From Fundidesulfovibrio terrae (GTDB lineage Bacteria > Desulfobacterota > Desulfovibrionia > Desulfovibrionales > Desulfovibrionaceae): 64,000 nucleotides of DNA. Below, piece after piece: positions 1-64,000 of this stretch (positions are counted from its first letter, which is position 1; each line of letters opens with the position of its first letter). The notes below the pieces were generated by a model. That model did not search any database. It saw nothing but the letters and a program-made list of their open reading frames with translations, and had not been told where the DNA came from. The stretch spans positions 1 through 64,000 of the forward strand of contig NZ_JAKZFS010000001.1 of assembly GCF_022808915.1 (NCBI RefSeq), given 5' to 3'. The translations under genes and the position numbers were made by a program.

Positions 1-92
1 CCGTGTCGCTTGGCCACCTGCGCTACCGGATCACGATCGGCTTCCCGCAGGATGTTCACCATCTGCTCTTCTGAAAAACGTGTCTTCCGCAT
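1..92 (-). CDS. IS3-family transposase OrfA, N-terminal fragment
   Basis: The ATG at 92-90 is preceded by a GAGGGA ribosome site. The first 30 codons read MRKTRFSEEQMVNILREAD followed by a segment ending AQVAKRHG. This is the start of the helix-turn-helix DNA-binding protein encoded by the first frame of many IS3-group elements (motif RFSEEQ...ILREA...VAKRHG). The window edge truncates the gene, so intactness is unknown. The family call is strong; the subgroup is not determined. Confidence 0.85.
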   Translation of the reverse strand, partial: MRKTRFSEEQMVNILREADRDPVAQVAKRH

Positions 93-161
93 GGCTCCCT
101 CTTCGTCGTCGGGAGCCACCCTCTCAAGTTTCAGCTGGTCCGAAAAATACCGAGCAGGTCA
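1..161 (-). mobile_element. IS3-family insertion sequence, one end only
   Basis: The minus strand reads from a likely terminal TG at 161 (TGACCTGCTCGG...) into the start of an IS3-type orfA. IS3-family elements typically start with TG and carry two overlapping transposase frames. Only the orfA-proximal end lies in the window, so the second terminus, orfB and the target duplication cannot be checked. The element abuts a decayed integrase reading frame that resumes at 162, so it appears to have inserted into, or deleted into, that gene. The exact end is an inference from the TG rule. Confidence 0.7.
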
Positions 162-766
162 CCCCTTTCTCGCGTGCAGCAGATACAAGCCCAGTGTTCT
201 TCCGAGGTATATCCCCACAGAGGAGGATTTCTGGCAAGCCTACAACCAGGCCCATGGTCAGGACCAATTGATGCTACTGACTTTCTTGCACACAGCTGCC
301 AGAAAGTCTGATGTTGTTAGGCTCAAATGGGAAGACATCGACTTCAAGGCCAATACCATCCGGCTATCAAAAGCTTAAAATGGAACTCCTGAGTTGGTGG
401 GAGACGAGACCACACAAATCAAGTTTCTTTGTATTGACAGTGGTAGGCGACCACAGGTTTGAGAATCAGTATGAAGGTCAACCGTACACCAACAGACAGC
501 ACTTCATGAAGAAGCTCTGTGAAAAAGCTGGTGTCAAACCTTTTGGCTTCCATGCCATAAGACATCTGACGGCAAGCACCCTCTACAGGGCTGGAAGGCC
601 ACAGGCTGAAATTCAGGCAATCCTCAGGCACTCAAGCCCTACCACCACCAACAGGTATTTACACAGTCTAGGGATGGAGAACGTGAGAACTGGGCTTGAT
701 GAGGTTATGAGTAGTCGTGGCCCTGGCAGGGTGATTGAGTTTAAGCCCAGGGTTGCCCATGAGTAG
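162..766 (+). pseudogene. Decayed tyrosine recombinase (phage-type integrase)
   Basis: Two frames together match the C-terminal half of the intact integrase at 13797-14978. Frame one (about 162-378) carries YIPTEEDFWQAYNQAHGQD and the catalytic-arginine region (AARKSDVVRLKW), then stops at 376-378. The match resumes in another frame (about 376-766) with RQHFMKKL, the HAIRH motif, the LRHSS histidine and the NRYLH tyrosine region. About 20 codons around the catalytic-lysine hairpin are missing, and the N-terminal half is gone at the IS junction. It is therefore inactive. It lies 70 bases from the tRNA-Glu repeat at 837, mirroring the intact integrase beside tRNA-Glu, and probably belonged to an older tandem island. 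Confidence 0.85.
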
Positions 767-772
767 CCAACC

Positions 773-791
773 TATACCCAACTTATACCCA
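773..791. repeat. Paired TATACCCA octamers beside decayed integrase
   Basis: TATACCCA occurs at 773-780 and 784-791, 11 bases apart, between the end of the decayed integrase and the tRNA-Glu repeat at 837. The position is like that of the paired GTGTACAC octamers beside the intact integrase. Such pairs could be arm-type integrase or excisionase sites, but this rests on position only. Confidence 0.4.
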
Positions 792-836
792 GGGATAACA
801 AAAAAGGAGTCTACTTTCGTAACCTCCTGATTTTGC

Positions 837-881
837 TGGCGTCCCCAAGGGGATTTGAACCCCTGTTATCGGCGTGAAAGG
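837..881. repeat. Attachment-site repeat: 45-bp 3' end of tRNA-Glu (outer junction)
   Basis: This 45-base stretch is identical to 15011-15055, the 3' end (CCA, acceptor, T-arm, variable region and part of the anticodon arm) of the intact minus-strand tRNA-Glu. Identity stops abruptly after 881. Integration into the 3' end of a tRNA gene leaves exactly this pattern: an intact tRNA at one end and a displaced 3' fragment at the other. It marks the outer boundary of the 14.2-kb element and the inner boundary of the older remnant to its left. Confidence 0.95.
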
Positions 882-935
882 GTAGCCTCTACCCCACCCC
901 ATTCAAGTATTTCGGGATGTTACCCTTGCACCACC

Positions 936-2102
936 ATGCAAGAATTGCATGGCGAATCACCAGGAGGTGTACACGCGGGGGAACACAAAAAAGAGAGCCG
1001 AACCGAGGGCAAGTCGGTCCGGCCCGATGGAAAAAGAAAACAAGAACGAGGCGAAAATACCCATGCCTCGCAGGCCAGTCAACCGAAGCGTTTCAATCCT
1101 TGGCAGCAATTCATTGGAGCCATGATCCCCAACGCGTTGATGCGCTATCCAGGGCTTAGCGACTTGGCTAAGCTCGTCTGGGGACGCTTGGCGCAATACG
1201 CTGGCCAGAATGGAGCCTGTTACCCGACACAGGCTACCTTGGCCATTGAGTTGGCCACGAACGAACGCCAAATCCGCCGCGCCCTTGGAGAGCTTGTTCA
1301 AGAACAATTTCTGGAAATGGTAACCCGAGGCCGGGCGGGCACTCGGTATTATTTCTTGTGGCATCCATGCTTTGACCAAGCTCAGCCGCTTCCGAAGGGC
1401 CCAACCCGGACCACTCAGTTCGTCCAGAGGGTTGAGGACATCGCTAAAAACAATCCGGACATGTTTGATCGAAATCCGGACAAATTGTCCGCACAAGAGA
1501 ATCAGGAAGAGAACCAGAAATATCACACCCACCACAGGAGGTTAACTCATAATCCAAGTGGTGAAGTGACTGAATTTTCAAGCTTGGATGTTGAAGCGTA
1601 TATTGCTCTCCGGACGCGTCACCGGGTTTCGCAAGGAGAGAACGGAACGCTTCCGAAGCTGTTGGTGCCGGGCGCTTATGCTGACAATCTTCGCGGCAAG
1701 TATCACATGGGGTCATTACGAACAGGTGATTACGAGTACCTTAAGGGTTGGGCGCGAGAACAAGAGGAAAAAATTTACGCCAAACAAAAGCAGGCCGACT
1801 TTGAAGCTTATCGAAAAAGCCCAGAAGGCCAGGCGCTGGCTCTCAAAGCTGCCAAACAAGCAGAAACCATGGCGGTCGAGGGCATCAAACAGAAGTTTCT
1901 GGCTTGGCGAGCAACAAAAAACCAAGAGTGGAGCTGGGAAGACTTGGCTCGGGAAGCCGAGGAATGGGCTCCCGTTGTCCATGCTCCACACTGGCACGAG
2001 ATTCGTTTCAAATGGCATATACCGACTAACCCCAGCAGAATTAGGGCTGCTCTTCGAGAGCTGATTGCTGAGGAAGTTGATCGTTCGCAGCGTGCCAGCT
2101 GA
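936..2102 (+). CDS. Helix-turn-helix protein, probable island replication protein
   Basis: The reading frame encodes about 388 residues from the ATG at 936. The open frame extends upstream into the attachment repeat, but that part is tRNA-derived and unlikely to be translated. No convincing ribosome site fixes the start, and a start further downstream is possible. Roughly residues 75-140 form a winged-helix domain (YPTQATLAIELATNERQIRR) resembling the HTH_36-type domain of plasmid and phage replication proteins. The C-terminal part is charged, helical and unassigned. Its place at the integrase-distal end of the element fits a replication or maintenance role, but this is inferred. Confidence 0.65.
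   Translation: MQELHGESPGGVHAGEHKKESRTEGKSVRPDGKRKQERGENTHASQASQPKRFNPWQQFIGAMIPNALMRYPGLSDLAKLVWGRLAQYAGQNGACYPTQATLAIELATNERQIRRALGELVQEQFLEMVTRGRAGTRYYFLWHPCFDQAQPLPKGPTRTTQFVQRVEDIAKNNPDMFDRNPDKLSAQENQEENQKYHTHHRRLTHNPSGEVTEFSSLDVEAYIALRTRHRVSQGENGTLPKLLVPGAYADNLRGKYHMGSLRTGDYEYLKGWAREQEEKIYAKQKQADFEAYRKSPEGQALALKAAKQAETMAVEGIKQKFLAWRATKNQEWSWEDLAREAEEWAPVVHAPHWHEIRFKWHIPTNPSRIRAALRELIAEEVDRSQRAS
967..974. repeat. GTGTACAC octamer near outer island end
   Basis: The palindrome GTGTACAC, preceded by GGAG, lies 86 bases inside the outer attachment repeat. The same octamer occurs twice at the opposite end, at 14943-14950 and 14956-14963, the second also preceded by GGAGG. Placement near both ends suggests arm-type sites for the integrase or excisionase; no binding data are available. 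Confidence 0.4.
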
Positions 2103-2375
2103 GGTTAAATCGCGTGAATATGTTGGCACAACTCCGAGTTTAGCCATGGTGAACAGCCATTGGCTCTCGGCGAGGAAGAAATGTGGCCCTGTCCAATTCG
2201 CATCTGATTAGCTAGTAATTTCATGGGGACATGAGTCCCAGCGAGAGGATAAGCGTAATCCACGCGCTTCATTGTTGCCCCCTCCCAAGTGCGGGCGATC
2301 AAAACTACGGCAGACACTCGAATGAGCTATTTCATCACCCTTAACTGGATTTCATTGACAAGTTTTAACCTATAT
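2103..2375. other. Intergenic region before first tetR
   Basis: This is about 300 bases between the HTH protein and the first tetR, continuing to 2415 through the annotated promoter and operator. A 70-codon minus-strand open frame (2105-2317) has no recognisable motif and no clear ribosome site, and was not accepted as a gene. Nothing else is recognised apart from the promoter region. Confidence 0.5.
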
Positions 2376-2383
2376 TTTAAACG
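2355..2383 (+). promoter_or_regulatory. Promoter of first tetR gene
   Basis: TTGACA at 2355-2360 is followed by a 17-base spacer and TAAACG at 2378-2383. The operator palindrome at 2376-2392 overlaps the -10 element. The second tetR gene (3358-3386) has the same spacing and the same operator offset, which makes chance unlikely. Confidence 0.65.
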
Positions 2384-2392
2384 GTGTTTAAA
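2376..2392. promoter_or_regulatory. Palindromic TetR operator, copy 1
   Basis: TTTAAAC and GTTTAAA form perfect 7-base inverted arms around GGT. The site overlaps the -10 region of the tetR at 2416. The same arms around AAT occur at 3379-3395 before the paralogous tetR. TetR-family repressors commonly bind such palindromes over their own promoters, so auto- and cross-repression is the likely role. A further TTTAAAC half-site lies near 2400. Confidence 0.7.
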
Positions 2393-2415
2393 TTAAAAAT
2401 TTAAACGAGAACCCC

Positions 2416-3054
2416 GTGGACCACAACGACACAAAGACCCGCATCATTGAGGCCGCCATCGAAGTCTTTTTGGACAAAAGTTTCGCCGCAGCCACAATCC
2501 GAGACATCTGCGCTAAAGCCGAAGCGAACGTCGCCGCCGTGAACTACCACTTTGGCTCCAAGGATTCGTTATATGCTGCTGCGCTCGAGCTCATCATGGC
2601 ATCCTGCCAAAAGAGCTACCCCATGGCCGAGGGTCTCGCCGAAGCCCCTTCCCCTGAGGAGCGTTTACGTCGATTTATCCGCAACTTGCTTCGGCTAATC
2701 TTCCCGCAAGACCCTGAATACGCTCGCCGTAGCGAGCTCATTTGGCTGGAATTTGGAAACCCGAGTCCCGCTCTAGCGCTTCTGATGGAACGTTTCATTC
2801 GCCCGATCAAAGACACCATGGAGTCTATCGTAAGGGAGTTCATCGGCCCGGTGGATTCGGAAACCCTCCAGCTGTGCGTCGTGTCCATCGTTGGACAGCA
2901 GCTCTTTCATGCTCAGAACAAAGCTTTTATCAGCCAGATATATCCAGATAAAACCTACCTCCCCCGAGACGTTGATCACTTGGCCGAGCATATTTACCAT
3001 TTCTCCCTGGCTGGCCTCAAAGCACTGTCTGAGCGCCAAAACAACGTGGATTGA
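2416..3054 (+). CDS. TetR-family transcriptional regulator (CecR-like C-terminus), paralog 1
   Basis: The protein has 212 residues and a GTG start at 2416; the paralog starts at the equivalent position. Residues about 5-50 form the TetR helix-turn-helix (TKTRIIEAAIEVF...TIRDICAKAEAN...NYHFGSK). The C-terminal half resembles the CecR/DUF1956 ligand-binding domain (SPEERLRRFIRNLLRL; HAQNKAFI). It is clearly homologous along its full length to the regulator at 3420-4064, and both have the same operator. It probably represses itself and the downstream efflux operon in response to a small ligand. The ligand cannot be inferred. Confidence 0.9.
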   Translation: MDHNDTKTRIIEAAIEVFLDKSFAAATIRDICAKAEANVAAVNYHFGSKDSLYAAALELIMASCQKSYPMAEGLAEAPSPEERLRRFIRNLLRLIFPQDPEYARRSELIWLEFGNPSPALALLMERFIRPIKDTMESIVREFIGPVDSETLQLCVVSIVGQQLFHAQNKAFISQIYPDKTYLPRDVDHLAEHIYHFSLAGLKALSERQNNVD

Positions 3055-3357
3055 TTCTTGTTTTGACTATTTTTACAGTATGGTACCAGCGCATTAGTTG
3101 TTCTTGCATAGTTCTAACCGCACGAGCAGTTCCTTCCCGCTTTTGAATCTCTCTTGATGTGAACGCTGCAAAGCGTCTCTCGCGTTTTTCTCCTCCGGTT
3201 ATAAACTGGTTTTCCGCGTGGCTTGGGCAAGGTCATTTTACAGCCTTGCCCGCATTAATTTTCTCCAATTAATTCGCATGTTTATAACAAGCATGATTTA
3301 TTCGGACAGGGCAATTGCCCTCCGTTTCACGCGGTGACCCATTTTTCAGAAATACAC
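3055..3357. other. Intergenic region between the two tetR genes
   Basis: About 300 AT-richer bases without a gene. GGGCAAGG (3225-3232) and CCTTGCCC (3244-3251) form an 8-bp hairpin followed by an AT-rich tract, a possible terminator for the first tetR. A perfect 12-base palindrome, GGGCAATTGCCC, lies at 3309-3320. The promoter of the second tetR follows directly. Confidence 0.5.
3225..3262 (+). terminator. Possible terminator after first tetR
   Basis: GGGCAAGG and CCTTGCCC pair across an 11-base loop and are followed by GCATTAATTTTC. The stem is short and the T-tract is interrupted, so the call is tentative. Confidence 0.4.
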
Positions 3358-3386
3358 TTGACAGGCTTAAAACCAGGATTTAAACA
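3358..3386 (+). promoter_or_regulatory. Promoter of second tetR and efflux operon
   Basis: TTGACA at 3358-3363, a 17-base spacer and TAAACA at 3381-3386 reproduce the geometry of the first tetR promoter. The operator palindrome overlaps the -10 in the same register. The promoter should drive tetR paralog 2, the adaptor, the permease and possibly marR. Confidence 0.65.
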
Positions 3387-3395
3387 ATGTTTAAA
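3379..3395. promoter_or_regulatory. Palindromic TetR operator, copy 2
   Basis: TTTAAAC-AAT-GTTTAAA has the same 7-base arms as the site at 2376-2392 and the same offset from TTGACA. It lies upstream of the second tetR (ATG 3420) and hence of the whole efflux operon. Sharing arms between the two sites predicts that either paralog can act on both promoters. Confidence 0.7.
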
Positions 3396-3419
3396 TTAAT
3401 GTTCAAAACGAGGTTTTCC

Positions 3420-4064
3420 ATGAGCTCGAATGACACAAAAAGCCGCATCGTCGAGGCCGCCATCGAAGTCTTCCTGGAAAAAGGCTCCCATTCAGCCACG
3501 ATCCGGGACATCTGCGCCAGGGCCGCGGCAAATGTGTCAGCCGTGAACTACCACTTCGGCTCCAAGGGAGCTTTACGCACGGCCGCGCTCGAACGCATCA
3601 TGGCGTCATGCCGTGAGAGCTACCCCATGGCCGAAGGCATCGCTGAGGCCTCATCTCCTGAAGAACGGTTGCGCCGTTTCATCCGGAACCTGATCCGACT
3701 CGTCATACCGGAAGATCCTGAACACGCCCGCCGAAGCAAGCTTGTCTGGCAAGAATTTGACAACCCGAGTCCGGCCTTTCAGCCAATTGTGGAACGGTTC
3801 ATGCGCCCGTTCAAGGAACTGCTGGATGAACTCATTCTTGAAATCGTCGGTCTGGCCGATCCGGAAACCTTACGTCTGTGCGTCAGCTCCATTGCTGGAC
3901 AGTGCTACTTCAACGCCCAGAACAAAACGCTCATCACACAACTCTTCCCTGATAATAACAAGTTGCGGCACGACGTGGAGCGGCTGGCCGATCACATCTA
4001 CCAGTTCTCAATAGCCGGGCTTGAAGCTTTGCGCGACCAAAGTCGACTCAAAATTTCTCAATAA
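3420..4064 (+). CDS. TetR-family transcriptional regulator, paralog 2 (efflux operon)
   Basis: The protein has 214 residues. The ATG at 3420 is chosen because an ACGAGG ribosome site precedes it and the N-terminus then aligns with paralog 1. The frame is open from 3387, but that part overlaps the operator. It carries an N-terminal TetR helix-turn-helix (TKSRIVEAAIEVF...TIRDICARAAAN) and a CecR-like C-terminal domain. The stop is 14 bases before the RND adaptor gene, so it is the first gene of an efflux operon and most likely its local repressor. Confidence 0.9.
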   Translation: MSSNDTKSRIVEAAIEVFLEKGSHSATIRDICARAAANVSAVNYHFGSKGALRTAALERIMASCRESYPMAEGIAEASSPEERLRRFIRNLIRLVIPEDPEHARRSKLVWQEFDNPSPAFQPIVERFMRPFKELLDELILEIVGLADPETLRLCVSSIAGQCYFNAQNKTLITQLFPDNNKLRHDVERLADHIYQFSIAGLEALRDQSRLKISQ

Positions 4065-4078
4065 GTGGAGATACGGAC

Positions 4079-5206
4079 ATGAAGTATATCATCGGTCATA
4101 TGCATGGGCTCATCGGGCACATGGTGTCCATCGCATTTTTTCTTGCCTGCCTGTCGTCACTGCTCGCGTGTGGTTGCCAGAGCGCGCAGCCTGCCGAGCA
4201 AGTCCGTCCTTTGGTAAAAACAATGCGGGTCAGCATGGACGTGAGTGCGGGACAACGCACGTACACGGCAGTAGTCGTGGCTCGCCACGAGGTTCAGGAA
4301 TCCTTCCGAGTAGGGGGGCGTATCGAGAAGCGCCTGGTGGATGTGGGCGACCATGTCCGTGAAGGCCAAGTCCTGGCGATCCTGGACGAGAAAGACCTTC
4401 GTTACGCGATGGAAAGCGCCCAGGCCGAACTCAGGGCCGCCAACTCCAATAGGGAGCAGGCTGCTACTGACGAACGCCGCTATTCCAAGTTGCTTTCCGG
4501 TCAGGTGGTGAGCCAGTCCGAATACGATCTCAAGCATTTGTCGGCTGACGAAGCAAGAGGGCGCCAGGAAAGGGCGGACCGATCCCTCAAACTGGCCGTA
4601 AGCAAGCTCGGCTATGCAAAACTGCTTTCCAGTACCGACGGTGTGGTCACCAAGGTGAGCGCGGAGGCTGGCCAAGTCGTGGCAGAGGGCCAATCAATCG
4701 TCACTCTGGCTCGGAAAGGCGCTTTGGAAGTCCTGGCCGACATACCAGAAAGACGTCTTCAGGACATCAAGGAGACGAAGGCAGAAGTCTCGCTCTGGTC
4801 GAACCCTGACGTTCGTTACCAGGCCGTGTTGCGGGAAACAGCCCCTGCCGCCGACCCTGCCACAAGGACGTTTGCCGTTCGGTATTCGCTGCCGGACGCG
4901 GACGCCTCCGTACGCCTGGGCATGTCGGCGACACTCCATCTTATCGAAACCTCGGGCACCCCGGCAGCGCGCATTCCGGCAAGCGCCCTCTTCAACCAGG
5001 GGCAGGGCCCGGGCGTATGGATCGTGAATCCCCAGAATGGGCGACTGACGTTGTCTCCGGTCACAGTGGACCATTTCTCCGAGCGGGACGCCTTCGTGCG
5101 TGGCCAACTGGCTGACGGTGACATCATCGTCGCCTCCGGAGTCCAGAAGCTCGACGGGAATACACTCGTCCGGCTTGCTGACGCCTCACAGGAGAACGAC
5201 CAATGA
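4079..5206 (+). CDS. RND efflux periplasmic adaptor subunit (HlyD/AcrA type lipoprotein)
   Basis: The protein has 375 residues; a GTGGAG ribosome site precedes ATG 4079. The N-terminus is a hydrophobic signal ending in a lipobox-like LLACGC, so the mature protein is probably lipid-anchored in the inner membrane facing the periplasm. A lipoyl/barrel-sandwich half (RIEKRLVDVGDHVREGQVLA), a coiled-coil hairpin (about 110-170) and the second lipoyl half (DGVVTKVSAEAGQVV) follow in the usual order. Adaptors of this family link an RND pump to an outer-membrane channel. It overlaps the permease start by four bases (ATGA). Confidence 0.93.
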   Translation: MKYIIGHMHGLIGHMVSIAFFLACLSSLLACGCQSAQPAEQVRPLVKTMRVSMDVSAGQRTYTAVVVARHEVQESFRVGGRIEKRLVDVGDHVREGQVLAILDEKDLRYAMESAQAELRAANSNREQAATDERRYSKLLSGQVVSQSEYDLKHLSADEARGRQERADRSLKLAVSKLGYAKLLSSTDGVVTKVSAEAGQVVAEGQSIVTLARKGALEVLADIPERRLQDIKETKAEVSLWSNPDVRYQAVLRETAPAADPATRTFAVRYSLPDADASVRLGMSATLHLIETSGTPAARIPASALFNQGQGPGVWIVNPQNGRLTLSPVTVDHFSERDAFVRGQLADGDIIVASGVQKLDGNTLVRLADASQENDQ

Positions 5207-8200
5207 AGGGCCTCAACCTGTCCGAATGGGCTGTCACGCACCGTCCTCTCACCGTGTTTCTGATCCTCCTGGTCTCCCTGGCGGGCGCTTGGTCCTATAT
5301 GCATTTGGGAAGGGCCGAGGACCCCGAGTTCACTGTGAAGAGCATGATCATCAGGGCGCAGTGGCCGGGAGCCACAGCGGATGAGATGCAGCGCCTAGTG
5401 GCGGACCCAATCGAAAAGAAACTCCAGGAAGTCCCCTACTTCGACAAGGTGAAAACCTACTCCAGGCCTGGCGACGTGGTCTTGCAGCTGTACCTCGTTG
5501 ATTCCACTCCTCCGTCAGAGGTGAAGGAGTGCTGGTATCAGGCCCGCAAACGCGTGGGAGATATCAGGGCCACTCTGCCTTCCGGCGTACTCGGTCCCTT
5601 TTTCAACGACGAGTTCGGCGATGTGGACTCGGTGCTCTATGTCCTGACCGGCCAGGACTTCACCATGCGCGAGCTGAAAGACGAGGCCGAAATCATACGG
5701 CAGGCGTTGCTCAAGGTCCCCACCGTGACCAAGGTGCGTTTTTACGGCGACCAGACCGAATGCATTTTCGTGGAGCTCAACCATACGAAACTGGCCACAC
5801 TCGGGCTCTCGGCCCAGGCGGTCCTCACCTCCATCGCCAAGCAGAACGAGGTGACCCCGGCCGGAGACCTGGAGACGGCTTCCGACAGAGTCTATCTGCG
5901 TGTGAGCGGCGCTCTCAAAGGGACCGATGCGCTGGCCGAAGTGCCTGTCGAGGGCAACGGCAAGGTGTTCCGCCTCGGGGACATCGCCACGATCCGGCGT
6001 GGCCCCCAGGATCCTCCCGCGTTTGTTGTTCGCCATGAAGACAAGCCCGGCATCGCCTTGGGCGTGGTCATGGCCAAGGGCGGCAATATCCTGGAACTAG
6101 GGCATACTCTGGATGCGGCCATGGAGCGGATCAAGAAGAATCTGCCCCTGGGGTTCGAGATCAGCCGGGTGGCCGACCAGCCGGAAGTGGTGGACGAATC
6201 CGTTTTTGAATTCATCCGGTCGTTTGTCGAAGCGCTCATCATCGTGCTGGCAGTGAGTTTTCTTTCCCTCGGCTGGCGCACGGGAATCGTCGTGGCCCTG
6301 GCCGTTCCTCTGGTGCTGGCCATGGTCATAGTGATCATGAGCGCGCTCGGCATGAGCCTTGAGCGGATATCCCTCGGCGCGCTCATCATCGCCCTGGGAC
6401 TTTTGGTCGACGATGCCATCATTTCAGTGGAAATGATGGTGGTGAAAATGGAGCAAGGGTACGACCGGGTCAAGGCCGCCACTTTTGCCTGGACCGCAAC
6501 GGCCTTCCCCATGCTCACCGGCACACTGGTCACGGCCGCAGGCTTTCTGCCCGTCGGATTCGCCAAATCCGCCGCAGGCGAATACGCGGGCGGTATCTTT
6601 TGGGTGGTGGCCATCGCCCTGATAACATCCTGGTTCGTGGCTGTGGTTTTCACCCCCTACCTTGGCCTCAAGCTGCTTCCGGATTTTCATGGCGCAGGGC
6701 ACCACAATCCGGAGGCCATCTACGAGACGCCGATCTATCGCCGACTTCGCGGCATGGTCACCTGGTGCCTTGAAAACCGCAAATCCGTTGTCACCACAAC
6801 CGTTCTGCTTTTTGTCCTAGCGATCTTCGGGTTCCAGCACGTATCACGTCAGTTTTTTCCTTCATCCGCACGGCCGGAGCTTCTGGTCGAAGTTCGCTTG
6901 CCTGCTGGTTCCGCCTTCAAAACCACGGCCCAGGCCGTGAAAACGATTGAGGCTTTTTGCAAATCTGACAAGGAAGTCAAGACATACACAAGCTATATTG
7001 GTTCGGGAGCGCCCCGATGGTTCTTGCCAATGGCCCCGGAACTGCCCAACACGAGCTATGGCGTCGTTGTTTTGAACACGGCCGACGCCGCTGCCCGCGA
7101 TCGCGTGAAGGCACGCATTGAGTCCTTTGCCGACCAAGGTGGAGTTCCCCAGGCCCGAGTACGCGTGACAACGCTGTTTCTGGGGCCACCCGTCGGTTAT
7201 CCCGTACAGTTTCGCGTCATCGGCCCCGACCCTTTGAAAGTGCGGGAAATAGCTCAAAATGTCCGTTCTGTCGTTCGTGCGAACAGCAAGACCTACGATG
7301 TCAATCTAGATTGGAATGAGCAGGCCAGGGCAATCAGTCTGGTGGTGGACCAGGACCGGGCCAGAGTTATCGGGCTCACCCCCCAGGATATCGCTGAAGC
7401 CCTTCAGGGGTTGCTTTCAGGCGTGACGGTCACGCAGGTCCGCGATGGCATCGAGCTGGTCAACGTCGTGGCGCGGGCCGTTCCGGAAGAACGGTTGAGT
7501 CCGGAGCTCCTGGCAGACTTGACGATCAGCTCCCGAAACGGCCAACCCATCCCCCTCTCCCAGGTGGCCAAGATCCAGTACACTTATGAGGAGCCCATTC
7601 TGTGGCGGCAAAGCCGGGACTTGACCATCACCGTTCGGGCGGAAGTCATTAAAGGGGTTCAGGCGCCTGATGTAACCATTGAAATCCTGCCCAAGCTCAA
7701 ATCCATCGAGAATGCGCTCCCGCCGGACTACCGGATCGAAATCGGCGGAGCGCAGGAAGAAAGCAACAAGGCCAACCATTCCATCGTCATCCTCCTGCCG
7801 ATCGCATTCGGGGTCATGCTGCTTCTGCTGATGTTCCAGTTGCAAAGCTTCCCGAGCCTGTTCCTGGTGTTGGCGACAGCCCCTTTGGGCCTGATCGGAG
7901 CGGTCGGCACGCTGTTGCTCTTTCAACAGCCTTTTGGGTTCGTCGCCATGCTCGGCGTCCTTTCCCTCGCAGGGATGATCATGCGCAACAGCGTCATCCT
8001 GGTGGACCAGATTGCCCTGGATCGGCAGGAAGGAATACCGGATTGGGAAGCTGTGATCGGGGCCACCATCCGGCGGACACGTCCCGTCGTGCTCACCGCC
8101 CTAGCGGCGATCCTGGCCATGATCCCGTTGTCGCGCAACGTTTTCTGGGGGCCAATGGCCGTAGCCATCATGGGGGGGCTCCTTGTGGCTACAATTCTGA

Positions 8201-8274
8201 CATTACTGTTTACACCCGCTCTATACACAATGATTTTCAAGATTGAAAAACCTGAAAAGAAAGAGGCGTTATAG
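5203..8274 (+). CDS. RND-superfamily efflux permease (AcrB-like)
   Basis: The protein has 1023 residues, the usual length for this inner-membrane proton-driven pump. An N-terminal transmembrane helix (about 12-32) is followed by a large periplasmic domain. Transmembrane bundles lie near 335-500 and 850-1010. The proton-relay pair Asp403-Asp404 lies in the LVDDAII motif, and a second periplasmic loop has the expected repeat. The protein works with the adaptor encoded just upstream. No outer-membrane TolC-type gene is present in the island, so it presumably uses a host channel. The substrate is unknown. Confidence 0.94.
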   Translation: MKGLNLSEWAVTHRPLTVFLILLVSLAGAWSYMHLGRAEDPEFTVKSMIIRAQWPGATADEMQRLVADPIEKKLQEVPYFDKVKTYSRPGDVVLQLYLVDSTPPSEVKECWYQARKRVGDIRATLPSGVLGPFFNDEFGDVDSVLYVLTGQDFTMRELKDEAEIIRQALLKVPTVTKVRFYGDQTECIFVELNHTKLATLGLSAQAVLTSIAKQNEVTPAGDLETASDRVYLRVSGALKGTDALAEVPVEGNGKVFRLGDIATIRRGPQDPPAFVVRHEDKPGIALGVVMAKGGNILELGHTLDAAMERIKKNLPLGFEISRVADQPEVVDESVFEFIRSFVEALIIVLAVSFLSLGWRTGIVVALAVPLVLAMVIVIMSALGMSLERISLGALIIALGLLVDDAIISVEMMVVKMEQGYDRVKAATFAWTATAFPMLTGTLVTAAGFLPVGFAKSAAGEYAGGIFWVVAIALITSWFVAVVFTPYLGLKLLPDFHGAGHHNPEAIYETPIYRRLRGMVTWCLENRKSVVTTTVLLFVLAIFGFQHVSRQFFPSSARPELLVEVRLPAGSAFKTTAQAVKTIEAFCKSDKEVKTYTSYIGSGAPRWFLPMAPELPNTSYGVVVLNTADAAARDRVKARIESFADQGGVPQARVRVTTLFLGPPVGYPVQFRVIGPDPLKVREIAQNVRSVVRANSKTYDVNLDWNEQARAISLVVDQDRARVIGLTPQDIAEALQGLLSGVTVTQVRDGIELVNVVARAVPEERLSPELLADLTISSRNGQPIPLSQVAKIQYTYEEPILWRQSRDLTITVRAEVIKGVQAPDVTIEILPKLKSIENALPPDYRIEIGGAQEESNKANHSIVILLPIAFGVMLLLLMFQLQSFPSLFLVLATAPLGLIGAVGTLLLFQQPFGFVAMLGVLSLAGMIMRNSVILVDQIALDRQEGIPDWEAVIGATIRRTRPVVLTALAAILAMIPLSRNVFWGPMAVAIMGGLLVATILTLLFTPALYTMIFKIEKPEKKEAL

Positions 8275-8276
8275 TT

Positions 8277-8762
8277 ATGATATTCAAGGAACTGCCCAGC
8301 TTTGAGACGCTTTTGGAAAGCTCCGAACGCTATCCAGAGATGGATATCAAGGCATGTGTGGCTTGGATACACACTGTGCACGCAGGTGCAATTCTACAAC
8401 GTCGCATTGAGCGCGAACTGAACAAGGAAGGGCTATCCTACGGTCGCTTCATCATACTGGTCCTCCTTGCCAGCGAGAACAATGGACTTCCTGTCTGTAA
8501 ACTGGCCGCTATGTCCTGCGTGACATCGCCTACGATGTCTTCAGTCATAACGGCTATGGAACGGGACGGCCTTATAAGACGAGATTCTGAACCTACAGAC
8601 AAGCGCATAGTTCGTGTCAATCTGACGCCCGAGGGCCGCGAAACAATAAACAAAATAGCGCCTATCTTTTTCAAGAACCAGTCGGCTGCTATGTCTGGCC
8701 TTGATGACCAAGAACTCCGTTCGCTGGTTCTGCTGCTTTCAAATGTTAATTTAGAAGTCTAA
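8277..8762 (+). CDS. MarR-family transcriptional regulator
   Basis: The protein has 161 residues and starts two bases after the permease stop, so it is probably co-transcribed. The winged helix-turn-helix covers about residues 55-130 (YGRFIILVLLASE...LAAMSCVTSPTMSSVITAME) with a typical wing (RDSEPTDKRIVRVNLTPEG). MarR proteins are ligand-responsive dimeric repressors. Its place at the 3' end of an efflux operon already headed by a TetR regulator suggests layered control, but its target is not shown by the sequence. The first 20 residues precede the conserved fold and the true start could be the ATG at 8340. Confidence 0.88.
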   Translation: MIFKELPSFETLLESSERYPEMDIKACVAWIHTVHAGAILQRRIERELNKEGLSYGRFIILVLLASENNGLPVCKLAAMSCVTSPTMSSVITAMERDGLIRRDSEPTDKRIVRVNLTPEGRETINKIAPIFFKNQSAAMSGLDDQELRSLVLLLSNVNLEV

Positions 8763-8877
8763 CCGCGAACCGAGGAACCTAGTCCACTGACAATATTGCA
8801 TAACATGCAGGATGGATGAGCACTTGAATCGGCGGCCAACCGATCCATCCTGGTGCGCCGCCGAAGAGGATTTATCG

Positions 8878-9108
8878 ATGACTGAGAACTTTATCTCAGA
8901 TATTCGTGAGGCACTAGAAATGCAAACTGCTTCAATAAATGAGTTGTGCGAGCGCATCAGGGAACTTAGGCAGATTGAAATTTGCGCGCTATATCTTAAT
9001 ACCCACGAAGAGCAACACCATAAACTACAAACAAAAACATCTCATGGTGTATCCACAGAAGCTTCAATATACCCAGACAAGCCAATTGCAACCCGACGTT
9101 CCAGATGA
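8878..9108 (+). CDS. Small hypothetical protein
   Basis: An open frame of 76 codons from ATG 8878, preceded six bases upstream by GAAGAGGA. The first 35 residues are likely helical (ISDIREALEMQTASINELCE). No family is recognised. The frame also extends upstream to 8812, but that start lacks a better ribosome site. It could be a real island peptide or chance; coding support is weak. Confidence 0.35.
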   Translation: MTENFISDIREALEMQTASINELCERIRELRQIEICALYLNTHEEQHHKLQTKTSHGVSTEASIYPDKPIATRRSR

Positions 9109-9305
9109 GGCACAACAGTGGCTTTCTGTTCTAGGGACGCTGCGTTCAGGGAGGACTGGCAACCTTTCTGCACGAAGGATACGCACCTCCTTGCTAAATC
9201 TGGTGTTTCGCATTTTGGGTGGCTTGTTGACCAGACGGACACCCGGCGACGCGCCGTTTGACGGAAGTCGGAGGCGACCTCTCCAGCTAAAGGGGGCTTA
9301 ACCGT

Positions 9306-10487
9306 ATGGAAAACGTAATCTCTCAGTTCGTAGCCGCCATACAAGCGTCAACCAACATGGCGACCAACACCCTGGACTCAAACCATCGGACTACAAATCT
9401 CTTGCACGATGCTGACCAGCTTTTCAGGTTGTGCACGGCTAGCTTCTGGGCCAGCCTAGAGATGGAAGAGCGGCGGGAGGTACGGGGGACGCTATGTCTT
9501 TGCTCGCCTGACTCGACGTTGTTAGCGAAAGCCTTCACCAGTCCCGTGCCGGTTACCGTGCCAAATCTCGTGGCGCTGCTTACAGCCTCCCCGCGAACCC
9601 CATTAGCCGTGCATGTCGGCTTGGAGGGCTCAGCCATATGGGGTGTGCTGGATTCCGAGCCCGACGGCTTGCTGCGGCTGCGCATTGCAGGCAACGGAAC
9701 ACTTTTGGTTTCGCGTTCGCGCAGGGTGCTGGCGCTATTGCACAAAGGCAAGGTATCCATTCCTGTTGCGGCAGACGAGGCTTCCCTGTCACACCTGATA
9801 GCCCAAGCCCTAGGCAAAGATAACTTTCAGGAATCACGCCCCAATGTTCCTGCCAAACTCATCCGCGTCGGCACCACCATGATTCGCCATGGCCACGGGG
9901 GCACCCTTGTGCTTGTGCCGCCGGATGATCAGTCGTGGAAGCGATCGGTGCGTTTCCGGTTCAGTTTCGATGAAGACAGCGCCAAGCTCTTGCAGGCCAG
10001 CGTCCATGACTTCGAGGTCGGCACTTCTGAAGCCTTACGAAACTATGACGACTTGGTCGCGGGACGGGAGAGCGCCTCGATCATCGCCCTGCGCGAGCAG
10101 TATGAGGCGTTGAACTTTCTGCGCACCTTTAACCAGTCGCTCTTGCGTCGCGTCGGGGACTTGAGCCTCATTGACGGGGCCGTGGTTATGGACCTTGATC
10201 TGTGCTTGCTCGGGTTTGGGGCCAAACTGCTTTTTGGACCAGAGGACTTCTTGGTGACCACGCTGAATGCGGTCACTGGCGAAGCGCGCGAGCAAGTTTC
10301 CCTAGAGGAGCTAGGCGGCACGCGACACCAGTCAGCTGCGCGCTTCGTCTATGGGAACCGTTCCACGGAAGTGTTTGTTGTTTCGCAGGACGGTCGACTG
10401 TCTCTGTTTTCCTGGTCAGAGCGCATGCATTGCGTAGCCGTTGTCCAGAAACTCGAACACTTTATCTGGGAATACAGAACATCCTAG
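9306..10487 (+). CDS. DisA/DAC-like protein (probable DACNV-type sensor or diadenylate cyclase homolog)
   Basis: The protein has 393 residues; AGGGGG lies about nine bases before ATG 9306. The C-terminal part carries a DGA motif (290-292), GFGAKL, a GTRH motif (338-341, GTRHQSAARF) and VVSQDGRL (358-365). In order and spacing these match the diadenylate cyclase (DAC) fold, whose catalytic signatures are DGA and RHR. Here the third residue of the second motif is Gln, so catalysis is uncertain. The N-terminal 200 residues include RHGHGGTLVLVP, resembling the DAC-related families named as probable sensor domains (DACNV). I saw no membrane segment. It lies alone in the island between a small ORF and a convergent ORF. 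The role, c-di-AMP-like signalling or nucleotide sensing in defence, is inference. Confidence 0.65.
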   Translation: MENVISQFVAAIQASTNMATNTLDSNHRTTNLLHDADQLFRLCTASFWASLEMEERREVRGTLCLCSPDSTLLAKAFTSPVPVTVPNLVALLTASPRTPLAVHVGLEGSAIWGVLDSEPDGLLRLRIAGNGTLLVSRSRRVLALLHKGKVSIPVAADEASLSHLIAQALGKDNFQESRPNVPAKLIRVGTTMIRHGHGGTLVLVPPDDQSWKRSVRFRFSFDEDSAKLLQASVHDFEVGTSEALRNYDDLVAGRESASIIALREQYEALNFLRTFNQSLLRRVGDLSLIDGAVVMDLDLCLLGFGAKLLFGPEDFLVTTLNAVTGEAREQVSLEELGGTRHQSAARFVYGNRSTEVFVVSQDGRLSLFSWSERMHCVAVVQKLEHFIWEYRTS

Positions 10488-10795
10488 CTGATGATCATGT
10501 GTGCAAGTTTCAGTAGGGCCTTCTTCAATGCTCCTCTTTCGTCAGTGCCACCCCCTCTCGCGCATTCGCTCACTTCGACATACAAATGCTGCTGATCACT
10601 TGAATAGCCCACGGCAGAGACTGGCGTTTCCGTTGCCCACCCCCGATACGCACGGCCAAGAGACAAGACCCGCGAGACGGTAACATGCTGAAGACTTGTC
10701 CGTGACCAATGCACGCCTTCGCGCCCGTGCCTCGTCAAAGCACGAGCCCCTGGCACTCGCCCTGCTACCTGGCCACGGCCAACAGCACGCATCAT
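10484..10795 (-). CDS. Hypothetical small protein convergent with the DAC-like gene
   Basis: An open frame of 103 codons whose stop overlaps the stop of the DAC-like gene in the shared CTAG. The C-terminal half looks protein-like (VGYSSDQQHLYVEVSE; ALKKALLKLAHMIIS), while the first 30 residues are less convincing, so a GTG further in may be the real start. AAGGA lies about 14 bases before the ATG at 10795. No family is recognised. Confidence 0.4.
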   Translation of the reverse strand: MMRAVGRGQVAGRVPGARALTRHGREGVHWSRTSLQHVTVSRVLSLGRAYRGWATETPVSAVGYSSDQQHLYVEVSECARGGGTDERGALKKALLKLAHMIIS

Positions 10796-10809
10796 TCAGA
10801 CTTTCGCGG

Positions 10810-10886
10810 TCCTTCCGGCGAGAGGGGAGAAGCGGGCCTTACGAAGAGTGAAAGGCCCGCGCTTCTCCCCCCTTCCGCCGGAAGGA
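10810..10886. repeat. Long palindromic element, copy 1
   Basis: This 77-base imperfect palindrome has outer arms TCCTTCCGGCG (10810-10820) and CGCCGGAAGGA (10876-10886). The inner arms, GGGGAGAAGCGGGCCTT (10824-10840) and its complement (10852-10870), have one bulge. A related element with the same outer arms lies at 11217-11290, on the other side of the 55-aa ORF. It may act as a transcript hairpin or a REP-like or MITE-like repeat. Confidence 0.75.
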
Positions 10887-10943
10887 TGCTTGGGGAAGGC
10901 TACGAGGCAGAAAGAAGCGGACACGAAGCATGGAGGGAAATAC

Positions 10944-11111
10944 ATGAAGAGCCTGATTTTCGCCGTTGTGACCATCATCAGCTTAACCGGAATGTCCGTT
11001 GTTATTGGCGAGCTTGGCCTGAACAGCCTGAAGAGCCAGGTTGCTGGCCACCAGCAAAAGGCGCACGCCAGGCAATCAGCGGAAATGCAGACGCTCTTGG
11101 CCATGCTTTAG
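10944..11111 (+). CDS. Small single-span membrane protein (55 aa)
   Basis: ATG 10944 is preceded by a strong GGAGGG ribosome site six bases upstream. The 55 residues comprise one hydrophobic helix (about residues 3-22, SLIFAVVTIISLTGMSVVIG) and a polar tail rich in Gln, Lys and His. It is flanked by two related palindromes (10810-10886 and 11217-11290). Hydrophobic peptides of this size include type I toxins, holin-like proteins and small membrane regulators; the sequence does not discriminate among them. Confidence 0.6.
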   Translation: MKSLIFAVVTIISLTGMSVVIGELGLNSLKSQVAGHQQKAHARQSAEMQTLLAML

Positions 11112-11216
11112 ACAATAACTCTCGCCGAGATTGGAGGGGGGGACAGCTGTGGAAGGCCATCGTGCTGAGCGTGGCGCTGAGGAAGACTTTACTTAGCTTT
11201 TGGCCTTTCCCCACTA

Positions 11217-11290
11217 CCCTTCCGGCATAGGAGGGAGGCGTTGGGCCTTACACGTCCCTAAAGGCCACCGCATCCCCACGGCCGGAAGGG
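11217..11290. repeat. Long palindromic element, copy 2
   Basis: CCCTTCCGGC (11217-11226) pairs with GCCGGAAGGG (11281-11290). An inner stem GGGCCTT/AAGGCC repeats the core of copy 1 (GGGCCTTAC near the loop in both). The two copies are about 330 bases apart and bracket the 55-aa ORF. Confidence 0.7.
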
Positions 11291-11385
11291 CCGCGAAATT
11301 TCAAGTGTTCGGACTGTTGACCGTGTACGAGTTGCAGGACCAGTGACAGGGCTTCCCCTGGCGCGGGCCTGCAACGGCCAAGCCT

Positions 11386-11916
11386 TCAGCCCGCCACCAC
11401 CTGGCGGTTCTTGCTCTTCCCAACGGTAAGCTGCCGTAAAGTGACGAATCGTTCCGTCTGGACTGCAGCGCACCAGGGGCACCACATTTTTTCGTCATAT
11501 CCCAGGCTTCGGCTTGATTGGAGGGGGCCGGGGTAGCCACACTCGCATTTGAGCTTGCTGCTCATCCTGGCCCAGGTTCCGGCCAAATTCGGGGCGTATC
11601 CCAGGTGGGCCAGCATATCCGCCGCTAAGGCGTCTACTTGGCCGGACGTGGGCACGTAGGCAGGGAGCCGCATGAACCATTCCGGGCCAGCCGGGAGCCG
11701 CCGAACATCGTCCACGACATGCAGCTTTGCCGCCGCTTTGGCCTCCGGCCCCATGAGCAGCCCCACAAGCTCCACTCCAAGCCTGTGATGCAGTATGATC
11801 CGATGCGCCAGACTCATGCCGTACTTGCTGGCGAATTGGTCAAGGAACTCGTGAACCTCCGTGAAAGGCTTTCCAAGCTCCTTGATGCAATGCTGCTCAT
11901 GGTCGACAAGGTGCAT
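11386..11916 (-). CDS. DUF6915-like protein with C-terminal zinc-ribbon-like cysteines
   Basis: The protein has 176 residues. ATG 11916 follows a GGAAAG ribosome site. The N-terminal 80 residues (DHEQHCIKELGKPFTEVHEFLDQF...HHRLGVELVGLLMG) resemble small helical proteins of the DUF6915 type found in mobile elements. The C-terminus adds a Cys cluster (KCECGYPG and WCPWC) that could bind zinc. It is the last gene of a minus-strand run with 11958-12161 and the HAD protein. The function is unknown, and the DUF assignment is from memory of the motif style only. Confidence 0.6.
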   Translation of the reverse strand: MHLVDHEQHCIKELGKPFTEVHEFLDQFASKYGMSLAHRIILHHRLGVELVGLLMGPEAKAAAKLHVVDDVRRLPAGPEWFMRLPAYVPTSGQVDALAADMLAHLGYAPNLAGTWARMSSKLKCECGYPGPLQSSRSLGYDEKMWCPWCAAVQTERFVTLRQLTVGKSKNRQVVAG

Positions 11917-11957
11917 TACTCTTTCCTTTTCTTGCCAGGGATGACATACACCTCAGT

Positions 11958-12161
11958 CTAGAATATAAAAAGGTTATCTTTTTCTTCTGCATCAGATATG
12001 TCGTTATAATAGCCATTGTAATACCTAGAAGTAAGACTAGGGAAAACTTTTGTCTTGAAAATCTCTCGCAGGTTATCAAAGCCTTGTTCGTAGCCTTCGA
12101 CAAGAATCATTGTTCCTTGGTCTAGCTTCTTCAACTGTTCTATCAATTCACAGACTTTCAT
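11958..12161 (-). CDS. Small hypothetical protein (phage/island type)
   Basis: The protein has 67 residues, MKVCELIEQLKKLDQGTM at the start and acidic, Tyr-rich at the end. The pattern of an N-terminal LIEQLKKLD helix followed by a short strand region is common among small phage and island proteins of unknown role. It overlaps the stop of the upstream HAD gene by 14 bases, which supports co-translation and makes the ORF credible. Confidence 0.6.
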   Translation of the reverse strand: MKVCELIEQLKKLDQGTMILVEGYEQGFDNLREIFKTKVFPSLTSRYYNGYYNDISDAEEKDNLFIF

Positions 12162-12780
12162 AATGTTTCAAGAAAATCTCTTTACCTGTTTGGAAATCAA
12201 ATGTGACAAGCTCTTTCTTGCCGTCAGGATATTCTTTGATAACCTCATGCTCTCCAAGGTCATCATTTCCGTAATAAATCTGGCGGCCAGCATCCAAGAT
12301 TTTTTGAGCATCAAGCGTCCAAGGCTCAAAACGCATTCCTTCCACAATATCCATAAACATTTGCATCAATGCGTTTGAAATGCGTTCAAGTTCATTGTCC
12401 GCACCTTCGCCCCAAAAGCTCTTGATCGGGAGCCAGAAGGGCCGTTGATCCTGGCGGATCGAGCCGGGGGAATCGTCCACGATGAACACCCGGCCAAGCG
12501 GCCCAACTAGGCGCAAATCCTTGGCTTCCTGCTCACCGGAGGGGCATGGCGGGTTGAAGATCGGGACTCGCGCCAGCCACGCCGGGGCGTGGCCCTGGCG
12601 CACGATCCGGCGCAGGGATGCCCGCGCCCGGCGCGGGAAGACGTTGGTATACAAAACAATGCGAAATTGCCGCCTCGCCATGGATAGAAACGACCAAAGC
12701 CCAGGCCTGGCAGTGCAATCCATGGGAAGCGCGTTTGAAATCAACGTACCTTCCAGATCGAGAGCAAGCGTTATTCTCAT
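12148..12780 (-). CDS. HAD-superfamily phosphatase-like protein (NIF/FCP type)
   Basis: The protein has 210 residues from ATG 12780, chosen because GAGGGT lies just upstream; the open frame continues ten codons further. Motif I is LDLEGTL, with Glu replacing the usual second Asp. Motif II is VLYTN and motif III/IV is FIVDDSP. Together these fit the NIF/CTD-phosphatase branch of HAD hydrolases. The last 65 residues are a polar extension of unknown role. It leads a three-gene minus-strand cassette with 11958-12161 and 11386-11916. The acceptor substrate is unknown. Confidence 0.72.
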   Translation of the reverse strand: MRITLALDLEGTLISNALPMDCTARPGLWSFLSMARRQFRIVLYTNVFPRRARASLRRIVRQGHAPAWLARVPIFNPPCPSGEQEAKDLRLVGPLGRVFIVDDSPGSIRQDQRPFWLPIKSFWGEGADNELERISNALMQMFMDIVEGMRFEPWTLDAQKILDAGRQIYYGNDDLGEHEVIKEYPDGKKELVTFDFQTGKEIFLKHYESL

Positions 12781-12810
12781 AATACCCTCACACAGCCGCC
12801 TCGAGCCCAT

Positions 12811-13576
12811 CAGAACAACAAAATGACCTCATCATATGTGAGCACGGTATCACATGCACTGTTAACGATAAACTAACAACACTCGCTACTCGTCAGACAG
12901 AACTTTGATAATGACTTATTAGTTTAGTATGCCGCTTAATTCCCCCACGTCAAGGTGAACTCATTTGGCATCAACAGGCTTAAATTTTTGAATAATTTTT
13001 CCGCATTTGACGTCATAGCACCCTTAGGGCCACTAACTTTCTTTTCGCCAACCCTACCTTTTGACGTCATAGCACCTCCCTCACAACGACATGCCTGTAA
13101 CAGAAACGCCTCCATGAGACACACTCACAAAATGTATCAAAAATATTTATTACATAAATTCAGTCTGTTATGGATTTGCTGTCTGACCGAAACTCCGGGG
13201 CATTTTTCAATTTTTCGCACTTTTTCCGAGTGACTTTCCCTGTCGCCCTCCCTCGAATTGTCGGAATTCTGAAGCACACATCGCTTGCGATGTGTAAGTG
13301 CGCTGTCTGCCTTTTTGGGCCTTCAGATTTCCTGCTGACACGGTGCTCCTTTTCGTCTGCGGTGAAGAGTTCACCGGGGAGTATTGCTGAATTTTTCCAC
13401 TTTTTCCCGTGATGTTGACAGGTTTCGGCATGCAGACGATAGGCTCAAAAAAATTCGGCCCGGTGCTGCGAACACCAGGCCGAGATTCGAGCTTGGCCAT
13501 TGCGGGGCCGCGCTCTGTTGCTAAATGCAATAGCCCTCCCCGTTTATCTGGTCAAGCTGAACCGAAAAGGTTGAGC
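12811..13576. other. AT-rich non-coding control region of the island
   Basis: About 770 bases without a credible gene. It contains the direct repeat at 13006/13060, a perfect 9-bp-arm hairpin (ACACATCGC/GCGATGTGT, 13276-13295), a stem at 13456-13482 (CGGCC-c-GGTG/CACC-a-GGCCG), and two similar pyrimidine-rich stretches near 13209 and 13391 (AATTTTTC...ACTTTTTCC). Located between the divergent HAD cassette and the excisionase/integrase pair, it is likely the island's regulatory or replication region. Open frames at 12936-13124 and 13207-13530 were not accepted. Confidence 0.55.
13006..13076. repeat. Two exact 17-bp direct repeats with TGACGTCA core
   Basis: TTTGACGTCATAGCACC occurs at 13006-13022 and 13060-13076, 54 bases apart start to start. 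Each contains the palindrome TGACGTCA. Repeats of this kind can be regulator operators or iteron-like initiator sites. They lie upstream of both the minus-strand HAD cassette and the plus-strand excisionase gene. Confidence 0.75.
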
Positions 13577-14020
13577 ATGGCCGACGATTCATTTCTATCT
13601 GACATTACATTCGAAAAGCTCAAACGCGAGCTTGGCGATCCTTTGTCCGCCGAGCAGGTTGCCACGCTCGTTGGAGTTGACGCCAGGACGATCAAAAAAT
13701 ACTGGCGTCGATGGGGTGGGGTTGAAATCGTTCTCCCCGGCCCCGGTAGCAAGCGGACGCTCAGGTTCTTTTCCAAGATCATCAGGAGTTTGATTTATGC
13801 CGACACTCGACAAGAGTCGGGGGAACCGCTGGCGTGCTCGCGTGAAAATTGCCGGGAAGGTAGTGGAAACGAAACTGTTCGGAAAAGGCCCTGCCAAGGG
13901 CAAGGAGTGGATGACAGCCCGCCAGTGGGAGATGGACCGGAAGCAAGAACTGCTCAACCCATCGGCTCAGACCTCCGTGCTCGAGCTGAAGCCCTTGGAT
14001 TGGGCTGTCTCTTACCTTGA
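13577..14020 (+). CDS. Excisionase-like helix-turn-helix protein
   Basis: ATG 13577 opens a 147-codon frame. Residues 10-65 (TFEKLKRELGDPLSAEQVATL...DARTIKKYWRRWGG) form a helix-turn-helix like those of excisionases or AlpA-type regulators that precede integrases in islands. The frame then runs 224 bases into the integrase gene in another phase, and the tail after about residue 72 reads as non-native. A shorter ancestral protein with a lost stop or a frameshift is likely. It probably controls integrase expression or directs excision. Confidence 0.6.
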   Translation: MADDSFLSDITFEKLKRELGDPLSAEQVATLVGVDARTIKKYWRRWGGVEIVLPGPGSKRTLRFFSKIIRSLIYADTRQESGEPLACSRENCREGSGNETVRKRPCQGQGVDDSPPVGDGPEARTAQPIGSDLRARAEALGLGCLLP

Positions 14021-14978
14021 GGACGTGAAGCGGCGGTGTGTAGATAAAACCTTCGTCGAGAAGCGGGACGCCATGGCACGCTTCCTGGAGTTCATCAAGG
14101 ACGCCACCATGGCCAAGATAACCCCTGCCATGGCTCAAGCCTATCTCGGAGCACAACACGACGCCAGAAGCGGCAATGCGGCCAACAAGGATCGCAAGAA
14201 CCTCATGGCAGCCTGGGAGTGGGGCCGCGACTTCCTCCGGGATCGCGGCTTTCCTGACAGGCGCAACCCTTTTGAAGCTGTTAAGCGCTTTCCCGAGGAT
14301 CGCAGGGATCGCTACATCCCACCGGAAGCCGACTTCTGGAAGGCGTTAAAGGAATCCAGGGGGCAGGATCGCGCAATGCTGCTGGCTTTTCTGCATCTGG
14401 CGGCACGTCGGGGGGAGCTGTTCCGCCTCAAGTGGACGGATGTGGATTTCATCCACTGCCGCGTGCGCCTGGCCACCCGCAAGACCAAAGACGGATCATG
14501 GCGCTACGACTGGCTTCCGATGACGAGGGAGTTGGCCCAGGCTTTAAAAACATGGAAGACCGAAACCCCCTATCCCAACGCGGAGAACGTCTTCACCCAG
14601 CTCGACGACACCCCGTCGCCGAATCACCGGCCCGGGGAGCCCTTCCAGTACAGGCAGCACTTCATGAAGAGGTTATGCAAAAGAGCCGGCGTGCAGCCAT
14701 TCGGTTTTCACGCCATCCGGCACCTTTCGGCCATCGTCCTCTACAAGGCTCACTATCCTGTGAGCTTCGTTCAAAAGGTCCTCCGTCACCAGCACCCACT
14801 GGTGACGGAAAGATACCTCCGGGCGTTCGGGCTCAGCCTTGACGAGCTGCGGGAGGGTCTGGAAGTATTCGACGGCAGAGGCGCGGCGATGTTTGGCACC
14901 GCCAAAACGGAAAACCCCGGAGGGATCAGCTCCGGGGTTCCGGTGTACACGGAGGGTGTACACTCAACCATTAACTAG
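13797..14978 (+). CDS. Tyrosine recombinase/integrase of the island
   Basis: The protein has 393 residues; GGAG lies about nine bases before ATG 13797. The N-terminal part (1-165) is the arm- and core-binding region. The catalytic domain shows Arg204 (AARRGELFRLKW), a Lys hairpin (ATRKTKDGSW), His305-x-x-Arg308 (HAIRH), His331 (LRHQHP) and nucleophile Tyr340 (TERYLR), a complete set. It should catalyse site-specific integration and excision at the tRNA-Glu 3' end, whose repeat begins 33 bases after its stop. It is closely related to the decayed integrase at 162-766. The 3' end contains a hairpin and the GTGTACAC pair. Confidence 0.95.
   Translation: MPTLDKSRGNRWRARVKIAGKVVETKLFGKGPAKGKEWMTARQWEMDRKQELLNPSAQTSVLELKPLDWAVSYLEDVKRRCVDKTFVEKRDAMARFLEFIKDATMAKITPAMAQAYLGAQHDARSGNAANKDRKNLMAAWEWGRDFLRDRGFPDRRNPFEAVKRFPEDRRDRYIPPEADFWKALKESRGQDRAMLLAFLHLAARRGELFRLKWTDVDFIHCRVRLATRKTKDGSWRYDWLPMTRELAQALKTWKTETPYPNAENVFTQLDDTPSPNHRPGEPFQYRQHFMKRLCKRAGVQPFGFHAIRHLSAIVLYKAHYPVSFVQKVLRHQHPLVTERYLRAFGLSLDELREGLEVFDGRGAAMFGTAKTENPGGISSGVPVYTEGVHSTIN
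14913..14939 (+). terminator. Hairpin inside the integrase 3' end
   Basis: AACCCCGGAG (14913-14922) and CTCCGGGGTT (14930-14939) form a 10-bp stem with a 7-base loop within the last codons of the integrase. It resembles a terminator stem but lacks a T-run, and could instead be part of the attachment architecture. Confidence 0.35.
14943..14963. repeat. Paired GTGTACAC octamers near tRNA-proximal island end
   Basis: GTGTACAC at 14943-14950 and 14956-14963 are spaced 13 bases, overlapping the last integrase codons. The same octamer is at 967-974 near the other end. This layout fits arm-type recombinase or excisionase binding sites. Confidence 0.45.
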
Positions 14979-15010
14979 GCCACTTTGGAGAGTAACCTAT
15001 GGAATTAGCT

Positions 15011-15055
15011 TGGCGTCCCCAAGGGGATTTGAACCCCTGTTATCGGCGTGAAAGG
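15011..15055. repeat. Attachment-site repeat within tRNA-Glu (inner junction)
   Basis: The 45 bases are identical to 837-881. They cover the tRNA-Glu 3' end and are the integrase-proximal junction of the island. Confidence 0.95.
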
Positions 15056-15088
15056 CCGGTGTCCTGGACCAGGCTAGACGATGGGGAC
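15011..15088 (-). tRNA. tRNA-Glu (anticodon TTC)
   Basis: The minus strand reads GTCCCCATCGTCTAG... and ends in encoded CCA, 78 bases in all. A 7-bp acceptor (GTCCCCA/TGGGGAC), a T-arm (AGGGGTTCGAATCCCCT) and an anticodon loop CTTTCAC give anticodon TTC for glutamate. Its 3' 45 bases form the island attachment site, and the island's own copy restores the gene. It lies 16 bases from tRNA-Gln in the same orientation. Confidence 0.97.
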
Positions 15089-15104
15089 ACAATGCGTAAA
15101 AAGT

Positions 15105-15178
15105 TGGCTGGGGGACTAGGATTCGAACCTAGGTTGATGGAGTCAGAGTCCATAGTCCTGCCGCTAGACGATCCCCCA
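15105..15178 (-). tRNA. tRNA-Gln (anticodon CTG)
   Basis: The minus strand reads TGGGGGATCGTCTAGCGGCA... to an encoded CCA, 74 bases. The acceptor is TGGGGGA/TCCCCCA with discriminator G. The anticodon stem-loop ATGGA-CTCTGAC-TCCAT gives anticodon CTG for glutamine, and the T-arm is TAGGTTCGAATCCTA. It probably shares a transcript with the adjacent tRNA-Glu and is upstream in it. Confidence 0.96.
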
Positions 15179-15262
15179 GCACGCGGAAGGGAGCTATTAG
15201 GCAATCCCGGGCCGCTTGTCAACAGACTTGCCGGATTTTTTTCTTTGGCCTAGGCAGGCCCC

Positions 15263-15961
15263 ATGTGGATCCGCATCCTGGCGGCCCTCCTGGCCGCGCT
15301 CCTCGCCGCATCCTGCGCCTCGCACGCCCCTCGGGGCCCCGGGGGCACCCAACGCCCCTACACCATCAAGGGCAAGACCTACCGCCCCCTTCCGAGCGGC
15401 GAGGGCTACCGCGAGGAGGGCCTTGCCTCCTGGTACGAGCCCGGCTGGTTCTCCGGCAAGACCACTGCCAACGGCGAGCGCCTGCGCTCGGGCGAGTTGA
15501 CCTGCGCCCACAAGGTGCTGCCCATGAACACCATGCTGCGCGTCACCAACCTGGAAAACGGCCGGGAGGTGACCGTGCGGGTCAACGACCGGGGCCCCTT
15601 CGTGGCCGGGCGCTGCGTGGACCTCACCCCGGCCGGGGCCAGGGAACTCGGCTTCTACGGCAAGGGATCGGCGCGGGTGTGCCTAGCCACCGAGGGCGAC
15701 GTCCCGGGCATGCGCGGCGGGCAGCTGCCGGGGCCGTTCTATGTGCAGGTGGGGGCGTTCGCGGTGCGCGAGAACGCGGACAGGCTCTCGCAGCGCATGT
15801 TGAGGAAGGGCTACGCCCGGACCAGGGTGCAGGAGGGCTCCCAGACGGGCCAGGTTCTCTGGCGCGTGCAGGCCGGGACATTCGCCTCCATGGACGAGGC
15901 CCATGCGGAACAGGAGCGGCTTTCCGTGGAATTTCCCGACGCCTTCGTACTGGCCCAGTAG
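15263..15961 (+). CDS. rlpA: RlpA-type septal lytic transglycosylase lipoprotein
   Basis: The protein has 232 residues. The lipobox LAASC puts the lipidated Cys at residue 18, so it is anchored in a membrane, usually the outer one. Residues about 50-145 are the double-psi beta-barrel (EGLASWYEPGWFSGKTTANGE; VNDRGPF). Residues about 155-230 are a SPOR domain (FYVQVGAF...WRVQAGTF), which binds denuded septal peptidoglycan. RlpA enzymes cleave glycan strands lacking stem peptides during daughter-cell separation. The gene is monocistronic, facing the IHF-like gene. Confidence 0.94.
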   Translation: MWIRILAALLAALLAASCASHAPRGPGGTQRPYTIKGKTYRPLPSGEGYREEGLASWYEPGWFSGKTTANGERLRSGELTCAHKVLPMNTMLRVTNLENGREVTVRVNDRGPFVAGRCVDLTPAGARELGFYGKGSARVCLATEGDVPGMRGGQLPGPFYVQVGAFAVRENADRLSQRMLRKGYARTRVQEGSQTGQVLWRVQAGTFASMDEAHAEQERLSVEFPDAFVLAQ

Positions 15962-15972
15962 AACGCGAAAAT

Positions 15973-16003
15973 CCAGGCCGGAGCCCCGAAGGGTCCGGCC
16001 TGG
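15973..16003. terminator. Terminator between rlpA and the IHF-like gene
   Basis: CCAGGCCGGA (15973-15982) and TCCGGCCTGG (15994-16003) form a perfect 10-bp stem. On the minus strand it is followed by ATTTT, so it best serves the IHF-like gene, and may also stop rlpA transcripts. Confidence 0.75.
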
Positions 16004-16023
16004 GGAAATCCGTCCGCCGAGAG

Positions 16024-16326
16024 CTAGAGGACTTCGTCCGGGTTGAGCTCAGCCCGGAACTTGCGCGACAGGCGGAACACCACCACCTTGCGCGGGGGCA
16101 GGACGATGGAATCGCTGGTCTGGGGGTTGCGTCCCTTGCGGGCGCGCTTATCGTATGCGTCGAACTTCCCGAAGCCCGAGACGAGCAGCGAGTTGTCCTT
16201 CTTGATGGCCTGCTTCATGATATCCAGCAGGTTGTCCACCAGGACCTTGACCTCGGCCCGGTTTTTCTCGGTTTTCTCGTAGATGTAGTCGACGATGTCA
16301 GCTTTCGTGAGAGTCTTCCCGCTCAT
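16024..16326 (-). CDS. HU/IHF-family DNA-bending protein (IHF alpha-like)
   Basis: The protein has 100 residues with the complete HU/IHF fold: helical dimerisation part (TKADIVDYIYEKTEKNRAEVKVLVD), GFGKFDAYDKRARKGRNPQT, the signature of the DNA-binding arm, and a C-terminal helix. The RKGRNPQT and PPRKVVVFRLSRKFR segments look closer to IHF alpha than to HU. Such proteins bend DNA and support replication initiation, recombination and sigma54 promoters. Whether it is IHF alpha or an HU variant cannot be settled without a tree. Confidence 0.9.
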   Translation of the reverse strand: MSGKTLTKADIVDYIYEKTEKNRAEVKVLVDNLLDIMKQAIKKDNSLLVSGFGKFDAYDKRARKGRNPQTSDSIVLPPRKVVVFRLSRKFRAELNPDEVL

Positions 16327-16351
16327 GGCGACCTCCGGGGGCGTCGTGATA

Positions 16352-16771
16352 TTAGCGGATGGAGCCTGATATGGCCTGGGCCGTCTGGTTCATTTCCTCG
16401 GGGCCGGAATAGCTCTTCTGGGGCCACAGGGTGAGCCCGTCCCCCTCGAAGCGGGGGATGAGGTGCCAGTGGGCATGGAACACCAGCTGCCCTGCGGCGG
16501 ATCCGTTGTTCATGCCCAGGTTCATTCCCTGGGCTCCCAGGCCCACCTTGAGGGCCAGCCCCACTTTCTGGATGGCGTCCTGGAACTCGGCCGCGAGCCC
16601 GGCCGGAAGTTCCCAGACGTTTTCCAGGTGCACCTTGGGGATGACCAGGGTATGGCCCTTGTTGATGGGGGCGATGTCCAGGAAGGCCAGCACCGTTTCG
16701 GTCTCGAAGACCTTGGCGCAGGGTATCTCCCCCCGGACGATTTTACAGAAGATGCAGTCGTGTTGACTCAT
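16352..16771 (-). CDS. HIT-family nucleotide hydrolase/transferase
   Basis: The protein has 139 residues. The ATG at 16771 is chosen because GAGGTC precedes it; an upstream open frame continues but is a shadow of the divergent gene. The histidine triad is H99-x-H101-x-H103 (VFHAHWHLIP), and N-terminal CIFC with a downstream His may hold zinc. HIT proteins hydrolyse nucleoside phosphoramidates or dinucleotides through a nucleotidyl-His intermediate. It lies 25 bases after the start of the IHF-like gene, so the two may be co-transcribed. Confidence 0.92.
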   Translation of the reverse strand: MSQHDCIFCKIVRGEIPCAKVFETETVLAFLDIAPINKGHTLVIPKVHLENVWELPAGLAAEFQDAIQKVGLALKVGLGAQGMNLGMNNGSAAGQLVFHAHWHLIPRFEGDGLTLWPQKSYSGPEEMNQTAQAISGSIR

Positions 16772-16838
16772 GATGACCTCATGCGTGCCACGCGCGACGA
16801 CGCGGCTATAACCATTTGGTAGCGCGGGAGAATTTTTT

Positions 16839-17909
16839 TTGCAAGAGGGAAGTGAAAAAGTTTCCGCACGTTTGGCGTTCCGGCGGTTTCCCCATCCGGC
16901 CCCGAGGCGCGCCAAGCCGCGTATTCTGCCGGTTTTCACTCCGCGCGCCGGGTGCGCGGGGACGTGCATTTTCTGCGCGCAGGAGCACCAGACCGGCCGG
17001 ACCGGGGCGGCCCGGTCCGGCCTCGAGGCGTCCTATGCGGAAATGCTGCGCGATCTTGGAGCGATACGGCCAGGCCAGCCCGTGGAGCTGGCTTTCTACG
17101 GCGGCACCTTCACCGCCCTGCCCGAGGCGTGGCGCGCACGCTTTCTCCAGGCCGCCGCGGACTTCCGCTCCCGGGGGCTGGTCAGCGCCGTGCGCTGCTC
17201 CACCCGCCCGGACGCCTGCGACCCCGTCCTGCTGGCGCGCCTCAAGGGCATGGGCCTGGACACCGTGGAACTCGGCGTGCAATCCTTCGACGGCGCGGTG
17301 CTGCACCTGGCCAGGCGCGGCCATACGGGTGAAGACGCCCTCAAGGCATGCGAGGCTGCGCGCGGCGCGGGGCTCGGCCTCGCGATCCAACTGCTGCCGG
17401 GCCTGCCTGGACACACGCCGGAGATGTTCGAACGCGACATCGCGCTCTGCGTCCAGGCCGCCCCGGACATGGCGCGCCTGCACCCCTGCCTGGTGCTGGC
17501 CGGAACGGGGCTGGAGGCGCTCTGGCGGCGCGGCGAGTTCACGCCCTGGTCCCTGGACGCCACTGTGGACGCCCTGTCCCCGGCGGTGCTTGCGCTGTGG
17601 CGCTCGGGCATCGCCGTGACCCGCATCGGCTTGGCCCCGGAGCCGTCCCTGGACGAGGCCGTGCTGGCCGGCCCGCGCCATCCGGCCCTGGGCACCATGG
17701 TGCGGGCCGGGGCGCTCCTTGCGGACATTCGGCAGGGCCTCGCGGGGCGCAGGGCTGTTTCGCTGGCCGCGCCGCAGCGCCTGAGCGGAGAATTCTGGGG
17801 GCACGCGCGTTCTCTCGCGGGGGATTACGCTGCCCTGGGCCTGGATTCGGATGCTGTCCGCTTCGAGGACCGCGACGACTTCTTACTGGAAGTGCTCCAT
17901 GACGAATGA
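16839..17909 (+). CDS. Radical SAM enzyme, Elp3/YhcC-like
   Basis: The protein has about 356 residues. The likely start is TTG 16839, eight bases after GCGGGAG; no in-frame ATG precedes the cluster motif. Cys39-x3-Cys43-x2-Cys46 (CAGTCIFC) would ligate the 4Fe-4S cluster, and ELAFYGGTF and VELGVQSFD are typical of the Elp3-related oxygen-independent coproporphyrinogen oxidase fold. The C-terminal half lacks an acetyltransferase domain, so tRNA modification by the Elp3 route is not supported. The gene overlaps the amidohydrolase start by 11 bases. The substrate is unknown. Confidence 0.85.
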   Translation: MQEGSEKVSARLAFRRFPHPAPRRAKPRILPVFTPRAGCAGTCIFCAQEHQTGRTGAARSGLEASYAEMLRDLGAIRPGQPVELAFYGGTFTALPEAWRARFLQAAADFRSRGLVSAVRCSTRPDACDPVLLARLKGMGLDTVELGVQSFDGAVLHLARRGHTGEDALKACEAARGAGLGLAIQLLPGLPGHTPEMFERDIALCVQAAPDMARLHPCLVLAGTGLEALWRRGEFTPWSLDATVDALSPAVLALWRSGIAVTRIGLAPEPSLDEAVLAGPRHPALGTMVRAGALLADIRQGLAGRRAVSLAAPQRLSGEFWGHARSLAGDYAALGLDSDAVRFEDRDDFLLEVLHDE

Positions 17910-19026
17910 CGAAACGTATACGCTACGCGTACGCCGGGCGGCGATCATGTTTCCGGGCCGGGAAATCGTCGAGGACGCGGCCGTCGTGGTGCACGATGGC
18001 CTCGTCGTCCAGGCCGGGGCCTGGAGCGACCTTAAGGCGTCCTGCCCGGCCGACGTGCGAGACCTGGGTGAAACCACCCTGCTGCCCGGGCTCGTGAACG
18101 CCCACGGCCACCTGGAACTCTCCCATCTGGGGCTGCCCCCTGCTCGCATGGGCGGCTACCTGGACTGGGTGCGCTGGCTGGTGGCCCAGCCCCTGGGGGG
18201 CACCAACCCCGAGGCCGTCGCCCGGGCGGCCATGCAGCTTCTCGAGTGCGGCACGGCCGCCGTGGCCGACATCGCAACGCGGCTCCCCCGGCTGGTGGCC
18301 CAGGGCCTGGACGAGGCCGGGATCGACTACGCCATCTTCTTCGAGCGTTTCGGCTACCAGGGCGACGCCCCCCTGCCGGACATCGATTCCGAGCGCCTGG
18401 CGCTGGCCGGGCACGCCCTCTACTCCACCAGCCCCGAATCCCTGCGGGCGGCCAAGGCCTGGGACACCGCGCGGGGCAAGCCCTTCTCCATCCATCTGGC
18501 CGAGCACGAAGGGGAAACCGAGCTTCTGGCCGCGGGCACCGGGGCGTTCGCCGATTTCATGCGGGAGCGAATCCTGCCGAAGGATTTCATTGCGCCGGGG
18601 CTCTCCCCCGTGGCCTGGGCCGACGCCCTGGGCCTCCTGGACAGCCGCACCCTGGCCGTGCATGCCGTGCATGTGTCGAAATCTGATATCGAAATACTGA
18701 AAGGACGCGGGGCGACCGTGTGCCTGTGCCCCCGCTCCAACGAAATCATCGGCGTGGGCCGGGCCCCGGCCCGGGCGCTTCTGGACGCGGGCGTGCCCTG
18801 CTGCCTGGGCACGGATTCCCTGGCCTCCGCGCCCGACCTGAACCTCTTCGAGGAGCTTTCCGCCCTGCTTGCGTTCTGCCCGCTTTCCCCGCACGAAGCC
18901 TTGTCCCTGCTGGGGCCGGTTCCGGCGCGGGCGCTGGGCTTTCACCGCCTGGGCAGGCTGGCTCCCGGCTCCCCGGCGCGCTTCGCCGTGCTCCCGACGG
19001 ACCTGGAAGCCGCACTGTTCGATTGA
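17899..19026 (+). CDS. Amidohydrolase-family deaminase (MTA/SAH or aminofutalosine deaminase-like)
   Basis: The protein has 375 residues; ATG 17899 follows GGAAG and overlaps the radical SAM gene. His69-x-His71 (NAHGHLELSHLG), HLAEHEGE, HAVHV and the GTDSLAS Asp together make the metal-binding site of the TIM-barrel amidohydrolases that deaminate adenosine-type substrates. The NAHxHLE motif is seen in aminofutalosine deaminases of the alternative menaquinone route as well as in MTA/SAH deaminases, so the substrate remains open. The gene ends 69 bases before pyrB on the same strand. Confidence 0.82.
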   Translation: MTNDETYTLRVRRAAIMFPGREIVEDAAVVVHDGLVVQAGAWSDLKASCPADVRDLGETTLLPGLVNAHGHLELSHLGLPPARMGGYLDWVRWLVAQPLGGTNPEAVARAAMQLLECGTAAVADIATRLPRLVAQGLDEAGIDYAIFFERFGYQGDAPLPDIDSERLALAGHALYSTSPESLRAAKAWDTARGKPFSIHLAEHEGETELLAAGTGAFADFMRERILPKDFIAPGLSPVAWADALGLLDSRTLAVHAVHVSKSDIEILKGRGATVCLCPRSNEIIGVGRAPARALLDAGVPCCLGTDSLASAPDLNLFEELSALLAFCPLSPHEALSLLGPVPARALGFHRLGRLAPGSPARFAVLPTDLEAALFD

Positions 19027-19095
19027 CGCCGCGTTGGAAGGTATGGAAAATATCCGGCGCGAACCAACCGGCCACCACCCATCCCAAGGAGCCAT

Positions 19096-20028
19096 ATGAC
19101 CTGGCCACACAAGGACCTTCTTGACGTGACCCAGCTCTCCCGGGCCGATGCCACGGAGATTCTCCGGGCGGCCAAGTCCTTCCAGGAGATCAATTCCCGT
19201 CCCGTGAAGAAGGTGCCCATCTTGAAGGGCAAGTCCGTCATCCTCTTTTTCGCCGAGCCGTCCACGCGCACCAAGACCAGCTTCGACGTGGCGGGCAAGC
19301 GCCTCTCGGCGGACACCTTCTCCCTGGCCAAGAGCGGAAGCTCCCTGACCAAGGGCGAATCCCTCAAGGATACGGTGCTCACCCTCCAGGCCATGAAGCC
19401 CGACGCCATCGTCATGCGCCACAACATGAGCGGCGCGGCCAAGTTCATCGCCGAGCGCCTGGAGTGCGCCGTGATCAACGCGGGCGACGGCTGGCACGCC
19501 CACCCCACCCAGGCATTGCTGGACGCCTTCACCCTCACCGAACGCTGGGGCGGCGTGGAAGGCAAGACCGTGCTCATCCTTGGCGACATCGCCCACAGCC
19601 GGGTGGCCCGCTCCAACGTGCACCTCTTGCGCCTGCTCGGCGCGTCCGTGCGCCTGTGCGCCCCCAAGACCCTGCTGCCCCATGCCGTGTCCAGCTGGGG
19701 CGTGCCGGTCTCTTCCGACCTGGACGAGGCCGTGCGCGGCGTGGACGCGGTCATGTGCCTGCGCCTGCAGCTGGAGCGCCAGCAGGCCGGGCTTCTGCCT
19801 GACGTGCGCGAATACTCCCGCCGCTTCTGCATGACCCTGCCCCGCCTGGCCAAGGCCGCCAAGGGGGCCGTGGTGCTGCACCCCGGCCCCATCAACCGGG
19901 GCTGGGAGATCGCCTCGGACCTGGCCGACGCCAGCGAAAGCCTTATCCTGGATCAGGTGGCCTCGGGCGTGGACGTGCGCATGGCGCTCCTGCACCTCTA
20001 TCTCACCCGCAAGGAACGCAAGGAGTAG
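19096..20028 (+). CDS. pyrB: Aspartate carbamoyltransferase catalytic subunit
   Basis: The protein has 310 residues, the normal size. The carbamoyl-phosphate binding motif is S56-T-R-T-K-T-S-F, and [11 protein letters not shown] and [11 protein letters not shown] follow in order. It condenses carbamoyl phosphate and aspartate to N-carbamoylaspartate in the cytosol, the first committed step of pyrimidine synthesis. No pyrI regulatory subunit is adjacent. pyrC starts four bases after the stop, so PyrB may form the PyrB-PyrC complex known in several bacteria. Confidence 0.96.
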
Positions 20029-20032
20029 CCCC

Positions 20033-21319
20033 ATGTCCCAAGCCGATCTCGTGGTGCGCTCCGCCGCCCTGGCCACCGATCCCCAGACGCCCGTGGACCT
20101 TTTCGTGGCCAAGGGGCGCGTGGTCGCCCTGGTTGCGTCCGGAACCCGCCCCGTGCCCGAGGGCGCGAAAGTGGTGGAAGCCTCCGGCCTCATCCTCCTG
20201 CCCGGACTTTCCGACGTGCACGTGCACCTGCGCGAGCCCGGCCAGGAATGGAAGGAGACCATCGCCACCGGTCTTTCCGCCGCGGCCAAGGGCGGATTCG
20301 TCAACGTCATGTGCATGGCCAACACCGACCCGGTGAACGATCAGGCCTGCGTCACCGAGACCATGCTGGACAAGGCTGCCAAGTCCCATCCCAAGGGGCC
20401 GCGCCTGTTCCCCGTGGGCGCGCTCACCGTGGGACTGGACGGCAAGGCCCTGGCCCCCATGGAGGAGCTCAAGGCCGCCGGCTGCAAGGCCTTTTCCAAC
20501 GACGGCCGTCCCGTGGCCGACAGCGAGCTCTTCCGTCGCGCCCTGGAATACGCGTCCGATCTGGGCATCCCGGTCATCGACCACTGCGAGGACCCGTACC
20601 TGGCCCCCCACGCGGGCGTGAACGAAGGCGTGGTCAGCGCCCGCCTGGGGCTGCGCGGCGCGCCCACGGCCGGGGAGGCCATCCAGGTGGCCCGCGACTG
20701 CCTGCTGTCCAAGTACCTCGGCGTGCCCATCCACCTGGCCCACGTCTCCTGCGCGCAAAGCGTGGACATCATCCGCGCGGCCAAGGCCCAGGGAGCGCCC
20801 GTCACCGCCGAGACCGCGCCCCACTACCTCATCCTCACCGAGGAGGCCTGCGAGGGCTACGACACCGCCGCCAAGGTCAACCCGCCCCTTCGCACCCGCA
20901 CGGACCAGCAAGCCCTGCTGGCGGCCCTGGAGGACGGCACCATCGACGTGCTGGCCACGGACCACGCCCCCCACGCCGCCCACGAGAAGGAGACCCCCTT
21001 CGACGAGGCCCCCAACGGCATCTCGGGGCTGGAAACCGCCCTGTCCGTCACCTGGGAGCTGGTGGCGCGCGGCGAATTGTCCGCCAAATCGCTCATATCC
21101 GCCTGGTGCACCCGCCCGGCGGAAATCTTCGGCCTGCCGCAGAACCGCTTCCAGGAGGGCGACCCGGCCGACTTCATCCTTTTCGATCCCGCTGCCCGCT
21201 GGACCGTGACCCCCCAGTCGCTTCTGTCCAAGGGCAAGAACACCCCGCTTCTCGGGCGCGAACTGACCGGACAGGTCAGGGCCGCCTACGTTGCCGGAAA
21301 AAACGCGCTTCAAGCATAA
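20033..21319 (+). CDS. pyrC: Dihydroorotase, class I
   Basis: The protein has 428 residues. His63-x-His65 in DVHVHLREPGQ, DHCED, HLAHVS and ATDHAPH provide the zinc ligands and catalytic Asp of the amidohydrolase barrel. Length and DGRPVADSEL-type loops indicate the class I enzyme that partners PyrB. It cyclises carbamoylaspartate to dihydroorotate. It lies four bases after pyrB and 12 bases before the HD protein gene. All key residues are present, so it is not the inactive PyrC-prime form. Confidence 0.95.
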   Translation: MSQADLVVRSAALATDPQTPVDLFVAKGRVVALVASGTRPVPEGAKVVEASGLILLPGLSDVHVHLREPGQEWKETIATGLSAAAKGGFVNVMCMANTDPVNDQACVTETMLDKAAKSHPKGPRLFPVGALTVGLDGKALAPMEELKAAGCKAFSNDGRPVADSELFRRALEYASDLGIPVIDHCEDPYLAPHAGVNEGVVSARLGLRGAPTAGEAIQVARDCLLSKYLGVPIHLAHVSCAQSVDIIRAAKAQGAPVTAETAPHYLILTEEACEGYDTAAKVNPPLRTRTDQQALLAALEDGTIDVLATDHAPHAAHEKETPFDEAPNGISGLETALSVTWELVARGELSAKSLISAWCTRPAEIFGLPQNRFQEGDPADFILFDPAARWTVTPQSLLSKGKNTPLLGRELTGQVRAAYVAGKNALQA

Positions 21320-21331
21320 TCGGGAGAGTTC

Positions 21332-22657
21332 ATGAGCCAGTCTTTCAAGGACGCCGTAGGCATCTGCAAGGCCATCATCCGTAACGGCTACGACGCCTAC
21401 GTCATCAACGCGAGGCTCCAGAAGCAGCTGCTCGCCGCATCCGACCAGCCCGAGCTGGACATCTGCACCGACGCCACCTTCGACGACCTCTCCAAGTTCT
21501 TCCCCAACATCGGGAAGATCCAGGGGGAGGCCTTCGCCCAGCTCAAGGAAGGCGACACGCTGCTCAACTTCTACCAGACCGACACCGCCGAGGCCTCCCA
21601 CCCCGAGGAATGCCTCGTGCGCCTGACCACGCGCATCGCCAAGAAGCTCACCGAGGATGACGAGCTGCCGCCCAACCTGGCCTGTCCCTACCTGCCCCGC
21701 ACCGCCGACCCCCTGGACGGCTTCGCGGACTTCTCCGGCGGCGTCATCCGCTTCAAGGGCATCCAGGACCAGACCCTCAGGCAGGACTACCTGCGCGCCA
21801 TCCGGGCCATGCGCTACTCGGCCAACTTCGGCCTGCCCATCGGCCCCAACTCCTGGATGGCCATCCTGCGGGCCGGACAGCGCGTGCTGGACTACGTGCC
21901 CGTCTCGGACATCATGGACGAATGGCGCAAGGTGGAAGCCGAGAACATGCACGTGTTCGTGCGCCTGCTCTACGAATCCATGATCCTGCACGGGCTTCTG
22001 CCCGAGATCGCCGCCCTGGCGCGCATCAAGCAGAAGAAGAACGAGACCGAGGAAGAGTCGGTCTTTGAGCACACCCTGGCCGTCATGCGCCACTACCCCG
22101 AGGAGCTGCCCTACGACTGGTTCGGCACCCTCTCCTGCCTGTTCCACGACGTGGGCAAGCTGCACACCGCCGAGATCGTGGACGGCCACTGGAACTTCCA
22201 CCAGCACCACCGAGTGGGCGCCAAGGTCACCCGCAAGCTCCTCACCCAGCTTCGCATGGACCACGACGAGATCGACCTGATCTGCCACCTGGTGCGCCAC
22301 CACATGCGCTTCCACTTCATGCTCACCGACAAGGGCATCCGCCGCTTCAAGGCCCTGGACGAATACCCGCGCCTGATCGAGCACGCCCGCGCCGACATCA
22401 AGGCTCGTGGCGGCAACTACAAGGAATTCAACCACAACTTCAAAATGCTCGACCGCACCGAGGTGCGCGAGGAAGAGCTCGAACCGCTCCTGAACGGCAA
22501 GGAGATCATGACCATCCTGGGCATCGCCCCCGGACCCGCCGTGGGCGTCATCCGCGACGCGCTCCTGCAGGCCCAGGTCATGGGAGACGTGCAGTCCGTG
22601 GAGCAGGCCGTCGACTTCGTGAAGAAGTACTCCGCCAGGGAGCAGCTCTCCGGATGA
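21332..22657 (+). CDS. HD-domain protein with degenerate CCA-adding-type nucleotidyltransferase domain
   Basis: The protein has 441 residues; GGGAGAG precedes ATG 21332. Residues 15-165 align by motif with the class II polymerase-beta-like head of CCA-adding enzymes (DPLDGFADFSGGVIRFKG; RQDYLRAIRAMRYSANFGL). However, the GGxVRD loop is replaced by VINARLQKQLL, and the catalytic DxD appears as E41-L-D43 in ELDICTDA, so nucleotidyl transfer is doubtful. Residues 245-360 hold an intact HD phosphohydrolase (H247, H272-D273 in FHDVGK, HHMRFH). Its activity is likely on RNA 2',3'-cyclic or nucleotide phosphates by analogy. It overlaps rlmN by four bases. Confidence 0.82.
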   Translation: MSQSFKDAVGICKAIIRNGYDAYVINARLQKQLLAASDQPELDICTDATFDDLSKFFPNIGKIQGEAFAQLKEGDTLLNFYQTDTAEASHPEECLVRLTTRIAKKLTEDDELPPNLACPYLPRTADPLDGFADFSGGVIRFKGIQDQTLRQDYLRAIRAMRYSANFGLPIGPNSWMAILRAGQRVLDYVPVSDIMDEWRKVEAENMHVFVRLLYESMILHGLLPEIAALARIKQKKNETEEESVFEHTLAVMRHYPEELPYDWFGTLSCLFHDVGKLHTAEIVDGHWNFHQHHRVGAKVTRKLLTQLRMDHDEIDLICHLVRHHMRFHFMLTDKGIRRFKALDEYPRLIEHARADIKARGGNYKEFNHNFKMLDRTEVREEELEPLLNGKEIMTILGIAPGPAVGVIRDALLQAQVMGDVQSVEQAVDFVKKYSAREQLSG

Positions 22658-23733
22658 CCCTGGCCGGAAAGAAACCCAACCTTCTCGATCTGAGCTTCCA
22701 CCAGCTCGAGGCGCTCCTCGTCAGCCTTGGCGAGCCCCCTTTCCGGGCTCGCCAGGTCTGGCAGTGGCTCTGGCAGAAGGCCGTGGCCTCGCCCCTTTCG
22801 ATGACCAACCTCTCCAAGGCCCTGCGCGAACGCCTGGCCGAGGCCGCGGAAATCCGCATGCCGCGCGTGGCCCAGAAGCTCGAAAGCTCCGACGGAACGG
22901 TGAAGTTCGTGCTCGACCTGGACGAGGGCGAAAACGCCGCCTCCATCGAGACCGTGCTCATCCCCGAGAAGACCCATTACACCCAGTGCCTTTCCACCCA
23001 GGCCGGGTGCGCCATGGCCTGCACCTTCTGCCGCACCGGCCAGATGGGGCTCACCCGCAACCTGACCCCGGGCGAGATTCTGGGGCAGATCCTGGTGGCC
23101 AAGGCACATCTCGCGGCCGTGGACACGCGGCTCAACCTGCGCAACCTGGTGTTCATGGGCATGGGCGAGCCCCTGCTCAACTACAACAATCTCCTGCAAG
23201 CCATCGAAGCGCTCCACCACCCCCAGGGGCTCGACTTCTCCACCCGGCGCATCACCGTCTCCACAGTGGGCATCGTGCCGGGAATACTGGAGTTCGGGCG
23301 CTCCGGCATGGGGGCGCTGGCCGTGTCGCTGCACGCCCCCACCCAGGAGCTGCGCGAGAAAATCATGCCCAAGGCGGCAAAGGCGTTGCCGCTTAACAAG
23401 CTCATCGAGACGCTGAAGCAGATACCGCTCAAGCCCCGGGAAACCATCACCTTCGAATACGTGCTGCTGGGCGGCGTCAACGACTCCCTGCAGCAGGCCA
23501 AGGAGTTGGTGCGCATCCTCTCGCACGTCAAAGGCAAGGTGAACCTCATCGCCTACAACGAATCCCCTGGCCTGCCCTACAAGACGCCAGACCCGGCCGC
23601 CGTGGAGGCGTTCCAGAAGGCCCTCTGGGACAAGGGGATCACCGTGACGCTCAGAAAGAGCAAGGGGCGGGATATTTTCGCGGCCTGCGGGCAGCTCCTG
23701 GCCGCGCACGAGATGGGAGAGGAGAAAGAGTAG
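22654..23733 (+). CDS. rlmN: 23S rRNA A2503 / tRNA A37 C2-methyltransferase
   Basis: The protein has 359 residues. Cys119-x3-Cys123-x2-Cys126 (CAMACTFC) holds the radical SAM cluster, and Cys345 (DIFAACGQL) is the resolving residue near the C-terminus, with the other conserved parts (GMGEPLLNYNN, RRITVSTVG). It uses two SAM molecules to methylate C2 of adenosine in rRNA and tRNA. It is translationally coupled to the HD protein by ATGA overlap, suggesting a shared RNA-related role. Confidence 0.96.
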   Translation: MTLAGKKPNLLDLSFHQLEALLVSLGEPPFRARQVWQWLWQKAVASPLSMTNLSKALRERLAEAAEIRMPRVAQKLESSDGTVKFVLDLDEGENAASIETVLIPEKTHYTQCLSTQAGCAMACTFCRTGQMGLTRNLTPGEILGQILVAKAHLAAVDTRLNLRNLVFMGMGEPLLNYNNLLQAIEALHHPQGLDFSTRRITVSTVGIVPGILEFGRSGMGALAVSLHAPTQELREKIMPKAAKALPLNKLIETLKQIPLKPRETITFEYVLLGGVNDSLQQAKELVRILSHVKGKVNLIAYNESPGLPYKTPDPAAVEAFQKALWDKGITVTLRKSKGRDIFAACGQLLAAHEMGEEKE

Positions 23734-23751
23734 GAGACGAAGAGGGAAGAC

Positions 23752-23803
23752 GCCTCCGGCGGCCAAAGGGACCAGTCCCTTTGGAATCCCCTTTGGCTTC
23801 GCG
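23752..23803. repeat. Dispersed intergenic repeat, copy A
   Basis: A 52-base unit beginning GCCTCCGGCGGCCAAAGGG with an internal hairpin (CCAAAGGGAC/GTCCCTTTGG) and ending GCTTCGCG. Near-identical sequence is at 60964-61016, and a related form lies in reverse orientation around 29091-29163. It sits between convergent rlmN and the hybrid kinase and may double as a terminator. Confidence 0.8.
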
Positions 23804-23837
23804 CCGATCGATGTGAAACCGGAGATGTGAAACCGGA

Positions 23838-25943
23838 TCAGTCTTGAGCGGGTGATTCCGGTGAAGCTGCGCGGGGCTCCCCGTTCCTGCGCTTCGCCAG
23901 GCATCTCGCAAGCGCCGCCGTCAGATCCTCGGCATTGATCGGCTTGGAGATGTAGTCATCCATGCCCGCGGCAAGAAACCGTTCCCGGTCGCCGACCAAG
24001 GCGTGGGCGGTCAGGGCCACGATGGGGATGTCCCTGCGGTCCTCCCCGGCCTCCCCGGTCCTGATCCGCTGGGTGGCCTCCTCGCCGTCCATCATCGGCA
24101 TCCGCACATCCATGAGCACCACGTCGAACGGCTCCCGCCGCAAGGCGTCGAGGGCTTCCAGACCGTTGTTGGCCAAGGTCACTGTGTGGCCGGCTCGTTG
24201 CAAGAGCGACACGGCCAGTATCTGGTTGACCGGGTTGTCCTCGGACAGAAGGATTTTGAGCGCGGGCAACGGCGCGGCCGGGGCCAGATGGTCGACAACG
24301 TGGTCCTGCTCCTGTTCCTCCGCGCCCAGCCCGAACCGGGCGGTGAAAAAGAAGGTGCTCCCCCTGTCCATCTCGCTCTCCACCCAGATGCGGCCGCCCA
24401 TCATGCCCGCGAGCTCCCTGGAAATGGTGAGACCGAGCCCGGTCCCGCCGTACTTGGGGTCGGGGATGTGGGCCTGGGAGAAGCTCTCGAATATTTTCCC
24501 CAGCTTGTCGGGAGAAATGCCGACCCCCGTGTCCTGGACCGCAAACACGAGCGTAACGCCCTCCTGGCCGGGAGGATGCCCGGCCCCCCGCTTCACGGCG
24601 ACCGCAACCCGGCCCTGCTTGGTGAACTTGATGGCGTTTCCCAGAAGATTGATGAGTATCTGCCGCAGGCGCATGGCGTCCCCGATCAGACTGTTCGGCA
24701 CGTCCTGGTCAACCGAGTGGGTGAGCCTGAGCTTCTTCTCCTGAGCCGTCAGCTCGAACGACTCCAGCACGAGTTCCAGAAGCTCCCGGAGATGAAACTC
24801 TTTCTTCTCCAGTTCGATCTTGCCGGCCTCGATCTTTGACAGGTCCAGGATGTCGTTGATGATGGCCAGCAGGGCTTCCCCGGACTGCTTGGCCAAGAGG
24901 AGAAACTCGCGCGCCTTCGGCTCGGTGCAGGTCTTGAGCGCCAGGCCGGTCATGCCCAGGATGCCCGTCATGGGGGTCCTGATCTCGTGGCTCATGTTGG
25001 CCAGGAACTCGCTTTTGGCCCGGGTGGCCGCCTCGGCCTGCTCCACGGCCTTCACCAGATTGGTCTCCAGGACCTTGCGCTCGGAGATGTCCACTCCGGA
25101 ACCGATCACGGACGTGATTCTCCCGGCCTCGCGCAGCGGGGCGGCGCTCAGGAGAAATGTCTTGATGGAGCCGTCCTTGTGCACGAAGGGGACCTCCCGA
25201 TCGATGATCGAAAAGCCTCCCGACACGACCTGGCTGAAAATCTCGTCCGCATCGGCGGCAAAGTCCTTGGGCAGGAAATCCGTAAAGTAACGTCCGAGAA
25301 CTTCCTCGGCGGGGTATCCGGTTATCCGCTCGCAGGCCTTGTTCTCGGTCAGAAACCGACCGTCCTTGCCCAGCACGAACACGGCGCAGTGGCTGGTGTT
25401 GATGAGCAGTTCCAGGAATTCCTTTGTCTGGCGCAGGGCCGTATCGGTTTCCACCCGCTCGGTGATGTCCTGGAACGTGACCACCGCGCCCATGCTCGAA
25501 CCATCCGCGCGCCGGATCGGAGCGGCGTTCATTGACAGCCAGCGGACCGCCGCCGCCTCGCCGCGACTGAACCTGTAGACCGCGTTGATCACCGTCTCGC
25601 CCTTCAAGGCCCGTGAGCCGGGCAGGTCTTGCGCGGGCACGGCCTCGCCTTCCGGGCTCTCGAAGCGCACGGCCTTCACCCGCTCCTCAAGGGGCAGGGA
25701 CATCTCCGCCTGGGTGTAGCCGTAGACGGCCTGGCCGGCCTGGTTCATGCGGACGATCCTGCCCTGGAAGTCCAGGACGATCAGCCCTTCGGCCACTGCG
25801 GAGAGAGCGGATTCCAGCTCCCTGGCCCGCCATTCGGCATCCTCCCCGGTCTGCTGCACTTCGATGAGCTGACCGGGAACGTCATTGGTCTGCGTTGCCA
25901 TATTGATTTCGTCCATCATGAGACCAAATGATTGATTCAGCAA
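23838..25943 (-). CDS. Hybrid sensor histidine kinase with two PAS domains and a receiver domain
   Basis: The protein has about 701 residues and is soluble, with no transmembrane segment. Two PAS domains (about 45-165 and 175-290, the latter KDGRFLTENKACERITGYP) precede HisKA with phospho-acceptor His319 (FLANMSHEIRTP), a HATPase domain (NLLGNAIKFT, DTGVGI, GTGLGL) and a C-terminal receiver with Asp612 (VVLMDVRMP). It presumably senses a cytosolic or redox cue and passes phosphate through its receiver. The start may instead be one of the internal Met codons at 15 or 10, as no clear ribosome site marks the first. No partner regulator is adjacent. Confidence 0.92.
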   Translation of the reverse strand: MLNQSFGLMMDEINMATQTNDVPGQLIEVQQTGEDAEWRARELESALSAVAEGLIVLDFQGRIVRMNQAGQAVYGYTQAEMSLPLEERVKAVRFESPEGEAVPAQDLPGSRALKGETVINAVYRFSRGEAAAVRWLSMNAAPIRRADGSSMGAVVTFQDITERVETDTALRQTKEFLELLINTSHCAVFVLGKDGRFLTENKACERITGYPAEEVLGRYFTDFLPKDFAADADEIFSQVVSGGFSIIDREVPFVHKDGSIKTFLLSAAPLREAGRITSVIGSGVDISERKVLETNLVKAVEQAEAATRAKSEFLANMSHEIRTPMTGILGMTGLALKTCTEPKAREFLLLAKQSGEALLAIINDILDLSKIEAGKIELEKKEFHLRELLELVLESFELTAQEKKLRLTHSVDQDVPNSLIGDAMRLRQILINLLGNAIKFTKQGRVAVAVKRGAGHPPGQEGVTLVFAVQDTGVGISPDKLGKIFESFSQAHIPDPKYGGTGLGLTISRELAGMMGGRIWVESEMDRGSTFFFTARFGLGAEEQEQDHVVDHLAPAAPLPALKILLSEDNPVNQILAVSLLQRAGHTVTLANNGLEALDALRREPFDVVLMDVRMPMMDGEEATQRIRTGEAGEDRRDIPIVALTAHALVGDRERFLAAGMDDYISKPINAEDLTAALARCLAKRRNGEPRAASPESPAQD

Positions 25944-26096
25944 AGCTCACGCCGCCACGCGCGCTCCGTAACCATGACGGACACCTGTCGATTTCAATTA
26001 ATAAGAAATACTTTCGCGGCTTGAATGTAAAGTTCTTTCGCGATTCGCCGCCCAATCCGGCAGGGGGCTCGGCCGCGCGGGAGACCCGGCCCGCCG

Positions 26097-26843
26097 CTAT
26101 CCCGGCTTCACCGCGGAAAAAAGCATTCCCACCGTCACCGGAGAGCTCTTGAACCCCGTCTCGCCGTGGCACTCCACCTGCGTGAACCCGGCCTTGGCGA
26201 TCATGTCCAGGAACACCGTTCCCGGTATGGCTCCCCCCTTTCAGGTGAACCAGGAGGCCACCATGTCCTCCCTGGACAAGGGCGGCGGGCCGGTGAGGAT
26301 CTGGTCCGCTATCTGGAGCCGCCCGCCGGGCTTGAGAACCCGGAAAGCCTCTGCCAGAGCCTTCTTCTTGTCGATCACAAGGTTGTAGACGCCGCTGGAC
26401 GTCACCAGGTCGAACGTGGCGTCCTCGAAGGGCAGCGTCTCGGCGTTGCCTTCCACGAACTCGGCGTTTGACGCGCCTGACGCCTGGGCGTTCTCACGGG
26501 CCTTGGCGAGCATGGCCTGGGAGCTTTCCAGGCCCACGGCCCGTCCGCCCGGCCCGGCTGCCCCGGCCGCGATGAGCGTATCCACGCCGCAGCCGCAGCC
26601 CACGTCCAGCACGTGGGCGCCCTTGCCCGGCAACCCCATGGCGAAGGGGTTGCCCACGCCGCAGAAGCACTCCCGTACGGGCTTGGGGAGATGTTCGTAC
26701 CACTCGCGGCGGTAGCCCAGCCCGGAAAGCCCCGACTCTCCGGTGGGATACTTGAACTGTCCGGGCGCTCCGGCCGCGACCTTCTCGTATTTGTCACGCA
26801 GGCTGGCCTCGATCTGCACGCGTTGCTCGTTGGTGATTTCCAT
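26097..26843 (-). CDS. Probable selenocysteine-containing SAM methyltransferase, ArsM-like
   Basis: The frame runs 248 residues from ATG 26843 to TAG 26097-26099, with one in-frame TGA at codon 201 (26241-26243). Before it lie the SAM-binding motif ([11 protein letters not shown], 78-88), Cys59/Cys61 (ECFCGVGNP) and [20 protein letters not shown], all as in arsenite methyltransferases. After the TGA the same frame continues [19 protein letters not shown] and a conserved end. The TGA falls where ArsM-type proteins have a conserved Cys (WxxCxxGA). A hairpin with GGU loop lies 15 bases downstream. UGA read as selenocysteine is therefore likely; a nonsense mutation is the alternative. The substrate could be arsenite or another metalloid. 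Confidence 0.78.
26207..26225 (-). promoter_or_regulatory. SECIS-like hairpin after in-frame TGA
   Basis: On the minus strand CCGGGAAC-GGT-GTTCCTGG gives an 8-bp stem (one G-U pair) with loop GGU, starting 16 bases after the TGA. Bacterial SECIS elements are hairpins just after UGA with GU or GGU in the apical loop, bound by SelB. Position and loop both fit. Confidence 0.7.
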
Positions 26844-26970
26844 AGAGAATTCCTATTCTTAAAGACTGATCAAATCAAGTATCTCGATCGATTGTCATCC
26901 TTGGCTCGCACTTGCCATTTTTGCCAAACAAATTACCATCACCCCAAGACGCACGCGAGGAGGAACGCCA

Positions 26971-27177
26971 ATGAGCATCGATTCGGCCATTGCCTACATG
27001 ACGCGCATGCGAGACGACGCCGAGTTCCGACGCAAGGTCAACGAGTGCGACGATCCGGCCGCCAACTGGGCCTACCTGCGGGAAAACGGCTTCGACTTCA
27101 GCGTGGACGAGTTCAAGCTGGCCCAGAAGCAGGTCTACGAGGTCCACGGCACGGACCAGCTGCCCTACGCCGAGTAA
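26971..27177 (+). CDS. Nif11-like small protein
   Basis: The protein has 68 residues; GAGGAGG lies upstream of ATG 26971. The pattern [20 protein letters not shown]...[11 protein letters not shown] is that of the Nif11 domain, seen in a nitrogen-fixation-linked protein and as leader region in some RiPP precursors. It ends in an acidic tail without a glycine pair or cysteine-rich core. No RiPP-modifying gene is beside it, so it is probably a stand-alone Nif11 protein of unknown role. The spacer to the divergent methyltransferase is 127 bases. Confidence 0.75.
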
Positions 27178-27317
27178 CGTCATGGCGGCCGCTCCCCTGC
27201 GGCTCCCTGCCCCGCCGTACACGGCGAGTTCCCCCCGATACGGCCTGCCCGTTTGACCGCCAGCGCCTTTTTCCCTATTTCTCGTCTCTTGACCAATACG
27301 GGAAAAAGGACGCACCC

Positions 27318-29009
27318 ATGAGCGAGACCGGAAAAGAGCATCTGGACTTTTTACGCACCATCGTGGCCGAGGACCTGGAAAGCGGCAAGCACGCAAGCGT
27401 GGCCACCCGTTTCCCCCCCGAGCCCAACGGCTACCTGCACGTCGGGCACGCCAAGTCCATCTGCCTCAACTTCGGCATCGCCAAGCAGTTCGGCGGCACC
27501 TGCAACCTGCGCTTCGACGACACCAACCCCACCAAGGAAGAGCAGGAGTACGTCGACTCCATCCAGGCCGACGTGCGCTGGCTGGGCTTTTCCTGGGACG
27601 ACCGCATGTACTTCGCTTCCGACTACTTCGAGAAGCTCTACGAGTTCGCGGAAATCCTCATCCAGAAAGGCCTGGCCTACGTCGACGACCAGACCGCCGA
27701 AGAGATCCGCGAGGCGCGCGGCACCCTGACCGAACCCGGCATCGACAGCCCCTACCGCGACCGCTCCGTGGACGAGAACCTGCAGCTGTTCCGCCGCATG
27801 CGCGCGGGCGACTTCCCCGACGGGGCGCGGGTGCTTCGGGCCAAGATCGACATGACCTCGCCCAACATCGTCATGCGCGACCCCACGCTCTACCGCATCC
27901 GGCACGCCAGCCACCACCGCACCGGCGACGCCTGGTGCATCTACCCCATGTACGATTTCACCCACTGCATCTCGGACGCGCTGGAGCACATCACCCACTC
28001 CATCTGCACCCTGGAGTTCGAGAACAACCGCGAGCTCTACGACTGGGTGCTGGACAACCTCCCCGTGCCCGCGCGCCCGCGCCAGTACGAGTTCGCGCGC
28101 CTGAACCTGACCTACGTGGTGGTCAGCAAGCGCCGCCTGATCCAGCTGGTCACCGAAGGCCACGTCACCGGCTGGGACGACCCGCGCATGCCCACCATCC
28201 AGGGGCTTCGCCGACGCGGCTACACCCCCGAGGCCATCCGCCTGTTCGCCGAGCGCATCGGCGTGGCACGCGCCGCCAACACCGTCGAGATCGAGATGCT
28301 CGAGGCCTGCCTGCGCGAGGACCTGAACGACCGCGCCCCGCGTGCCATGGGCGTGCTGCGCCCGGTGAAGGTGGTCATCACCAACTATCCCGAGGAGCAG
28401 GAAGAGGCCTTCGAATGCGCCAACCATCCCGAGAAGCCGGAGATGGGCACGCGCAAGATCCCCTTCAGCCGCGAGCTGTACATCGAGCGCGACGACTTCC
28501 GCGAGGTGCCGCCCAAGGGCTACCACAGGCTCTCCCCCGGCAAGGAGGTGCGCCTGCGCCACGCCTACTACGTCACCTGCACCGGCGTGGTGAAGGACGA
28601 GGCCACCGGCGAGGTGACCGAGATCCATTGCACCTACGACCCGGCCACCAAGGGCGGCTGGTCCGACGACGGCCGCAAGGTCAAGGGCACCATCCACTGG
28701 GTGAGCGCCAGGCACGCCGCCTGGGCCGAAGTGCGCCTCTACGATCGGCTCTTCACCAAGCCCGACCCCATGGACGTGGAGGAAGGCAAGGACTTCAAGG
28801 ACTACATCAACCCGAACGCGCTCGAGACCGTGCACAACTGCCCGGTTGAGCCGAGCCTCGCCCAGATGCACCCCGAGCAGTTCTTCCAGTTCGAACGCCT
28901 GGGCTACTTCGTGGCCGACAGGCGCGAACACGGGCCGGACCGGCTGGTGTTCAACCGCTCGGTCGGCCTGCGCGACTCCTGGGCCAAGCAGGAGAAGAAG
29001 GGCGCGTAA
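27318..29009 (+). CDS. glnS: Glutaminyl-tRNA synthetase
   Basis: The protein has 563 residues; the start at ATG 27318 is supported by GGAAAAAGGA upstream. The class I HIGH motif appears as HVGH (41-44, [12 protein letters not shown]) and the KMSKS-like motif as VVSKR. The Rossmann catalytic part is followed by the two C-terminal beta-barrels of bacterial GlnRS. It charges tRNA-Gln directly with glutamine, so this organism does not rely only on the GatCAB route. tRNA-Gln(CTG) is elsewhere in the window. Confidence 0.96.
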
Positions 29010-29011
29010 GA

Positions 29012-29163
29012 CGGGGCTCCGCCCCGGACCCCGCAAGGGCTCTGCCCTGGACCCGGCAAGCCTTACATCGATCGACGCGTAGCCGTGCAGGATTCCAAAG
29101 GAACTTCGTTCCTTTAGCGGGAGAGTGCAGAGAGGGCGCCGCCCTCTCTGCCCGCCGGAGGCG
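29012..29163. repeat. Cluster of GC-rich inverted repeats after glnS
   Basis: It contains CGGGGC-TCC-GCCCCG (29012-29026), AAAGGAAC-TTC-GTTCCTTT (29097-29115) and GCAGAGAGGGC-GCC-GCCCTCTCTGC (29127-29151), then CCGCCGGAGGCGTC. The GATTCCAAAGG and GCCGGAGGC parts are the reverse complement of the dispersed repeat at 23752 and 60964. It probably terminates glnS and represents a variant copy of that family. Confidence 0.65.
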
Positions 29164-29187
29164 TCTACTCTCCCTTGGAGGCTCTTC

Positions 29188-29913
29188 ATGCTTTGGGACC
29201 GCCACGACCTCGAGCGCTACGAGCGCTGGCTGGCCTCGTCGCAGGGCGCGTATGCCCTGGCGCGCGAGTGCCGCCTGCTCGAATGGCTCACGGCCGCGTG
29301 GCCCAGGCGCGGGCGATCGCTTCTGGAAGTGGGCTGCGGCCCCGGATTCTTCCTGGATTTCTTCCACCGGGCGGGATTCGACGTCACGGGCCTGGACAAG
29401 TCCCCGGTGATGATCGAGGCCGCGCGGCAACGCCTGGGCGAGCGGGCCGAGTGCAACCTGGGCGACGCCCACCACCTGCCCTACGAGACGGACCAGTTCG
29501 ACTATGTGGCCCTGCTGACCCTCTTGGAGTTCGTGGAGGACCCGCGCAGGGTGCTCATGGAGGCGGCGCGGGTGGCCCGGCGCGCTGTGCTGGTGGGCTA
29601 TTTGAACCGTTTCTCGCTGTACCGGCTGGCGAGCAAGAATCACGCGCTCCTCGGTCAGGCCAAGTGGTTCACGCCCTGGTCCATGCGCTCGCTCACCCGT
29701 TCGTCCGTGGGGCTCGCGCCCGTGCACGAGGGCAGCGTGCTGCCCGGGCCGCCCTGGACCTGGAACGAGGGTTTCCCGTTCTGGGGGCTCGGGTCGCTGG
29801 TGCTGCCTGTGCCTGTCGGCGCCTATTGCGCCTTCGCCGTGGACCTGACCACGGAGCCTCCGCTGACGCCCCTGGCCGCCCGGGCCTTTGCCCAGCCCAC
29901 AAAGAGCTTTTGA
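29188..29913 (+). CDS. Class I SAM-dependent methyltransferase
   Basis: The protein has 241 residues; the start ATG 29188 follows GGAGG, and the longer upstream frame lies in repeat sequence. Motif I is LLEVGCGPGFFLDFF (about 46-60), followed by GLDKSP, the acidic end of strand 2, and NLGDAHHLPYETDQFDYVALL. This is the UbiE-like (Methyltransf_11) fold. The C-terminal 80 residues are not diagnostic. The substrate is unknown, and the position just before hisS gives no strong hint. Confidence 0.85.
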   Translation: MLWDRHDLERYERWLASSQGAYALARECRLLEWLTAAWPRRGRSLLEVGCGPGFFLDFFHRAGFDVTGLDKSPVMIEAARQRLGERAECNLGDAHHLPYETDQFDYVALLTLLEFVEDPRRVLMEAARVARRAVLVGYLNRFSLYRLASKNHALLGQAKWFTPWSMRSLTRSSVGLAPVHEGSVLPGPPWTWNEGFPFWGLGSLVLPVPVGAYCAFAVDLTTEPPLTPLAARAFAQPTKSF

Positions 29914-29938
29914 CAAGTCAAGGTGTTGGGGCTAACAG
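29910..29938 (+). promoter_or_regulatory. Sigma70-type promoter of hisS
   Basis: TTGACA at 29910-29915, a 17-base spacer and TAACAG at 29933-29938 lie 39 bases before the hisS ATG at 29977. The -35 is part of a small inverted repeat TTGAC-AA-GTCAA. The match and distance support a promoter for hisS-aspS-def-fmt and following genes. Confidence 0.6.
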
Positions 29939-29976
29939 CCCTCTTTTGCCGGACGCATGCCGTCCGAGGGACATTT

Positions 29977-31221
29977 ATGGAAAAAATCCAAAAAATCAAA
30001 GGTTTCGCGGACATACTGCCTCCGCAATCCCACGTGTACGACCTCCTGGAGCAGACCGCCAAGGCGGTTTTCGCTCGCTACGGCTACAAGGAGGCGCGCC
30101 TGCCCATCCTGGAGCGCACCGAACTGTTCTCGCGCTCCATCGGCGAGGAGACGGACGTGGTTCAGAAGGAGATGTACACCTTCCCGGACCGCAAGAACCG
30201 CTCCCTGACCATGCGCCCCGAGGCCACGGCGGGCGTGGTGCGCGCCTATGTGGAAAACGGCCTGCACGCCCAGGAGGAGCTGACCAAGCTCTACTGCGCA
30301 GGCCCCATGTTCCGCTACGAGCGCCCGCAGAAGGGCCGCATGCGCCAGTTCCACCAGATCGACGTGGAGGCCTTCGGGTCCGCCTCGCCCTACCTGGACG
30401 CCGAGATCATCTTCATGCTCTCGCACTTCCTCACGGAGCTGGGCATTGCCGATCTGAACATCGAGCTTAATTCACTGGGGTGCCCCGAGTGCCGCCCGGC
30501 CTACCACGACGCCCTGAACGAGTACTTCCGGGGCTTCGACGCCGGGCAGCTCTGCGAAGACTGCATGCGCCGCAAGCTGACCAATCCGCTTCGCGTGCTG
30601 GACTGCAAGGTGCCCGCGTGCAAGGAGCTGACCCGTTCGGCCCCGCAGATTTCCGATTACCAGTGCCCCTCCTGCAAGGAGCACTTCGAGACCGTCACCG
30701 GCCTTCTGGACAAGGGCGGCCTGGCCTACACCCTGAACCCGAGGCTGGTGCGCGGCCTGGACTACTACGTGCGCACCACCTTCGAGGTGACTTCCGGCAA
30801 GATCGGCGCGCAGTCCGCCGTTGCCGGGGGCGGGCGCTACGACGGCCTGGTGAAGACGCTGGGCGGGCCCGACCTGCCGGGCGTCGGTTTCGCCTGCGGC
30901 ATGGAGCGCCTGGCCATGCTCATGGGCGATCCCCAGCCGCCCGCGCCGGATTTTCACCTGGCGGTGCTCGGCGAGGCCGGCCTTGGCGCGGGGCTTCTTC
31001 TCGCGCAGAAGCTGCGCGACGCCGGTCTCTGCGGCGAATGCGCCCTGTCGGCCAAATCCGCCAAGAGCCAGATGCGCGCCGCCGGCAAGTCCGGAGCACG
31101 CTTCTGCCTGATCCTGGGCGACGCCGAGATCGAGGGCGGGACCGTGCAGGTCAAGGACATGGCCGCCGGCACCCAGGACACCGTCCCTCAGGACGCCCTT
31201 TTGGAACATCTTCGCACATAA
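29977..31221 (+). CDS. hisS: Histidyl-tRNA synthetase
   Basis: The protein has 414 residues; ATG 29977 follows GAGGGA. The class II motif 2 (GPMFRYERPQKGRMRQFHQ), the histidine-specific LVRGLDYYVRTTFE and motif 3 (GVGFACGMERL) are present in order. The C-terminal anticodon-binding domain follows. Two CxxC pairs near residues 168-235 (CPECRP; CPSC) form a zinc-ribbon-like insert. It begins a run of translation genes (aspS, def, fmt, rsmB). Confidence 0.96.
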   Translation: MEKIQKIKGFADILPPQSHVYDLLEQTAKAVFARYGYKEARLPILERTELFSRSIGEETDVVQKEMYTFPDRKNRSLTMRPEATAGVVRAYVENGLHAQEELTKLYCAGPMFRYERPQKGRMRQFHQIDVEAFGSASPYLDAEIIFMLSHFLTELGIADLNIELNSLGCPECRPAYHDALNEYFRGFDAGQLCEDCMRRKLTNPLRVLDCKVPACKELTRSAPQISDYQCPSCKEHFETVTGLLDKGGLAYTLNPRLVRGLDYYVRTTFEVTSGKIGAQSAVAGGGRYDGLVKTLGGPDLPGVGFACGMERLAMLMGDPQPPAPDFHLAVLGEAGLGAGLLLAQKLRDAGLCGECALSAKSAKSQMRAAGKSGARFCLILGDAEIEGGTVQVKDMAAGTQDTVPQDALLEHLRT

Positions 31222-31240
31222 TTTTTGGAGCACACGCCTC

Positions 31241-33064
<1,824 letters not shown>

Positions 33065-33068
33065 ACCC

Positions 33069-33584
33069 ATGGTCCGCAAGATACTCAAATACCCTGATCC
33101 TATCCTGTCCCAGAAGGCCCAGGAGATCACGGAGATAACCCCCGAGGTCAGAGAGCTGGCCAAGGACATGGCCGAAACCATGTACGAGAAGCGCGGCATC
33201 GGCCTGGCCGCGCCCCAGGTGGGCGAATGCTGCCGCCTGATCGCCGTGGACGTCTCCGGCCCCGACGATCGCAACGACTTGCGCTTTCTGGTGAACCCCG
33301 TCGTGGTGCACAAGGAAGGCGAGGTCTTCGAAGAGGAAGGCTGCCTGTCCGTGGCCCAGTTCCGCTCCAAGGTGAAGCGCGCGGAAAAGGTCGTGGTCCG
33401 CGCCAAGGACCTTGACGGCAACGAGGTGGAGGTGCCGGCCGACGGCATCCTGGCCATCTGCCTGCAGCACGAGATCGACCACCTGGACGGCATCCTCTTC
33501 ATCGACAAGGTGAGCCGGCTCAAGCGCACGCTCTACGACAACAAGATCAAGAAATGGCTCAAGGCCAGGCAGGCGGGCGGTTGA
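33069..33584 (+). CDS. def: Peptide deformylase
   Basis: The protein has 171 residues with GIGLAAPQVG (43-52), EEGCLSV containing Cys92, and H134-E135-x2-H138 (QHEIDHLDG), the metal ligands and catalytic Glu. It removes formyl from nascent proteins. It begins four bases after aspS and overlaps fmt, the gene of the opposing formylation step. Confidence 0.97.
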   Translation: MVRKILKYPDPILSQKAQEITEITPEVRELAKDMAETMYEKRGIGLAAPQVGECCRLIAVDVSGPDDRNDLRFLVNPVVVHKEGEVFEEEGCLSVAQFRSKVKRAEKVVVRAKDLDGNEVEVPADGILAICLQHEIDHLDGILFIDKVSRLKRTLYDNKIKKWLKARQAGG

Positions 33585-34564
33585 GAATCGTCTTCATGGG
33601 AACGCCCGACTTCGCCGCGGCGACGCTTAAGAAAGTCATTCAGTCCGGGGCGGGCGAGGTCGTGGGGGTCTACTCCCAGCCCGACCGCCCGTGCGGACGC
33701 GGCCACAAGTGCGTGCCCTCGCCGGTCAAGCGCCTGGCCCTGGAGCATGGCGTCCCGGTCTTTCAGCCGCTTAATTTCAAGACGCCCGAGGCCGTGGCCG
33801 AGCTTGCCTCGCTTACGCCCGACGTGCTGCTTGTGGCCGCCTACGGGTTGATCCTGCCCCAGTCGGTGCTGGACATCCCCAAACTCGGCCCCTGGAACGT
33901 GCACGCTTCGCTTCTGCCCAAGTACCGGGGCGCAGCCCCCATACAGCGGGCCATCCTGGCGGGCGAGACCGAAACCGGGATCACCATCATGCGCATGGAG
34001 GCGGGGCTGGACACCGGCCCCATGCTCATCCGCCGGGAAGTATCCATTGGGCCCGACGAGGACGCCGGGTCGCTTCACGACCGCCTAGCCGCGCTTGGCG
34101 GCGAGATGGCCGTGGAGGCCCTCGGCATGCTCGCGACCGGACCAGTCGCCCCCGTTCCCCAGGACGGCGCCAAGGCCACCTACGCGGCCAAGCTCACCAA
34201 GGACGACACCCACATTTTCTGGGACCGGCCCGTGCAGGAAGTGCACAACCGCATCCGCGCCATGTCCCCCCGGCCCGGCGCGTTCTTCACCCTGGCCATC
34301 CCGGGCGAAAATCGCCAGATTCGCCTCCAGGCGCTTCCCGGACGCTATTCCCAGGGCGTGGCAGCCGATGCCCCTCCAGGATGCGTCCTGGGGCTTTCTG
34401 AGGGCATGCTTCGTATCAGCTGTGCCGATGGAGTCTACATGCTTCCATCTATAAAGCCCTCGGGCAAGCAGTTCATGGACGCCACCGCATTTTCATGCGG
34501 CTATCTGAGCAAGGTCGACCCGGGCTTGCCCCTGGTCTGCCCGCCTCCCGCCGATCTGCTGTAA
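33581..34564 (+). CDS. fmt: Methionyl-tRNA formyltransferase
   Basis: The start is taken as TTG 33581, overlapping the def stop (TTGA), which gives MRIVFMGTPDFAAATLKK; an ATG at 33554 would add nine residues inside def. The protein has about 327 residues. NVHASLLPKYRGAAPIQRAI is the formyl-tetrahydrofolate and catalytic (Asn, His, Asp) region, and a C-terminal OB-like domain follows after about residue 205. It formylates initiator Met-tRNA. Confidence 0.95.
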   Translation: MRIVFMGTPDFAAATLKKVIQSGAGEVVGVYSQPDRPCGRGHKCVPSPVKRLALEHGVPVFQPLNFKTPEAVAELASLTPDVLLVAAYGLILPQSVLDIPKLGPWNVHASLLPKYRGAAPIQRAILAGETETGITIMRMEAGLDTGPMLIRREVSIGPDEDAGSLHDRLAALGGEMAVEALGMLATGPVAPVPQDGAKATYAAKLTKDDTHIFWDRPVQEVHNRIRAMSPRPGAFFTLAIPGENRQIRLQALPGRYSQGVAADAPPGCVLGLSEGMLRISCADGVYMLPSIKPSGKQFMDATAFSCGYLSKVDPGLPLVCPPPADLL

Positions 34565-34594
34565 GGCGGATACAGGGCGGATCCCTGCTGGGCT

Positions 34595-34611
34595 GTGGGG
34601 CGCCGCCCCAC
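34595..34611. terminator. GC hairpin between fmt and the DUF116 gene
   Basis: GTGGGGC-GCC-GCCCCAC is a perfect 7-bp stem with no T-run. It shares the GGC-GCC-GCC centre of the 29127-29151 hairpin. It may attenuate rather than end the transcript. Confidence 0.35.
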
Positions 34612-34658
34612 CTTCCTGGTTGCAATTGCCTCCAAACAGATTACCTAGTCACCAACGT

Positions 34659-35477
34659 ATGGAAATTGTCGAATCCTCCCGCAAGCGGTTGTTCATCGGG
34701 CTCATCACCGCCACGTCGCTGGTGGTCTGCGCCGTCTTGGCCCTTCTCTGGATCGTGCCCACCATCGGGCTCGACCACATCCACCCCTGGGCCCCGGCCA
34801 TCTGGGGAGGCGTGGTTGCCGCAATCATCCTCCTGGTGGCCTGGGCCAGCCTGGGGCTCATCCTCTCCGTAGCCGCCGGGCGGACCCTCCCGCTCTCCAG
34901 GCGCTCGCGCGGGCTGACCATCAAGCTGTTCCTGCCGCTCATGATCATCTTCGCCAGGCTGTTCGGCATCTCCAAGGAGCGGGTGCGCAACTCCTTCATC
35001 AAGGTCAACAACGAGCTGGTGCTGGGCCAGGGCAAAAACTACCGTCCCCACGAGATACTGCTGCTTCTGCCCCACTGCCTGCAGTCGAGCACCTGCGCCG
35101 TGCGCCTCACATACGACATCAACAACTGCAAGCGCTGCGGCCTGTGCCCCGTGGCCGGACTGCTGGCCCTGTCCGAAGCCTACGGCGTGCACATGGCCAT
35201 CGCCACCGGCGGCACCATCGCCCGGCGCATCGTCGTGCAGAAGCGGCCCAAGCTCATCCTGGCCGTGGCCTGCGAGCGCGACCTGTCCAGCGGCATCCAG
35301 GACACCTACCCCCTGCCGGTGTTCGGCATCCTGAACGACCGCCCCAAGGGCCCCTGCCTGGATACCCTGGTGCCCCTGGACCAGCTTGAGCACGCCTTGC
35401 GCCATTTCCTGCAGACCCAGGCCAAGCCCGTCCTCTTTCTGCCCAGGTTGAACGCCCCGGCTTCGGCCACCAAATGA
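34659..35477 (+). CDS. DUF116 membrane protein
   Basis: The protein has 272 residues from ATG 34659. Two transmembrane helices (about 10-32 and 40-65) are followed by a cytosolic domain with a cysteine motif (HCLQSSTCAVRLTYDINNC then KRCGLCPV) typical of DUF116. The Cys set suggests an iron-sulfur or metal site. DUF116 genes commonly sit between fmt and rsmB in Desulfovibrionales, as here, where it overlaps rsmB by four bases. The role is unknown. Confidence 0.85.
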   Translation: MEIVESSRKRLFIGLITATSLVVCAVLALLWIVPTIGLDHIHPWAPAIWGGVVAAIILLVAWASLGLILSVAAGRTLPLSRRSRGLTIKLFLPLMIIFARLFGISKERVRNSFIKVNNELVLGQGKNYRPHEILLLLPHCLQSSTCAVRLTYDINNCKRCGLCPVAGLLALSEAYGVHMAIATGGTIARRIVVQKRPKLILAVACERDLSSGIQDTYPLPVFGILNDRPKGPCLDTLVPLDQLEHALRHFLQTQAKPVLFLPRLNAPASATK

Positions 35478-36790
35478 CCAAAACGCAGTTCCCCATTCCG
35501 CCGTCGCGCGCCGCAGCGCTCACGGCCATCGAGCAGGCGCTTCCCTCGAGCGGCAAGCCAGGCCAGGACCTCCAGGCCGCCCTGGACAACACCCTGCGCC
35601 AGGTCGAGGACCCGCGCGACCGGGGGCTGGCCACCGAGCTGGCCTACGGCTACTTGCGCCTCAAGGGCCGCATGGACTTCCTGGTGCGCACGCAACTGTC
35701 GCGCCCGGAAGGCACGCAGCCGCTCATCGTGCGCATCCTGGGCATCGCCGCCTACGAGCTGGTGCACCTGGGCTCCATTCCTCCCCACGCCACCCTTTCC
35801 TGGGCCGTGGACGCCGTGAAGGCCCGCTTCGGCCAATCCCAGGGCAACCTGGCCAACGCCGTGCTCCGGCGCATCCAGGATCTGGGGGCGGACGCGGCCG
35901 ATCGCCCGTTTTACTCCGCCCACAGCCGCTCCCATCTGGGAGAAGCCGCCGCGTGGTATTCCTGTCCCGGCTGGCTTGCCGACCTCTGGCGGCGCGACTA
36001 CGGCGTGGAAGAGGCTGTCGGGCTCATGCAGGCCCAGCTTTTTGCGCCCCTGACAGGGCTCAGGATCAATTTCACGAAGGTGGGCGCGGCCGAGTTGTTC
36101 GAGGAGCTTTCCGCGCGCCCAGGTCGCCTCTGGAGCGCTTCCCCCTGGGTGGGCTTCGACACCGCCGCCGCTGGCCCTGCCCTGCCCGAGGTAAGACGCC
36201 TGGAGCAGGAGGGACTCGTCAGCCGCCAGTCCCCTGCCGTGGGCGACATCCTGCACCGCCTGAGCAGCCCGAGCTGGCCGGACCCGGTCTGGGACGCCTG
36301 CTGCGGCCGGGGCGGCAAGACCCTGGCCCTGCTGGAGCAGGGGCGCACGCACGTCTTTTCCTCAGACCCCAACAGAAAGCGCCTGCGCGGCCTGGGCCCT
36401 GAAGCCCTGCGCCTGGGCCTCGAAACGCCCCTGACCTTCCTGGCGGACGCCGCCAACCCGCCGCTTCGCGCGACCGAGGGGACCATCCTGGTGGACGCCC
36501 CCTGCTCCGGCCTTGGCGTGCTCTCGCGCAGACCCGACGCCAAGTGGAAGCGCACCCGCGCAGACGTGGACAACCTGGCCCGCATCCAGGCTGGGATTCT
36601 CACCGCCTGCGCCCGGGCGCTCAAGCCCGGCGGCCGCCTCGTGTACATGACCTGCACAATGACCAGGCAGGAAAACGACCGCCAAGCCGAGTTGATCGAT
36701 TCCCTGGGGCTTTCCTGCGTGGCGCTGGCCGAGCCGGTGAACGGCCCGGCACTGCGGGAATTCTTCTGGGGCGGGGTGTGGAAGAAATAA
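35474..36790 (+). CDS. rsmB: 16S rRNA m5C967 methyltransferase
   Basis: The protein has 438 residues. The N-terminal NusB-like helical domain (about 15-150) is followed by the Rossmann methyltransferase with motif I (VWDACCGRGGKT), motif IV DAPCSGLGVLSRRPD and the catalytic TC in YMTCTMTRQEND. It methylates C967 of 16S rRNA. The translation-gene run that begins at hisS ends here. Confidence 0.93.
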   Translation: MTKTQFPIPPSRAAALTAIEQALPSSGKPGQDLQAALDNTLRQVEDPRDRGLATELAYGYLRLKGRMDFLVRTQLSRPEGTQPLIVRILGIAAYELVHLGSIPPHATLSWAVDAVKARFGQSQGNLANAVLRRIQDLGADAADRPFYSAHSRSHLGEAAAWYSCPGWLADLWRRDYGVEEAVGLMQAQLFAPLTGLRINFTKVGAAELFEELSARPGRLWSASPWVGFDTAAAGPALPEVRRLEQEGLVSRQSPAVGDILHRLSSPSWPDPVWDACCGRGGKTLALLEQGRTHVFSSDPNRKRLRGLGPEALRLGLETPLTFLADAANPPLRATEGTILVDAPCSGLGVLSRRPDAKWKRTRADVDNLARIQAGILTACARALKPGGRLVYMTCTMTRQENDRQAELIDSLGLSCVALAEPVNGPALREFFWGGVWKK

Positions 36791-36820
36791 TTCGTAATAC
36801 GATTCGATGACGAACCGTAT

Positions 36821-37213
36821 TCAGTTTCCGGCGTAACCACGCAAGTCCTTGACGCGGTCCTCGGTCATCAACGCTTCCTGATTGATGCGGGTGTACTGGG
36901 CCAGGCCCTGGTCGCCCACGGTCTTGGCGGCCAGGCGCCCTTCCGCCTCGCGCCAGCGCATCCAGGCTTCCTGGGCTTTCCTGGCCGCATCAGCGAAATC
37001 CTTGTCCTCGGAATCGAGCAACTCTCCGTAGAGCGTGGCCATCTCCCGCTCCGCGGCGCGCAGGCGCAGGGTGGCGCACTCGGTCATTTCCTGGACGTCC
37101 TTGGGCCGCTCGCAGTTCTGGGCCGCGCCAGGGGCGGCTGCGCATGCCAGCCACAGGGCCGTGGCCACGGCGCAGGCGATGCTTCTCGCCGTGCCTTCAC
37201 GAAATACGTCCAT
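36821..37213 (-). CDS. LprI-like (DUF1311) periplasmic protein
   Basis: The protein has 130 residues with a signal peptide ending near AAPGAAQNC. The DUF1311/LprI pattern follows: DVQEMTECATLRLRAAEREMATLYGELL and AQEAWMRWREAE, with two Cys that could form a disulfide. Members inhibit lysozyme or are uncharacterised. It is the last gene of the minus-strand run headed by parA/parB. Confidence 0.8.
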   Translation of the reverse strand: MDVFREGTARSIACAVATALWLACAAAPGAAQNCERPKDVQEMTECATLRLRAAEREMATLYGELLDSEDKDFADAARKAQEAWMRWREAEGRLAAKTVGDQGLAQYTRINQEALMTEDRVKDLRGYAGN

Positions 37214-37249
37214 GAACTGTGACGACCTCCCTCTTCAAAACCGCGTGCG

Positions 37250-37480
37250 TCAGTCGCCGATGTCGTCAACCACCGGGCGCGCGCCCGAATCGCGGTACAT
37301 CTTCAGATGGTCCAGGTGGTCCTTGTTGTCGGCCAGCTCCATGTACTTGCGCACGAACTGGTCGAGGTTGGCGGCCGGAATGACGAACTCCCCCTCGGTT
37401 CCCCTGCGGACGTAGGGAAAATGTTCCTTGAGCAGGGCCGCATCGGTGATGGCGTCCCCGAGCAATCTGCAACCGGTCAT
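37250..37480 (-). CDS. Small hypothetical protein
   Basis: The protein has 76 residues, acidic and soluble (AALLKEHFPYVRRGTEGEFVIPAAN). It overlaps the end of the DUF1992 gene by four bases, which supports co-translation. No family is recognised. Confidence 0.65.
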   Translation of the reverse strand: MTGCRLLGDAITDAALLKEHFPYVRRGTEGEFVIPAANLDQFVRKYMELADNKDHLDHLKMYRDSGARPVVDDIGD

Positions 37481-37848
37481 GTGCCCTCCTTGGTTCTTAC
37501 GCTCACGCGCTCCACGACCTTGCCGTAATACTCGCTGCCCGTGTCGATTGCCAGGCCGCGCGCCCGGGCCTCCATGACCTGCAGCTTGAGCATCCTGCGG
37601 TGCGTGCCGCGTTCTTCCGGGCTCGAGCGCAGCATGGCGTCCAGTGAACAGACATCCCGGGCCTTCGTCCCTTCGTCCAGGTAGCCGCCGTTCTTCAGAA
37701 GCTTGTAGGCCATCTTGAGCTCGTCCGGCACATTGGCGTCCTCGTCCAGGTTCAGGGGGCGTCCCTTGCCGGGCAGGTCGTCGAAATCGCCGCGCTCCAT
37801 GGCTTCCCGGATGCGTTGCTCGGCCACGATCTGGATGGCGGCGATCAT
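37477..37848 (-). CDS. DnaJ-homologue-associated DUF1992 protein
   Basis: The protein has 123 residues. The pattern AEQRIREAMERGDFDDLPGKGRPL is diagnostic of DUF1992 (YhdN-like, sometimes attached to DnaJ domains). It overlaps the lipoprotein gene by four bases. A chaperone-linked role is known only by association. Confidence 0.88.
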   Translation of the reverse strand: MIAAIQIVAEQRIREAMERGDFDDLPGKGRPLNLDEDANVPDELKMAYKLLKNGGYLDEGTKARDVCSLDAMLRSSPEERGTHRRMLKLQVMEARARGLAIDTGSEYYGKVVERVSVRTKEGT

Positions 37849-38459
37849 TTCGCCGCCCCCCCGGCTAAAGCCCCGGACCGGACCTCCGACAGCCACGCCC
37901 CGGCCTGGGTTCCCATGGACGAAAGCGCCTGGGCCGCCGCGTCCGCGATGGCCTGGGCCTCGAAGGCCCTCACCGGGACACTGGCCGTGAACTGGCTCGA
38001 AGCGAGCAGCTTGGCCCCCTCCCCGTCCCAGAGCTGGCAGCTCCCGGCAGCGTTCAGCACCAGGGGGTTCTCCTGGAGCTCGAACACCGTCATGGTGCCC
38101 GTGAGGGTCGCGCCGCCCTCGGTGGTGGAACGCACCGGCCAGGCCGCGGCCAGGCCCGGAGCGCAGTCCACGCCGCGCACCACGGCCTGCTCGAAGAGTT
38201 TCGCAGGGGAGGCTTCCCAGTACCAGCGCAGGCTGGGCGAGGACACCCTCCCCCGGGCCACCATGACCGCCTGCCTGTCGATTGATTCCGCGGCCTTGAA
38301 CGTGCGCACCGCCACCACGAGCCGCCCCTGGGACGGGCCGGACTGCTGCGCGCAGGGCTCCGCCCCGCTCACGCGCAGGTACTGCTCCACGGGGCCGCCC
38401 TTGCCGATGCACCCGCCGAGCAGGGCCAAACCCAAAACGACGGTAACGGATTTCCTCAC
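37845..38459 (-). CDS. ABC-type transport auxiliary lipoprotein (PqiC/YrbC-like)
   Basis: The protein has 204 residues; the GTG at 38459 overlaps the MlaD stop (GTGA). A lipobox LLGGC puts the lipidated Cys at 17. The mature part (EQYLRVSG; RLVVAVRTFKAAESIDRQAVMVA) resembles the ABC_trans_aux lipoproteins that accompany MCE-type lipid transporters. It probably forms the outer-membrane side of the Mla system encoded directly upstream. Confidence 0.85.
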   Translation of the reverse strand: MRKSVTVVLGLALLGGCIGKGGPVEQYLRVSGAEPCAQQSGPSQGRLVVAVRTFKAAESIDRQAVMVARGRVSSPSLRWYWEASPAKLFEQAVVRGVDCAPGLAAAWPVRSTTEGGATLTGTMTVFELQENPLVLNAAGSCQLWDGEGAKLLASSQFTASVPVRAFEAQAIADAAAQALSSMGTQAGAWLSEVRSGALAGGAAK

Positions 38460-39367
38460 GGCTTGCGCTCCTTGGGCTGGCTTATGATTTCCCACGGCCG
38501 CTCGCGCAGCTTGGCCGACAACGCCTTCACGTCCGCGCTGACCCGCTCCACGTTGTCCAGGATGTCCTCCAGCCGGGCCTGGTCTTGGCGCACGGCTTTG
38601 TGCACCGTGTCCGTGAGCCCGCCCACCTGCTTCACCTCGCCCCGGATGTCCGCGAGGGTTTTCTCCAGCTCGCGCTTGACGCCGTCCACGGCCTTGTCCA
38701 CGGCCGCCAGTGACTTGGAGGCGCTTGCCGCCACGTCCTTGCCGCTTGCGGCCAGCTGTCCGAAATCCTGCCTGAACCGGGCCGCCGTGGCGCGCAGCTC
38801 GTCGACCATGCCCGGGGCCTTGGCCAGCAGCTCGGCTATGCGCTCGGAATTCTCGCTGGAGAGGATTTGCTCCAGGTGCTCGGCCACGCGCTCCAGGTGG
38901 GGGCGCAGCTCGGAAAGTATCTCCCCGGCCATGCCCGCCAGTTGGGACATGTCCACGGTCTCCACGGCCGGTATGAAGCTGCCGGGGTTCATGGGCTCGC
39001 CCAGGGCTCCTTGCGGCTCCAGGAAGACGTAGTAGTCGCCGACCAGCCCCTTCTGGGCGATGCGGGCCACCACGCCCTGGCGCATTTCGATATGCTCGGT
39101 GAGCCCGATGATCACCCGGATCATGCGTGGGTCTTCCGCGTCCACGCCGATGGCCAGGATGCGCCCGACGTCCAGGCCGCCGTACTTGACGGGCCGCCCG
39201 GCGGACAAGTCCTTCACGTTCTTGAAGCGGATGTAATAGACGGAGAGCTCCTCCCAGAACCGGTACCCCCCCAGCACCACCACGAACGTGCCCAGGATGG
39301 CCAGGCACAGGGCGATGGCCAGGCTGGCCTTGATGGTCTCCTTGACGTGCTCTTTTTGAGAATACAC
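38456..39367 (-). CDS. mlaD: MlaD-type MCE-domain lipid transport protein
   Basis: The protein has 303 residues from GTG 39367, chosen because AAGGCGG precedes it and it clears the mlaF stop by 22 bases. One N-terminal transmembrane helix (about 12-32) is followed by the MCE domain (YIRFKNVKDLSAGRPVKYGG) and a long coiled coil with methyl-carrier-like spacing (about 140-290). It should form the periplasmic hexamer that passes phospholipid between membranes. The gene order mlaE-F-D-lipoprotein supports this. Confidence 0.92.
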   Translation of the reverse strand: MYSQKEHVKETIKASLAIALCLAILGTFVVVLGGYRFWEELSVYYIRFKNVKDLSAGRPVKYGGLDVGRILAIGVDAEDPRMIRVIIGLTEHIEMRQGVVARIAQKGLVGDYYVFLEPQGALGEPMNPGSFIPAVETVDMSQLAGMAGEILSELRPHLERVAEHLEQILSSENSERIAELLAKAPGMVDELRATAARFRQDFGQLAASGKDVAASASKSLAAVDKAVDGVKRELEKTLADIRGEVKQVGGLTDTVHKAVRQDQARLEDILDNVERVSADVKALSAKLRERPWEIISQPKERKP

Positions 39368-39389
39368 TGCGTCCGCCTTGCCGTTTGCG

Positions 39390-40190
39390 TTATGTACTGC
39401 GCTCGCCGCCGCCCTGCCCGTTGCCGCGCGTGGGCCGCCGGTCCAGGAACTGCCGCAGAAAGGGGTCTTCGTTGTTTCGCAGCGCATCCGGAACACCCTG
39501 GAAAACCGGAATCCCCTTATTGAGCACTACCACATGATCGGCGATTGTGAAAACGCTTTGCAGGTCGTGGGAAACCACCACGATGGTCATGCCGAAGGCA
39601 TCCTTGAGGTCCAGGATCATCTGGTCCAGGTCCGCCGCGGTGATGGGGTCGAGCCCGGAAGTGGGCTCGTCACACAGCAGGATGCGCGGGTCCAGGGCCA
39701 GCGCCCGGGCCAGGCCGGCCCGCTTGCGCATGCCGCCTGAGAGCTGGCTCGGGAAGAAATCTGCAAAATCGCCCAGGCCCACCAGGGAGAGCTTGATGCC
39801 CACCATGGTCTCTATGGTCTCCTCGTCCAGGGAGGTGTGTTCCCGGATGGGCAGGGCGATGTTCTCGGCCAGGGGTAAGGAACCGAGCAGCGCCCCGTCC
39901 TGGAAGAGCACACCCATGCGCTTTCGTATCTCGCGCATTTCCGGTTCCGAAAGGCCGTAAAGGTCGGAATCCTCCAGCCAGACATGGCCCGCCGTCGGCT
40001 GGAGCAGGCCCAGGATGGTCTTGAGCAGGGTGGACTTCCCCCCTCCGGAACCACCCAGAATTACTGATATTTTACCGCCTGGCAAGACGGCGGTTACGTC
40101 CTGGAGCACGGTCAGGTCGCCGTATCCCACCTGGATGTCCTCCAGCCGGATGTCCGGGGCGGCGTGGGTATGTGTCCAGTCGAGGCTCAT
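39390..40190 (-). CDS. mlaF: Mla-type ABC transporter ATP-binding protein
   Basis: The protein has 266 residues with Walker A GGSGGGKST, Q-loop, signature LSGGMRKRAGLARALA and Walker B ILLCDEPTSGLDP. GGMRKR is typical of MlaF. It powers the MlaE permease, from which it is separated by one base. Confidence 0.95.
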   Translation of the reverse strand: MSLDWTHTHAAPDIRLEDIQVGYGDLTVLQDVTAVLPGGKISVILGGSGGGKSTLLKTILGLLQPTAGHVWLEDSDLYGLSEPEMREIRKRMGVLFQDGALLGSLPLAENIALPIREHTSLDEETIETMVGIKLSLVGLGDFADFFPSQLSGGMRKRAGLARALALDPRILLCDEPTSGLDPITAADLDQMILDLKDAFGMTIVVVSHDLQSVFTIADHVVVLNKGIPVFQGVPDALRNNEDPFLRQFLDRRPTRGNGQGGGERST

Positions 40191-40191
40191 G

Positions 40192-40941
40192 TCAGCGGGA
40201 GATGAAGCTCAGTGCGGTGAAGAAGAGGTCCAGCAGCACGATGAGGAAGATGGACTGCACCACCGACCGGGTGGTGCGCCGCCCCACGTCCAGGGCTCCC
40301 TCGCGCGCCAGGTATCCTTGCCAGCAGCCGATCAGGGTGATGGCCAGCCCGAAGGCCAGGCTTTTCACCAGCCCGGAGGTCATGATGCGCAGGGTGATGA
40401 AGTTGGCGGTCTGCTCGTAGTAGCCCTTGGCCGACAGGCCGAGCACCGTGACCGAAAAGATTCCCCCGGCAAGCACGCCCGTGAAGTCGGCCCACAGGGC
40501 CAAAAGCGGCGACATGACCGCCATGGCCACGCATTTGGGCCAGACGAGGTAGCGCACCGAATCGAGCCCCATGACCTCTAGGGCGTCGATCTCCTCCGAA
40601 ATCTTCATGGTGGCGATCTCTGCCGTGAATGCCGCGCCCGCCCGTCCGGACAGAATGAGCGCCGTGAGCAGCGGCCCGAGTTCCGCCACGATGCTGATGC
40701 CCACAAGATTGGCCACGTAGGAGAGCGCCCCGACCTTTTCCAGCTGCTGGGCCGCCTGCAAGGCCAGGATGATGCCGGTGCAGGCGGCGATGGTGCTGAC
40801 GATGGGCAGAGAATCGGCGCCGACCCAGGCGAAATGCCGCCAGGTCTGCCAGCTCATGTAGGGTTTTCCGGTGAATGGCCGGCGCAGGCAGCCCAGGAGC
40901 CGGTTGACGAGCCAGATGAATTGTTGGGATTCGCTGGCCAT
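40192..40941 (-). CDS. mlaE: Mla-type ABC transporter permease
   Basis: The protein has 249 residues and about five hydrophobic segments. The MlaE family pattern is clear: GRAGAAFTAEIATMKISEEIDALEVMG, and RYLVWPKCVAMAVMSPLL. It forms the inner-membrane part of the lipid transporter with MlaF. Confidence 0.95.
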   Translation of the reverse strand: MASESQQFIWLVNRLLGCLRRPFTGKPYMSWQTWRHFAWVGADSLPIVSTIAACTGIILALQAAQQLEKVGALSYVANLVGISIVAELGPLLTALILSGRAGAAFTAEIATMKISEEIDALEVMGLDSVRYLVWPKCVAMAVMSPLLALWADFTGVLAGGIFSVTVLGLSAKGYYEQTANFITLRIMTSGLVKSLAFGLAITLIGCWQGYLAREGALDVGRRTTRSVVQSIFLIVLLDLFFTALSFISR

Positions 40942-40950
40942 CGTCCACCC

Positions 40951-41271
40951 CTAGAGCCCGAAAAGTTCCCCGATCTGCGTGAGTGTGAAGAGCTTGTTCA
41001 CTTGGCTGGACACCCCGACCACCCGGATACCCCGATTCTGGGACTTGAGGTGTTTCCGGATCTCAATGAGCACCGCCAGCCCGGAGCTGTCGATGTAATT
41101 CAGCGAGGAAAGATCCAACAGGAGGTCCCCCTGGAACGTCTGGGCGAAATCCTTGATCCAGGTGCGCACATCCAGAGAGTTCGAGAAATCAACCTCTCCC
41201 TCGATGGTGGCTGTCCCGCTGGCCTGGTTCCCAGTGGCTTTCCAGACCGTGGTCCGCTCATCCGACGACAT
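40951..41271 (-). CDS. STAS-domain protein (MlaB-like)
   Basis: The protein has 106 residues and a STAS fold (GTATIEGEVDFSNSLDVRTW; LLLDLSSLNYIDSSGLAVLIEI). The SSG is as in anti-sigma-factor antagonists and MlaB. The place nine bases before mlaE indicates the Mla accessory subunit that binds MlaF, rather than a sigma-regulatory partner. Confidence 0.85.
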   Translation of the reverse strand: MSSDERTTVWKATGNQASGTATIEGEVDFSNSLDVRTWIKDFAQTFQGDLLLDLSSLNYIDSSGLAVLIEIRKHLKSQNRGIRVVGVSSQVNKLFTLTQIGELFGL

Positions 41272-41280
41272 GGGCGCTCC

Positions 41281-42312
41281 TCATTCGATGTCCAGCCACG
41301 TTTCCACCCTGGGCGGCTCCACGCTGCGGATGGCCTCGCGCAACGCCTCCGGCGAGGCCACTGCGGCCCCAACCTGCCCGACCACGATTCCTGCCGCGTA
41401 GTTGGCCAGCACGCTGGCCCGGGGCAGATCGTACCCTGCCCCCAACGCCATGGCCAGCACGGCCATGACCGTATCCCCGGCGCCGGTGACGTCGTAGACG
41501 TTGCGTGCCACGGTGGGCACGTGCAGCACCCTGCCCGGACGCTCGAAGACGGCCATGCCCTCGGCTCCCAGGGTGATGCACAGCTGGCGGCAGCGCAACC
41601 GCTTGAAGATCGCGAGACCGGCCTTGATGACCCCGTCGCGCCCGGACGCCTTGACCCCAGCCAGTTCCCCGGCCTCCTTGGCATTGGGTGTGAGCAGGTC
41701 GGCATGGGCGTAGAGGGAGGCGTTGACCGTCTTGGGGTCCACCAGGATCAGCGGGGCCTTGCCGCCCTCGGCCTCCAGACCGCGCAGGGTGTCCATGAGT
41801 TTGGCGCACACCACGCCCTTGCCGTAATCGGACACCACCACCACGCCGTGACGCCGGGCCACGGACCTGAGCAGCCCGTCAAGGGCGTCCAGGCTCCCTC
41901 CTTCCAGCTCGCGCGACTCCTCGCGGTCCACCCTGAGCATTTGCTGGTTTCGGGCGATGATGCGGGTCTTGATGGTGGTCATGCGGCGCTTTTCCACCAC
42001 CAGGTGTCCCGGCAGGCCCTCCTTGGACAGGAGCTCCTGCAGGACCGACCCCGGATCGTCCGCGCCGATCACGCTCACCAGCTCAGGCTTGCCGCCAAGC
42101 GCGGCGATGTTCCGGGCCACGTTGCCCGCCCCGCCCAGAAGGTGCTTTTCACTGGCCACGCGCACCACCGGAATGGGGGCTTCCGGCGAGATGCGCTCGG
42201 CGTCGCCCGCCAGGTAGTGGTCGAGCATGACGTCGCCCACCACCAGCACCGGCACCCCGGCCAGGCGCTCCACGGCGTCGGCGAAATTCCGGCCCGGGGG
42301 ATCGCTAGGCAT
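41281..42312 (-). CDS. rfaE1: D-glycero-beta-D-manno-heptose-7-phosphate kinase
   Basis: The protein has 343 residues of the PfkB/ribokinase family: VVGDVMLDHYLAGDAERISPEAP near the N-terminus, GGAGNVARNIAALG and the C-terminal DVTGAGDTVMAVLA anion hole with catalytic Asp. The first motif is characteristic of HldE/RfaE domain I. It phosphorylates heptose 7-phosphate for LPS inner-core synthesis. The cytidylyltransferase domain is absent, so RfaE2 must be encoded elsewhere. It overlaps parB by eight bases. Confidence 0.93.
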   Translation of the reverse strand: MPSDPPGRNFADAVERLAGVPVLVVGDVMLDHYLAGDAERISPEAPIPVVRVASEKHLLGGAGNVARNIAALGGKPELVSVIGADDPGSVLQELLSKEGLPGHLVVEKRRMTTIKTRIIARNQQMLRVDREESRELEGGSLDALDGLLRSVARRHGVVVVSDYGKGVVCAKLMDTLRGLEAEGGKAPLILVDPKTVNASLYAHADLLTPNAKEAGELAGVKASGRDGVIKAGLAIFKRLRCRQLCITLGAEGMAVFERPGRVLHVPTVARNVYDVTGAGDTVMAVLAMALGAGYDLPRASVLANYAAGIVVGQVGAAVASPEALREAIRSVEPPRVETWLDIE

Positions 42313-43210
42313 CGCCTACGCCCCACTCCGCCAGCAGCGCCCGAAGCTCCTCCTGGGAGCCGTAGGAGAAGGTGATCTTGCCCCGGCCGCCGTCGCCGCC
42401 GATCTTCACGTTGGCCCTGAAACGATCCCGCAACCTGGAGGCCAGATCGACGAGTTCCTGGGACGGCTGGGGGCGCTTGCGCTTGCCCTCGGCCGGCCTG
42501 GGGGCCGGCAGCGCCCCTTGCGGAGGCAGTTCCCCGTGCTCCTTCCAGTGAGCGGCCAGGTCTTCGGCTTCGCGAACCGACAGCCCTCCTGCGGTGACGC
42601 GCTTCCACAGCTCGGCCTGCACCCCGGGATCTGTGACGGACAGAAGGGCCCGGGCGTGCCCGGCGGTGATGTCGTCCTTGAAAAGGCTTTCCTGGATGTC
42701 TTGCGGAAGCTGGAGCAGGCGCAGGCTGTTGGCCACGGAGGAGCGGCTCTTGCCCACCTTCTGGGCCAGAGCTTCCTGGCTCATGCCGAAGGCGCCCTGA
42801 AGCTGGTCCAGGCCCTTGGCCTCTTCCAGGGCGTTCAGGTTCTCGCGCTGCAGGTTCTCGATCAGGGCCAGGGCCAGGCTCTGCTCGTCCGTGACTTCCC
42901 TGACGATGGCCGGGATGGTGTCCTTTCCGGCGAGCTTGCTGGCCCGCAGGCGGCGTTCACCGGCCACCAGCTCGTAGCCGCGCTTGCCCGAGGAATCCGG
43001 GCGCACCAGAATGGGCTGCAGCACGCCTTGCTCCTTGATGGAGCTGGCCAGATCCTCAAGGGCCTGGGGGTCGAACTCGAGCCTGGGCTGCCTGGGGTTC
43101 GGCCTGACCTCGTCGAGTTGCACCAGAACCACTTCCGGGTGCTCGCTCCCCACGGACATTCCCTTGAGCAGCACATCCAGCCCGCGGCCCAATCCTTTCG
43201 CTCCCGCCAT
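42305..43210 (-). CDS. parB: Chromosome partitioning protein ParB
   Basis: The protein has 301 residues from ATG 43210. GLGRGLDVLL is the ParA-interacting N-terminus. The CTP-binding ParB motif VAGERRLRASKLAG and ENLQRENLNALEEA precede the HTH (SQEALAQKVGKSRSSVANSLRLL). A basic linker and dimerisation domain end it. It should load at the parS site at 44601-44616. The divergent zinc-ribbon gene lies between parA and parB, which is less usual. Confidence 0.96.
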   Translation of the reverse strand: MAGAKGLGRGLDVLLKGMSVGSEHPEVVLVQLDEVRPNPRQPRLEFDPQALEDLASSIKEQGVLQPILVRPDSSGKRGYELVAGERRLRASKLAGKDTIPAIVREVTDEQSLALALIENLQRENLNALEEAKGLDQLQGAFGMSQEALAQKVGKSRSSVANSLRLLQLPQDIQESLFKDDITAGHARALLSVTDPGVQAELWKRVTAGGLSVREAEDLAAHWKEHGELPPQGALPAPRPAEGKRKRPQPSQELVDLASRLRDRFRANVKIGGDGGRGKITFSYGSQEELRALLAEWGVGDA

Positions 43211-43335
43211 TACGACCCCCTTCTCCGTACTCGGCGCACGGCTTGACTTCACTTGCGAACTCCTTACCTTGAACTGCGCGGCTCACGCAACCGCTACCTC
43301 CGCACGGAGGAATCCCTAGTTACCGGAGGATGAAC

Positions 43336-43755
43336 GTGCCTGTCACCAAAGTTCACTTTCAACCCGTCTACGATCAAGGCAAAAACCTGCTCGGCGTGTT
43401 CTTGAGCCCCGAGTTGTGGGCCAAGGCTCAGGCCGAGATTTCCCCGGCCATCGACAAAGCCCTGGAGGAACTGGACCCTTCCACGGTGAAGATTCCGCCC
43501 GAGCCCATGAAGGACTGGGAGCTTCTGGCCCAATACTGGGACTTCCAGTACGAACTTCCCGTGGACGTGTCCTGCGAACATTGCGGCAGCTCCACCCAGG
43601 ACTGGCAGAAGGACGAGCCCCGAAAATTCCGCCTGCGCACCGCCACACTGGGCGGACTGGCCAATTTCGAGTGCCAGAAATGCCGCTCACGCATCATCAA
43701 GAAGCACTTCAAGAACAAAGTCGACGTGGAGTGCCGCCCCTACGTCGAAAAATAA
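43336..43755 (+). CDS. Conserved hypothetical zinc-ribbon protein
   Basis: The start is taken as GTG 43336, seven bases after GGAGG; an ATG at 43330 touches the ribosome site. The protein has 139 residues: an N-terminal region (VTKVHFQPVYDQGKNLLGVFLS) and a C-terminal CEHCG...CQKC pair of CxxC knuckles that can bind zinc. It lies on the plus strand between parB and parA, which are both on the minus strand. The role is unknown, though its place inside the par locus is notable. Confidence 0.8.
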   Translation: MPVTKVHFQPVYDQGKNLLGVFLSPELWAKAQAEISPAIDKALEELDPSTVKIPPEPMKDWELLAQYWDFQYELPVDVSCEHCGSSTQDWQKDEPRKFRLRTATLGGLANFECQKCRSRIIKKHFKNKVDVECRPYVEK

Positions 43756-43756
43756 A

Positions 43757-43782
43757 GGGCAGGAGCCTCGCGGCTCCTGCCC
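43757..43782. terminator. Bidirectional terminator between zinc-ribbon gene and parA
   Basis: GGGCAGGAGCC-TCGC-GGCTCCTGCCC is a perfect 11-bp stem with a four-base loop, two bases after the zinc-ribbon gene stop and 22 bases after the parA stop. The genes converge, so it can serve both. Confidence 0.8.
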
Positions 43783-43804
43783 CTCTTCCCGCCTGTAGGC
43801 CGCG

Positions 43805-44572
43805 TCACACCGGGACGCGGCAGAGAACTTCCTTGGCCAGCCCCAGATACGCCTCCGCCCCCTTGGACTTGACGTCGTAGTCGATGACCGACTGTCCGTG
43901 GCTGGGCGCTTCGGACACCCGGACGTTGCGGGGGATGAGCGTCTCGAAATGGTGCTTGGGAAAGCACTTGCGGATCTCGCGCTTCACATGCCGGTTCAGC
44001 TTATTGCGCCCGTCGTACATGGTCATGACCACGCCCAAGAGGTGCAGGCCTGTGTTGAAACGCTTGCGCACCAGCTCGAAGGTTTTGAGCAGCTGGGCCA
44101 CTCCCTCCAGGGCGTAGTATTCGCACTGCAGCGGCACCAGGAGTTCCGTGGCCGCGCACAGGGCGTTCAGCGTGACCAGCCCCAACGAGGGGGGGCAGTC
44201 CAGCAGGATGAAATCGTATTTCTCGCCCAACTCGGCCACCACTTTGCGCAGGAAGTTCTCCCTGCCCTGCTTGTCCACCAATTCGATGTCGGCGGCCACC
44301 AGGTCCGAGGTGGAGGGGAGCACGTTCAGATAGGGCAGCGACGTGTCGTAGACGGCGTCCCAAACCTTTTCGGGCTCGTAAAGGATGGAGTAAAGATTCT
44401 CCGCGACGCTTTCAGGGTAGATGCCCAGGCCGCTGGAAGCGTTGGCCTGGGGGTCACAGTCGATCAGGAGAGTTTTTTTTTCCATCACCGCCAGAGCGGC
44501 CGCCAAGTTGACAGCCGTGGTGGTCTTGCCCACCCCGCCCTTCTGGTTGGCGACTACAATACATCGGGCCAT
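43805..44572 (-). CDS. parA: Chromosome partitioning ATPase ParA/Soj
   Basis: The protein has 255 residues from ATG 44572, nine bases after GGAGG; an upstream GTG would add two residues. The deviant Walker A (NQKGGVGKTTTAVN), LLIDCDPQANASSGLG, and ILLDCPPSLGLVTLNAL are standard. Short N-terminus indicates the chromosomal Soj type. parS lies 28 bases upstream. Confidence 0.96.
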   Translation of the reverse strand: MARCIVVANQKGGVGKTTTAVNLAAALAVMEKKTLLIDCDPQANASSGLGIYPESVAENLYSILYEPEKVWDAVYDTSLPYLNVLPSTSDLVAADIELVDKQGRENFLRKVVAELGEKYDFILLDCPPSLGLVTLNALCAATELLVPLQCEYYALEGVAQLLKTFELVRKRFNTGLHLLGVVMTMYDGRNKLNRHVKREIRKCFPKHHFETLIPRNVRVSEAPSHGQSVIDYDVKSKGAEAYLGLAKEVLCRVPV

Positions 44573-44600
44573 AGGCACCGAACCTCCGGTTCATCCGGAT

Positions 44601-44616
44601 TGTTTCACGTGAAACA
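44601..44616. other. parS: parS centromere site
   Basis: TGTTTCACGTGAAACA is a perfect 16-bp palindrome matching the bacterial chromosomal parS consensus. It lies between the small upstream gene and parA. ParB binds and spreads from such sites, and their usual origin-proximal position supports placing this window near oriC. Confidence 0.95.
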
Positions 44617-44618
44617 AT

Positions 44619-44909
44619 CTAGGATTTGTAAGTCCGATGGCAGTAATCCTGGGCATCCTGCAAGGAGTCCACAAGACGAATGGCATCTTCACGTTTCCCT
44701 TTCTTGACGGCCTGGAGAAGCTGGTTTGCCAAGTGGGCGAAATCTTCAGCTTCGCCGACCCAGACCTCATCCGCTTGGGCATGAAGTTGGGTAGAAAGGC
44801 GAGCAAATTGGTTGACGATCTTTTCCTCGGGAATCTGCCCGTCCTGGGTGACTTCAAGAATACCCTGGAAGGCGTCGTCAAGAGCGGTTTTTAAGGCGCG
44901 AAAATCCAT
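44619..44909 (-). CDS. Conserved hypothetical helical protein
   Basis: The protein has 96 residues and is predicted mostly helical (LKTALDDAFQGILE; AEDFAHLANQLLQAVKKG). It precedes parS-parA on the same strand. No family is recognised. Length, start and lack of stop-rich frames support a real gene. Confidence 0.7.
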   Translation of the reverse strand: MDFRALKTALDDAFQGILEVTQDGQIPEEKIVNQFARLSTQLHAQADEVWVGEAEDFAHLANQLLQAVKKGKREDAIRLVDSLQDAQDYCHRTYKS

Positions 44910-44987
44910 CTCCGTGTACCTGCGGGGGCTGTTAAAGTGATTGAGTTTATAGGGGTGTAAGGAAGGCGGGCTGCACTGTCAAGTGCG

Positions 44988-45995
44988 TCAGACGTTGTAA
45001 TAGCCTTTATACCAAGAAACAAAACGCTCGATGCCTTCCTCGATTGGGGTGCTGGGCTTGAAACCAACGTCCCGGATAAGGTCATCAACGTCGGCGTACG
45101 TTTCGGGAACGTCCCCAGGCTGCATGGGCAGCATGACCTTGCGCGCCTGCCTGCCCAGAGCCAACTCCAGCGCTTCGATGTAACGGGTCAGCTCGATGCT
45201 GTTGTTGTTGCCGATGTTGTACAGCCGGTACGGGGCCGGGCTGCTGCCCGGATCGGGAGCGTCGCCGCTCCAGTCGGGATTGGGCTTGGGGTCCTTGAGC
45301 GACGCCAGGACCACTCCCTCCACGATGTCGTCAATGTAGGTGAAGTCGCGCTTCATCTTTCCATTGTTGAACACCTGGATGGGCCGGTCCTCCATGATGG
45401 CCTTGGTGAAGAGGAACAGGGCCATGTCCGGGCGGCCCCATGGGCCGTAGACGGTGAAAAAGCGTAGGCCCGTGCAGGGAAGCCCGTACAGATGGCTGTA
45501 GGCGTGGGCCATGAGCTCGTTGGATTTCTTTGATGCGGCGTACAGGCTGATGGGGTGGTCGACGTTGGAATGGACCGAGAACGGCATGTTGGTGTTCAGG
45601 CCGTACACCGAACTGGAGGACGCGTACACCAGATGCTGAACCTTGTTGTGCCTGCACCCTTCCAGAAGATTGGCGAAGCCCACGATGTTGGACTGCACGT
45701 AGGCCATGGGATTATCCAGGCTGTAGCGTACCCCGGCCTGGGCGGCCATGTTGATCACGTGGGTGAACTGGTTGTTGGCGAACAGGGAGTCGAGATCCTC
45801 GCGGGCGGAGAGATCGAGCTTCATGAACGTGAAATGCTCGTTGCGCTGCAGAATCTTCAGACGATCTTTTTTCAGGGCGACGGAATAGTAATCGTTGAGA
45901 TTGTCGATCCCAACCACGGTGAAGCCCATTTCCAGAAGCCTGTTCGCAAGGTGAAAGCCGATGAAACCGGCCGCGCCGGTAACGAGAAATTTCAT
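44988..45995 (-). CDS. NAD-dependent nucleotide-sugar epimerase (UDP-glucuronate 4-epimerase-like)
   Basis: The protein has 335 residues from ATG 45995. The Rossmann [10 protein letters not shown], the catalytic Ser region ASSSSVYG and Y-A-A-S-K (SLYAASKKS) mark an extended short-chain dehydrogenase. The [23 protein letters not shown] segment is typical of UDP-glucuronate 4-epimerases. It likely makes UDP-galacturonate for surface polysaccharide. It is the last gene of the run from dnaN. Confidence 0.88.
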
Positions 45996-46084
45996 GCAAA
46001 GTCCTCTGGATGGTCCAAAACGGGTGTCGTGGCTACTATCAAGAAATTTGTGGCAAACGAGGTACTGATCCCATTCGAGTTTTG

Positions 46085-46648
46085 TCAAGACACGGGGCCG
46101 GAATCGGGTAAAAGAACATCCTTCAAACGTTGCGCTGCGACGCGAAAAGCCTCGTCCGAGAGGCCGAGCAACGTTTCGGGTGACGAAGCAGCGTGGAATA
46201 CAATCTGCGACCGCGCGTCCCCGGACTGCTTCCGTATGGCCATGAGAAGCGCGTTGGCAGGATCGTCATCGAAAACAACGACGGCAGCGGGGGAAAGCGT
46301 GGCCACGGCCGCCAGGAAATGATCCGTGCAATCATGGAGGACGCCGTCCTTGGGCAGGCAGTAGGGTAAAAAACCCACGAATCCCTTGGGAAGCTGCACG
46401 GAAGGGATCAGCCTGCGCCACAGGTCGCCCCGGGCCTTGCTGGACTGGCCGGTGAGGTCGAGGCCCAGGGCCGAGTAGGTCCAGATGGCTCGCGGCGATG
46501 GAGGTAGCTTGGCCAGCAAAGCGGGCCAGGGGTCCTGGGCGAGCAGGTCGGGTCCGGCGGGGACGGAATCGGACGGTAACACATGCCTGATGCCGGCAAG
46601 ATGGAAGACGCGATAGCGTTCGCTCAGGGTAAAAGATGCGTCATCCAT
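46085..46648 (-). CDS. Hypothetical protein after coaBC
   Basis: The protein has 187 residues from ATG 46648, which lies just inside the end of coaBC (25-base overlap). Features are [18 protein letters not shown] and [24 protein letters not shown], with [13 protein letters not shown] near the C-terminus. No family is recognised. The overlap argues it is real and co-translated with coaBC. Confidence 0.7.
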
Positions 46649-47850
46649 TCCATGAGCCTCCAGGCCACCTCGCATTTGGAAAGCATGGGCCACTCTTCGG
46701 AGCGCCCGGCCGCGTCCACCACGTGAACCTTGTTGGTGGAGGACGCGAAACCGCTGCCAGGCGCGGCTATGGAGTTGGCCACCATGACGTCGCAGTTCTT
46801 GTCCTTGAGCTTCTTGGCGGCGTATCCAGCCAGGTCGGTGGTCTCGGCGCAGAAGCCCAGGAGCTTCTGGCGAGGGGCCTTGTTCTGGCCCAAGGTGCGC
46901 AGGATGTCCGGGTTGGTGGCGAACTCCAGGCTGAAAACGTCCTTGTCCAGGCTGGTCTTCTTGAACTTGTCCTGCCCGTACGGGACGGGCGAGAAGTCGG
47001 ACACGGCGGCGGTCATGAGGCCGTAATCCTGCGAGGGCCAGAGGTCCAGGCAGGCGTCGAACATCTGCCGGGCCGTCTGCACGGGATGGCGGGAGATGCT
47101 GTCGGGGAACCACAGGTCCACGGGGCCGTGCACCACGCTGACCTCGGCCCCGCGCAGCCAGGCGGACATGGCCAAGGCCCCGCCCATGAGCCCGGTGGAG
47201 GGGTTGGACCAGAAGCGGGCCGGATCGAAGTATTCGCGCGTGGGCCCGAGGCTCAGCATCACCTTGATTCCGGACATGTCCTGGGGGGTGAGCGCCCGCA
47301 GCACGTGGGCCACGATATCCGGCAGGCAGGTTAGCCTGCCCTTGCCCTTCTCGCCGCAGGCCATCATGCCGCTGCCCGGTTCGAGCACCCCCACTCCCCT
47401 GCCCCGAAGGATCGCAAGGTTCTCCTGGGTGGCCTTGGCGTCCCAGAGCCTGGGATTCATGGCCGGGGCCACCAGCAGGGGCCCGGCGAAGGCCAGGGAC
47501 TGGGTAGAGAGTATTTCATCGGCGATGCCGTGGGCCAGTTTGGCCATGATGTTGGCCGTGGCCGGGGCGATCACCATGCAGCGGGCCTCCTGGGCGGGCT
47601 CCAGGTGGCCGAAGGCGCTGTCCGCCCCCTCCCACATGGCCGTGTACACGTGGTCGGCCCCCAGGGCCTCGAAGGACAAGGGGGTGACGAACTGGGTGGC
47701 CGCGCGGGTCAGGGTGACGCCGACGATGAGTTCCAGTTCGTGGAAGGTCCGCAGGAGCTCAAGGGCCTTGTAGGCGGCGATGCTGCCCGTAACGCCCAGC
47801 TGGATGCGGGTGCCGTGGTGGATGGGGAATTTCAGGTGTGGCGGCAACAT
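46624..47850 (-). CDS. coaBC: Bifunctional phosphopantothenoylcysteine decarboxylase/synthetase
   Basis: The protein has 408 residues. The N-terminal flavoprotein CoaC domain (TGSIAAYKALELLR; APAMNPRLWD) and the CoaB ligase domain (SLGPTREYFDPARFWSNPSTG; MTAAVSDFSPV; NSIAAPGSGFAS) are both present. It makes 4'-phosphopantetheine for coenzyme A. It is downstream of gyrA on the same strand. Confidence 0.94.
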   Translation of the reverse strand: MLPPHLKFPIHHGTRIQLGVTGSIAAYKALELLRTFHELELIVGVTLTRAATQFVTPLSFEALGADHVYTAMWEGADSAFGHLEPAQEARCMVIAPATANIMAKLAHGIADEILSTQSLAFAGPLLVAPAMNPRLWDAKATQENLAILRGRGVGVLEPGSGMMACGEKGKGRLTCLPDIVAHVLRALTPQDMSGIKVMLSLGPTREYFDPARFWSNPSTGLMGGALAMSAWLRGAEVSVVHGPVDLWFPDSISRHPVQTARQMFDACLDLWPSQDYGLMTAAVSDFSPVPYGQDKFKKTSLDKDVFSLEFATNPDILRTLGQNKAPRQKLLGFCAETTDLAGYAAKKLKDKNCDVMVANSIAAPGSGFASSTNKVHVVDAAGRSEEWPMLSKCEVAWRLMEWMTHLLP

Positions 47851-48182
47851 TGTGTGATCATGCGCGAGGCGCTGGCTGCTGTCAAAGGCGTTTCGCCGCC
47901 GTTCTGGAGAACGCGGACCTGGGTGGCCTTGAGGGCCGTACTCGCCTGCCCAGCCAGATCCGCGACGGCCGTGCTGAAAACGTCAATCTTCCCGGGAAGC
48001 AAAGGCTGGCGAGCTTCAGGACGAAGCCCGCCGGCCAGCATCTTGAGAGGGTTCCACGCTCGCCCGCAGCGGTCAGAAAAAGATTTTTCCGAACCATGGG
48101 CCATCTTTTGCCTCAAAACGCATTGGGAAGCGAATACGGGCAAATGCGGGGGTGCAAGGGGAAAACGCCCGAAAGCGCTCAT
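47832..48182 (-). CDS. Small hypothetical protein between gyrA and coaBC
   Basis: 116 residues from ATG 48182, with GAGGAG just upstream across the gyrA stop. The frame overlaps the coaBC start by 19 bases. The C-terminal part (LLPGKIDVFSTAVADLAGQAS) looks protein-like. No family is recognised. It fills what would otherwise be a 343-base gap in a tight run, which favours a real gene. Confidence 0.5.
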   Translation of the reverse strand: MSAFGRFPLAPPHLPVFASQCVLRQKMAHGSEKSFSDRCGRAWNPLKMLAGGLRPEARQPLLPGKIDVFSTAVADLAGQASTALKATQVRVLQNGGETPLTAASASRMITQCCRHT

Positions 48183-48193
48183 TCCGGCACTCC

Positions 48194-50665
48194 TCAGGAG
48201 GCCGTTTCCTCCTTGTCGGAAACGACATCGCCACTCACTCCGTCCACGATGTCGAAGCCCATGACGGTGACGCCCTGCTCCATGTCCACCAGGGTGACGC
48301 CCTGGGCGGCGCGGCCCACGTTGCGCACCGAGGCCACCGGCGTGCGGATGATCTTGTTGGCCGAAGTGAGCAGCAGAATGTCGTCGGACTCGCACACGGA
48401 GGTGGCGCCGATGACGTGGCCGGTCTTGGCCGTGACCTTCATGTTGATGACGCCTTTTCCGCTGCGGCTCTGCAGGCGGTAGAGGTCGACGTCCGAGCGC
48501 TTGCCGAAGCCGTTGGCGGAAACGGTGAGCACCTGGTTGCGCTCGGGGTCGCCGAAGACGACGCCCGAGGCCACGCGGTCCTTGCCGGCGAGGGCGATGC
48601 CCTTCACGCCCGCGGCGCTCCGGCCCATGGGGCGCACGTCGGCGACGCTGAAGCGGATGCCCTGGCCGTATTCCGTGGCCAGGAGAATCTCGGCCTGGGC
48701 CGGGACTTCCTTGACGTCCAACAGTTCGTCTTCCTCGTTCAGGTTCACGGCGCGGATGCCGCCCACGCGGACGTTCTTGTACAGGTCGATGGCCGTGCGC
48801 TTGACCATGCCCTTGCGGGTCACGAAAAGGAAGTAGCGGTCCGGGGTGAACTCCCGGATGGTGAGCGCCGTGGCGATGAACTCTTCCTTTTCCATGGGCA
48901 GCAGGTTGGCGATGTGCAGCCCCTTGGCCGTGCGCGAACCTTCGGGAATCTGGTGCACCTTGAGCTGGTGCATCTTGCCCAGGTTGGTGAAGAGCAGCAG
49001 GTACTGGTGGTTGGTGGTGGTGCAGAAGCTCTGGATGAAGTCCTCGGCCGAGGTGTGCACCCCGGCGATGCCTTTGCCTCCCCTTCTCTGCTGCTGGTAG
49101 GTGTCCAGCGGCGTGCGCTTGATGTAACCCCGGCGCGACAGGGTGATGACCACGTTCTCGTCGGGGATGAGGTCCTCGATGTCGATGCCTTCCAGGCTGT
49201 CGAGGATCTCGGTGCGGCGGGGGGTGGCGTACTTGTCCTTGAGCTCGATGATCTCGTCGCGGATGACCCCGCGCAGCACTTCGTCGTTCTCCAGGATGGA
49301 ACGCAGGTACTCGATGAACTTCAGAAGCTCGGCGTACTCGTCCAGCAGCTTCTCGCGCTCCAGGTTGGTCAGGCGCTGCAGGCGCATGTCCAGGATGGCC
49401 TGGCTTTGCCGCTCCGAGAGGCTGAAGCGCTCCATGAGGCGCTCCTTGGCCTCCAGGGGCGTTTTGGAGGACCGGATAAGGCTCACCACCTCGTCGATGT
49501 TGTCTAGGGCGATGCGCAGGCCTTCCAGGATGTGCGCCCGCTCCTCGCTCTTGCGCAGGTCGTAGCGCGAGCGCCGGATGATGATCTCCTTGCGGTGATC
49601 CAGGAAGTATTCAAGCATCTGCTTGAGGTTCAGAAGCGCCGGGCGGTTGCCCGCTACAACAAGCATGTTGAAACCGAAGGAGGTTTCGAGAGGCGTGAAC
49701 TTGTAGAGGCTGTTGATGACGATGTCCGGGATGGTGCCGCGCTTGAGTTCGAGCACCACGCGGATGCCCTTGCGGTCGGATTCGTCGCGCAGGTCCGAGA
49801 CGCCGTCGATCTTCTTCTCGTTGATGAGCTGGGCGATCTTCTCCACCAGGCTCGACTTGTTCAGGGCGTAGGGAATTTCGCGGATGACCACGAGTTCCTT
49901 GTCCTTCTTGAACTGCTCGATCTCCACTTTGCCGCGCATCTTGATGGAGCCGCGGCCGGTCCGGTAGGCGTCGATGAGCCCCTGTCCGCCGAAGATGGCC
50001 CCGGCCGTGGGGAAGTCCGGGCCGGGCACGCAGGCGATGACCTCGTCCACCGAGCAGTTGGGGTCGTCGAGCAGGGTCAGCAGGGCGTCGCACAGTTCGC
50101 CCAGGTTGTGCGGCGGAATGTTGGTGGCCATGCCCACCGCGATGCCGGAGCTGCCGTTGACGAGCAGGTTGGGCACCTTGGTGGGAAGCACCGAAGGCTC
50201 TTCCAGGGAGTTGTCGTAGTTGGGCCTGAAATCGACGGTCTCCTTTTCGATGTCGGTCAGGAACTCGCTGGTGAGGCGGGACATGCGCACTTCGGTGTAA
50301 CGCATGGCCGCCGCGGCGTCGCCGTCGATGGAGCCGAAGTTGCCCTGGCCGTCCACCAGGGGATCGCGCATGGAGAAATCCTGCGCGAGGCGCACCAAGG
50401 CGTCGTACACGGCCGAGTCGCCGTGCGGGTGGTATTTGCCGATGACGTCGCCGACGACGCGGGCGGACTTCTTGTACGGGCGGTTGTACGTGTTGGAGAG
50501 CTCGTGCATGGCGAAAAGGATGCGCCGGTGCACGGGCTTGAGGCCGTCGCGTACGTCGGGAATGGCCCGGCCCACGATGACGGAAAGCGAATATTCGAGG
50601 TAGGACTTCTTGAGTTCGTCCTCGATGGATATCTTTTTGTTATCTTCTGAGTTCTGTTCGAGCAC
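48194..50665 (-). CDS. gyrA: DNA gyrase subunit A
   Basis: The protein has 823 residues. Catalytic Tyr123 lies in MRYTEVRM. The quinolone-determining region reads [19 protein letters not shown] with Ser84 and Asp88, the drug-sensitive residues. The C-terminal beta-pinwheel contains QQRRGGKG, the GyrA box that distinguishes gyrase from topoisomerase IV. It starts 14 bases after gyrB. Confidence 0.98.
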
Positions 50666-50679
50666 GTGATGCCTCGTTG

Positions 50680-54275
<3,596 letters not shown>

Positions 54276-54608
54276 GGGGGTCGTCTCCTTGGCAGGTATG
54301 GCGTCGATGGTCGGGGATTCTCTGATGAGCCAGCGTGGCCTGCGGAATATACGGAAAAAAACGCCCTTGGCAAGTGCGCTCTAAGCAAGAACTGGCGCGG
54401 CTTCCCGGGAGGAGCGCGCCGTTTGCGGGAGAGCCCCCGGCGCGCCACCCGCACGAGCGCTCCACGAGCGCCCGGAGCGGTCCGCTCACGGCCCGGCTCC
54501 CCGGTCCGGGTGATTTCTGTTGACCTCTTTTGCGGCTCGGGACAAATGATACTCAATCCTGTCTCGAAAGCCGCATGACCGGAGATTGGCCTCGTTCGGG
54601 GGACACCC
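54276..54608. other. Divergent intergenic region dnaN / sensor kinase
   Basis: 333 bases without a gene. It contains a stem GCGCGCCG (54414-54421) / CGGCGCGC (54438-54445) and two CACGAGCGC repeats near 54440-54470. It must hold the promoters for dnaN and for the sensor kinase, but neither is convincing by eye. No DnaA box was found. Confidence 0.5.
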
Positions 54609-57095
54609 ATGGCCAGGGCACACAGCATATCGAAACTTTTCAGTGCGAGCGCGCTGGTCTTCACGGCTTGTTCCAGCCTCATCACCGCTTCCATAGTCAT
54701 CGTCACCCAATACATCGAATTCAGGCACAATACGGAGCTGTACGAGCAGGAATACGTCCAGCGGCAACAAGACATGCTCAAAAGCGAGCTGGACCAAGTC
54801 TCAGACATCATACAATTCGAACGCTCGACGATCATGAGCACCTTGAAAAGCGATCTGAAGGAAAGGATCGACGAAGCAAGCTCCATAGCCACGAGCATAT
54901 ACGAAAACAACAAGAACACGCTCGGGGACGAGCAGATAAAAAAAATCATCCTCCAGGCGCTCGGTCCCCTGTCGTTCTACGATGGCCGGGGCTACTACTG
55001 GATACACGACACGGACCACAACCTGGTCATGAACAGGTTCAGGCCCGATATGATCGGCAAGAGCGATTACGATCTGACCGATCTCTCGGGAAAGAAAATC
55101 ATCCGGAGCTTCGTCAGGATCGCCGGGTCAAACGGCGAAGGATACGACTCCTACTACTGGAACAAGCCCGGCCAACCGATCCCGTTGACCAAGATTTCCT
55201 ACCTGAAACTGTTCGCGCCGTACCATTGGATCATCGGCACCGGCGAATACCTGGAGGACATCGAAACCAGCGTGCAGGCAGGCATCAAGAAACGCCTGGA
55301 GCTGTTCACGTCGTCCATGAGCTCGCTTCGTATCATCGACTTCGGCGGCACGGTGCTCTTCGATCCCAGCGGCGTTTACGCCGTGGGCGAGAACATCGTG
55401 AACGAAAAGGACCCCACGGGCCGGTACATCGTCCTGGACTTCCTCTCCCAGGGCCTCACGCCCCAGGGAGGGTTCGGTTCTGTCGGCCTTCCCCGCGAGA
55501 GGAACGGCCCGTACGGCAACAACCTGTTCTACGCCAAGCCCGTGCCCGGATGGGGCTGGATCCTGGTGGCCTCGGTGCCCCTGGAGCACATGGACGAGGT
55601 GGTCTTCCAGCACCGCGATTCGCTCAGGTCCTCCATGCTCAAGCAGATCCTCATGATCCTGGGGGCTCTCGCGGCCGTGACGGCCGTGGTGTTCGTTCTG
55701 TCCACCCTGCTTTCGCGCCGGGTCAGGAATGAATTCACCGTGTTCAGCTCCTTTTTCCGCAACGTCTCCCAGCGCGGATCACCCATTGACGCGGGCGGGC
55801 TGACCATCTCCGAACTGCGCTCCCTGGCCGGATCGGCCAACGATATGAACCGGGAGCTCCACGCCTCGCGATTCGAAATCCTGCGCAAGACGCGCCTGCT
55901 GGAAGAGGAAGTGGCCGTGCGCGCCGGGGCGGAAGCGGAACTTCTCAAGGCGCGCAACGCCTTCCAGGCCATCCTGGACTCCATGCCCTCGGTGGTCGTC
56001 GCCGTGGACGACCGGGCCGACGTCACCCACTGGAACCGGACGGCGGCGCAGGCCACCGGGCTCGAAGGCCCGGACGTGGCGGGAAGGCCCGTGGGGAAAG
56101 TCCTCCCCGGCATGGAGGAGCGGATGGACGCGGTCAGGGAGTCCCTGGAGAAAGGCGTGCCCGTGCTCAGGGGAAAGCAGAACTTCGTGTTCCGGGGCGA
56201 ACCGCGCAAGATAGACATGCTGGTCTATCCGCTCAAGGACGGACGCGTGCACGGGGCGGTCATCCGCCTGGACGACGTGACGGAAAAGACCAGCATGGAG
56301 GAGATGCTCATCCAGACCGAGAAGGTCATGAGCCTGGGCGGCCTGGCGGCGGGCATGGCCCATGAGATCAACAACCCCCTGGGCGGCATCCTGCAGAGCG
56401 CCCAGGTGGTGTCCAGGCGGCTGGACATGGACAATCCGGCCAGCGCCGAGGCCGCCCGGAAAGCGGGCTGCGGGGTCGAAACGCTCAGGTCCTTCCTGGA
56501 AGCCCGGACGATCCGGGAGCTCCTGGACGGCATACGCCAGTCGGCCAAGCGGGCCGCCACCATCGTGTCCAACATGCTGGAATTCAGCCGCAAGTCGGAC
56601 TCGGGCATGATCCCGGCCAACCTGAACGACATCGTGGACAAGTCGCTGGAGCTCTGCGGCAAGGACTACAACCTGGAAAAACGCTACGACTTCAGGAAGA
56701 TCGGCATCGAGCGCGATTTCGACGCCTCCCTGCCCCTGGTGCTTTGCTCGCCCACACAGATCGAGCAGGTCCTGGTGAATCTCATCCGCAACGCGGCCCA
56801 CGCCCTGTCTTCACTCGGCCCGGACGCATCCCCGAGGATCGCCGTGCGCACCCGCCGGGAGCCGCACTTCGCCAGGATCGACATCCAGGACAACGGGCCG
56901 GGCATGGACGAAGCCCTGCGCCGCAGGATCTTCGAACCGTTCTACAGCACCAAGCAGCCCGGCGAAGGCACCGGGCTCGGCCTGTCCGTATCGTTCTTCA
57001 TCATCACCAAAAACCACGGCGGGACCATCCATGTGGAATCCGAACCAGGAAAAGGCGCCCTGTTCGTCATCCGCCTGCCCATCGGCCGGGAGTGA
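54609..57095 (+). CDS. Membrane sensor histidine kinase with double Cache domain and PAS
   Basis: The protein has 828 residues. A transmembrane helix (about 8-32), a periplasmic double Cache region (YYWIHDTDHNLVMN; LRIIDFGGTVLFDPSGV) and a second helix (about 343-367) precede a PAS domain (about 455-570), HisKA with His585 (GMAHEINNPLGG) and HATPase motifs (NLIRNAAHAL, DNGPGM, GTGLGLSVSFFI). Cache domains bind small ligands directly. It overlaps the BMP-type binding protein gene by 65 bases. No receiver domain or adjacent response regulator is present. Confidence 0.92.
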   Translation: MARAHSISKLFSASALVFTACSSLITASIVIVTQYIEFRHNTELYEQEYVQRQQDMLKSELDQVSDIIQFERSTIMSTLKSDLKERIDEASSIATSIYENNKNTLGDEQIKKIILQALGPLSFYDGRGYYWIHDTDHNLVMNRFRPDMIGKSDYDLTDLSGKKIIRSFVRIAGSNGEGYDSYYWNKPGQPIPLTKISYLKLFAPYHWIIGTGEYLEDIETSVQAGIKKRLELFTSSMSSLRIIDFGGTVLFDPSGVYAVGENIVNEKDPTGRYIVLDFLSQGLTPQGGFGSVGLPRERNGPYGNNLFYAKPVPGWGWILVASVPLEHMDEVVFQHRDSLRSSMLKQILMILGALAAVTAVVFVLSTLLSRRVRNEFTVFSSFFRNVSQRGSPIDAGGLTISELRSLAGSANDMNRELHASRFEILRKTRLLEEEVAVRAGAEAELLKARNAFQAILDSMPSVVVAVDDRADVTHWNRTAAQATGLEGPDVAGRPVGKVLPGMEERMDAVRESLEKGVPVLRGKQNFVFRGEPRKIDMLVYPLKDGRVHGAVIRLDDVTEKTSMEEMLIQTEKVMSLGGLAAGMAHEINNPLGGILQSAQVVSRRLDMDNPASAEAARKAGCGVETLRSFLEARTIRELLDGIRQSAKRAATIVSNMLEFSRKSDSGMIPANLNDIVDKSLELCGKDYNLEKRYDFRKIGIERDFDASLPLVLCSPTQIEQVLVNLIRNAAHALSSLGPDASPRIAVRTRREPHFARIDIQDNGPGMDEALRRRIFEPFYSTKQPGEGTGLGLSVSFFIITKNHGGTIHVESEPGKGALFVIRLPIGRE

Positions 57096-58098
57096 GCGCG
57101 GCGTCCTGCGGGCCGTCCTGCTGGCGTTTCTCGCGCTCGCCTGCGCGCCGGATTGGGCCCTCGCGGAACGAGACACTCCCCTCCGCCTGGGCGTGGTCTT
57201 CCCCGGGGTGGTGGCGGACAAGGATTACAACGAACTGGGCTATCAGGCCGTGCTCAAGGCCAGGGACTCCCTGGGAATCCCCGTGTCCTTCGCCCAGAGG
57301 GTACAGCCCTCGGAGGCTGCCGGAGCCATGCTCAAGCTGATCGCGGACGGAAACACCGTGGTCTGGGGGCATGGGGGGCAGTTTCTCCCGTCCATCCTGG
57401 AGATATGCGGGCAGTGTCCGGACACCGCCTTCATCACCGAGGCCGAGCTGCCCGTCGAAACGCCCTGCAAGAACGTGCACGTCCTGGGCCGGGAATACCA
57501 CAAGGGATTCTACGTGCTCGGGGCCCTGGCCGCCAGGATCACCCGCACCGGCCTGATCGGCTACATCGGCGGCCTGCACCAGCCGTTCTCCCGGGCGCAG
57601 ATCAACGCGGCAGCGAGCGCCATCAAGCGGTACAACCCCAAGGCCGTTCTCAGGCACGTCACCGTGGGGGACTTCAACGACCCCATGCACAGCCGCCAGG
57701 CGGCCGAGGAATTCATCCTGGAGGGCTGCGACGTGATCCTCTCGGGAGTGAACATGGGCAGCTTCGGCATCATCGACGCGGTGAACGACGCGGAACGCCC
57801 GGTGTTCTTCACCACGGTCTACACCAGCAAGGCGGCCTTTTCCCCCCGCAGGTTCCTGACCTCGGACCTGTTTGATTTCACGGACCCCATCCGGGAAATC
57901 CTGGGCAGGATCGCGGACGGCCAGCCAGGACGGTTCGTGCCCATGCCCTGGGGCGAAGGCCGGGCCAGGTACACCCTTTTTCCCGTGGCCAACGTGCCCG
58001 AGGAGGTGAACCAGGAGATCAAGGCCCTGGCCAGGGCCATCGAGGACGGAAGCGTCCAGGTTCCCTACGACCCGGACACCGTGCCCGAGAACCGTTAG
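57031..58098 (+). CDS. BMP-family periplasmic ligand-binding protein
   Basis: The frame opens at ATG 57031 inside the kinase gene and has 355 codons. A signal peptide (VLRAVLLAFLALACAPDWALA) begins only at about residue 25, so a downstream non-ATG start near 57095 is possible. The mature protein has the BMP fold (LGVVFPGVVADKDYNELGYQAV; GFYVLGALAARITRTGLIGYIGG), which usually binds nucleosides or simpler ligands for ABC importers. No ABC genes are near, so it may feed the overlapping sensor kinase. Confidence 0.85.
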   Translation: MWNPNQEKAPCSSSACPSAGSERGVLRAVLLAFLALACAPDWALAERDTPLRLGVVFPGVVADKDYNELGYQAVLKARDSLGIPVSFAQRVQPSEAAGAMLKLIADGNTVVWGHGGQFLPSILEICGQCPDTAFITEAELPVETPCKNVHVLGREYHKGFYVLGALAARITRTGLIGYIGGLHQPFSRAQINAAASAIKRYNPKAVLRHVTVGDFNDPMHSRQAAEEFILEGCDVILSGVNMGSFGIIDAVNDAERPVFFTTVYTSKAAFSPRRFLTSDLFDFTDPIREILGRIADGQPGRFVPMPWGEGRARYTLFPVANVPEEVNQEIKALARAIEDGSVQVPYDPDTVPENR

Positions 58099-58149
58099 CC
58101 TCCAAGGCTGGTTTCCCGACGCACCGGCGAGGGCGTCACGGTCTCGGGC

Positions 58150-58323
58150 GGAAGGTTCTTCCTAATGCCTTTCAATAAAAAACAAGTATATCTTGATTGC
58201 TGTTTTTGTAGAGGGGGTGCTTTTGTTCGTTAACGAGTGAAGTAGCTAATTTTATTTTGTTAATTAAGGACGAGTTGACCGTCCGGGAGGAACAGTTGGA
58301 ACGCTCCCGAGCCGGTGCGGTCC
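58150..58323. other. AT-rich gap between BMP gene and dnaA, possible origin-linked region
   Basis: A strikingly AT-rich stretch (about 58165-58270, with TTTTATTTTGTTAATTAAGG) in a GC-rich context, between the 3' ends of the BMP gene and dnaA. AT-rich DNA beside dnaA is the usual setting of an origin unwinding element. I found no TTATNCACA-type DnaA box, so an origin cannot be called. Confidence 0.35.
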
Positions 58324-59721
58324 TTATGAGCCGCCTTGTCGGCAGCTTTTGCGCAAAGCGTGCACCAAATCTTTCGTATCGTTGCTATCCTGCTGCAATT
58401 TTTTGATCTTTTTGACGGCGTGCAGCACCGTGGAGTGGTCCTTCCCGCCGAAGAGCTTGCCCAGGGCCGGGTAGGACAGCCCCAGCTCCTCGCGGCACAG
58501 CAGCATGGCCACCTGCCTGGCCAGGACGATGTCCTTGGTGCGCTTGGAGCCCAGGATGGTCTTGGCGTCCAGGTTGAAGCGCCTGCCCACCTGCTCCAGG
58601 ATGACCGTGGGCGTGGTCCGGGCGGTCTGCTCGTCCAGGCTGCGGCCCATGATGTTCTCGAAGATGGCCTCGGAGATGTCTCTTTTGAGAAGCTCCCGGA
58701 ATGCCTGGAATTTCACCATGAGGCCGTGCAGTCCCCGGAAATCGTGGTGGCGCTGGGCCAGGGTGAGCATCTGGGACTTGCTGAGGGCTATCTTCTTGCG
58801 CTGGCAGTGGTCCTGCACGTACTTCAGGCGCACGTCCAGGTCCGGCTTGGAGAGCTGCACCATGAGCCCGCCGTCCAGCCGTGTCTTGAGGTCCAGCGGT
58901 ATCCCCTCGCACGAGGCCAGCGGCACGGCCGTGGAAAAGGCCATCTGGCGCTTGGAGTCCAGAAACGCGTTGAACAGGATAAGGACCTCCCGGGCCATGT
59001 TCGGATAGTCGCCCAGGCGGTGCAGGTCGTCCAGGAAGAAGCAGCTGTAGCCCGTGAGGTGCGTGCGCACCGCAATGGGGGAATCCTGCGGCCCGGCCTC
59101 GTAGAGCTCGGCCAAGTCGTCCAGGGTGCCCAGGAAGATGAAGTTCTTGTCCAGCTGCTTGCTGATTTCGTTGGCCATGCAGCGCAGAAGGTGCGTCTTG
59201 CCCGTGCCCGGATCTCCCTGGATCACCAGGGGGTTGAACTTCACCTCGCGGCTTTTGGCCACCTCCCGGGCCGAGGCCAGGGGGAAGAGGTTCTTTTGGT
59301 TGGTGAAGAACTGCTCGAAGGTGAACTCGTGGCCGAAGGGGAAGTCGATGCTGGCCGCCGAAAAGGCCGGCTGGGAGGGCTGGGCCCCGGCCGTGGCGCC
59401 CTCCCGGTTGCGGTAACGCAGCACGTAGCCCGGCCCCAGGTAGAGGCTCACCTGCTTCTCGAAATGATCCTTGACCTGGGAATCGAACCACTGCCCGAAA
59501 TAGGCGTGCGGAAACTCCACCACGATCTCCAGGGAGTCGGGAAGGGGGTGCAGATCCAGCGGATCGAACCAGCGGGCCAGGTCCGATTCCGGGGTGATCT
59601 GGGCGAGGTGGCGGCGAAGTTGTTCCTTGAGCACGTCGGTGATGCGAACGCTCGACTTGGGATGGAGGAGGCTAGTCCAAAACCCGCCGGTGTTCAACAG
59701 CCCCGGGGGTCGTATTGCCAA
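58324..59721 (-). CDS. dnaA: Chromosomal replication initiator DnaA
   Basis: The frame gives 465 residues from a TTG at 59721; a shorter start (for example a GTG at codon 30) is possible, and no ribosome site settles it. Domain I is near 27-110. The AAA+ core shows Walker A GDPGTGKT (169-176), Walker B CFFLDDLHRL, and domain IV the DnaA signature FGGKDHSTVLHA. It initiates replication at oriC. Separation from dnaN by the sensor kinase and BMP genes is unusual compared with the classic dnaA-dnaN order. Confidence 0.94.
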   Translation of the reverse strand: MAIRPPGLLNTGGFWTSLLHPKSSVRITDVLKEQLRRHLAQITPESDLARWFDPLDLHPLPDSLEIVVEFPHAYFGQWFDSQVKDHFEKQVSLYLGPGYVLRYRNREGATAGAQPSQPAFSAASIDFPFGHEFTFEQFFTNQKNLFPLASAREVAKSREVKFNPLVIQGDPGTGKTHLLRCMANEISKQLDKNFIFLGTLDDLAELYEAGPQDSPIAVRTHLTGYSCFFLDDLHRLGDYPNMAREVLILFNAFLDSKRQMAFSTAVPLASCEGIPLDLKTRLDGGLMVQLSKPDLDVRLKYVQDHCQRKKIALSKSQMLTLAQRHHDFRGLHGLMVKFQAFRELLKRDISEAIFENIMGRSLDEQTARTTPTVILEQVGRRFNLDAKTILGSKRTKDIVLARQVAMLLCREELGLSYPALGKLFGGKDHSTVLHAVKKIKKLQQDSNDTKDLVHALRKSCRQGGS

Positions 59722-59725
59722 TACG
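59711..59725. promoter_or_regulatory. 15-bp palindrome at the dnaA start
   Basis: CGTATTG-C-CAATACG is a perfect inverted repeat in the region between divergent dnaA and the homocysteine biosynthesis gene, spanning the presumed TTG start of dnaA. It could be an operator for either gene. If so, the dnaA start must lie further downstream. Confidence 0.45.
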
Positions 59726-59777
59726 CGTGTTTTTGGCCATGATGCGGGCTCTTTTCTTTCAGGGAGGCTTGAAAGCC

Positions 59778-60941
59778 ATGGCTCAGGTCCACAAGACCAT
59801 CAAGGAAATCAACGAGCGCATCAAGAAAGGCAAGGCCGTCATCCTCACCGCCGAGGAGATGGTCGAGGAAGTCCGCCGCAAGGGCAAGACCGCCGCGGCC
59901 AAGGACGTGGACGTCGTCACCACCGGCACCTTCTCGCCCATGTGCTCCTCGGGCATGCTCTTCAACTTCGGCCAGGAGCCGCCCACCATCAAGGCCTCCC
60001 AGGTGTGGCTGAACGGCGTGCCGGCCTACGCGGGCCTCGCCGCCGTGGACGCCTACCTGGGCTGCACCGAGCCCCGCGAGGACGACCCCTTAAACAAGGT
60101 CTACCCCGGCCGCTTCGCCTACGGCGGCGGACACGTCATCGAGGACCTGCTGCGCGGCAAGGCCGTGCGCCTCAAGGCCACCGCCTACGGCACCGACTGC
60201 TACCCCAGGCGCGAACTGGACAAGTCCGTCACCCTGGCGGACCTCAAATACGCGGAGCTCTTAAACCCCCGCAACTGCTACCAGAGCTACAACGTGGCCG
60301 TCACCACCGGCAGCCGCGTGATCTACACCTACATGGGGCCGCTCAAGCCCGGCATGCGAAACGCCAACTACGCCACCGCCGGGCAGCTCTCGCCCCTCTT
60401 CAACGACCCCTTCCTGCGCACCATCGGCATGGGAACCAAGATCTGGCTCGGCGGCGGCACCGGCTGGGTCATCGGCGCGGGCACCCAGCACAACCCGCGC
60501 CCGGCCCGCAACGAACGCGGCATCCCCCTCACCGCCTCGGGCACTCTCATGCTCAAGGGTGACATGAAGGGCATGAGCTACAAATGGGTGCGCGGCGTTT
60601 CCATCCTGGGCTACGGCTGCTCGCTGGCCGTGGGCGTGGGCATCCCCATCCCCATCCTGGACGAGGACATGGCTTGGTTCACCGGAGTCTCCGACGCCGA
60701 CATCACCATGCCCGTGCGTGACTACGGGCAGGACTATCCCAACGGCATAAACAACGTGCTCGCCCAGCCCACCTTCGAAGAGCTGAAAAGCGGCGAGATC
60801 GACGTCAACGGCCAGAAGATCCGCACCGTGCCCCTGACCAGCTACGCCCTTTCGCTGGAGATCGCCCAGGAGCTGAAGGCCAAGATCGAGAAGGGCGAGT
60901 TCCTGCTGACCGAAGCGCAGGACAGGATTGTTTCGGAGTAA
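59778..60941 (+). CDS. Homocysteine biosynthesis protein (COG1900/DUF39, aspartate-semialdehyde sulfurtransferase type)
   Basis: The protein has 387 residues; AGGGAGG lies ten bases before ATG 59778. The HcyBio domain is clear: TTGTFSPMCSSGMLFNFG with Cys56, GTDCYPRREL with Cys141, and SYNVAVTTGSR. Characterised archaeal members use two such cysteines to turn aspartate semialdehyde and sulfide into homocysteine. That route is known in Desulfovibrio, where sulfide is abundant. Here there is no C-terminal ferredoxin domain, which is often a separate gene. Confidence 0.9.
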   Translation: MAQVHKTIKEINERIKKGKAVILTAEEMVEEVRRKGKTAAAKDVDVVTTGTFSPMCSSGMLFNFGQEPPTIKASQVWLNGVPAYAGLAAVDAYLGCTEPREDDPLNKVYPGRFAYGGGHVIEDLLRGKAVRLKATAYGTDCYPRRELDKSVTLADLKYAELLNPRNCYQSYNVAVTTGSRVIYTYMGPLKPGMRNANYATAGQLSPLFNDPFLRTIGMGTKIWLGGGTGWVIGAGTQHNPRPARNERGIPLTASGTLMLKGDMKGMSYKWVRGVSILGYGCSLAVGVGIPIPILDEDMAWFTGVSDADITMPVRDYGQDYPNGINNVLAQPTFEELKSGEIDVNGQKIRTVPLTSYALSLEIAQELKAKIEKGEFLLTEAQDRIVSE

Positions 60942-60963
60942 GAGTAAGAAAAAGAGTTAAGAT

Positions 60964-61016
60964 GCCTCCGGCGGCCAAAGGGACGAAGTCCCTTTGGAAT
61001 CCCATTTAGCTTCGCG
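60964..61016. repeat. Dispersed intergenic repeat, copy B
   Basis: 53 bases nearly identical to 23752-23803 (GCCTCCGGCGGCCAAAGGGA, then hairpin GGGAC-gaa-GTCCC, then GCTTCGCG). A third, diverged form is near 29091-29163 and a partial one (GCCGGAGGCATCTTGCT) near 61512. It follows the homocysteine gene. Confidence 0.8.
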
Positions 61017-61045
61017 GGATTCGTGAGCGGGCATCGGGAAGATTG

Positions 61046-61128
61046 GAGCGCCCGCCGCCGGAGGAACCGGCGACGGGCGCTCGTTTATTCCGGGGCTGCT
61101 GCCGGAGGACCGGCAGCACCCGCTTTTT
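61046..61128 (+). terminator. Tandem terminator hairpins after homocysteine gene
   Basis: GAGCGCCCG (61046) pairs with CGGGCGCTC (to 61082) around an inner GCCGG/CCGGC stem, followed by GTTTATTC. A second stem, GCTGCCGG-AGGA-CCGGCAGC (near 61098-61117), is followed by CGCTTTTTGA. The two hairpins separate the convergent homocysteine and YciI genes. Confidence 0.7.
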
Positions 61129-61146
61129 GAGGTCAGGACCCTCGGA

Positions 61147-61440
61147 TTACGCCTGCCCCAACAGTGGCGCCAACTCCGGGCAGGTCATGACGGGGTCGAA
61201 TTCCAGGACAGTGTACGCGGCTACGCCCTCGCGCTTGAAAGGGTCGGTTTCCAGAACGGCGTCCAGCTCGTCCCGGCAGCACCCGTGCGCCAGGATCACC
61301 CCGCCCGTGCGCGGGGTGCACGGCCCGGAGGCGATGAACCGCCCCTTGGCGTAATTGTCCCTGAGGAAGACGCGGTGCTCTTCGAGCCAGCGATCCACTT
61401 CCTCGAGCGGCTTCTCGTACGTCAGCGTGATCACAAACAT
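61147..61440 (-). CDS. YciI-family protein
   Basis: The protein has 97 residues with the ferredoxin-like YciI fold: MFVITLTYEKPLEEVDRWLE, HRVFLRDNYAKGRFIASGP (His and Asp of the putative active site) and DPFKREGVAAYTVLEFDPV. Enzymatic roles are known for only a few members (for example dehalogenase-like or lyase steps). It is a single gene. Confidence 0.88.
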   Translation of the reverse strand: MFVITLTYEKPLEEVDRWLEEHRVFLRDNYAKGRFIASGPCTPRTGGVILAHGCCRDELDAVLETDPFKREGVAAYTVLEFDPVMTCPELAPLLGQA

Positions 61441-61530
61441 GAAATCTCCAGTGTTCTTCGTTCCTTGAGCTGTTATCCGGCGTTTTCGGCACGGACGGCG
61501 CCCTCTCTGGCAGCCGGAGGCATCTTGCTC

Positions 61531-61965
61531 TCACATCGCCCGTGAACGGGCCCAGCTCTCCAGATTATTCGCATCCAGCGCGCCTGAAATGGAATCCACT
61601 ACCTTGCCGTTCTTGAACAGGATCAGCGTGGGCACGCTTCGTATGCCCATCTGCCCGGCCAGCACCTGTTCGGTCTCGGTGTTGACCTTGGCGGCGCGGA
61701 TTTCGGGTTCCAGGCGGCGGGCCACTTCCTCGTAGGCGTTGGCCATGCCGCGGCACGGGCCGCACCAGGGGGCCCAGAAATCCACCAGGAGGGGCACGTC
61801 GGTCTCCTGGACGTGTTTGGCGAAGTTGGCCTCGGTCAGGTCAACCGGCCTGCCGGGAAACAGCGATTTCGCGCATTTGCCGCAGGTGGCCTGGAGCTCC
61901 TTGCCGGGGATGACCCGGTTGCGGGTGTGGCAGTGGGGGCAGGTGACTTTTCTGGTGTCGGACAT
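61531..61965 (-). CDS. trxC: Thioredoxin 2 (TrxC type)
   Basis: The protein has 144 residues from ATG 61965. An N-terminal zinc ribbon (Cys9/Cys12 CPHC and Cys28/Cys31 CGKC) is followed by the thioredoxin domain with the W-Cys68-GP-Cys71 active site and cis-Pro SVPTL. TrxC reduces protein disulfides and is linked to oxidative stress in anaerobes and facultative bacteria. Confidence 0.95.
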   Translation of the reverse strand: MSDTRKVTCPHCHTRNRVIPGKELQATCGKCAKSLFPGRPVDLTEANFAKHVQETDVPLLVDFWAPWCGPCRGMANAYEEVARRLEPEIRAAKVNTETEQVLAGQMGIRSVPTLILFKNGKVVDSISGALDANNLESWARSRAM

Positions 61966-62041
61966 GATGAGTCTCCCTGGTTGAATTCGGCGTGAAGACC
62001 TCATAATATTTCTTTTTAAAAGTTTGTCGACAGGAGACGCC

Positions 62042-62866
62042 ATGTTTTTCGTGAACTTGAACCTGCGCAAGGCATTCAAGGATCCTACGGTCCTGGAAGC
62101 GTTTTTCGCGCGCGGTGTGAACCCCGAGCTTGGCCTGGACCCGGTCCTCATGGACATGGTGGACCTGGACTGGCACCGGGCCATGGCGGCGGAACTCAAA
62201 GCCCGTGGGCTCACGCCCGCGCTGCACCTGCCCTTTTTCGACCTCCAGCCGGGCAGCGCGGACAGTCTGGTGTTGGGGGCCTGCCGGGAGAGGCTCTGCC
62301 GGGCCATGGAAGTGGCCATGATTTACGAACCGGCGCACATGATAGGCCACGTAAAGTATGACCATCTGTTATACATGCACACCTATCCCCAGTGGCGCGA
62401 CCGCGCGGTTGTCACCTGGCAGGCCATGATGGACGCCTGGCCGGATCACCCGCCGCTCTACCTGGAGAACACCTTCGAGCCCGATCCGGCCACGGTGGCC
62501 GGGGTGGTGGAGAAGCTCCTGGAGGAGCGCCCCGGCCGGGCCGGGCTGTGTCTGGACGTGGGGCACTGGTACAGCTTTTCGGAGGGCCACAGGCTGGATA
62601 ACCTCGACGCCTGGCTGGACGCCTTCGCGCCGCTTCTCTCCCACCTGCACCTTCACGACAACGACGGCAGCTTCGATCAGCACAAGGGGCTCGGGCAGGG
62701 CGAGATACCCTGGCAGGCGTTCTTCGAGGGGCTTCAGAAGCGGGGGTTGACTCCGTCGGTGACCTTCGAGCCCCACTCCGACGACGCCTTCGAGGCGGCC
62801 ATGGAATTCGTGCGGGGCAGGCCGGAGTGGTTCGAGCCGCTCAACGTGGTTGCGCCGGGAGCTTGA
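62042..62866 (+). CDS. Sugar phosphate isomerase/epimerase-like TIM-barrel protein
   Basis: The protein has 274 residues; AGGAGA precedes ATG 62042. The AP-endonuclease-2/xylose isomerase-like barrel is shown by LHLPFFDLQPGS, LYLENTFEPD, CLDVGHWYSF and HLHLHDNDGSFDQHKGLGQGEIPW, with His and Glu metal ligands. The substrate is not known. It is a single gene ending in a hairpin. Confidence 0.85.
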   Translation: MFFVNLNLRKAFKDPTVLEAFFARGVNPELGLDPVLMDMVDLDWHRAMAAELKARGLTPALHLPFFDLQPGSADSLVLGACRERLCRAMEVAMIYEPAHMIGHVKYDHLLYMHTYPQWRDRAVVTWQAMMDAWPDHPPLYLENTFEPDPATVAGVVEKLLEERPGRAGLCLDVGHWYSFSEGHRLDNLDAWLDAFAPLLSHLHLHDNDGSFDQHKGLGQGEIPWQAFFEGLQKRGLTPSVTFEPHSDDAFEAAMEFVRGRPEWFEPLNVVAPGA

Positions 62867-62877
62867 GCAAGCTCCCG
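62856..62877 (+). terminator. Hairpin at the stop codon of the sugar isomerase-like gene
   Basis: CGGGAGCTT-GAGC-AAGCTCCCG is a perfect 9-bp stem that includes the TGA stop in the stem and loop. The stronger terminator follows at 62908. Confidence 0.5.
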
Positions 62878-62907
62878 GGCCGGGCCGGGAGCGATGAATG
62901 AAGAAAG

Positions 62908-62927
62908 GGCGGACCGGCCGGTCCGCC
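62908..62927. terminator. Bidirectional terminator
   Basis: GGCGGACCGGCCGGTCCGCC is a perfect 20-base palindrome followed by ATTTT on the plus strand. It lies between the convergent sugar isomerase-like and lipoprotein genes. Confidence 0.75.
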
Positions 62928-62956
62928 ATTTTCGTTATCCTGCTGGGAGAACGGGG

Positions 62957-63619
62957 CTACTGGAAGTATTTCTTGTCGTCGTCGGCCGGCTTGCCCTGTC
63001 CGGCCGGAGCCTGCTTGGCCGGTCCGGAGCCGGACCCCGTGAATGACGCGGAATCCTTGCAGTTCTCGTTGGAGGCATTCATGACCGCAGTGAGGTTGCG
63101 CAACGAGAACTTCAGTACGCGGACTTTCTTCTCTATCTCGACCTTGAAGCTGATCATCTGGCCCTTCTGCACCTGGGCGCGGATCGTCTGGTTGGCGAAA
63201 AGCTTCCCGAAATCCACGAACACCTCGGTCTTTCCGGCCTCGCCGGCGTAGTCGTAGGGGACGGTCACCGGCGCTTCGTCGTCGACGCGGACTTCTCCTT
63301 GCAGCTGGTCCGAACGGAACTTGTTGGGGAACGGCTTGTCGTAGTCCTCAAGCCCCATGCTCACCAGGACGTTGGAACAGTTGTTGGAGGGCCTGTAGGC
63401 GAAGAGGAAGTTGGCCTTGGCGCTGTTTTCGGCCTTGGCGCTGGTCTTGGCGGTATGGATGACCACGCCGTTCTTGTCGGAGAAATTCTCGTAGGTCCAG
63501 ACCTGGTAGTGAACGACGACGTTCGGGTCGGGGGAGGCGTTTTTGACGGTCTGGCAGCCCTGCAGAGCGAGGGCGAGCGCAAGGACGAGGGACAGGGCGG
63601 AAGGGATCGATCCACGCAT
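62957..63619 (-). CDS. Hypothetical lipoprotein
   Basis: The protein has 220 residues from ATG 63619, with GGAG upstream. The lipobox ALQGC puts the lipid-bearing Cys at 22. The mature part contains beta-rich stretches (VVHYQVWTYENFSDKNG; TVPYDYAGEAGKTEVFVDF) and a C-terminal Gly/Pro-rich tail. It lies 29 bases after a serine protease gene on the same strand, and a joint envelope role is possible. No family is recognised. Confidence 0.8.
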   Translation of the reverse strand: MRGSIPSALSLVLALALALQGCQTVKNASPDPNVVVHYQVWTYENFSDKNGVVIHTAKTSAKAENSAKANFLFAYRPSNNCSNVLVSMGLEDYDKPFPNKFRSDQLQGEVRVDDEAPVTVPYDYAGEAGKTEVFVDFGKLFANQTIRAQVQKGQMISFKVEIEKKVRVLKFSLRNLTAVMNASNENCKDSASFTGSGSGPAKQAPAGQGKPADDDKKYFQ

Positions 63620-63648
63620 TGGGGAACTCCTGAAACGCACGTGCGGGG

Positions 63649-64000
63649 TTACTGGGGCAGGGCCACCACGAGCACCACGCCGGGCAGGCTCTTTTCCCCG
63701 ATCTCCACGACCTTCATATCCTGGGCGGAGTCGTCGGTGGTGAAGGAAATCTCGTTGATCTCCAGGAACGATTTCACGATGGGCGTGCGGATGGCGAAGT
63801 TGATGTTCTGGGGCACGTCGCCGGTGGCCTTGAGCACGGCCATGGCGTCCAGCTTGGAGACGACCACGCCCACCACATTGCCGGTGGAATCAAGCAACGG
63901 CCCGCCGGAGTTGCCGGGCTGCACGGGGGCGGTGGTCTGCAGCAGGCGCGAGTCGTCGCCCAGTCCCACTGCGGAGCTGACGTTGCCGGTGGTGATGTTG
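63649..64000 (-). CDS. Trypsin-like serine protease, C-terminal part
   Basis: The window edge cuts off the 5' part; 117 residues remain. The catalytic serine motif is PVQPGNSGGPLLD, with ITTGNVSSAVGLGDD before it and VVGVVVSKLDAM after it, as in HtrA-like and other S1C peptidases. No PDZ domain follows, and the tail is about 60 residues. It precedes the lipoprotein gene. The His and Asp residues cannot be checked here. Confidence 0.85.
   Translation of the reverse strand, partial: NITTGNVSSAVGLGDDSRLLQTTAPVQPGNSGGPLLDSTGNVVGVVVSKLDAMAVLKATGDVPQNINFAIRTPIVKSFLEINEISFTTDDSAQDMKVVEIGEKSLPGVVLVVALPQ

What the first reader, a model, noticed from the sequence alone, without database searches (positions are those of the whole stretch)
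26097..26843. Selenocysteine-type methyltransferase: in-frame UGA at the conserved ArsM cysteine with a SECIS-like hairpin
The minus-strand methyltransferase reads through a TGA at codon 201 (26241-26243) and continues in the same frame for 47 residues of family-like sequence. The TGA falls where ArsM-type proteins carry a conserved cysteine. Fifteen bases later CCGGGAAC-GGT-GTTCCTGG forms an 8-bp stem with a GGU loop, the layout SelB recognises. An automatic annotation would call it a truncated 200-aa protein or a pseudogene. A selenolate at a metalloid-binding position suggests altered arsenic or other metalloid chemistry.
Basis: partly seen in the sequence, partly recalled or inferred. Interest (0 to 1): 0.85.

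Follow-up and report, generated by a model that had tools for sequence, protein, structure and literature searches.

The report
Selenocysteine methyltransferase related to ArsM
A sulfate-reducing bacterium very probably reads a stop codon in this gene as selenocysteine, giving a full-length methyl-transferring enzyme related to arsenic methylases but lacking two of their three arsenic-holding cysteines, so its true substrate is an open question.

Summary
TGA 26241-26243 interrupts a 248-codon minus-strand methyltransferase gene. The same TGA is kept in all 6 congeners searched and in 79 of the 80 best related loci (the other has a Gly codon); none of the 80 has Cys. The genome encodes SelA, SelB, tRNA-Sec (anticodon UCA) and a SelD with its own in-frame TGA. 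Sequence after the TGA is under purifying selection, and the hairpin shows compensatory changes and matched synonymous codons.

The column equals Cys224 of the ArsM from Cyanidioschyzon. The other two arsenic ligands are gone (Cys72 is Val, Cys174 is Gly). In a 60-row tree the 26 canonical ArsMs keep both, with Cys or Sec at 224; the window's clade of 34 has neither where readable, and Sec in 33. Arsenite methylation by the known mechanism is therefore unlikely; a single-selenolate acceptor site is the better guess.

It is not new in kind: Sec-containing ArsMs are catalogued, and three fused relatives have NCBIfam models whose cut-offs this stand-alone form does not reach. Twelve stand-alone relatives have tso selenoprotein genes within 8 kb; this genome has none over cut-off. 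New variant of a known kind; substrate unknown.

The parts
26097..26843 (-). Selenoprotein methyltransferase gene: 248 codons with TGA read as Sec at codon 201, stop TAG 26097-26099
   Evidence: translation; NCBIfam and Pfam methyltransferase matches; AlphaFold2 model with mean pLDDT 96.4, Sec modelled as Cys
26241..26243 (-). In-frame TGA, the Sec codon; column of ArsM Cys224
   Evidence: TGA kept in 6 of 6 congeners searched and in 79 of 80 related loci
26207..26225 (-). SECIS-like hairpin: 8-bp stem with loop GGU (loop 26215-26217), 15 nt after the TGA
   Evidence: sequence; 97.5% of 672 cells paired and 31 double-changed cells against a shuffled mean of 5.2, over 84 distinct rows; synonymous-codon match
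26661..26663 (-). Codon of Cys61, two residues before the ArsM Cys72 position; candidate partner of Sec201
   Evidence: Cys in 79 of 80 rows (but one of the two locus search patterns contained this Cys); Cys in 27 of 33 readable rows of the Sec clade
26655..26657 (-). Codon of Val63, the position of the arsenic ligand Cys72 in ArsM
26391..26393 (-). Codon of Gly151, the position of the arsenic ligand Cys174 in ArsM
   Evidence: Gly in 79 of 80 rows, Ala in one

Best explanation
The gene encodes a single-domain, single-selenocysteine, SAM-dependent methyltransferase of a clade that stands apart from, but is closest in fold to, the canonical arsenite methyltransferases. Shown by sequence: the UGA is a conserved sense codon, followed by a conserved hairpin, in a genome with all four bacterial Sec genes. 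Inferred: SelB reads the UGA as Sec with the help of the hairpin. Inferred: Sec201 lies in the acceptor pocket where ArsM Cys224 holds arsenic, and its selenolate holds or activates one soft acceptor (a metalloid, a chalcogen or an organometal species already carrying other ligands) while SAM gives the methyl group. Because the Cys72 and Cys174 equivalents are absent, inorganic arsenite held by three thiolates is probably not the substrate. The selenoprotein part I hold at about 0.97, loss of the arsenite site at about 0.75, and the single-selenolate acceptor mechanism at about 0.4.
For: Sec genes in the same genome: SelB 360.5 bits over its cut-off of 242.25, SelA 608.8 over 267.9, tRNA-Sec 79.4 over 47 with anticodon tca by ARAGORN, SelD 337.2 over 125 with one in-frame TGA. 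The TGA is kept in 6 of 6 congeners searched at 59-75% identity, each with the same Nif11 gene and glnS beside it. Of the best 80 of 207 loci found by patterns that do not cover the site, 79 have TGA there, one has a Gly codon and none has Cys. The top 38 matches in 348 genomes of the class and the top 25 in 395 genomes of the phylum each contain one in-frame TGA, although Sec was sent to the searches as Cys. After the TGA pN is below pS in all 5 congeners compared. Hairpin covariation. Tree and ligand columns. Fold: CmArsM 4fr0 ranks first, Z 25.1, rmsd 2.3 over 205 residues, and Foldseek's five best are ArsMs. The own genome also has a canonical ArsM with Cys at all three positions, scoring 340.6 against the cut-off of 263; the window protein scores 161.9.
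Against: No experiment shows Sec in the protein. An 8-bp stem of this kind follows 3.3% of the window's TGAs by chance, and 13 of 84 distinct rows do not pair at the position next to the loop. Cys61, kept in most members, could stand in for one lost ligand, and in rat AS3MT the equivalent of Cys72 is reported to be dispensable (abstract of PMC3877260), so arsenic binding is not excluded. The fold lead of ArsM is modest: other methyltransferases follow from Z 21.4 down, and several further CmArsM entries score only 19.2-19.6. The substrate is inferred from missing residues only; the genome has no TsoB or TsoR over cut-off, so neighbours give no clue here.
Confidence: 0.85

Rival explanations
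1. It is an ordinary arsenite methyltransferase whose arsenic ligand Cys224 is replaced by Sec, methylating arsenite with higher efficiency.
For: First-ranked fold is ArsM; Sec-containing ArsMs that keep both other ligands exist (6 rows: L035, L037, L039, L180, L181, L184); NCBIfam calls two of the three fused relatives arsenite methyltransferase selenoproteins. Cys61 lies two residues from the Cys72 position, and the Cys72 equivalent is reported dispensable in rat AS3MT.
Against: Cys174 equivalents are absent in all 34 rows of the clade and Cys72 equivalents in the 33 readable ones; both are present in all 26 canonical rows. In CmArsM C174A is inactive on arsenite and methylarsenite, and C72A on arsenite (PMC3877260, passages). 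The protein fails the PRK11873 cut-off, 161.9 against 263, and the organism already has a canonical ArsM.
Confidence: 0.17
2. The TGA is a true stop: the product is a 200-aa truncated protein, or the gene is a pseudogene or carries a sequencing error.
For: The 200-aa part holds the SAM-binding domain. One congener's draft genome (L022, the same contig as L052) leaves the frame just after the TGA.
Against: TGA and the following reading frame are kept in loci whose record titles span Deltaproteobacteria, Synergistota, Nitrospirae and Nitrospinota; pN is below pS downstream in 5 of 5 congeners compared; the tail raises the NF041537 score from 240.1 to 309.5 bits; all four sel genes are present.
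Confidence: 0.02
3. UGA is read through by another route (near-cognate or suppressor tRNA, giving Trp, Cys or Arg) rather than by SelB as Sec.
For: No biochemical evidence identifies the residue.
Against: tRNA-Sec with anticodon tca, SelA, SelB and SelD are all present; the hairpin meets the published bSECIS limits seen and covaries; the column is Cys or Sec in the canonical ArsM rows.
Confidence: 0.02
4. The enzyme is a redox-controlled methyltransferase: Sec201 and Cys61 form a selenenylsulfide that gates activity, and Sec does not touch the substrate.
For: Cys61 is Cys in 79 of 80 rows. Some relatives lie near DsbD/thioredoxin-like TsoB and ArsR-type TsoR, and L101 lies beside a HUIPC-type thioredoxin-like ORF that is below its cut-off (57.4 against 105).
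Against: One of the two search patterns contained this Cys, so 79 of 80 is biased; 6 of 33 readable rows of the clade in the tree lack it, including all four rows of one deep branch. No distance could be measured on the model.
Confidence: 0.15

Closest known systems
NCBIfam NF041537, NF041536 and NF047649 (methyltransferase fused to AhpD, DUF2284 or UXPK-star selenoprotein domains; credited to Haft and Tolstoy 2025 in PMC13188914; that paper was not held)
   Same: Residues 2-247, 2-247 and 2-246 match the methyltransferase part of the three models without a break, with Sec in the same UxxG motif (motif as listed).
   Different: No second domain and one Sec only; scores 309.5, 290.4 and 272.8 bits against cut-offs of 510, 575 and 460.
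Sec-containing arsenite methyltransferase, PRK11873/NF008823 (listed in PMC2398784 of 2008 and in PMC13188914, which credits Fomenko 2007)
   Same: Sec with motif UxxG, which fits the Cys224 column; same fold.
   Different: The six found here keep Cys72 and Cys174 and form one subclade among the canonical ArsMs; the window's clade keeps neither.
Cyanidioschyzon ArsM (PDB 4fr0, 6cx6) and Chlamydomonas ArsM (5evj)
   Same: First three solved folds, Z 25.1, 24.4 and 23.6.
   Different: Cys72, Cys174 and Cys224 are Val63, Gly151 and Sec201 here; the longer C-terminal part of those enzymes is absent.
tso selenoprotein loci (TsoR, TsoA, TsoB and TsoC models of NCBIfam)
   Same: 12 stand-alone relatives have a TsoR-, TsoA- or TsoB-like gene within 8 kb; members over cut-off were scanned and confirmed from L094, L105 and L107 and L061.
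   Different: The window's genome has no TsoB or TsoR over cut-off, and its gene lies beside Nif11 and glnS.

Membership tests
Bacterial selenoprotein | In-frame UGA conserved in homologs | tested here: met
   6 of 6 congeners searched; 79 of 80 loci, one of them (L052) frameshifted right after; one Gly codon (L122)
Bacterial selenoprotein | bSECIS: loop of 3-9 nt with G in its first two bases, stem of 4-16 bp, 16-37 nt from the UGA (limits read in PMC13188914) | tested here: met
   loop GGU, 8 bp, 23 nt; covariation
Bacterial selenoprotein | SelA, SelB, SelC and SelD in the genome | tested here: met
Bacterial selenoprotein | Cys homologs aligned with the UGA | tested here: met
   only through canonical ArsMs: 20 of 26 canonical rows have Cys there, 6 Sec; none of the 34 rows of the window's clade has Cys
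Bacterial selenoprotein | Selenium shown in the protein | not testable with these tools
   needs 75Se labelling or mass spectrometry
Canonical arsenite methyltransferase (PRK11873/NF008823) | Curated score cut-off of 263 bits | tested here: not met
   161.9 bits; the genome's own ArsM scores 340.6
Canonical arsenite methyltransferase (PRK11873/NF008823) | Arsenic ligands Cys72, Cys174 and Cys224 | tested here: not met
   Val63, Gly151 and Sec201
Canonical arsenite methyltransferase (PRK11873/NF008823) | Class I SAM methyltransferase fold of ArsM type | tested here: met
   4fr0 first, Z 25.1, rmsd 2.3, 205 residues
Seleno-methyltransferases NF041537/NF041536/NF047649 | Methyltransferase part with UxxG | tested here: met
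   profile positions 4-249 of each model matched; motif UKGG
Seleno-methyltransferases NF041537/NF041536/NF047649 | Second, Sec-containing C-terminal domain, and curated cut-off | tested here: not met
   frame ends at TAG right after the methyltransferase part; scores below cut-off

The most novel reading that the evidence does not exclude
A widespread lineage of methyltransferases has become Sec-dependent: its selenolate is the only conserved soft ligand left of the ArsM arsenic site, no Cys form was found, and it methylates something other than arsenite (for example a chalcogen or organometal species), so the current name 'arsenite methyltransferase' for its fused members is wrong.
Probability: 0.4. 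Interest if true: 0.75.

Novelty: new variant of a known kind. Interest (0 to 1): 0.5.

Why it matters
The stand-alone form of this seleno-methyltransferase reaches the cut-off of none of the 25 best NCBIfam models shown for it and, with UGA read as a stop, would be cut at residue 200. The two lost arsenic ligands give a concrete reason to doubt the arsenite label on its named fused relatives. If the substrate were found, it would be a rare case of a methyltransferase in which selenium has become indispensable.

Tried and rejected
Hairpin by itself as evidence: rejected, 3.3% of TGAs in the window match as well, and Rfam shows only two tRNAs in the window at gathering threshold. Sequencing error or pseudogene: rejected. 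A Cys version inside the clade: not found in the rows that were looked at; the only departure is a Gly codon in L122. The position of the TGA was read only where sequence was fetched; for the other rows the table gives just the number of stops. A tso locus in this genome: nothing over cut-off (best 140 bits against 805, and 49.4 against 115). A hidden second domain after the TAG: none seen. Distance from Cys61 to Sec201 in the model: coordinates were not in the Python box. Neighbourhood clustering also returned shadow frames; I used only clusters checked by family scans. Haft and Tolstoy 2025 could not be read, so I cannot say whether it mentions the stand-alone form or the missing ligands; the listings and the passages read in PMC13188914, PMC9312934, PMC2398784 and PMC12013277 showed neither point. 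What I saw of papers: PMC13188914, section 7 parts 1 and 3, reference list parts 2 and 3, and passages; PMC9312934, PMC2398784, PMC12013277 and PMC3877260, passages only; Fomenko 2007 and Haft and Tolstoy 2025, reference entries only.

Limits and rows dropped. The 80 loci are the best 80 of 207, so they lean towards the stand-alone query. L052 was left out of the column statistics; L052 and L122 out of the hairpin and protein alignments; L022 out of A1. A3 has 76 rows: 69 of 78 eligible loci, the window and 6 relatives. The tree has 60 rows chosen by hand: 19 of the 80 loci, 20 fetched stretches, 14 ArsM-like loci, 5 close relatives, the window and the own ArsM. Its root is a midpoint, its bootstrap had not settled, and L186 is a partial match (model positions 67-247), so its columns 61 and 63 were not counted. 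Sec was replaced by Cys in all alignments and in the fold.

Full report
What is there. On the minus strand, 26843..26097 reads 200 codons, a TGA (26241-26243), 47 codons and a TAG. Fifteen bases after the TGA an 8-bp stem with loop GGU begins (26207-26225). Read through, the protein is a class I SAM-dependent methyltransferase. With Cys for Sec it models at mean pLDDT 96.4. The first-ranked solved structure is the arsenite methyltransferase of Cyanidioschyzon (4fr0, Z 25.1, rmsd 2.3 over 205 residues); other methyltransferases follow from Z 21.4, and some further entries of the same ArsM score only 19.2-19.6. The host genus is Fundidesulfovibrio: congener G001 contig C44 has the length and gene position of NZ_JAKZKX010000005.1, F. 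agrisoli SG106.

Can the genome make Sec? It has the genes. SelB 360.5 bits, SelA 608.8 and SelD 337.2 pass their cut-offs, and the SelD frame holds one TGA. tRNA-Sec scores 79.4, and ARAGORN names it SeC with anticodon tca. The tRNA-Sec model is not specific by its cut-off alone: a second stretch of this genome over it is tRNA-Ser. In 10 of 10 genomes of the family, the window's and 6 congeners among them, the best match is over the cut-off, but anticodons were read only in the window's genome.

Is the TGA a sense codon? The matching gene in 6 of 6 congeners searched has it, beside the same Nif11-domain gene and glnS in each; one of the six, G006, leaves the frame right after it. Of the best 80 of 207 loci found by patterns outside the site, 79 have TGA in that column (one, L052, is the G006 gene); L122 has a Gly codon. 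In whole genomes the top 38 matches among 348 genomes (E up to 1e-66) and the top 25 among 395 genomes (E up to 3.2e-80) each contain one TGA; a few matches, the window's own among them, are in both lists. No Cys form turned up, although Sec was sent to the searches as Cys. After the TGA pN is below pS in the 5 congeners compared (0.11-0.22 against 0.33-0.62), much as before it in the 4 where both sides were computed (0.18-0.29 against 0.47-0.66).

Is the hairpin real? By itself it is weak: 56 of 1,672 TGAs in the window do as well. Across 84 distinct sequences 97.5% of 672 cells pair, against a mean of 92.3% in shuffles; 31 cells show changes on both sides, against 5.2, and none of 500 shuffles reached either value. 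Slid by one column the structure still pairs 73.5% (14 double-changed cells) or 59.4% (6). Most double changes (21) are in the pair next to the loop, which occurs as A-U, C-G, G-C and U-A; 13 rows do not pair there. A test that leaves the amino acid alone: where column 26 is A, a following Asp codon is GAT in 34 of 34; where it is G, GAC in 7 of 8 (Fisher p 3e-7; over the whole of the same genes GAT:GAC is 276:209 and 35:72). The rows are related, so the p-value is a guide only. Loop, stem and distance fit the published bacterial SECIS limits.

What kind of methyltransferase? The Sec column is Cys224 of CmArsM; the equivalents of Cys72 and Cys174 are Val63 and Gly151. A tree of 60 hand-chosen rows splits in two with 99/95 support: 26 canonical ArsMs, all with both cysteines and either Cys (20) or Sec (6, one subclade) at 224; and 34 rows including the window, with Gly (32) or Ala (2) at 174, no Cys at 72 in the 33 readable rows, Sec in 33 and Gly in one at 224. 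The root is a midpoint and the bootstrap had not settled, so I speak of a split, not of an order of events. Sec thus occurs at this site in two settings: in ArsMs with an intact arsenic site, and in a clade where it is the only one of the three ligand positions that keeps a soft residue. Published work on CmArsM reports that all three cysteines are needed for arsenite and two for methylarsenite; for rat AS3MT the Cys72 equivalent is reported dispensable (PMC3877260, passages). The window protein is therefore unlikely to methylate arsenite in the known way. Cys61, two residues before the Cys72 position, is common but not universal (27 of 33 readable rows), and its 79 of 80 is biased because a search pattern contained it.

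Where does it belong? It matches the methyltransferase part of three NCBIfam selenoprotein models without a break but reaches none of their cut-offs, as it has no second domain; of 61 families matched, the best 25 were shown and it reaches the cut-off of none of those. It also fails canonical ArsM (161.9 against 263), while the genome's own ArsM passes (340.6). Among the 80 loci my motif-based sorting gave 55 stand-alone, 9 with DUF2284, 9 with UXPK-star and 7 with AhpD. The 55 include the frameshifted L052, L129 cut by its contig end, and L120 and L125 with long unclassified tails; and the best 80 lean towards a stand-alone query. 21 of 80 loci have TsoR-, TsoA- or TsoB-like genes within 8 kb at 40% identity or more (12 of them stand-alone; 15 of the 52 loci with at least 5 kb upstream). 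Members over cut-off were confirmed from L094, L105 and L107 and L061. The window's genome has no TsoB or TsoR over cut-off.

Known or new? The 2026 review lists arsenite methyltransferase with motif UxxG under experimentally verified selenoproteins, crediting Fomenko 2007, and the three fused forms, crediting Haft and Tolstoy 2025; the 2008 marine survey lists Sec-containing arsenite methyltransferases. So the kind is known. What I did not see in print is the stand-alone form as a family of its own and the loss of the two arsenic ligands; the key 2025 paper could not be read, so this is not a claim that they are undescribed.

Verdict. Very probably a real selenoprotein (about 0.97). How it works is inferred: Sec201 as sole conserved soft ligand for a non-arsenite acceptor (about 0.4), a redox gate with Cys61 (0.15), or arsenite after all (0.17).

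Noticed in passing
L182 and L183 (genomes G634, G653): Canonical Cys-type ArsMs with an in-frame TGA at the N-terminal cysteine pair (CUPSK, where relatives have a Cys pair): a different candidate Sec position in ArsM.
   Followed up: no
L167, L168, L170, L171: A deep branch of the Sec clade with FHFHTG or FHFHIG-like sequence (FHFHRG in L167) instead of FxYPTG near the N-terminus, Sec at the same column and no Cys at the positions of Cys61, Cys72 or Cys174.
   Followed up: partly
L122, Sec column: The one relative with Gly (GGA, one base from TGA) at the Sec column; it is a DUF2284 fusion whose second TGA is kept.
   Followed up: no
window 26971-27177 (+): Small Nif11-domain protein (50.4 bits) between the selenoprotein gene and glnS, kept in that place in the 6 congeners searched.
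   Followed up: partly
L155:2815-3609 (own genome C1, about 1404.8-1405.6 kb): The genome's canonical ArsM; an ORF that looks like a sigma-factor gene overlaps its end and runs on downstream (judged by eye, not scanned).
   Followed up: partly
L048 / G000:C1:1243285-1244208: The SelD frame holds one in-frame TGA, so SelD is probably itself a selenoprotein; the position of the TGA was not examined.
   Followed up: partly
L190 / G000:C1:1465139-1465585: Weak TsoB/rhodanese-like match (37.8 bits) with one in-frame TGA in the own genome, a possible further selenoprotein.
   Followed up: no
L105:7199-7894: VTT-domain membrane protein between the tso genes and the stand-alone seleno-methyltransferase; by clustering such genes lie within 7 kb in 9 loci, by the stricter search in 5.
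   Followed up: partly
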